This document shows, one piece after another, positions 1 to 21,167 of a stretch of 21,167 nt of DNA; positions within the stretch are counted from its first letter, which is position 1, and each line of letters starts with the position of its first letter. Under the pieces are notes generated by a model. It did not search any database and was not told where the DNA came from. It was given only the letters and a program-made list of their open reading frames with translations. This DNA comes from a virus, in the IMG/VR virus record IMGVR_UViG_3300032048_000022, positions 1 through 21,167 of that record. The stretch is one strand, 5' to 3'. The translations under genes were made by a program, and so were the position numbers.

Positions 1-1
1 A

Positions 2-61
2 AAAGCTGAGGCTGAAGATGATACAATGAGTTATTTTGCTAAATTAGCAGCTGAAGCTTAA
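2..61 (+). CDS. 3' end of an unidentified rightward gene (partial)
   Basis: The window opens inside a reading frame that ends in TAA at 59-61. Its last 19 residues read KAEAEDDTMSYFAKLAAEA. It is followed within 13 nt by a strong rho-independent terminator, which supports it being the true end of a rightward transcription unit. The tail is acidic, then amphipathic and alanine-rich. That is too little to assign a family, and I do not recognise it. It converges with the tape-measure gene on the other strand. Confidence 0.6.
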   Translation, partial: KAEAEDDTMSYFAKLAAEA

Positions 62-73
62 GTATTTATTGAG

Positions 74-96
74 AACCCGTCGAAAGGCGGGTTTTT
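74..96 (+). terminator. Rho-independent terminator between convergent genes
   Basis: An 8-bp stem (AACCCGTC pairing with GGCGGGTT, one G-T pair) closes a GAAA tetraloop and runs straight into TTTTT, then AATTTT. It lies 12 nt after the stop of the rightward partial gene. The stop codon of the leftward tape-measure gene (95-97) sits on the T tract. In the leftward direction no T run follows the stem, so the terminator should work mainly for rightward transcripts. Confidence 0.85.
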
Positions 97-2356
97 AATT
101 TTGACTCGCCCACAATTGATACATTGAGGCTCCTCCTGGTTGGGCTGCATTTCCACCTGGCCATGCATAAGCACCCATATCAATAACTTCCGGTGCAGTA
201 AAAATATTATATTGACTAGATGCGTCGGTATTATTAGTAACATTTCCACCACCACCATTAGCACCGCCACCCAAATTATAATTAAACATCGCATGTTGTA
301 ATGCATTAATTCCAGCAGAAACAGTATCGAATTGGAAACTCGTTAGATCTTTTAGGCCAGTTTTAATCTTTATGTTTTTTCCTTTTGTAAATGTTCCACC
401 ACTCATAGCAGCGTCTATAGCTTGTGCACCCCATGCAAAATCTTCGGCCAAATCACTAAAATTAGGGCCGGCGGACATGTTGCCAAGCTTATTATATGAA
501 TTAAGTACTTTAACTACAGATTCAATACCAGCTGCAGCTGCATCCATTTCAGTTGGATTAATATCTGTACCTAATCTCTTCATAGGTTCAACAATACCTA
601 ATATTAATTTTGCCATACCAGTTTCACCAGTATCTACATCATCTTTCCAAAACAATACAAAATTCTTTAAACCTTGCCATGCATCTTGAGCTTTATCAAC
701 TCCTTCAGTTAAAGCAGTAACAGCCATTAATTCTGCAAGACCTAAACCTAATTTAGCCATACCACCACCAACACGCATTAGATTCCCACCATCAACATCA
801 TTATATGCATTCATACCTTCTGCCATATTTGACATTATATCTTTTAGACCAGTGCCATCAACACCAATAGCTTTCATTATTGCACCTATACCAGCCATAC
901 CACTAAAGAAACCACCAATACCAGCACCCATTGCAGTCATACCTGCAGCTGCAATACCAGAACCAACTGGACCTAAAATTGCACCAGCTCCAATAAATCC
1001 TGCTAAAGCTAATTGTTGCTTTTCAGTAAATGCACCCATGCCTGCTGCAATATTTGAAGCTTGTTCTTTAAATGCTGCACCATCGGCTCCAACTAAAGAA
1101 CCAAGTTTACTTGCAGCAGAAATACCAACCATAAAACCGCCAATACCAGCACCCATGATTGATGCACCTAATGCAGCTGTTGCAGCTGCTCTAATACCAC
1201 CTTTCCCAGCTGGGCCTTTACCCATAGTTAAAGCAACACCACCTGCAACTATTATACCTAATGTAGTTAATGTAACAGCATTAAGACTTTCTAATTCTTT
1301 AAGTGCTGCTACAGTATTTACTGCTTGGTCTTTAAATTCTGAACCTGTAAATTTTGTTATTGAACCTGCCGCTGCAATACCTGACATAAAGCCACCAATT
1401 GCAGCACCACCTAAAGCTGCACCAGTAGCAGCTTTACTTGCTAAAAGAATTCCTTTTTTACCTGATAAAACTGCACCACCTGCAGCAATAACACCTAAAG
1501 TTATCATTTGTGCATCGCTTACTTTACCAAGATTTTCTAATGCCTCAGCTAAATCCGCAGCGTTATCTTTAAATGTTGTACCATCAAAACCTGTTAAAGA
1601 ACCTGCTGCTGCGATACCTGACATAAAACCACCGATACCTGCTCCCATTGCAGTCATACCAAGCGCTGCTTTAGAGGCTTTTCCAACACCACCAACCATT
1701 CCTAAGAATGCACCACCAGCCAACATTACACCTAATGTGGCTATGGATGTAGTACTCATTGAACCAAAATGTTCCCAACCTTCAGAGATATTTTTTGCTT
1801 GTTCAGGGAAATTTTCACCTCTAAATGCTTTTACATTTGACCAAACCATTAAGCCACTCATAAAGGCGCCAATACCTAAACCCATTAAACCCATACCAGC
1901 AGCACCTTTTGCTGCTTTACCTAAGAAACTAGATTTAGAGGCTTCTGATTTATCTTTCTTTTTATCTTTTTTGTCTTTATCTTTCTCTCTTTTTTCTTCT
2001 TCCTCATCACCTTTTTTCTTTTCAAAAATACCATAAATCTTATCAACTGCCTCTAGTATTTTTTTGGTATCTGACCCTATTTCTTGTTGAGTGGAATATC
2101 TAGAACCTTCATCTTGCATCTTTTGGTCAGCAATTGTTTTAGCTTGACCTGCTAGGAACCTACGTTGGAAAGCCTCTCCAGCTGAAATCATTGAAGAACC
2201 TTGTTCTTCTTGAACTTCTTGACCTAGTGCTATTTTTTCGGCATGTTGTTGAGCTTCTCTTTCGCGAAGCATATCCTTAGCACTTGCTTTATTAAGTTTC
2301 TTTAATTCAGCAATTACTTTATTAATACCTGCGACTTCTTGTGGTTTCTCAGCCAT
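95..2356 (-). CDS. Probable tail tape-measure protein (gp29-like position) with five ~80-aa repeats
   Basis: This is a 753-aa protein. Residues 1-110 are mostly helical and charged (start MAEKPQEVAGINKVIAELKK). Residues 112-141 are a Lys/Glu/Asp low-complexity linker. Residues ~148-546 are five tandem ~80-residue units, each with a Gly/Ala-rich hydrophobic segment of the form GAGIGGFMSG, an amphipathic FKDQA-like stretch and a second hydrophobic segment. The C-terminus has a GGGANGGGGNVTNNT linker and a Trp/Gly-rich tail. Function is inferred from length, the hydrophobic helical character usual in tape measures, and position directly after a tube-fold gene and a frameshifted chaperone-like gene. 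T4 gp29 is 590 aa. I see no specific gp29 motif, so a different hub or injected virion protein remains possible. The start at 2356 has AAGGAAAA upstream and overlaps the end of the gp26 -1 frame by 8 nt. Confidence 0.65.
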   Translation of the reverse strand: MAEKPQEVAGINKVIAELKKLNKASAKDMLREREAQQHAEKIALGQEVQEEQGSSMISAGEAFQRRFLAGQAKTIADQKMQDEGSRYSTQQEIGSDTKKILEAVDKIYGIFEKKKGDEEEEKREKDKDKKDKKKDKSEASKSSFLGKAAKGAAGMGLMGLGIGAFMSGLMVWSNVKAFRGENFPEQAKNISEGWEHFGSMSTTSIATLGVMLAGGAFLGMVGGVGKASKAALGMTAMGAGIGGFMSGIAAAGSLTGFDGTTFKDNAADLAEALENLGKVSDAQMITLGVIAAGGAVLSGKKGILLASKAATGAALGGAAIGGFMSGIAAAGSITKFTGSEFKDQAVNTVAALKELESLNAVTLTTLGIIVAGGVALTMGKGPAGKGGIRAAATAALGASIMGAGIGGFMVGISAASKLGSLVGADGAAFKEQASNIAAGMGAFTEKQQLALAGFIGAGAILGPVGSGIAAAGMTAMGAGIGGFFSGMAGIGAIMKAIGVDGTGLKDIMSNMAEGMNAYNDVDGGNLMRVGGGMAKLGLGLAELMAVTALTEGVDKAQDAWQGLKNFVLFWKDDVDTGETGMAKLILGIVEPMKRLGTDINPTEMDAAAAGIESVVKVLNSYNKLGNMSAGPNFSDLAEDFAWGAQAIDAAMSGGTFTKGKNIKIKTGLKDLTSFQFDTVSAGINALQHAMFNYNLGGGANGGGGNVTNNTDASSQYNIFTAPEVIDMGAYAWPGGNAAQPGGASMYQLWASQN
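719..1915 (-). repeat. Five tandem ~80-residue repeats inside the tape-measure-like gene
   Basis: The units are approximately residues 148-228, 229-307, 308-391, 392-471 and 472-546. Each starts with a segment of the form G-(A/L)-G-I-G-(G/A)-F-(M/F)-x-G. This is followed ~20 residues later by F/L-K-(D/E)-x-x-x-N and then by a second hydrophobic Gly/Ala segment such as TLGVIAAGGAVL. Units 2 and 3 are the most alike; unit 5 is the most diverged at its end. The repeat is clear in protein; the DNA copies have diverged. Confidence 0.8.
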
Positions 2357-3223
2357 ATTTACTATTTTCCTTGTTTCGTTCCTCTATCCATTGCGTTAAA
2401 AGGGTAACATATATCTCCCTTTCCCACGGTAACATATTATTCAAATCATCTAATTGAAAATTATGTTGATGCATTAAAGCAAAATTTGTCTTATAATGCG
2501 TCGTTATTGAATCATGCGAAAGGGCTATTGAAAAAAATCAGCTAGTCCTTTTAATTCTACTTCGTTCTTTTCCCCACACTTTTTACATGTGAATTTTATA
2601 TCATAACTAACGTATGGTGTCTTCATGAGCAATTCCATAATTTTACCAAATTGAAATGAACTTAAACTTTCAACAAATTCAAGTACTTCATCAAATGGTA
2701 CATCCTTTGTTGAATGTATTTCTTCACCATGAAAAATTGTACCAATTGATTTAGCAATCATATGAATAAGAACTTCTGTACCAGTTTCAGCTTTTGCAGT
2801 CCTATCACTCATAGTTGGCCAACGTAATTCAATTGTCATATTATCATCAAGCTTTAACTGAAGATCTTTATTATCAAAATCTAAATTCTTAATTTCTAAT
2901 TTATCTAAATTAATCTTTACTTCATTTTTAGTTTCACATTTTTCACATGGTATAAGTAATTCTATTCCTTCACCTACACTTCTAGCACGTAATGTTAAAA
3001 ATATAAATTCAATATCAAATCCTGTTAAATCTTCTAACTTAACATTATCTAAACATGAACGAATTATATCACTAATTGCTTGCTCAATTTGTACATCATC
3101 TTGAGATTCCATTGCTATTAACAATAATTTCTCTTCTTTGACCACGTATGGTCTATATGTTATAGTATCACCTGTTGAAGGCACAATCATATCATACTTT
3201 GGGGTTGCTAATTTTGGCAACAT
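2349..3223 (-). CDS. gp26 extended by a -1 frameshift (gpGT-like tail-assembly chaperone form), 291 aa predicted
   Basis: This is the predicted product of -1 slippage on the heptamer at 2531-2537. The first 231 residues are gp26. A 60-residue extension then begins SIALSHDSITTHYKTNFALM, contains LDDLNNMLPWEREIYV and ends NKENSKYG, with stop TGA at 2349-2351. The extension frame is closed by TGA (2538-2540) immediately upstream of the slippery run. It has no Shine-Dalgarno before its only internal ATG (2474), so frameshifting is the simplest way to express it. By analogy with lambda gpG/gpGT, the long form would bridge tape measure and tube subunits during tail assembly. The slippery site, the open frame and the position are seen directly; the chaperone role is inferred. 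Confidence 0.7.
2525..3223 (-). CDS. 26: gp26-like baseplate/tail-assembly protein (T4_baseplate family), unshifted form
   Basis: This is a 232-aa protein, close to the size of T4 gp26 (208 aa). The central stretch FDIEFIFLTLRARSVGEGIE (residues 69-88) is the family hallmark I recognise from T4-like gp26/gp51 proteins. Two CxxC pairs, C93-E-K-C96 and C213-K-K-C216, each followed by a KNEV-type strand, could form one metal site. In T4, gp26 is classed as a baseplate hub protein. Here the gene lies between a tube-fold gene and the tape measure and carries a frameshift site at its end, which argues for a tail-assembly chaperone role. The start at 3223 is preceded by GGAGAAAG. It follows the gp54-like gene by 24 nt in the leftward operon. 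Confidence 0.8.
   Translation of the reverse strand: MLPKLATPKYDMIVPSTGDTITYRPYVVKEEKLLLIAMESQDDVQIEQAISDIIRSCLDNVKLEDLTGFDIEFIFLTLRARSVGEGIELLIPCEKCETKNEVKINLDKLEIKNLDFDNKDLQLKLDDNMTIELRWPTMSDRTAKAETGTEVLIHMIAKSIGTIFHGEEIHSTKDVPFDEVLEFVESLSSFQFGKIMELLMKTPYVSYDIKFTCKKCGEKNEVELKGLADFFQ
2531..2537 (-). promoter_or_regulatory. Slippery heptamer T TTT TTT for -1 programmed frameshifting
   Basis: On the minus strand the gp26 frame reads GCT GAT TTT TTT CAA TAG. The seven Ts are positioned exactly as X XXY YYZ for -1 slippage and give TTT TTT TCA ATA in the new frame. The -1 frame has a stop (TGA, 2538-2540) touching the 5' side, and the 0 frame stops at 2525-2527, so the only possible window is about 12 nt and is filled by the heptamer. 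An AAGGA at 2546-2550, 8 nt upstream, resembles the Shine-Dalgarno stimulator seen at dnaX. Confidence 0.75.
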
Positions 3224-3247
3224 ATCAATCTTTCTCCATTATTTTAT

Positions 3248-4030
3248 TTAACTTATTTGTCCACCACCCAACGCGGCGAATCTCCTTTTATCTGCAGCTA
3301 ATTTTTCTAAATTTAGATGCTCTGTTTTCGGACTTGATGCAACTGGTGTTTTTATCTTAGTAGCTTTTAATGAATCTAATAAAGATCCAAAAACACCTTG
3401 AATTCCATCTACAAATCCAACGCTTCTCCAATTATCATATTCCCATGTAACAGTTACTTCTAATAAACCTTCACTTCCATTACCTAATTCAATAGCTGCA
3501 AGTTGTATAGGATATGCATTCTCTAACTTAACTGTATATCCGGGAATTATATCATTAGATGTAGATAACTGTTGTATAGTTACATCACTACAATAATCTC
3601 TTTTATAATATGCTTTAAAATGTTCATGTGTACTATCAATAATCATTTCTTGCCACATATCAAAATACTTTTTAATATAATAATCATTTGTTAATAAAAA
3701 TGTCATAGATACTTCATCTGTCATCATTGAATATGGTTTCTTTGTCATATGATGATTATGAGTAGCTTCAGTTGTAGTTATTCGTTTACCAGGAAGTGTA
3801 CAAGTTTGACATAGTAAAAACATATCTCTTGGGTCACTAATAAAATCTCCTATATGTATACCATCGCCAGATATTAAATTATTAAGTAATGTTGCAGGGT
3901 CAAACTTTAATAAGCTATTCATACCCTTTGAAGGATGAGAAACATATACTGCATATCTATTTCCACGTGCTACACCACCACGACGATTAATCGTTGACTT
4001 AATTGAATCTATACTTACTGGTAATGACAT
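3248..4030 (-). CDS. 54: Tail-tube-fold protein, probable baseplate tail-tube initiator (gp54-like)
   Basis: This is a 260-aa protein. The central and C-terminal parts show the gp19/gp54-type tube pattern: CTLPGKRITTTE (residues 77-88), MTFLLTNDYYIKKYFDMWQE (109-128) and, near residues 173-201, YPIQLAAIEL followed by EVTVTWEYDNW. The length is nearer to gp54 (320 aa) than to gp19 (163 aa). gp54 starts tube polymerisation on the hub next to the gp48 cap, which is encoded divergently here. A longer start at 4057 is possible, but ATG 4030 is preferred: AAGGAG lies ~8 nt upstream, and it overlaps the previous stop as TAATG. An atypical tail-tube protein is the main alternative. Confidence 0.6.
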   Translation of the reverse strand: MSLPVSIDSIKSTINRRGGVARGNRYAVYVSHPSKGMNSLLKFDPATLLNNLISGDGIHIGDFISDPRDMFLLCQTCTLPGKRITTTEATHNHHMTKKPYSMMTDEVSMTFLLTNDYYIKKYFDMWQEMIIDSTHEHFKAYYKRDYCSDVTIQQLSTSNDIIPGYTVKLENAYPIQLAAIELGNGSEGLLEVTVTWEYDNWRSVGFVDGIQGVFGSLLDSLKATKIKTPVASSPKTEHLNLEKLAADKRRFAALGGGQIS

Positions 4031-4611
4031 TAATATTGTCTCCTTGATGCAGCCCAAATATAACTTTCTGTTTTCTTCTTAAATTGGGCTGTTTGTAAAA
4101 ATATTGCTATGTTCCATTCAGCAGCATCTACCTTCATTATTTTTGAACCTACATGCTTCGTAAGATAATGCTTAAAACATGGTTTAAAGTATTTATATTT
4201 CTTAGCTGCTTTTAATAAATTATATGTAATTCTAAATCTAGTTGTTTTATCAAATTTTTGATTAGATGCAGCAGCATTTAAATTATCTAAAAATATAGCA
4301 CGAATTTTAGGTGGTAAATAATGTAAGTTAATACCAAAAAAACCACCTGGCGCAGGACCAACCATAATCGTTAAAGGAAACATATCATAGTATGGCAAAG
4401 TCATTTTTAACTTTGGATTATATGTATACATTATCATATCACCAATTATAGGTCTAGCTTTTGCTGTTAATCTATCATCTTTAAGAACATTCCTTCCTAA
4501 TGGTCCAAGCTCTTTTGCTTTTTTTTCAAACCATGCTGAAGCTTCTCTTGAACGAGCTGTTATTCCCTTACGGAATGCTTCTGATTCTAACTTATCGAAT
4601 AAACTGGCCAT
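4030..4611 (-). CDS. Conserved T4-like morphogenesis protein, 193 aa (possibly gp2-like DNA-end protector)
   Basis: This is a basic protein with a compact core at residues ~57-101 (IGDMIMYTYNPKLKMTLPYY, then MFPL, then FGINLHYLPPK). I recognise this as a widespread family in marine T4-like phages. In T4 the gene next to 4 on the same strand is 2, which fits a gp2-type role protecting DNA ends in the filled head, but T4 gp2 is longer (274 aa) and I see no decisive motif. The C-terminus is Lys/Arg/aromatic-rich. The ATG has an exact late promoter 5 nt upstream and no usable Shine-Dalgarno. Its stop overlaps the next gene's start by one base. Confidence 0.5.
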   Translation of the reverse strand: MASLFDKLESEAFRKGITARSREASAWFEKKAKELGPLGRNVLKDDRLTAKARPIIGDMIMYTYNPKLKMTLPYYDMFPLTIMVGPAPGGFFGINLHYLPPKIRAIFLDNLNAAASNQKFDKTTRFRITYNLLKAAKKYKYFKPCFKHYLTKHVGSKIMKVDAAEWNIAIFLQTAQFKKKTESYIWAASRRQY

Positions 4612-4616
4612 ACTTA

Positions 4617-4624
4617 TATTTATA
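4617..4624 (-). promoter_or_regulatory. T4-type late promoter TATAAATA before the 193-aa gene
   Basis: There is an exact match to the T4 late -10 element on the minus strand, followed by TAAGT and then the ATG at 4611. With the usual spacing the transcript would start on or next to the A of the ATG. It overlaps the stop codon of gp4. Confidence 0.55.
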
Positions 4625-5117
4625 TCTTTTTCTTAAGTGTTTTCCATATTCTACGACCTGTTTTTGTTTTACTTGCTTTAAACCCCATAGTCATTGTCTT
4701 AATACCCATAGCCTCAAGTTCTTTCTCAGTCCATATTTGGAATTCATAACCACGTTCATTACAAAATTTCTTAGCATACTTCCATTTAGAAACATTTTTC
4801 ATATAACCTAATGCTTCTTTTAATTGTTTTCTTTTGGGTGGTTTGGTTTGAGATAATGGTTTTATTTCAACTAAGAGAGTACGACCTGTGTCTGTTCTTA
4901 TCGTAAGGTCAACAAAATAACGATGCATCTTACGATCTGTTGCACATATATATGGTATAACGGTCTCTTCAGAGTTCCACCATTTAACCCATGATGCTTT
5001 GTCTAAATATCTAAACGCATTTCTCTCCCATAAGGACCTATAATGTATATAATTAAGGTCACCTTTATATTTTTCAGGGTGTTTTGGCTTCCAAGTACCA
5101 GAATATGTCTTTTTCAT
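4620..5117 (-). CDS. 4: Head completion nuclease gp4
   Basis: This is a 165-aa protein, close to the usual length for T4 gp4 (gp50/65). The N-terminus (YSGTWKPKHPEKYKGD, then YRSLWERNAFRYLD) and the middle block match the family as I know it. The PD-(D/E)XK nuclease residues of the TnsA-like fold are visible: E31 in LWERN, D70 in HRYFVDLT, and E84-I-K86 in LLVEIKP. A basic Trp/Lys helix (residues 107-118) and a basic C-terminus follow. The protein acts on filled heads so that neck and tail can attach. It is the first gene of the leftward block, divergent from gp48, with a late promoter 5 nt before its ATG and no Shine-Dalgarno. Confidence 0.85.
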   Translation of the reverse strand: MKKTYSGTWKPKHPEKYKGDLNYIHYRSLWERNAFRYLDKASWVKWWNSEETVIPYICATDRKMHRYFVDLTIRTDTGRTLLVEIKPLSQTKPPKRKQLKEALGYMKNVSKWKYAKKFCNERGYEFQIWTEKELEAMGIKTMTMGFKASKTKTGRRIWKTLKKKI

Positions 5118-5122
5118 ATAAC

Positions 5123-5130
5123 TATTTATA
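5123..5130 (-). promoter_or_regulatory. Leftward T4-type late promoter TATAAATA before gp4
   Basis: There is an exact minus-strand TATAAATA, then GTTAT, then ATG at 5117. The expected start of transcription coincides with the start codon. It forms one arm of the inverted repeat shared with the rightward promoter. Confidence 0.7.
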
Positions 5131-5138
5131 CTATTTCG

Positions 5139-5146
5139 TATAAATA
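5139..5146 (+). promoter_or_regulatory. Rightward T4-type late promoter TATAAATA before gp48
   Basis: There is an exact plus-strand TATAAATA. The expected start is near 5152, giving a ~21-nt leader that contains AAAGGAA ahead of the gp48 ATG at 5173. It would drive the whole rightward baseplate operon. Confidence 0.7.
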
Positions 5147-5172
5147 ACTATTATACGAACAAAGGAACAACT

Positions 5173-6339
5173 ATGAACGACGCTCAAAGAATGCAACAAG
5201 CAGGTGGAGTTAATGTACATGCTACTGGCACACTACCCGTTGAACATTGGAAATATCCAGAAACTGTAGGTAATGATACTAAATCAGATGATATAAATTT
5301 TAATAGCAATCAAACTAGTGAATATGCTATTAGACGTATGAATGAAATATCTGGTAATACTATTGAACCATTTATGTTATTTGAATTTATGAGAGTAGAT
5401 AATGATGAGTTTGGCCAAGGTACAGCTCAATTTGTTCAAGAAAAAGCAAAAGCAGCATGGGAAGGAAGTTATAAAGCTGGTTGGAATAATGTTGTAGATT
5501 ATGTTAAAGATAAAGGTGCTGCTGGAGAGGCAGCTATTGGCAATATAGAGGCAGAAAGAGTTGATTCTCTTCAAGACTCAACGGCTGGTAAGCTAGCCGA
5601 AGCTATATTCAATAAAATAAAAGAATGGGCTGAAAAAATTGGAACTATGGTAAATAGAAAATATATAGGTTCAGTTGCTTTATATATGCCTACAGATATT
5701 CAAATAAACGATCAGATGGTTTATAATGATGATTCAAGAAAAATGGGAGCTTTCGCAGAAACTTTATTTTCTAAAGATTATGCAGATGTATTTAATCCAG
5801 TAACATTAACAAGTCAAACAGCTTTAGCTGCAGCTGGTTATCTTGGAGGAAAATTTCTACCTGGTAGTAGTACTAGTATGATATCAGCTCTTGCTGGTGC
5901 TGGACTTGCTAGTGTAGTTCAAACAGAATTACAAAGAGGCAGTGGTAAGATTGCTAACCCTAATGAAATTTTATTATATAATTCAACTGCGTTAAGAACA
6001 TTTACATTTACTTGGACTATCTTACCAGATACACGACAAGAATCAGAACATGCAGCTGGTCTTATTAAAATGTTTAGAAAAGCTGCACATGCAAGAAAAG
6101 ATAATAAAATGATTATAACAGTACCTGATCATGTTATTATATCATTTCATGGAGCTGGAGAAAAACGTACAGAAATGATTCAATTGCCTCCTTGTGTTAT
6201 TGAAACTGTTGGTGTTATTTATAATCCAAATACATCTTCATTCTTTCATGAAAATAATGCACCTGTAGAAATTGGTTTAACTGTAGGACTTAAAGAAATG
6301 GCACCACTTTATGCACAAGATGTAGAGGAAGGATACTAA
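5173..6339 (+). CDS. 48: Baseplate tail-tube cap gp48
   Basis: This is a 388-aa protein; T4 gp48 is 364 aa. Family features visible are YMPTDIQINDQMVYNDDSRK (residues 171-190), the NPNEILLYNSTALRTFTFTW block (262-281), PDTRQESEHAAGLIKMFRKA (285-304), and a C-terminal region with NPNTSSFFHENNAPVEIGL. gp48 caps the gp27 hub and, with gp54, is the platform for tube assembly. A Gly/Ala-rich hydrophobic stretch (~216-250) lies between the two conserved halves and may bury in the hub. The start is supported by AAAGGAAC 7 nt upstream. It is the first gene of the rightward operon. Confidence 0.8.
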   Translation: MNDAQRMQQAGGVNVHATGTLPVEHWKYPETVGNDTKSDDINFNSNQTSEYAIRRMNEISGNTIEPFMLFEFMRVDNDEFGQGTAQFVQEKAKAAWEGSYKAGWNNVVDYVKDKGAAGEAAIGNIEAERVDSLQDSTAGKLAEAIFNKIKEWAEKIGTMVNRKYIGSVALYMPTDIQINDQMVYNDDSRKMGAFAETLFSKDYADVFNPVTLTSQTALAAAGYLGGKFLPGSSTSMISALAGAGLASVVQTELQRGSGKIANPNEILLYNSTALRTFTFTWTILPDTRQESEHAAGLIKMFRKAAHARKDNKMIITVPDHVIISFHGAGEKRTEMIQLPPCVIETVGVIYNPNTSSFFHENNAPVEIGLTVGLKEMAPLYAQDVEEGY

Positions 6340-6340
6340 T

Positions 6341-7054
6341 ATGTATTTTAAAAATATACAAAATATAACAATTGATGTAGATGGTTCTGGTAATTTCGAT
6401 AGATTAAAAAATTTAACAGCAAAAGCTAAGGTTTCAGACGAATTAATTAATAATGCTGGTTTTTATCAGACTATAGAAATTATTGATGGTGAAAGACCAG
6501 ACCATTTAAGCCAACGATTATATGGTTCACCACAATATCATTGGACATTTTTATTACTTAATCCTCAAATAAAAAATATATGGGATGATTGGCCAATGAA
6601 ATATTCCCAATTAGTAGAGTATTGTACAGAAAAATATCAATACCTTGCTGGTGATACTGATGATGACCTAAATGATAAATTTATTTTAGGTGAAACAGTC
6701 ACTGGTTCTATATCAAATGCAAATGGTATTCTTAAAGAAATACACGTTAACATGGGTTACCTTGTTATTGAAAAAACATCAGGCACATTTACTATAACTG
6801 GCGAAACTATACAAGGTGTTAATTCTCAAGATTCAGCTGCATGTAATTTTATTAAATCACAAGCTTATGCTCCTCATCATCATGTTGATGATTCAACTGA
6901 AGAATGGGTACCAAGACGTTTAGCTGGTACAACTGCATTCACTTACATCGATTATGAGTCTGCTGTAACAGAACAAAATAGAAATTTAAAAATAATAAAG
7001 CCTCACAATATAAAGGAAGTTGCACGCAAATTTATTAATGAAATGGGTGCATAA
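6341..7054 (+). CDS. 53: Baseplate wedge subunit gp53 with an inserted beta module
   Basis: This is a 237-aa protein; T4 gp53 is 196 aa. The LysM-like segment is clear: IDGERPDHLSQRLYGSPQYH (residues 48-67), then W-T-F-LLLNP and WDDWPM. The C-terminal helix NRNLKIIKPHNIKEVARKFI (213-232) matches the T4 end, which links gp53 to the wedge core. Between them, residues ~113-170 (FILGETVTGSISNANGI, then GTFTITGETIQG) form an insertion of the GExVTG type common in marine phage structural proteins. This explains the extra length. It lies 1 nt after gp48, and its stop overlaps the next ATG (TAATG). Confidence 0.85.
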   Translation: MYFKNIQNITIDVDGSGNFDRLKNLTAKAKVSDELINNAGFYQTIEIIDGERPDHLSQRLYGSPQYHWTFLLLNPQIKNIWDDWPMKYSQLVEYCTEKYQYLAGDTDDDLNDKFILGETVTGSISNANGILKEIHVNMGYLVIEKTSGTFTITGETIQGVNSQDSAACNFIKSQAYAPHHHVDDSTEEWVPRRLAGTTAFTYIDYESAVTEQNRNLKIIKPHNIKEVARKFINEMGA

Positions 7055-8238
7055 TGTTTAAAATAGATAATTTTGAAGTTTATATAGATAATACAAATAT
7101 AAGCTCAATGTGTACATCAATGTCATTATATGAAAGTATTCATGGTCATATTAAAGGAACTATACATGTTGAAGACAAACTTAATTTCTTTGACCTCTTT
7201 TTTAGAGGATTAGCTTTAACTTCTATTAAACTAAGTTATAGTTATATGGATGTTCCAACAGAAATAGTTTTATATGTTGATGGTGTTACTGACCAAGTTA
7301 TTAGTAAACAAGGTAAATCATATAATATTAATTTAGTTTCAATAAATAATTTAAATGAATCTACAGCACGAATTTGTAATTCTTATACTGGAACATCAAA
7401 TGATATACTTGCAGCTTTATGGCAAGAAACTCATGGTCCAAAAGTTATATTAGCACTTGATTCTGAAACAACTTCTAAAGGAAAATATATTGTACCTAAT
7501 ATTTCTGCAAAAAATGCTATAAGAAATGTGGTGTTAAGTGCATATGATAAAAATGATACTCCAATGTTTTTATATCAAAGATTAATAGATCAAAACGTAA
7601 CACGATTTACATCTATACATACTATGCAAAATAATAAATTTTTGAGTGAGCATTATGAGAATTTTCATATACATTCTGCTGAAATAACTAAACAGGGTGT
7701 TACTGAGGTTTCATCAACTATAGGGTCTACTTCATCATTTACTATGCCAGATTATAATAAAAATTTTATAACAAAATTATCAGGCGGTATGTGGGGACAA
7801 AAAATTACAGAGGTTGCTATTTCTGAAACAACAAATAAAGTTCTTCCACCAATGGAAACAACTGATGTTGAAATAACAAGAATGAAACTTAGTAAAAATT
7901 TATATAGTAATATTGAAAAAGCAGATGGACCAGCTGGACAAATAACAAGCTATCCACAAAAATCATTATTTGACCCAGGAAGTGTAGTATCTAAAGAGAT
8001 ATTAGTAAATATGAAGTATAGATTATTTAATACAACATTAATGGCCACTAATGTTGTAGCTATTCCAGGTATAGGATGTGGAATGGTTGTTAATGTTGCA
8101 CAAGGTGGAGGTCAAGTATCAATAACAAAAACGGATGGAACATATTTAATTGCTAATATAAATCATAGGTATATTATGGAAGATGGAGCGATGCAATATT
8201 CACAAAATATAGGATTAGTAAGAGAAGGTAAAGAATAA
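7054..8238 (+). CDS. 27: Baseplate central hub protein gp27-like
   Basis: This is a 394-aa protein; T4 gp27 is 391 aa. It opens with the usual hub-domain start (FKIDNFEVYIDNTNISSM, then HGHIKGTIHVEDKLNFFDLF), continues with a beta-rich domain containing YNINLVSI, and ends with a barrel-like region where FNTTLMATNVVAIPGIGCGM and YLIANINHRYIMEDGAMQYS resemble gp27/gpD hub proteins. The trimeric gp27 hub joins the tube (via gp48/gp54) to the spike gp5, whose gene follows with a one-base overlap. The call rests on length, pattern and position directly before gp5. Sequence similarity to T4 itself looks low. Confidence 0.7.
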   Translation: MFKIDNFEVYIDNTNISSMCTSMSLYESIHGHIKGTIHVEDKLNFFDLFFRGLALTSIKLSYSYMDVPTEIVLYVDGVTDQVISKQGKSYNINLVSINNLNESTARICNSYTGTSNDILAALWQETHGPKVILALDSETTSKGKYIVPNISAKNAIRNVVLSAYDKNDTPMFLYQRLIDQNVTRFTSIHTMQNNKFLSEHYENFHIHSAEITKQGVTEVSSTIGSTSSFTMPDYNKNFITKLSGGMWGQKITEVAISETTNKVLPPMETTDVEITRMKLSKNLYSNIEKADGPAGQITSYPQKSLFDPGSVVSKEILVNMKYRLFNTTLMATNVVAIPGIGCGMVVNVAQGGGQVSITKTDGTYLIANINHRYIMEDGAMQYSQNIGLVREGKE

Positions 8239-9125
8239 TGTTATTTGGAATAGTAGAAAATGTAACAGACCCTTTAAAACTTGGAAGAGTTAGAGTTCGT
8301 GTATATGGGTCACATGATAATAGACAAGGTGATGAGTATAATATAAAAGAAAAAGATCTTGCATGGTCAGAAGTTATGATGCCTTCAAATACACCAGCTA
8401 AAAGTGGTGTAGGACATTCAGTAAATTTATTAGTTGGTACATTAGTTTGTGGTATGTTTAGAGACCCAGCGCAACAAGAGTTTATGGTTATGGGAACTCT
8501 TCCTACTAAGACCGATGGTGCAGAAGATAATAATATACGAGTAAGAGCTGGTCCAGATCCACATGGAGATGAACCTATTGGTGAATATCAACCAGCAAGT
8601 TGTTATGCTCCAGAATATCCATATAATAATGTATTTGAAACAGAAAGTGGTCATCTTAAAGAGTATGATGATACAAAGGGACATGAACGTATAACAGAAA
8701 GACATATGAGTGGTACTCAATATGAGATACAGCCTGATGGCACAAAGAATGAAAGAATTGTAAGAGATAAATATTGTTTAGTTGTAGGTCAAGATACTCT
8801 TGAAGTATTTGGTAATATTAGAATTATTGTTAGTGGTCAAGCAGATATTGCAGTAGCAAAAGATGTAAACCTTGCTGTTGGTGGTAACCTTACTGCTAAT
8901 ATTACTGGTGATATGACAGCTAATATTACTGGAACAACTTCATTAATAGGTGTTGATAATATAAAAATAGATGTAACTGGTAGTGGTAAAAAAATTACAT
9001 TAGATGGTGATGTTGATGTAACTGGTAATTTAAGATTAACTGCAGAAGGTATTACACTTAATACTCATACACATGGACAAAATAATGTTGACCAGCCAAA
9101 TACTGCTGGACCTAACGCTAATTAG
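8238..9125 (+). CDS. 5: Baseplate central spike gp5 without lysozyme domain
   Basis: This is a 295-aa protein; T4 gp5 is 575 aa. An N-terminal OB-fold runs from MLFGIVENVTDPLKLGRVRV to about residue 92 (FMVMGTLP). The middle YPYNNVFETESGHLKEYDDT (127-146), then GHERI and PDGTKN, is the conserved entry to the spike beta-helix. Residues ~175-275 are short repeating strands (NLTANITGDMTANITG). The T4 lysozyme domain that normally sits between OB-fold and beta-helix is missing, with only ~35 residues in its place. The tip contains N275-T-H-T-H-G280, a possible HxH metal-binding motif like those in P2/Mu-type spikes. The trimer sits under the gp27 hub and pierces the cell envelope. The RBS is AGAAGG in the end of the previous gene. 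Confidence 0.88.
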   Translation: MLFGIVENVTDPLKLGRVRVRVYGSHDNRQGDEYNIKEKDLAWSEVMMPSNTPAKSGVGHSVNLLVGTLVCGMFRDPAQQEFMVMGTLPTKTDGAEDNNIRVRAGPDPHGDEPIGEYQPASCYAPEYPYNNVFETESGHLKEYDDTKGHERITERHMSGTQYEIQPDGTKNERIVRDKYCLVVGQDTLEVFGNIRIIVSGQADIAVAKDVNLAVGGNLTANITGDMTANITGTTSLIGVDNIKIDVTGSGKKITLDGDVDVTGNLRLTAEGITLNTHTHGQNNVDQPNTAGPNAN

Positions 9126-9133
9126 TATAAATA
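9126..9133 (+). promoter_or_regulatory. T4-type late promoter TATAAATA before gp25
   Basis: An exact TATAAATA begins directly after the gp5 stop codon. Six nucleotides (AGATAT) separate it from the gp25 ATG at 9140, so the expected transcript starts at or one base before the start codon. No good Shine-Dalgarno lies between. Confidence 0.65.
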
Positions 9134-9139
9134 AGATAT

Positions 9140-9538
9140 ATGGCACAGATAGCACGACAAGAAACGTATAAAGATTTAGATTTTACTTTTAAGCAAAATC
9201 CTAATACCAATGATGTTGGAATAAAGAAAGATAATGCTTCAATAATTCAAAGTGTCTTAAATATATTAAGAACGAATCATGGAGAAAGACCATTTAATTG
9301 GAACTTTGGTGCTAATTTAAGGTCATACCTATTTGAGAATATGACTCGAATAACAGCAGCAAGTATGTCTACTTCTATTAATACTGCTTTAGAAAATTGG
9401 GAACCAAGAATAGCAGTATTAAATACAAACATTCAAGCTAAGGCTGATGAAAATGAAGTGTATATCACAGTAACCGGTAGAGTTATATCAAGCAATGAAA
9501 TAGTAGATATATCAACCACAATAGAGAGATTACGATAA
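9140..9538 (+). CDS. 25: Baseplate wedge subunit gp25
   Basis: This 132-aa protein has exactly the length of T4 gp25. The GPW/gp25 family core is visible: GERPFNWNFGANLRSYLFEN (residues 48-67) and ENWEPRI (85-91), with the conserved EPR. In contractile systems gp25 ties the inner baseplate ring (gp6/gp7) to the sheath initiator layer. A late promoter overlaps its immediate upstream region. Its last base is the first of the gp6 ATG (ATAATG). Confidence 0.93.
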   Translation: MAQIARQETYKDLDFTFKQNPNTNDVGIKKDNASIIQSVLNILRTNHGERPFNWNFGANLRSYLFENMTRITAASMSTSINTALENWEPRIAVLNTNIQAKADENEVYITVTGRVISSNEIVDISTTIERLR

Positions 9539-11418
9539 TGGCAATAGAACGCAGAATTTCAGCAAGTGAATTAGATTTTGACCAAATAAAAGCAAATCTA
9601 GTTGCTTATATGAAAGCAACAGATACAACCTTTAATGATTATAATTATGATGGTTCTGCAATGGCAACCATCATTGACGTATTAGCATATGTAACACATA
9701 TAAATTCAATGAATGCAAACTTTTCACTTAACGAAACTTTCTTAGACACAGCTCAATTACGAAGTTCAGTAGTTAGTCATGCTAAACTATTAGGATATAC
9801 ACCAAGGTCTATTTCTCCTTCAGTTGCTTATATAAATGTTAAGATGAATTATGATGATACACAAACTCCTTTATGGAATCATGATGCAAATAACGATCCA
9901 CTCCCATTAACTATGGAAAGAGGTACTAAGTTTTCTACTAGTATTGATGGTGTTACATATCCAATGTTTGTTTCAGTAACGTCTACAATAAACTTTGATT
10001 CTGGTTGGAATTTTTCTAATATATCAATTGAACAAGGTACATTAACAGATATAACATATACGTATCAAAATAATGTATTTGAACAATATTTAATTCCTTC
10101 TACTAATGTAAACACAGCATCGATTAAAGTCACTGTAATAGATTCTGGTTCTACAAGTGCATCTAAAGTTTATGCTTTAAATAGTAACGTAGTAAACTTA
10201 GATGGTACAAGTGAAGTGTACTTTTTAGAAGAAGGAAGAGATAGTTATTATGAAATTAAATTTGGTGATAATATTATTGGTAAAAGACCAGGAAATGGAA
10301 ATAGTATTAAAATTGAATATTCTACAATACCTTCTGCTGCTAATGTAAATGGTGCTACAGTATTTACAATGACTGATTCAATTAATGGTAACACAGATGA
10401 GACAGTCACACTAGTAACTAAAGCTACTGGGGGTGCTGCAAGAGAAACTAAAGAAGCTATTAAATTTAATGCACCATTATCCCATGTATCTCAAAATAGA
10501 GCTGTTACACCTGATGATTATAAAGCTATTATTAAAAACGAATTTGCCGATATTGAAGCGGTTAATGTATGGGGTGGTGAAGACCATGACGTACCCGACT
10601 ATGGTAAAGTATACATAAGTATTAAACCATTATCTGCTGAAACATTAACTGATACTCAAAAAACAACTATAAAAACTAATATCCTTAAGCCAAAAAACGT
10701 CGTATCCATCACTCCGGTTCTTGTCGACCCAGAATACACTTATATAGACCTTGAAGTCTTCTTTAAGTATAATCCTAACCTTGCTACTGTTACAGCATCT
10801 GGTCTTGCAACCTCAATAAGGAACACACTCATAACATATAACAATGATACATTAAAAAGTTTTGGTGGAGTATATAGAGACTCAAATGTTCTTAAAAAGA
10901 TTGACGATACCAATATTGCTATCCTATCTAATATTACTCGTATTAAAATGGCTAAAAAAATTACACCAGTGCTTGGTGTATCAACTAAATATGAACTTAA
11001 ATTTAATCAAGCGTTAACTGACTTAGATGCTACTACTTCAGCTCTTGGTTCTTATTTAAGCTCAACCTTATTTACATTTGCTGGTGTTGATGCTAAGCTT
11101 AAAGATTATTATGATAGTTCAAGCGATACACGAATTATTCAAATTGTTGATACAGCTAATTTAGTATTAGATACAAATATTGGTGATGTGAATGAAGAGG
11201 CAGGAACTATAACATTAAATAGTTTTGCTCCAACAGCATTACCTACAGGTAAAACTACTATTGATGTTACGGTTAAACCGGCATCTTCTGATATATCACC
11301 TACAAGAAACGAATTATTAACCATTAATACCTCAGCCGCAACGATAACAGGAGAAATAGATACTATGGCTACTGGTGGTACAACTGCTGGTATCGATTAT
11401 ACAACGGTGAGTAACTAA
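9538..11418 (+). CDS. 6: Baseplate wedge subunit gp6 (baseplate J family)
   Basis: This is a 626-aa protein; T4 gp6 is 660 aa. The N-terminus shows the family start (DFDQIKANLVAYMKATDTTF, then FLDTAQLRSSVVSHAKLLGY). The central Baseplate_J-type block begins RAVTPDDYKAIIKNEFADIE (residues 321-340) and continues with VWGGEDHDVPDYGKVYISIK. The C-terminal third is Thr/Asp-rich beta structure. gp6 dimers with gp7 form the inner wedge ring that rearranges on sheath contraction. The order gp25-gp6-gp7 matches P2 W-J-I and T4. It overlaps gp25 by one base and the next gene by one base. Confidence 0.9.
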   Translation: MAIERRISASELDFDQIKANLVAYMKATDTTFNDYNYDGSAMATIIDVLAYVTHINSMNANFSLNETFLDTAQLRSSVVSHAKLLGYTPRSISPSVAYINVKMNYDDTQTPLWNHDANNDPLPLTMERGTKFSTSIDGVTYPMFVSVTSTINFDSGWNFSNISIEQGTLTDITYTYQNNVFEQYLIPSTNVNTASIKVTVIDSGSTSASKVYALNSNVVNLDGTSEVYFLEEGRDSYYEIKFGDNIIGKRPGNGNSIKIEYSTIPSAANVNGATVFTMTDSINGNTDETVTLVTKATGGAARETKEAIKFNAPLSHVSQNRAVTPDDYKAIIKNEFADIEAVNVWGGEDHDVPDYGKVYISIKPLSAETLTDTQKTTIKTNILKPKNVVSITPVLVDPEYTYIDLEVFFKYNPNLATVTASGLATSIRNTLITYNNDTLKSFGGVYRDSNVLKKIDDTNIAILSNITRIKMAKKITPVLGVSTKYELKFNQALTDLDATTSALGSYLSSTLFTFAGVDAKLKDYYDSSSDTRIIQIVDTANLVLDTNIGDVNEEAGTITLNSFAPTALPTGKTTIDVTVKPASSDISPTRNELLTINTSAATITGEIDTMATGGTTAGIDYTTVSN

Positions 11419-12623
11419 TGGCAAGTGGACTTGGTAAATATAATATATCATCGTATATAGATGATTTAATACCTGAACATGTACAGTCTTTATATCCAGA
11501 CCTCGTTAGCTTTATTAAGATATATGCTCTTTATCTAGAACGTTCAAATAAATCTGGATTCTATTTAAATTCACTTGATATCCAAAGAGATATTGATTTT
11601 GTAGAAGATAGTCTACTTACAGAACTCCAAAATGAAATTGGTATTGCAGTACCAAGAGATTTTGCTGCAGACCCAAGAATGTTTTATAAGAGGCTTATTG
11701 AATTTTATAGAAGTAGAGGTACACCAGAATCTATAACATCATTCTTTAGAATGATATATGATGATGATGTAGAAACATATTTTCCATTTGTAGATTTACT
11801 TGAACCATCAGATGGAGATTGGACAGACCAAACAGCTGATATTATAGCAAACCAAGCTAACTATACACCTTGGAACGTATTCACAATTAGTGGAACACCA
11901 ACAGTAGTTAGTGGAAGTGCTGATTCAGGTAATGCAGCATTTTTTGATGATGACGTAGTATTTGTTAATGATGTATATAAGACACCAACCACAGATTACG
12001 TTGAGGAAGTATATTCAGAATCAAATACAACTAAATATAGATTAACATTTACATCAGCATTGTCAAACGCTGATGTGGTTAAGACATATCCTAAAGGTTT
12101 ATTTACAACTGTAAATGGTTTCTTATCAAATAAGAAGTACTTACAAGACTCTTACTATTATCAAAAGTTTTCATACGTACTACGTACAGGTAAGAATGTA
12201 GCTGATTGGAAGAATGCATTTACAAGATTAATTCACCCAGCTGGGTTTATATTCTTTGGTGAAGTATCAATATTTATTGAACTACTTACATCAACAAATG
12301 ACCAAGCACAATGGGGTTGGTTACCAGCAGCTGGTAAGATTAATCTTACTTTAGGTGAATATCAAATTGGTCCAGTAAGTTTTAATAGTCATATATTAGA
12401 AAAGAGTTATACACACATACCATTTACTACAACTGGAACTTATAATATTGGTTCAGGTGGCGGCAGAATAGGTATGTGGAACCATTGGGATAACATGAAG
12501 TTCAGATATTTAGGCCACAATAGTGATTTTGATCGATATACGTTTGAAGATGTTATAAATAACAATATAGATTTACAATTCGGATTGGGTGGAGCAAGTT
12601 CACTCGTACAACATACCCCTTAG
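11418..12623 (+). CDS. Baseplate wedge protein, gp7-like (P2 gpI-type position)
   Basis: This is a 401-aa protein, far shorter than T4 gp7 (1032 aa). It starts with a helical segment (IPEHVQSLYPDLVSFIKIYA, residues 18-37), then FYKRLIEFYRSRGTPESITS (89-108), which resembles the RxxGT helix of tail protein I/gp7. A beta insert follows, and then LQDSYYYQKFSYVLRTGKN with LIHPAGFIFFGEV (242-283). The position between gp6 and gp8 is that of gp7, so it probably completes the gp6-gp7 wedge triplex while lacking the peripheral T4 domains. I recognise the family from marine T4-like phages but do not know an assigned number for it. Confidence 0.6.
   Translation: MASGLGKYNISSYIDDLIPEHVQSLYPDLVSFIKIYALYLERSNKSGFYLNSLDIQRDIDFVEDSLLTELQNEIGIAVPRDFAADPRMFYKRLIEFYRSRGTPESITSFFRMIYDDDVETYFPFVDLLEPSDGDWTDQTADIIANQANYTPWNVFTISGTPTVVSGSADSGNAAFFDDDVVFVNDVYKTPTTDYVEEVYSESNTTKYRLTFTSALSNADVVKTYPKGLFTTVNGFLSNKKYLQDSYYYQKFSYVLRTGKNVADWKNAFTRLIHPAGFIFFGEVSIFIELLTSTNDQAQWGWLPAAGKINLTLGEYQIGPVSFNSHILEKSYTHIPFTTTGTYNIGSGGGRIGMWNHWDNMKFRYLGHNSDFDRYTFEDVINNNIDLQFGLGGASSLVQHTP
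12554..12561 (+). promoter_or_regulatory. Possible internal late promoter TATAAATA upstream of gp8
   Basis: There is an exact TATAAATA within the end of the gp7-like gene, 88 nt before the gp8 ATG. It encodes ordinary codons (VINNN region), and an all-A/T octamer is expected several times by chance in such AT-rich DNA, so support is weak. Confidence 0.25.
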
Positions 12624-12627
12624 GGGT
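12615..12627 (+). repeat. Small hairpin ACCCC-TTA-GGGGT over the stop of the gp7-like gene
   Basis: This is a perfect 5-bp GC-rich stem with a 3-nt loop; the TAG stop lies at 12621-12623. No T run follows (AACATAAAAT), so it is not a normal intrinsic terminator. It may slow 3' decay or decouple translation before gp8, which has its own AAAGGAAAAG ribosome site. Confidence 0.5.
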
Positions 12628-12649
12628 AACATAAAATAAAGGAAAAGAC

Positions 12650-14164
12650 ATGGCAGCAATAATAACTAGCAAATTTAGATTAGATACAACTAATAAATTC
12701 CTAGCTAGTCTTGGTGACAATCAATTCTACATGGCCTTGGGACGGCCTAATGCTTGGGCTGATGACACAGTTCCGGACACCCCATATGAAAATGATTACG
12801 CTAATAATACTTTATGGGAAAACATGTTTGCCATGAAGAGAATTGCTAGTACAGACATTATTCATTGCTCACCAAGGAATCTTTGGGTTTCTGGTACAAC
12901 TTATGTAGAGTATGACGATCAAGATACTAACCTTGAAGGCAAAGTATATTTTGTTATTTCAGATAATAACAATGTATATATGTGCTTAAAAGCAGGCTCA
13001 GGAACAAGTACAACAAATCCAGACGTTACCGGTGTTACAACATCGGGTGTCATTAATCACTCAGGCTCAGATGGCTATATATGGAAATATATGTATACAG
13101 TCCCAACATCTGATGTAACGAAGTTTTTAACAGCATCATTTATACCAACAAGACATATTAAGGTTACACCTCCAGGAGGTTCTGACACAGCATTGGTTAA
13201 TCAATGGAGTGTACAGACTAACGCGATCGATGGTGCAATATATAATATGAAGATAACTACTGCGGGAACTGGATATACTTCAGCTCCAACATTGGCTATC
13301 GTTGGTGATGGCGCATCAGCTGCAGCTACGGCTACAGTATCTGGTGGAGCTATTACAGGTATTACAATGACTAACGTTGGCACAGGATATACCCACGCTA
13401 CGGTTACAGTAACCGGTGGTGCAGGTTCAAATGGTGCAATAAGACCAGTGATTGGTCCTCCAGGCGGATATGGTGCAGACCCAACTAATGACTTACGTTC
13501 ACATTATATAACGATTAACACTACGTTTACTGGTGATGAGTCAGGTAGTATTCCAGATTCAAATGACTTTAGACAATTGGCTCTTATTAAAAATCCAATT
13601 GAAAAAGCTACTGAGGGACCTACAACAGTAACAGCGGCTGGTTCAATGGTAGTTGGTAACTTTTATAAGATTTTATCCATAGGTACTACTACTGATACAC
13701 TGTGGGAAACTGCAGGGTCAAGAAGTGGTGACCCAGTTGTTGGAGAAGTATATAAAGCTCTTGTTACAACACTAACTGGTTCAACTACAGGTACTATTGC
13801 TCAAGTTGCAGAAGCAAGTTCATATAATGTATGTAAAAAACTTGTAGTTGCTACAGGAGCATCATTTCCAGCAGACCAAATAATCCAAGGTACTATAACA
13901 GGTGCTTTAGGTCAAGTAGTGGAATATGACTCAAGCAATGGTATTATATGGTATAATCAGAATGAGGCTACTGGCTTTACAGCATTTACTGATTCAGATT
14001 ATATTCGTGAGAATGGTACAGCAATTGCAGGACAAGACTGCACAGCAGTAACAGCACCTTTAATTAATCATCATTCAGGTGATGTAATGTTTATAGAGAA
14101 TAGAACAGCAACTTCGAGAGCCGATGGGCAAGTAGAGACAGTAAGATTAGTAATCGCATTTTAA
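12650..14164 (+). CDS. 8: Baseplate wedge subunit gp8, enlarged by inserted modules
   Basis: This is a 504-aa protein; T4 gp8 is 334 aa. The N-terminus (AAIITSKFRLDTTNKFLASL, then MALGRPNAW) and SDGYIWKYMYTVP (140-152) match T4 gp8. FRQLALIKNPIEKA (307-320) and the C-terminus HSGDVMFIENRTATSRADGQ (475-494) match the T4 segments with FRQISIITNPLEAK and HSGEMIYMENR. The extra length comes from three inserts: a GTGYT-type repeat module (~196-268), a GNFYKILSIGTTTDT module (~331-386) and a module with FPADQIIQGTITGALGQVVE (~406-425). gp8 joins the inner and outer parts of the wedge. It has a clear RBS (AAAGGAAAAG) 26 nt after the previous stop. Confidence 0.9.
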   Translation: MAAIITSKFRLDTTNKFLASLGDNQFYMALGRPNAWADDTVPDTPYENDYANNTLWENMFAMKRIASTDIIHCSPRNLWVSGTTYVEYDDQDTNLEGKVYFVISDNNNVYMCLKAGSGTSTTNPDVTGVTTSGVINHSGSDGYIWKYMYTVPTSDVTKFLTASFIPTRHIKVTPPGGSDTALVNQWSVQTNAIDGAIYNMKITTAGTGYTSAPTLAIVGDGASAAATATVSGGAITGITMTNVGTGYTHATVTVTGGAGSNGAIRPVIGPPGGYGADPTNDLRSHYITINTTFTGDESGSIPDSNDFRQLALIKNPIEKATEGPTTVTAAGSMVVGNFYKILSIGTTTDTLWETAGSRSGDPVVGEVYKALVTTLTGSTTGTIAQVAEASSYNVCKKLVVATGASFPADQIIQGTITGALGQVVEYDSSNGIIWYNQNEATGFTAFTDSDYIRENGTAIAGQDCTAVTAPLINHHSGDVMFIENRTATSRADGQVETVRLVIAF

Positions 14165-14176
14165 TAGGAAAGAAAC

Positions 14177-17100
14177 ATGGCAATTTCATTTAACGTAGAA
14201 CCATACTGGGACGATTTTGAAACCGCAGGAGCGGATGGTCTAAGTCCTAAAGAAAAATATAATAGGATATTATTTAGACCCGGTAAGGCTATACAAGCAA
14301 GAGAGTTAACCCAGTTACAAACAACATTACAAAACCAAGTATCATCTCTTGGGACAAGTTTCTTCAAAGATGGTTCGGTTGTTGTCCCTGGTGCAGTTCA
14401 CCTCCATAATAAAATTGACTATGTAAGATTATCTGCAGTACACGCTAATAATGATACTGTTGCGGAATTAATTGGTACTGAATTTGCTGAGACTGGCACT
14501 ACTGTTGTTGGTAAAGTTATTCATGCTACTTTAGCTTCTGGTGATGATTCTATAACAATATGGGTACAATATATATCTGCTGGCGCTGTATTTACTGCTG
14601 GCGGAGCATTAACAGCTACAGGAGGTAAGACAGCTACTATAGCTAGTACTAATGATGTTGGTGGAAATACACCTGTAGGTTTTGGTTCAATTGTATCTAT
14701 TGAAGATGGTATCTATTATATTAAAAAACACTTTGTTGTAGCAAAAGCTAAAACAATTGTTTTATCTAAATATACATCAAGCGTATCATTTGATATTGGC
14801 TTACTTGTCACTGAATCCCTTGTCAGTTCAGGTAGTGATGCAACATTAAATGATAATGCAACAGGCTCTCCTAATGAGTCTGCTCCAGGTGCACATCGTT
14901 ATTCTATTACAGCAGTATTATCTACTCAAGCAGTTAATGCTACATCAGGTAATTTTGTTCTTATAGCTCGATTAGAAGCTGGTGTTATTACTAAACATGC
15001 AAGGTCACCTGACTATAATATTCTTGAAGATCATTTAGCTCGTAGAACATTTGACGAATCTGGTAACTATTATGTTAATCCATTTAAAACTCTTGTCAAA
15101 ACACATCAAGCATCAAGTCCTGATGCTACCAAATTATCACTTGCAATTGAGCCTTCTAAAGCTTATGTAAGAGGTTATGAGGTACAAAACTATGCAACTA
15201 CTAACGTACACTTTGATAGAGCAAGAACTTCAGAAAGAGTTACAGATAAAGTTACAGAGATAACACATAATAATTATATTGAAGTTACAAATATGTTTGG
15301 CGCACCTGACATTACTACATTTGGTTTAATAGATATTGAAAATGCAGGTGGTACACAAATTGGTACTTGTCGAGCTCGTTCAATAGAACGTGTTTCAGGT
15401 AATGGTGCAACAGGTGCATCAAGATATAGAATACATATATTTAATTTTACAGGAACAATGACTGATGCAACCCAATTAGATGGAGCTGCATCTTATGATT
15501 TTCGTGCAACTATAGCAGATTCTGGCGCAACCACAGCGTATAACATTGGTCCAGACACTTTAGTATATGAATTACCATACGCTAGAATTAAAACATGTAA
15601 TAGTGAAGAAGATGATACTCAACCAGATGATTTTAACTATCGTTATGAAACTAATCGTATATTCACTTCAGCAACAGTATCAGGTAGTCCATATACAGCA
15701 ACATTTACTGCTTCAGGTAGTGGCGAACAGTTTGGTCCTATAGCAAATAATACAAATTGGATTCTAATAAACGATACTAGTAATACAGAAGGTGGTGAAG
15801 AAATAATTGCAGCATCAGATATTACGGTTAATAATGCTCCTACAGATCCTCCAAATGTTATTATTAAAAACTTACCATCTGGTATTACAGGTGATACAGT
15901 AAGATTAATTGCTCCAATTATTAAAACTGCAAGTCATAAAACTAAATCATTAGTTGAAGATCAAGGCACAACATTTGGTAATAGTACAGATTTTACTGGT
16001 ATAGGTCAATCTCTTGGCAAAGCAGATGTTAAACGTATAGTATCTGTTATTGAAAATGTAGGTTCTGCTAATGTTACTGAACACTTTGAATTAGATAATG
16101 GACAAAGAGATACTCACTATGATGTAGGACGAATTAAGCTTAAGACCACATCTAATTATACAGCGGCTATAGCAGTTAATGTTGTATTTGATTATTACAC
16201 ACATTCTGCAGGAGACTTCTTTACAGTTGATTCTTATGTTGGTGTTGACTATGCAGATATTCCTAGTATAGATAATATAGAATTAAGAAGTGCAGTTGAC
16301 TTTAGACCACGTATAGATGATTCTGGTGGTAACTTTACAGGAACAGGCGCACGAACAGCATTTGCTCCAGTAAGATATACTCAATTTGAAACTGATATGC
16401 AATTCTACTTACCAAGAATGGATACAGTTTATATAAATTCTAAAGGTGAGTTTGGTGTTTCACCTGGTGTTCCAGCACGTAATCCCGAAGCACCTAGTGT
16501 TCCTAAAGATTCAATGCATTTATATACGTTAAGTATTACTCCATATACAATGAATCCAAGTGAAGTTGGTGTTCAATATATCGATCAAAGACGTTATACA
16601 ATGCGTGATATTGGACATCTTGAAACACGAATAGGCCAAGTAGAATATTATGCTGCACTTAACTTCTTAGAAACTGAAGCACAAAATAAACAAATTTTAG
16701 ATACATCATCACCTTATAGTTTAAGGTGGAAGTCTGGTTATTTAGTAGATGGATTTGCAAACACAAGAATGTCAAATTCTGGCTCACCAGAATATAGAGC
16801 TTCTGTTGATATACCTAATCGTACATTAAGACCTTCATTTTCTCAAGGTAATGCTGCGTTAGCATATCATGCAGCTGGCTCAGGTACAACAAAAACAGGT
16901 GACTTAATAACATTACCATATACTAATTCTGCACTTATATCACAAACACAATATTCTGGTACAATTAATGTTAACCCTTATGATGTGTTTAACTGGACAG
17001 GTTCAATGTCACTAGCTCCTTCAACCGATGAATGGATGGATATTGATAGGAGACCAGAAGTTGTTATTAATAATGATGGCGAATTTGATGCTATGGTACA

Positions 17101-19234
17101 AGCTCTTCAACCTCAACTTGGTACAGTATGGGGTTCGTGGCAAACTCATTGGACTGGTGGAAAGGCAAGTCATGAAAGTGTTTATACTCCAGGTAGACTT
17201 GTAGATACTGGCGGTGGTGGCCATGCAACTAGATATAGAATGGAAAGAGGTAGTTGGTCTTTTACTGAAACTACTACTCCTCGTGTAAAAAGTGGTAAGT
17301 CAAGAACTGGTATTCAAACAACTATTGCAGTTGAAACATCTAGGGTTAGTCAAGGTGATAGAACAGTTGAAGTTAACTTTATTCCATATATGAGAACAAG
17401 ACTTGTTCACTTTAGTGCAACACGTATGATGCCAAATACTACAGTATATGCATACTTTGATGGTGTCGATATATCGGATTATGTTAATGAAGCTCAACCA
17501 GGTTATACTCCTTTAGTAGGTATTAATACTGAGACTGCTCACCCATCTGGTGCAGGTGCATTAACAACAGATGCTAATGGTGCTATAACAGGTTCATTCT
17601 TAATACCTAATAATAGTACAACTAATTTTACATCTGGTACAAAAGAATTTAAATTAACCTCTGACAATACTAATAATGATGCTTTAACACGTACAACTGC
17701 TATGGCAGATTTTACTGCAGCAGGTTTAATTGAAACAGTAGAAAATGTTATTATTTCAACTAGAACTCCTGTACTTCAAAGGAATAGTGTTGGTTCTGGT
17801 GTTGTATCATGGAGTGACCCTCTTGCTCAGTCTATATTACTTGATAAGGCTGCATTTATCACTTCATTAGATCTTTATTTTGTATCTAAAGATGATAACA
17901 TACCAGTACAAATACAAATTAGAAAAATGGTTAATGGATTCCCAACTCAAGAGGTTCTTCCATTCTCAGATGTAACACTTAATCCTGGTTCAATAACTGC
18001 AGATGGTAGTACAGCTACGAAATTTACATTCCCATCACCAGTATTCTTACAAGATGGTATTGAATATGCATTTGTTATTCTTGCTAATTCAAATAACTAT
18101 ACTGTACGTTATGCTGAGATTGGTGGTGAAGACCAAAGTGGTAATAGAATTTCACAACAACCATATAATGGTGTAATGTTTATGTCACAAAATGCTTCAA
18201 CATGGACAGCAGACCAAAATAAAGACTTAATGTTTGTTCTTAATAGAGCAGTATTTGATACTTCGGTTTCACGTGCATGTGTATTAAGAAATGATGCATT
18301 ACCTTCACGTGCATTAACAAGTAATCCTATTAAAACTACTGCTTCATCTACTACAGTTCAAGTGACTCATAGAGACCACGGAATGAAAATTGGTGACACT
18401 ACAACCATTGCGGGTTCCGCAGCAATAAATAATATAACTGCTGCTCAAATGAATACAACTCATACACTAACTGCAGCAACGAGAGATACTTATGACTTTG
18501 TATCTGCTGGCACAGCAAATGCGACTGGTATTGGTGGTGGAACAGCAGTTCAAGCAACACAAAATTTAGCTTGGAATACAATGCTTCCAATTATTCAACA
18601 AGTTATCTTACCTGATACTACTCAAACATGGACAGTATCAGATACATTAGAATCTAGTGGAACTATAATAGCAACTACAGAAGCTATAACCCCTAACGAA
18701 AATTATACACCATTATATCCTAAAGTGATTAAGTCTGGTGCAACACATACAATACAACTTAATGGTTTATTTACTTCAACATCAGATTTTGTATCACCGA
18801 TTATTGACTTAGAGAGGTGTTCAGTAATTACTATTTCAAATAGAATTGATAATAACGTTGGTGCTGTTGCTGAAACAACACCAGGTGAAGGTACTAGTTT
18901 AGCTAAATATATAACTAAGACTGTAGAATTAGCAGATTCATCAGATACAATTAAAGTTTATGTAGATATTAATCGTCCTAATGGAACATTTGTAGATTTA
19001 TATTATAAATCTGGTAATACAGCATCAACATTTGATGCACAAAATTGGATATTAGCACCAAATGATTTAGCTACTGTAACATTCTCAGATGGAGCTTCAT
19101 ATGAAGAGACAGTATATAGTATTACACCAACTGATACATTTACATTGTTTAATATTAAGATTGTGATGAAGTCTACTGGTACAAGTTATATTCCTAAGAT
19201 TCAACAGCTTAGAGCTATAGCGTGTAAAGTATAA
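14177..19234 (+). CDS. Giant DUF4815-type virion protein, 1685 aa, in the gp10 position
   Basis: The N-terminus LSPKEKYNRILFRPGKAIQA (residues 22-41), then RELTQLQ, the segment ARRTFDESGNYYVNPF (~288), PSKAYVRGYEV (~326) and FELDNGQRDTHYDVGRIKL (~636) are hallmarks of the DUF4815 family in marine T4-like phages. The C-terminal half is beta-rich, with an inserted HRDHGMKIGD module (~1380-1465) and the ending TVELADSSDTIKVYVDINRP. No function is proven that I know of. Lying directly after gp8, where T4 has gp9-gp12, it probably forms outer wedge or fibre-attachment structures. AGGAAAG precedes the start, 12 nt after gp8. Confidence 0.8.
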   Translation: MAISFNVEPYWDDFETAGADGLSPKEKYNRILFRPGKAIQARELTQLQTTLQNQVSSLGTSFFKDGSVVVPGAVHLHNKIDYVRLSAVHANNDTVAELIGTEFAETGTTVVGKVIHATLASGDDSITIWVQYISAGAVFTAGGALTATGGKTATIASTNDVGGNTPVGFGSIVSIEDGIYYIKKHFVVAKAKTIVLSKYTSSVSFDIGLLVTESLVSSGSDATLNDNATGSPNESAPGAHRYSITAVLSTQAVNATSGNFVLIARLEAGVITKHARSPDYNILEDHLARRTFDESGNYYVNPFKTLVKTHQASSPDATKLSLAIEPSKAYVRGYEVQNYATTNVHFDRARTSERVTDKVTEITHNNYIEVTNMFGAPDITTFGLIDIENAGGTQIGTCRARSIERVSGNGATGASRYRIHIFNFTGTMTDATQLDGAASYDFRATIADSGATTAYNIGPDTLVYELPYARIKTCNSEEDDTQPDDFNYRYETNRIFTSATVSGSPYTATFTASGSGEQFGPIANNTNWILINDTSNTEGGEEIIAASDITVNNAPTDPPNVIIKNLPSGITGDTVRLIAPIIKTASHKTKSLVEDQGTTFGNSTDFTGIGQSLGKADVKRIVSVIENVGSANVTEHFELDNGQRDTHYDVGRIKLKTTSNYTAAIAVNVVFDYYTHSAGDFFTVDSYVGVDYADIPSIDNIELRSAVDFRPRIDDSGGNFTGTGARTAFAPVRYTQFETDMQFYLPRMDTVYINSKGEFGVSPGVPARNPEAPSVPKDSMHLYTLSITPYTMNPSEVGVQYIDQRRYTMRDIGHLETRIGQVEYYAALNFLETEAQNKQILDTSSPYSLRWKSGYLVDGFANTRMSNSGSPEYRASVDIPNRTLRPSFSQGNAALAYHAAGSGTTKTGDLITLPYTNSALISQTQYSGTINVNPYDVFNWTGSMSLAPSTDEWMDIDRRPEVVINNDGEFDAMVQALQPQLGTVWGSWQTHWTGGKASHESVYTPGRLVDTGGGGHATRYRMERGSWSFTETTTPRVKSGKSRTGIQTTIAVETSRVSQGDRTVEVNFIPYMRTRLVHFSATRMMPNTTVYAYFDGVDISDYVNEAQPGYTPLVGINTETAHPSGAGALTTDANGAITGSFLIPNNSTTNFTSGTKEFKLTSDNTNNDALTRTTAMADFTAAGLIETVENVIISTRTPVLQRNSVGSGVVSWSDPLAQSILLDKAAFITSLDLYFVSKDDNIPVQIQIRKMVNGFPTQEVLPFSDVTLNPGSITADGSTATKFTFPSPVFLQDGIEYAFVILANSNNYTVRYAEIGGEDQSGNRISQQPYNGVMFMSQNASTWTADQNKDLMFVLNRAVFDTSVSRACVLRNDALPSRALTSNPIKTTASSTTVQVTHRDHGMKIGDTTTIAGSAAINNITAAQMNTTHTLTAATRDTYDFVSAGTANATGIGGGTAVQATQNLAWNTMLPIIQQVILPDTTQTWTVSDTLESSGTIIATTEAITPNENYTPLYPKVIKSGATHTIQLNGLFTSTSDFVSPIIDLERCSVITISNRIDNNVGAVAETTPGEGTSLAKYITKTVELADSSDTIKVYVDINRPNGTFVDLYYKSGNTASTFDAQNWILAPNDLATVTFSDGASYEETVYSITPTDTFTLFNIKIVMKSTGTSYIPKIQQLRAIACKV

Positions 19235-19494
19235 TGAAAGACCAGATTGTTATGTTACTTCTTGGATTGCTTATAGCTTTGGGTGGTTGGACAATGACAC
19301 AGACGTTTAGTTTAAGTACTACTCAAGCAGTGATAGATGATAAAGTTGATAAATTAGAAAGACAGGTTGAAAAAATGCAAGACCAAATGGACGATATGTT
19401 AAATGTAGATGAGGAGATTATGGAACAACACGAAGATTTATTTAATCAAATTTTAAATAATTCTGGTGGTAGTACACCATCATATAATTACTAA
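19234..19494 (+). CDS. Small membrane-anchored coiled-coil protein, 86 aa
   Basis: Residues ~5-23 (IVMLLLGLLIALGGWTMTQ) form one hydrophobic segment. They are followed by a heptad-rich acidic coiled coil (IDDKVDKLERQVEKMQDQMD, residues 34-53) and a short Gly/Ser/Tyr tail. I do not recognise a named family. The topology would suit an inner-membrane spanin-like or holin-accessory protein, or a small virion component. The tight coupling to structural genes (TAATG overlap on both sides) is consistent with either. No lipobox or catalytic motif is seen. Confidence 0.7.
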   Translation: MKDQIVMLLLGLLIALGGWTMTQTFSLSTTQAVIDDKVDKLERQVEKMQDQMDDMLNVDEEIMEQHEDLFNQILNNSGGSTPSYNY

Positions 19495-19688
19495 TGCATA
19501 TACCAGTTAAAGGACATAATGATTTAGTAAGAGACACAAAGTCAGGAGCTATTATAAATATTGGAAGTGAAGGTGAAATGTATTCAGCTGCTAGAGCTAA
19601 AGGAAAAGCCGATGCAGAGAGATTAGATAAAGTAGAACAAGACGTATCAGAAATTAAAATGATGCTTCAAACATTAATAGAGAGATAA
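19494..19688 (+). CDS. Small conserved phage protein, 64 aa
   Basis: The sequence begins MHIPVKGHNDLVRDTKSGAI, then INIGSEGEMYSAAR, and ends in a short coiled coil (ERLDKVEQDVSEIKMMLQTL). I recognise this VKGHxxLVRDxxSGAIIN pattern as a recurring small protein in the structural regions of marine T4-like phages. Its function is unknown to me. It overlaps the 86-aa gene by one base (TAATG) and is 1 nt from the tail-fibre start, so it is co-translated with them. The C-terminal coiled coil could pair with the one in the preceding protein. Confidence 0.75.
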   Translation: MHIPVKGHNDLVRDTKSGAIINIGSEGEMYSAARAKGKADAERLDKVEQDVSEIKMMLQTLIER

Positions 19689-19689
19689 T

Positions 19690-21167
19690 ATGGCAACAGT
19701 AAACGTAACAACAACAAATACCTTTGAGGAATGGAGAGTCAAGACTAATGAGCTTGGTACTGCAACTGGTAACTTAACCAACTTAACTGTACCAAATACT
19801 CGTGGAACAAATCTTATATCTGCATTAACTCAAATTGATACTGATCTTACAACAGCAGAAACCACTATAGCAGCTATAGGAACTACTTATGTTGATGTAG
19901 GTGGTGATACAATGACAGGTGATTTAAACCTTGGTGATAATATAGATATTAATTTTGGTACTGGCACAGACTTAAAAATATATCATGATGGTTCTCATAG
20001 TTATATAACAGATGGTGGAACAGGAAATCTAAAAATTACTGCAACTCAATTGGATATTCTCGGTACTAGTGAGACAATGGCCACGTTTATTGACGATGGT
20101 GCAGTAACCTTATATCATAATGATGCTGCTAAAATAGCTACAACTGCTACTGGTACAAGTGTAACAGGAAATGTTATTGCTACAGGTACAGTTGAACCTG
20201 CAGGAGATACTGCTGCTGGCGATAATGCTGCTATAGGATATACTGCAGCTGAAGGTCTAATTTTAACAGGACAAGGCTCTACAAATGATATAACAATTAA
20301 AAATGATGCTGATGCTGCTGTTATTTCAATTCCAACAGGAACCACAAATGCAACTGTCGTTGGTTTTCTTGATGCAGCAAATTTAAAAATTGGTGGTGAA
20401 CAACTAGACGATAGATATATGGCTGCTTCTACCTCTGGTGGTACTACTACTATTGCAGATGTTACAGACTTCACTAATGATATAACAATGCTTGAGTCTT
20501 TAACGTTAGGTACAGAGAAAATATATCAATCAGGTGGTGGTGGATTTACATTTGCAGAATATGCACAAGATTTAATTGGTGGTATGGTATCTAGTAATAC
20601 CGAATCAGGTATTTCAGTAACATACGATGATGCAGGTTCTGGAACTGGAAAAATTAACTTTGATGTAGGTGATTCAACCATTGCATTAACAGGTGATGTA
20701 ACAGGTTCTGCTACAATGACCAATTTAGGTAATGTATCAATTGCTACAACTTTTGCTGCTGATGTTTATGTAAATATAGCCGGTGACACAATGACTGGTA
20801 AATTAATTACTGCATCATCAGGATTAGGTGGTGCAAATGCTGGTGTAAGCGCTGCAACTTCATTAACATTAGGTACTGGTTCTAGTACAGCAATAACAAT
20901 TGACTCAAACCAAAGAATAGGTATTGGTGGTGCAGTACATGCTTCTCATAAGGTAGATGTATCTGGTAGATTAAATGCAACAAATTTAAGTATTGGTAAT
21001 ACTGATATATCAACGGTATTTGTAGAAGCTGGTGAAGCATTCCAAGATGCAGTAGGTGCAATGCTTGGTGGTACAGAAACTGGTGGAATAACAGTAACAT
21101 ATGATGATGCTAATAACCATATAGACTTTGCAATTGCAGATGATGGTCATAACCATACTACAGCTCA
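19690..21167 (+). CDS. Tail fibre / receptor-binding protein, N-terminal part (runs off the window)
   Basis: The frame stays open from ATG 19690 to the window end (492 codons) with AGAGA upstream. It begins MATVNVTTTNTFEEWRVKTN, a typical marine phage fibre N-terminus. Fibre repeats follow: GGDTMTGDLNLG (residues ~69-80) and AGDTMTGKL (~364-372); LKIYHDGSHSYITDGGTGNL (~95-114); and two copies of a QD(L/A)xGxMxxxxTExGIxVTYDDA unit (~290-315 and ~453-478), the second leading into DDGHNHTTA. The composition is Thr/Gly/Ala/Asp-rich, as in trimeric beta-structured fibres. The adhesive tip is not in the window. Its position after the wedge genes suits a fibre attached to the baseplate. Confidence 0.85.
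   Translation, partial: MATVNVTTTNTFEEWRVKTNELGTATGNLTNLTVPNTRGTNLISALTQIDTDLTTAETTIAAIGTTYVDVGGDTMTGDLNLGDNIDINFGTGTDLKIYHDGSHSYITDGGTGNLKITATQLDILGTSETMATFIDDGAVTLYHNDAAKIATTATGTSVTGNVIATGTVEPAGDTAAGDNAAIGYTAAEGLILTGQGSTNDITIKNDADAAVISIPTGTTNATVVGFLDAANLKIGGEQLDDRYMAASTSGGTTTIADVTDFTNDITMLESLTLGTEKIYQSGGGGFTFAEYAQDLIGGMVSSNTESGISVTYDDAGSGTGKINFDVGDSTIALTGDVTGSATMTNLGNVSIATTFAADVYVNIAGDTMTGKLITASSGLGGANAGVSAATSLTLGTGSSTAITIDSNQRIGIGGAVHASHKVDVSGRLNATNLSIGNTDISTVFVEAGEAFQDAVGAMLGGTETGGITVTYDDANNHIDFAIADDGHNHTTA

Follow-up and report, generated by a model that had tools for sequence, protein, structure and literature searches.

The slippery sequence of phage lambda is G GGA AAG, and frameshift sites of the lambda type are mostly described through the slippery sequence alone. 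Several groups of T4-like phages are said to use frameshifting, and T4 itself to use genes 26 and 51, as Vladimirov and co-workers reportedly found in 2022. The G-T frameshift has been described as a widely conserved feature of phages with long tails, 'except T4' (Atkins et al., 2016; PMC5009743). According to passages in two papers that cite the work, tail assembly chaperone (TAC) genes of T4-like phages were identified by Vladimirov et al. (2022) (PMC12846349; PMC10885494). One of these passages names poly-T runs as known −1 signals in T4-like TAC genes (PMC12846349), and according to the other, a short TAC gene and a long one take the place of the frameshift in some T4-like phages (PMC10885494). 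Because TAC frameshifting in T4-like phages has been published (Vladimirov et al., 2022), the frameshift considered below is known in kind. In cyanophages, gp51 has about 20% of the length of its non-cyanophage counterparts and lacks the first ~200 residues (Sullivan et al., 2010; PMC3037559). Neither the published TAC frameshift nor the RNA structure downstream of the slip site was noticed in an earlier sequence-only reading of the locus treated here.

The window, i.e., the whole stretch of DNA analysed, comprises 21,167 nt (positions 1 to 21,167 of IMG/VR record IMGVR_UViG_3300032048_000022). One gene of this marine T4-like phage very probably gives rise to two proteins that help in tail assembly: a programmed −1 slip on T TTT TTT would in all likelihood yield a TAC-N of 232 aa and a TAC-NC of 291 aa, with a downstream RNA stem most likely stimulating the slip. 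A two-product gene of these sizes had already been proposed from the letters of the DNA, and it is the best reading in view of the retention of the heptamer, the selection on the −1 frame, the match of the extension to gp51 and the phased stem.

The slip site and its conservation

On the minus strand, the gp26-like gene ends with GAT (2539-2537), TTT, TTT (2533-2531), CAA and TAG (2527-2525), which agrees base for base with the sequence-only reading, including its T TTT TTT near the stop (Table 1). That reading was also right about the −1-frame TGA adjoining the 5' side of the heptamer, about all coordinates of a 60-codon open −1 frame ending 8 nt into the following gene (ATG at 2356), and about the ATG at 2474 as the first in this frame, which has no Shine-Dalgarno (SD) sequence. 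After the slip, the −1 frame begins with TCA (2531) and its last codon ends at 2352. Since the TGA lies 5' of the heptamer and the TAG 3 nt past it, a shift that reaches the extension must fall at the heptamer or at the single codon following it. The short product and the C-terminally extended product, if both are expressed, share one start, the former having 232 aa and the latter 231 + 60 = 291 aa.

Table 1. Features of the gp26/gp51 locus in the window
Feature	Position	Strand	Remarks
Tail tube / tube initiator-like gene, upstream	4057..3248	minus	phrog_45, E=7.7e-32
gp26-like gene, short product (TAC-N type)	3223..2525	minus	232 aa; PF12322 E=1.5e-60, phrog_150 E=1.7e-63
−1-frame TGA abutting the 5' side of the heptamer	2540..2538	minus	read from sequence
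Slippery heptamer T TTT TTT, X XXY YYZ register	2537..2531	minus	in-frame TTTTTTN in relatives
−1-frame extension, gp51-type C-terminal domain	2531..2349	minus	60 codons plus stop TGA (2351..2349)
Spacer CAATAG, 6 nt, containing the 0-frame stop TAG (2527..2525)	2530..2525	minus	
Stem 5' arm CCCTTTCGCAT	2524..2514	minus	begins 6 nt past the heptamer; rare codons GCC and CTT kept
Stem 3' arm GTGGGAAAGGG	2427..2417	minus	within the PWERE codons; 86 nt from the 5' arm
Putative competing local hairpin, AAAGGG with CCCTTT, reusing the stem 3' arm	2423..2398	minus	inferred, lower confidence
Downstream gene, tape-measure candidate	2356..95	minus	753 aa; position and Gly/Ala-rich hydrophobic composition only

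In a first check on 80 IMG/VR loci and 6 phages, an in-frame TTTTTTT or TTTTTTC with a homologous −1 extension was found in 86 of 86. An alignment of relatives had been suggested by the sequence-only reading as a check. It shows the T run in all of the 187 single-copy loci scanned, with the −1 frame conserved as protein, and the heptamer is likewise present in 14 of 14 held-out loci. The 149 distinct extensions, which come from 186 loci, are preceded by TTTTTTC (87), TTTTTTT (60), TTTTTTG (1) or TTTTTTA (1); at the 187th locus, L208, gp26 is interrupted in frame by a stop at codon 163, and the heptamer is in frame all the same. An in-frame T6N stands at the slip position in 53 of 53 representatives, compared with 3 occurrences elsewhere across their 53 gp26 genes, and a −1-frame stop abuts the heptamer in 38 of the 53. 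Outside this group, TTTTTTN in phase is found in Pseudomonas Astolliot, Pootjesviridae, Mendera, phiW-14, Aeromonas Ahp1, Schizotequatrovirus PVA8 and XG4. Among the phages of other groups compared, Klebsiella P545 gp26 and two Ackermannviridae have no in-frame heptamer; the latter two each have a single PF12322 gene with TAATG at its stop, which counts against the frameshift reading.

A chance T run is excluded by the conservation and by the count of in-frame T6N at the site against elsewhere, and a sequencing error by the independent loci and isolates. A conserved SD-like stimulator upstream of the site is not apparent on inspection of the alignment by eye, in which the codon before the Gly varies.

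The extension, gp51 and the relation to T4

The extension matches PHROG 634 ('baseplate hub assembly catalyst', gp51; E=2e-26), and a tblastn search with it finds 574 phage records, mostly of cyanophages, in which it is labelled gp51, labelled hypothetical protein or left unannotated. The sequence-only reading had called this frame hidden and did not recognise it as gp51. Over 44 codons, the −1 frame shows a dN/dS of 0.29 and zero stops, whereas the other two frames average about 5.5 stops in each sequence and have dN/dS ratios above 1; judged by these substitution patterns, purifying selection acts on the extension in the −1 frame only.

T4 gp26 (208 aa) and gp51 (249 aa) both belong to PF12322 (8.8e-64 and 3.9e-52, respectively), the family to which the gene in the window also belongs, and T4 gp51 additionally matches PHROG 634. 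The unshifted product and T4 gp26 can be aligned almost from end to end, T4 gp26 stopping just past the FF of the slip site, while the alignment of T4 gp51 crosses the junction into the extension. At the slip position, T4 gene 26 reads GAG TTC TTT GAG, without a heptamer. T4 and Klebsiella P545 have two PF12322 genes each, and the remaining 19 phages searched have one each; 17 of these 19 have the heptamer and 2 (the Ackermannviridae) do not. Because the window is a 21-kb fragment of the virus, a second PF12322 gene may exist elsewhere in its genome.

The candidate tape measure gene downstream gave no match to named tape measures when its 753-aa ORF was compared by BLAST with two relatives and a phage collection; in the annotation of HTVC008M, a putative tape measure lies shortly downstream of gp51. 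The short product alone was modelled with AlphaFold2 from an input of IMG/VR loci only, with a pLDDT of 87, and a Foldseek search of the PDB with this model returned no significant match: the HK97 chaperone 2ob9 had the top listed probability of 0.80, but with an E of 0.75 over 62 columns. A sequence search of solved structures returned nothing relevant.

Downstream RNA structures and alternative readings

Beyond the 0-frame stop, two distant segments of the extension are complementary to each other (Table 1). In the consensus, CCCTTTCNCAY as the 5' arm pairs with NTGGGAAAGGG; in the window 10 of the 11 pairs are possible, the exception being G2517 with G2424. The arms retain codons that are rare in gp26, namely GCC for Ala (37/39 vs 2%), CTT for Leu (45/50 vs 12%) and, in the 3' arm, AGG for Arg (48/51 vs 11% of Arg codons in gp26). 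Mean pairing over 49 sequences is 10.57 of 11, compared with 7.59 (sd 0.19) when synonymous codons are drawn and 8.43 (sd 0.15) when they are shuffled, and none of 2000 permutations of the arms among sequences reaches the observed pairing. Pairing falls to 43-64% when the arms are slid by 1-3 columns. In the stem, 96.1% of cells are paired and 17 cells show double changes against 1.6 in shuffles, counts that are not probabilities because the sequences are related and not independent. In the 14 held-out loci, which had not been used in the discovery of the stem, 9-11 of 11 pairs form, and in L281-L284 a previously invariant pair has switched from C-G to U-A, a compensatory change.

Averaged over the 53 representatives, the z of the folding energy (MFE) is −4.26; the window's own sequence at this site folds with a z of −4.06 against dinucleotide shuffles, and the RNAalifold consensus contains the long-range stem and no other structure. 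The stem is missing from the predicted fold in 3 of the 53 representatives; the cyanophages L082, L085 and L086 have local hairpins in its place. An Rfam search returned no family at the location of the slip site and stem, and apparently no conserved long-range stem has been described before downstream of this slip site. The stem would meet the ribosome on its entry side and most likely stimulates the slip.

Other clades have other structures here. In the P-SSM2-like clade, an 11-bp local hairpin follows a 5-nt spacer with 97.8% of cells paired, none of 1000 column shuffles being as good, and one of its pairs occurs in three states (T-A 9, A-T 8, G-C 3). In the ACG-2014h-like clade, the hairpin has 9 bp and follows a 7-nt spacer, with 87.7% paired and 1 of 1000 shuffles as good. 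As predicted from these alignments, the type of structure varies by clade, yet it occupies nearly the same position. When the set is widened to 92 sequences, z averages −2.24 and roughly half of the sequences fall below −2, so that the folding signal is not uniform.

The 3' arm of the stem could also be used by a competing local hairpin, the downstream strand of which corresponds to codons 42-43 and has CTT for Leu in 40 of 49 sequences. Its z is about −2.8 against synonymous draws in which the 3' arm was kept fixed, and it forms in most sequences once the long-range stem is forbidden. These folds suggest that the downstream RNA may exist in two states. A switch might be built on them, in which the stem stimulates the slip, the slipped ribosome opens the stem, and the 3' arm refolds locally and delays its re-formation; frameshifting would then be self-limiting and keep the ratio of long to short chaperone steady. 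Such a switch is speculative and rather unlikely.

The same local pairing of the 3' arm is what would be expected if the rare codons were kept for other causes (a local hairpin alone, a protein-level effect or codon-pair effects) and the heptamer sufficed for frameshifting, as the usual description of lambda-type sites would allow. However, the 5' arm is constrained as well, as its Ala codon shows, the arm permutations and double-change counts exceed their nulls, the held-out loci contain a compensatory change, and the local hairpins of other clades stand at a similar distance and show three-state covariation; this alternative is improbable. Far less probable is slippage of RNA polymerase on the T run, by which mixed mRNAs would give the two products. 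A run of seven identical bases makes it conceivable and the AT-rich sequence fits it, but the run reads TTTTTTC in over half of the distinct relatives and TTTTTTG or TTTTTTA in others, without exception in X XXY YYZ phase, and the conserved stem is phased 6 nt downstream in the frame of the ribosome, leaving hardly any room for this explanation.

It is also highly improbable that gp51 starts separately after termination of gp26, by re-initiation or translational coupling, with the overlap being incidental. Public records do list gp51 as its own gene, an ATG lies within the first 7 codons of the extension in 52 of 149 distinct relatives, and an ATG stands at or near the gp26 stop (TAATG, TGATG) in Pootjesviridae, Mendera, phiW-14, PVA8, S-CRM01 and both Ackermannviridae. 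Such an early ATG makes a separately started gp51 possible in those clades, and not in that of the window. In the window and most of its close relatives, the first ATG, GTG or TTG is at least 12 codons into the extension, past conserved protein and without an SD sequence: codons 1 to 12-18 are conserved as protein and contain no start codon in most relatives of the window. In the representatives, the first possible start is mostly 17-19 codons in, past conserved residues, with an SD-like sequence ahead of it at one locus only. Moreover, most phages with an early ATG still keep the heptamer, the annotated start positions differ among relatives, and the long fused product exists as a single gene in T4.

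For the preferred reading, a programmed −1 slip, the site combines a conserved phased heptamer, a conserved −1 protein frame and, after a 6-nt spacer, an RNA structure within the range of about 5-9 nt. The majority of ribosomes would stop at the TAG to release the 232-aa short chaperone. A minority would pause on T TTT TTT, where both tRNAs move back by one base and the TAG is bypassed, and these slipped ribosomes would go on to make the 291-aa TAC-NC with the gp51-type C-terminal domain. The slip would be promoted by the stem of about 10 pairs, 6 nt past the heptamer and with its arms 86 nt apart. The roles of lambda gpG/gpGT suggest by analogy that the short form may serve as a coat for the tape measure protein, to which the long form may bring tail tube subunits.

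Comparison with known systems

Lambda G/GT has in common with this locus a −1 slip (here a very probable one) close to the end of a chaperone gene that is followed directly by the tape measure gene (here a presumed one); the present site differs in having T TTT TTT and a conserved stem, and no sequence similarity is expected. The TAC genes of Vandenendeviridae and Andersonviridae, as described in part for phage Adele (PMC12846349), share a T-run −1 slip at the gene end and an extension that is open in every genome; they belong to another phage group, and no RNA stem is reported in that part of the account. The T4-like TAC system of Vladimirov et al. (2022) reportedly has the gp26/gp51 family, a poly-T signal and short and long products in common with the window, with two genes instead in the T4 group; the passages that cite it mention no downstream RNA structure, and the phage considered here is an uncultivated marine relative.

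T4 itself has the same PF12322 proteins, gp26 being equivalent to the unshifted product and gp51 to the shifted one, whereas there they are encoded by two separate, divergent genes, with no heptamer in gene 26. Cyanophage gp51 would be short because the missing ~200 residues are gp26, joined to it by frameshifting, and the annotation of gp26 and gp51 as independent genes would accordingly be wrong for many marine phages. While the principle of the frameshift is already known for T4 relatives, no earlier description of the conserved long-range stem was found, and a conserved, covarying RNA element with at least two architectures makes the control of the chaperone ratio testable.

Alternative pairings behind the slippery heptamer

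The AAAGGG strand in the 3' arm of the long-range stem, the RNA pairing that starts shortly after the T TTT TTT slippery heptamer near the end of gp26, has two rival partners, pairing either within this stem or in a local hairpin (see table), which is likewise maintained by synonymous codons. The local hairpin and the long-range stem may together constitute an RNA switch. In the P-SSM2-like clade (L082 and its relatives, L156-L203), an 11-bp local hairpin lies right behind the heptamer. One of its pairs occurs in three states, T-A, A-T and G-C, with a silent change of an Ala codon coupled to an E/V/A amino-acid change.

Features on the minus strand of the window
Feature	Position	Remark
Local hairpin	2398..2423	Shares AAAGGG strand with long-range stem
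753-aa ORF	95..2356	Downstream of gp26
Tube-initiator-like gene, TTG	4057	Start as listed
Tube-initiator-like gene, ATG	4030	Overlaps end of preceding gene

Ends and integrity of gp26 in related loci

A stop/start overlap, TAATG or TGATG, ends gp26 in L090, L091, L092, L093, L095, L097, L098, L099 and L100, some of which have the heptamer while others lack it. In clades with this overlap, a second gp51 product could possibly be made by re-initiation. The gp26 of L208 (match from 1201) contains an in-frame stop at codon 163 and is otherwise 99% identical to that of Pelagibacter phage HTVC008M. This stop is probably an assembly or sequencing error, the alternative being that the gene is possibly broken.

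Neighbouring genes and annotation

The 753-aa ORF has no tblastn match among 50,697 phage records, although it is sited within a conserved tail gene block. For the tube-initiator-like gene upstream of gp26, the ATG is a more plausible true start than the TTG. In many tblastn-matched phage records, the gp51 piece (the -1-frame extension) is given disagreeing starts, labelled hypothetical or left unannotated, and this unevenness likely reflects a systematic annotation error.

Follow-up and report, generated by a model that had tools for sequence, protein, structure and literature searches.

In a group of marine bacteriophages, T4-type late promoters are positioned such that some late genes are very probably made from leaderless mRNAs beginning with 5'-AUG, as judged from sequence comparison. 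The stretch of DNA analysed (hereafter the window) comprises 21,167 nt of the IMG/VR virus record IMGVR_UViG_3300032048_000022. Since the late promoter box TATAAATA lies 5 or 6 bases before some start codons, the mRNA should begin at the start codon. gp55, acting together with gp33 and the clamp, would recognise these promoters; the gp55-RNA polymerase would open the box and initiate on the A six bases further on, the first base of the start codon. The resulting mRNA would start with 5'-AUG, with no leader and no Shine-Dalgarno (SD) sequence, and the ribosome would presumably bind the 5'-terminal AUG directly. As gp48 and other late genes keep a leader and an SD, one promoter type would give rise to two classes of late mRNA. 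A likely gain is compaction, with promoters fitting over upstream stop codons; late in infection, these mRNAs might also be freed from reliance on the SD pathway, although this is speculation. Homologues of gp55 and gp33 were found in the related record G001 and in HTVC008M, and a gp33 homologue also in G002 (tblastn); the window is too short to show either protein. The gp33 homologue of G001 matches Pfam family PF16805, and the gp55-like stretch of G001 (157 aa) matched no Pfam family.

The window carries a T4-like structural gene block, in which gp4, gp2, the tail tube, the hub, gp48, gp53, gp5, gp25, gp6 and gp8 were recognised with PHROG (T4 gene numbers were assigned by interpreting the PHROG descriptions). 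By the same assignments, the genes downstream of the boxes (gp4, gp2, gp25 and gp48) are late head or tail genes. Exact copies of TATAAATA had been reported in the initial annotation at 5, 5 and 6 nt ahead of the ATG of gp4, a 193-aa gene (here recognised as gp2) and gp25, and all three were located there. The features are as follows:

5123..5130, minus strand: late promoter box TATAAATA of gp4, 5 nt ahead of the ATG
5115..5117, minus strand: start codon of gp4; predicted +1 is the A at 5117, from the geometry of the T4 octamer
4620..5117, minus strand: gp4, head closure/completion protein (PHROG 218, E 2.3e-47)
4617..4624, minus strand: late promoter box TATAAATA of gp2, 5 nt ahead of the ATG at 4611
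4030..4611, minus strand: gp2 (193 aa), DNA end protector (PHROG 429, E 4.2e-51)
9126..9133, plus strand: late promoter box TATAAATA of gp25, 6 nt ahead of the ATG at 9140
9140..9538, plus strand: gp25, baseplate wedge subunit (PHROG 261, E 1.9e-41)
5139..5146, plus strand: divergent late promoter box of gp48, 26 nt ahead of the ATG; leadered internal contrast
5162..5166, plus strand: Shine-Dalgarno sequence AAGGA of gp48, duplex -5.6 kcal/mol
5173..6339, plus strand: gp48, baseplate tail tube cap, a leadered late gene (PHROG 230, E 1e-33)

The gp2 box overlaps the stop codon of gp4 (4620-4622), and the gp25 box starts directly behind the stop codon of gp5. gp4 is predicted to be the leaderless first gene of a leftward transcript, and gp2 and gp25 are also predicted to be leaderless. 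The fourth promoter-placed octamer, that of gp48, is divergent from the gp4 box. The other four of the eight copies of the octamer in the window are intragenic (4190-4197, 6216-6223, 12554-12561 and 19553-19560); a count of 8 was reached by 14 of 100 shuffles, which bears out the earlier caution that the octamer by itself may recur by chance. The gp48 promoter lies within an inverted repeat, CGTATAA..TTATACG (window positions 5137-5157). Relatives often carry CGTTATA..TATAACG at this promoter, as if the two arms had changed together (compared by eye). An Rfam scan of the window gave no hits.

The strength of the SD was expressed as the energy of the duplex with the 3' end of 16S rRNA. The values for gp4, gp2 and gp25 in the window were 0.4, -0.9 and -1.5 kcal/mol, in agreement with the initial annotation, which had described all three as lacking a good SD and their neighbours as having one. 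The second part of that description was correct for most neighbours (hub, gp48, gp53, gp5, gp8 and others, -4.2 to -8.2 kcal/mol) and incorrect for the small downstream genes sp86 (-2.4 kcal/mol) and v64 (+1.8 kcal/mol), with gp6 being weak (-3.5 kcal/mol); sp86, v64 and gp6 begin on or beside the preceding stop codon. The -0.6 kcal/mol obtained for gp19 comes from a TTG start that is itself probably wrong. In the whole-genome set, a duplex of -4 kcal/mol or better was found for 54 of 72 leadered genes vs 3 of 44 leaderless candidates, and the SD-like stretch upstream of these three predicted leaderless starts counts against the proposal.

Relatives were collected from two IMG/VR scans (160 loci). 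Upstream regions were used when the match started by residue 12, a start codon was found within 30 nt and 40 nt of upstream sequence were present, and identical upstreams were merged (for gp48, 13 loci gave 7 unique upstreams). TATAAATA was found exactly 5 nt before the ATG of gp4 in 42/42 unique upstreams, none of which has an SD; the bases of the box are invariant and all five spacer positions vary. For gp25, the box is at 6 nt in 36 and at 5 nt in 5 of 43 unique upstreams, the remaining two having at 5 nt a box that differs in one base; an SD-like tetramer was counted in 7 of the 43. The gp48 box is at 26-33 nt, with an SD present, in all seven unique upstreams. When the 348 unique octamer contexts of all loci were taken together, the ATG was at a distance (d) of 5 nt in 83 and of 6 nt in 46, and never at d=4 or d=7. 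The leadered class accounts for secondary peaks at 23-28 nt, and further peaks were seen at 9 nt (30 contexts) and 35 nt (28 contexts).

The spacing was also scanned genome-wide, as the initial annotation had proposed. Larger records were scanned in pieces, ATG-ORFs of 40 or more aa were considered (window test), and 55 permuted octamers were used as the control. Three ATG-ORFs in the window lie at d=5/6 vs 0.05 expected, consistent with the earlier claim that the shared spacing is hard to obtain by chance. The corresponding values were 7 vs 0.48 for G001 (140.5 kb), 9 vs 0.40 for G002 (94 kb), 5 vs 0.21 for HTVC008M, 3 vs 0.22 for its relative G005, 2 vs 0.35 for Mosig, 2 vs 0.19 for Melnitz and 1 vs 0.05 for C48C1; T4 and Syn9 gave 0 (0.43 and 0.14 expected). 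The motif ATAAATA, which corresponds to the NATAAATA box that passages of PMC2984593 report for S-PM2, was found at exactly 5 nt in 9 cases in HTVC008M, 8 in G005, 7 in Mosig and 3 in Melnitz, and at 6 nt in none of these four. With this motif the peak at 5 was sharper; G001 had 6 cases at 5 nt and 2 at 6 nt, and G002 had 7 and 2, the enrichment in Melnitz alone was weak (P 0.013) and no case was found in Syn9 or T4. A sharp excess at 5 nt is thus present in two records of the window clade, in HTVC008M and its relative G005, in Mosig and, weakly, in Melnitz, pelagiphage isolates being among them. A signal general to T4-like phages was ruled out by its absence from T4 and Syn9, and whole-record pattern counts for P-SSM2, S-PM2, ACG-2014a and RHph_I46 were not above the reversed control.

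The window, C48C1 and nine other records of the clade or of pelagi- and methylophages (related clade records included) yielded 54 box-adjacent cases; by clustering, these represent 29 protein families, and 10 families recur in at least two records. A spacing of exactly 5 nt is shared by the gp2 genes of the window, HTVC008M, G005, Mosig and Melnitz; the tail tube genes of G001, G005 and Mosig and the genes for a CHASE2-cyclase protein in G001, G002 and Melnitz also have the box at 5 nt. The gp25 box of HTVC008M is at 5 nt. Among 38 unique upstreams of HTVC008M-type gp25 (62/80 loci; near-duplicates and some weaker matches were dropped by eye), NATAAATA is at 5 nt in 15, 6 nt in 14, 7 nt in 1, 8 nt in 7 and 9 nt in 1; the distance is 8 nt in Mosig and 18 nt, with an SD and hence leadered, in Melnitz. 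A single case was found in C48C1, which by gp4 is the closest of the named relatives; its gp4 is leadered (29 nt) without an SD.

The expected position of +1 was derived from T4, for which passages of PMC2988020 place the first T of the box at -13; the box therefore occupies -13 to -6, and +1 falls six bases past its end. At d=5, this base is the A of the ATG. As a sign that does not depend on start codons, an A is found at the sixth base after the box in 44 of 54 leadered, SD-bearing late genes of six marine records and in 15 of 23 leadered cases in T4 (whole genomes were used for this count; the pooled clade set, dominated by gp48, was uninformative). The start codons found at the box were ATG in 44 cases vs 3.5 expected, and GTG or TTG in none vs 2.1 expected; for E. 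coli, passages of PMC9031893 describe leaderless translation as starting at AUG, with other codons far less efficient. The base before the ATG is a pyrimidine in 42/44 leaderless candidates vs 196/489 SD-led genes (Fisher 8e-14). Transcription usually starts with a pyrimidine at -1 and a purine at +1, and this fit supports +1 on the A. From the conservation, the A at offset 6, the exclusive use of ATG and the pyrimidine at -1, we infer that +1 lies on the A of the ATG, in keeping with the initial annotation, which had predicted a start on or next to the start codon.

Very short leaders of 1-4 nt, in place of strictly leaderless RNAs, are unlikely as a general account, the case for them coming from gp25. 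In the window clade this gene is mostly at 6 nt (the 36 of 43 upstreams above), for which the strict T4 geometry would put +1 on the T just before the ATG; transcription may start at the A of the ATG or at the A two bases upstream. As 9 of the 38 HTVC008M-type upstreams have the box at 7-9 nt, and Mosig has it at 8 nt, gp25 seems to tolerate a leader as long as about 3-4 nt. Against short leaders elsewhere, d=5 dominates (40/44 leaderless candidates), HTVC008M, G005, Mosig and Melnitz use only 5 of the two spacings 5 and 6, and the pyrimidine ahead of the ATG is nearly constant.

The junction of gp4 and gp2 was compared among loci carrying both genes, with identical junctions merged. In 41/41 unique junctions TATAAATA is followed, after 5 nt (40 junctions) or 6 nt (1 junction), by ATG. 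The ORF opening there is gp2 in 2 junctions, a mini-ORF of 6-14 aa in 9 and a gene of 62-64 aa in 30; gp2 itself opens at the box in 7 of 38 unique gp2 upstreams. When displaced, gp2 usually has an SD and often starts with GTG. Its duplex energy is -6.4 kcal/mol in all 30 small-gene junctions and -4.2 kcal/mol or better in 6 of the 9 mini-ORF junctions, the other three ranging from +0.2 to -2.9 kcal/mol. These patterns indicate that at this junction the SD is missing precisely where the box adjoins, and that the ATG at the box is kept whatever gene opens there.

Most relatives carry the conserved gene of 62-64 aa (..GKLELSLRILGNEIIGF..) inserted between gp4 and gp2 (the G001 copy is at L180:18856-19047); it is absent from the window and had no match in PHROG or Pfam. 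Mini-ORFs of 6-8 aa at the leaderless position have a stop codon overlapping the start of gp2 (junctions L118, L016, L024, L060 and others), and it is possible that they are leaderless leader peptides coupling to gp2. A regulon of leaderless mini-ORFs beyond this junction was unconvincing (6 cases, of which Syn9 has one, vs about 2.2 expected over the nine genomes scanned).

Translational coupling might instead allow the genes to be expressed mainly from upstream read-through transcripts, the near box being a minor promoter or one that serves downstream genes. gp2 and gp25 do start 8 and 14 nt past the upstream stop codon, and several SD-less neighbours begin on the preceding stop. We regard this as improbable, since gp4 has no co-oriented upstream gene in the window (the divergent gp48 starts 55 bp away) and coupling leaves the one-base-sharp spacing, the missing GTG and TTG starts and the pyrimidine at -1 unexplained. 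It is less probable still, and by a clear step, that the box, being AT-rich and close to the start codon, is a translation element (an A/U-rich ribosome or S1 site) and no promoter: the same box is found 17-30 nt before SD-bearing late genes (in T4, 20 vs 2.6 expected), it is the known T4 late promoter (passages of PMC2988020), gp55 and gp33 homologues are encoded by relatives, and the spacing does not appear when AT-rich octamers are permuted. Chance in AT-rich DNA can be dismissed: the octamer count of the window is ordinary, but the permuted-octamer controls, the conservation, the genome-wide enrichment and the retention at the junction refute it.

The proposed leaderless class shares with the T4 late promoters (gp55/gp33/gp45) the TATAAATA box at -13 to -6, the preference for an A start and the head and tail genes served. 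In T4, however, the 25 octamers that have a called ORF starting no more than 45 nt downstream sit 13-34 nt before that start, mostly with an SD, and none is at 4-12 nt. The cyanophage late promoters NATAAATA (S-PM2, Syn9; Kyanoviridae) have the same box in related phages (passages of PMC2984593), but Syn9 has no case at 5-6 nt and no excess, and matches at 4-7 nt in P-SSM2, S-PM2 and ACG-2014a are not above the reversed control. In Deinococcus-Thermus, a -10 motif a few bp from the ATG gives leaderless mRNA with a spacing requirement; there, a host sigma factor and cellular genes are involved rather than a phage late sigma (passages of PMC12340547). Lambda cI and other leaderless mRNAs also use a 5'-AUG without an SD, and E. 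coli uORFs with a 5'-terminal AUG before an SD-bearing gene (passages of PMC4965119) resemble the mini-ORF layout between gp4 and gp2; unlike the genes considered here, these are isolated cases with host promoters and no late structural class.

No description of leaderless mRNAs from T4-type late promoters was found in the literature searched, the Syn9 transcriptome being outside its coverage; the new element would be the proposed joining of T4 late promoters to leaderless translation. For pelagimyophages, prediction of late promoters by cyanophage rules was unsuccessful according to passages of PMC7029224, perhaps because the boxes touch the start codon. For Melnitz, 15 late promoters were predicted from TATAAAT (PMC9004378); in the passages of that article consulted, leaderless mRNAs are undiscussed and the word 'leaderless' occurs once, in the title of a reference.

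T4 is the textbook late system, and those of its late genes that were considered here carry leaders long enough to hold a ribosome site. If marine relatives start their RNA on the AUG, the sigma-like gp55 system would have been re-aimed at leaderless translation. This might improve start-codon calls and make phages of streamlined hosts a plentiful source of testable cases of leaderless translation; the divergent gp4/gp48 pair could serve as a test construct as it stands. More tentatively, a marine T4-like lineage (the window clade plus SAR11/OM43 isolates) may use one promoter to divide its late regulon between a leadered and a leaderless class, with the 5'-AUG position selected even as the gene changes; such a split could set protein ratios, or sustain some virion proteins when the state of the ribosomes late in infection favours leaderless mRNAs.

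A protein with CHASE2 and adenylate/guanylate cyclase domains is encoded behind a leaderless-type late promoter at L176:16170-18008 (minus strand) and L312:14825-16873 (plus strand), and both the window clade and Melnitz have it in this arrangement; it is possible that the phage CHASE2-cyclase produces a cyclic-nucleotide signal late in infection. G001 carries a permuted tmRNA gene at L180:3710-4034 with the tag GNQSDYLLAA, the only one detected when seven of the eight G001 pieces were scanned for tRNA and tmRNA genes (the 543-base L183 was omitted). The permuted tmRNA and the CHASE2-cyclase shared with Melnitz offer only hints as to the host of the window clade. A CsgF-like curli protein is encoded 5 nt behind a late box in HTVC008M and G005 (L184:7562-8035 and L331:4525-4998).
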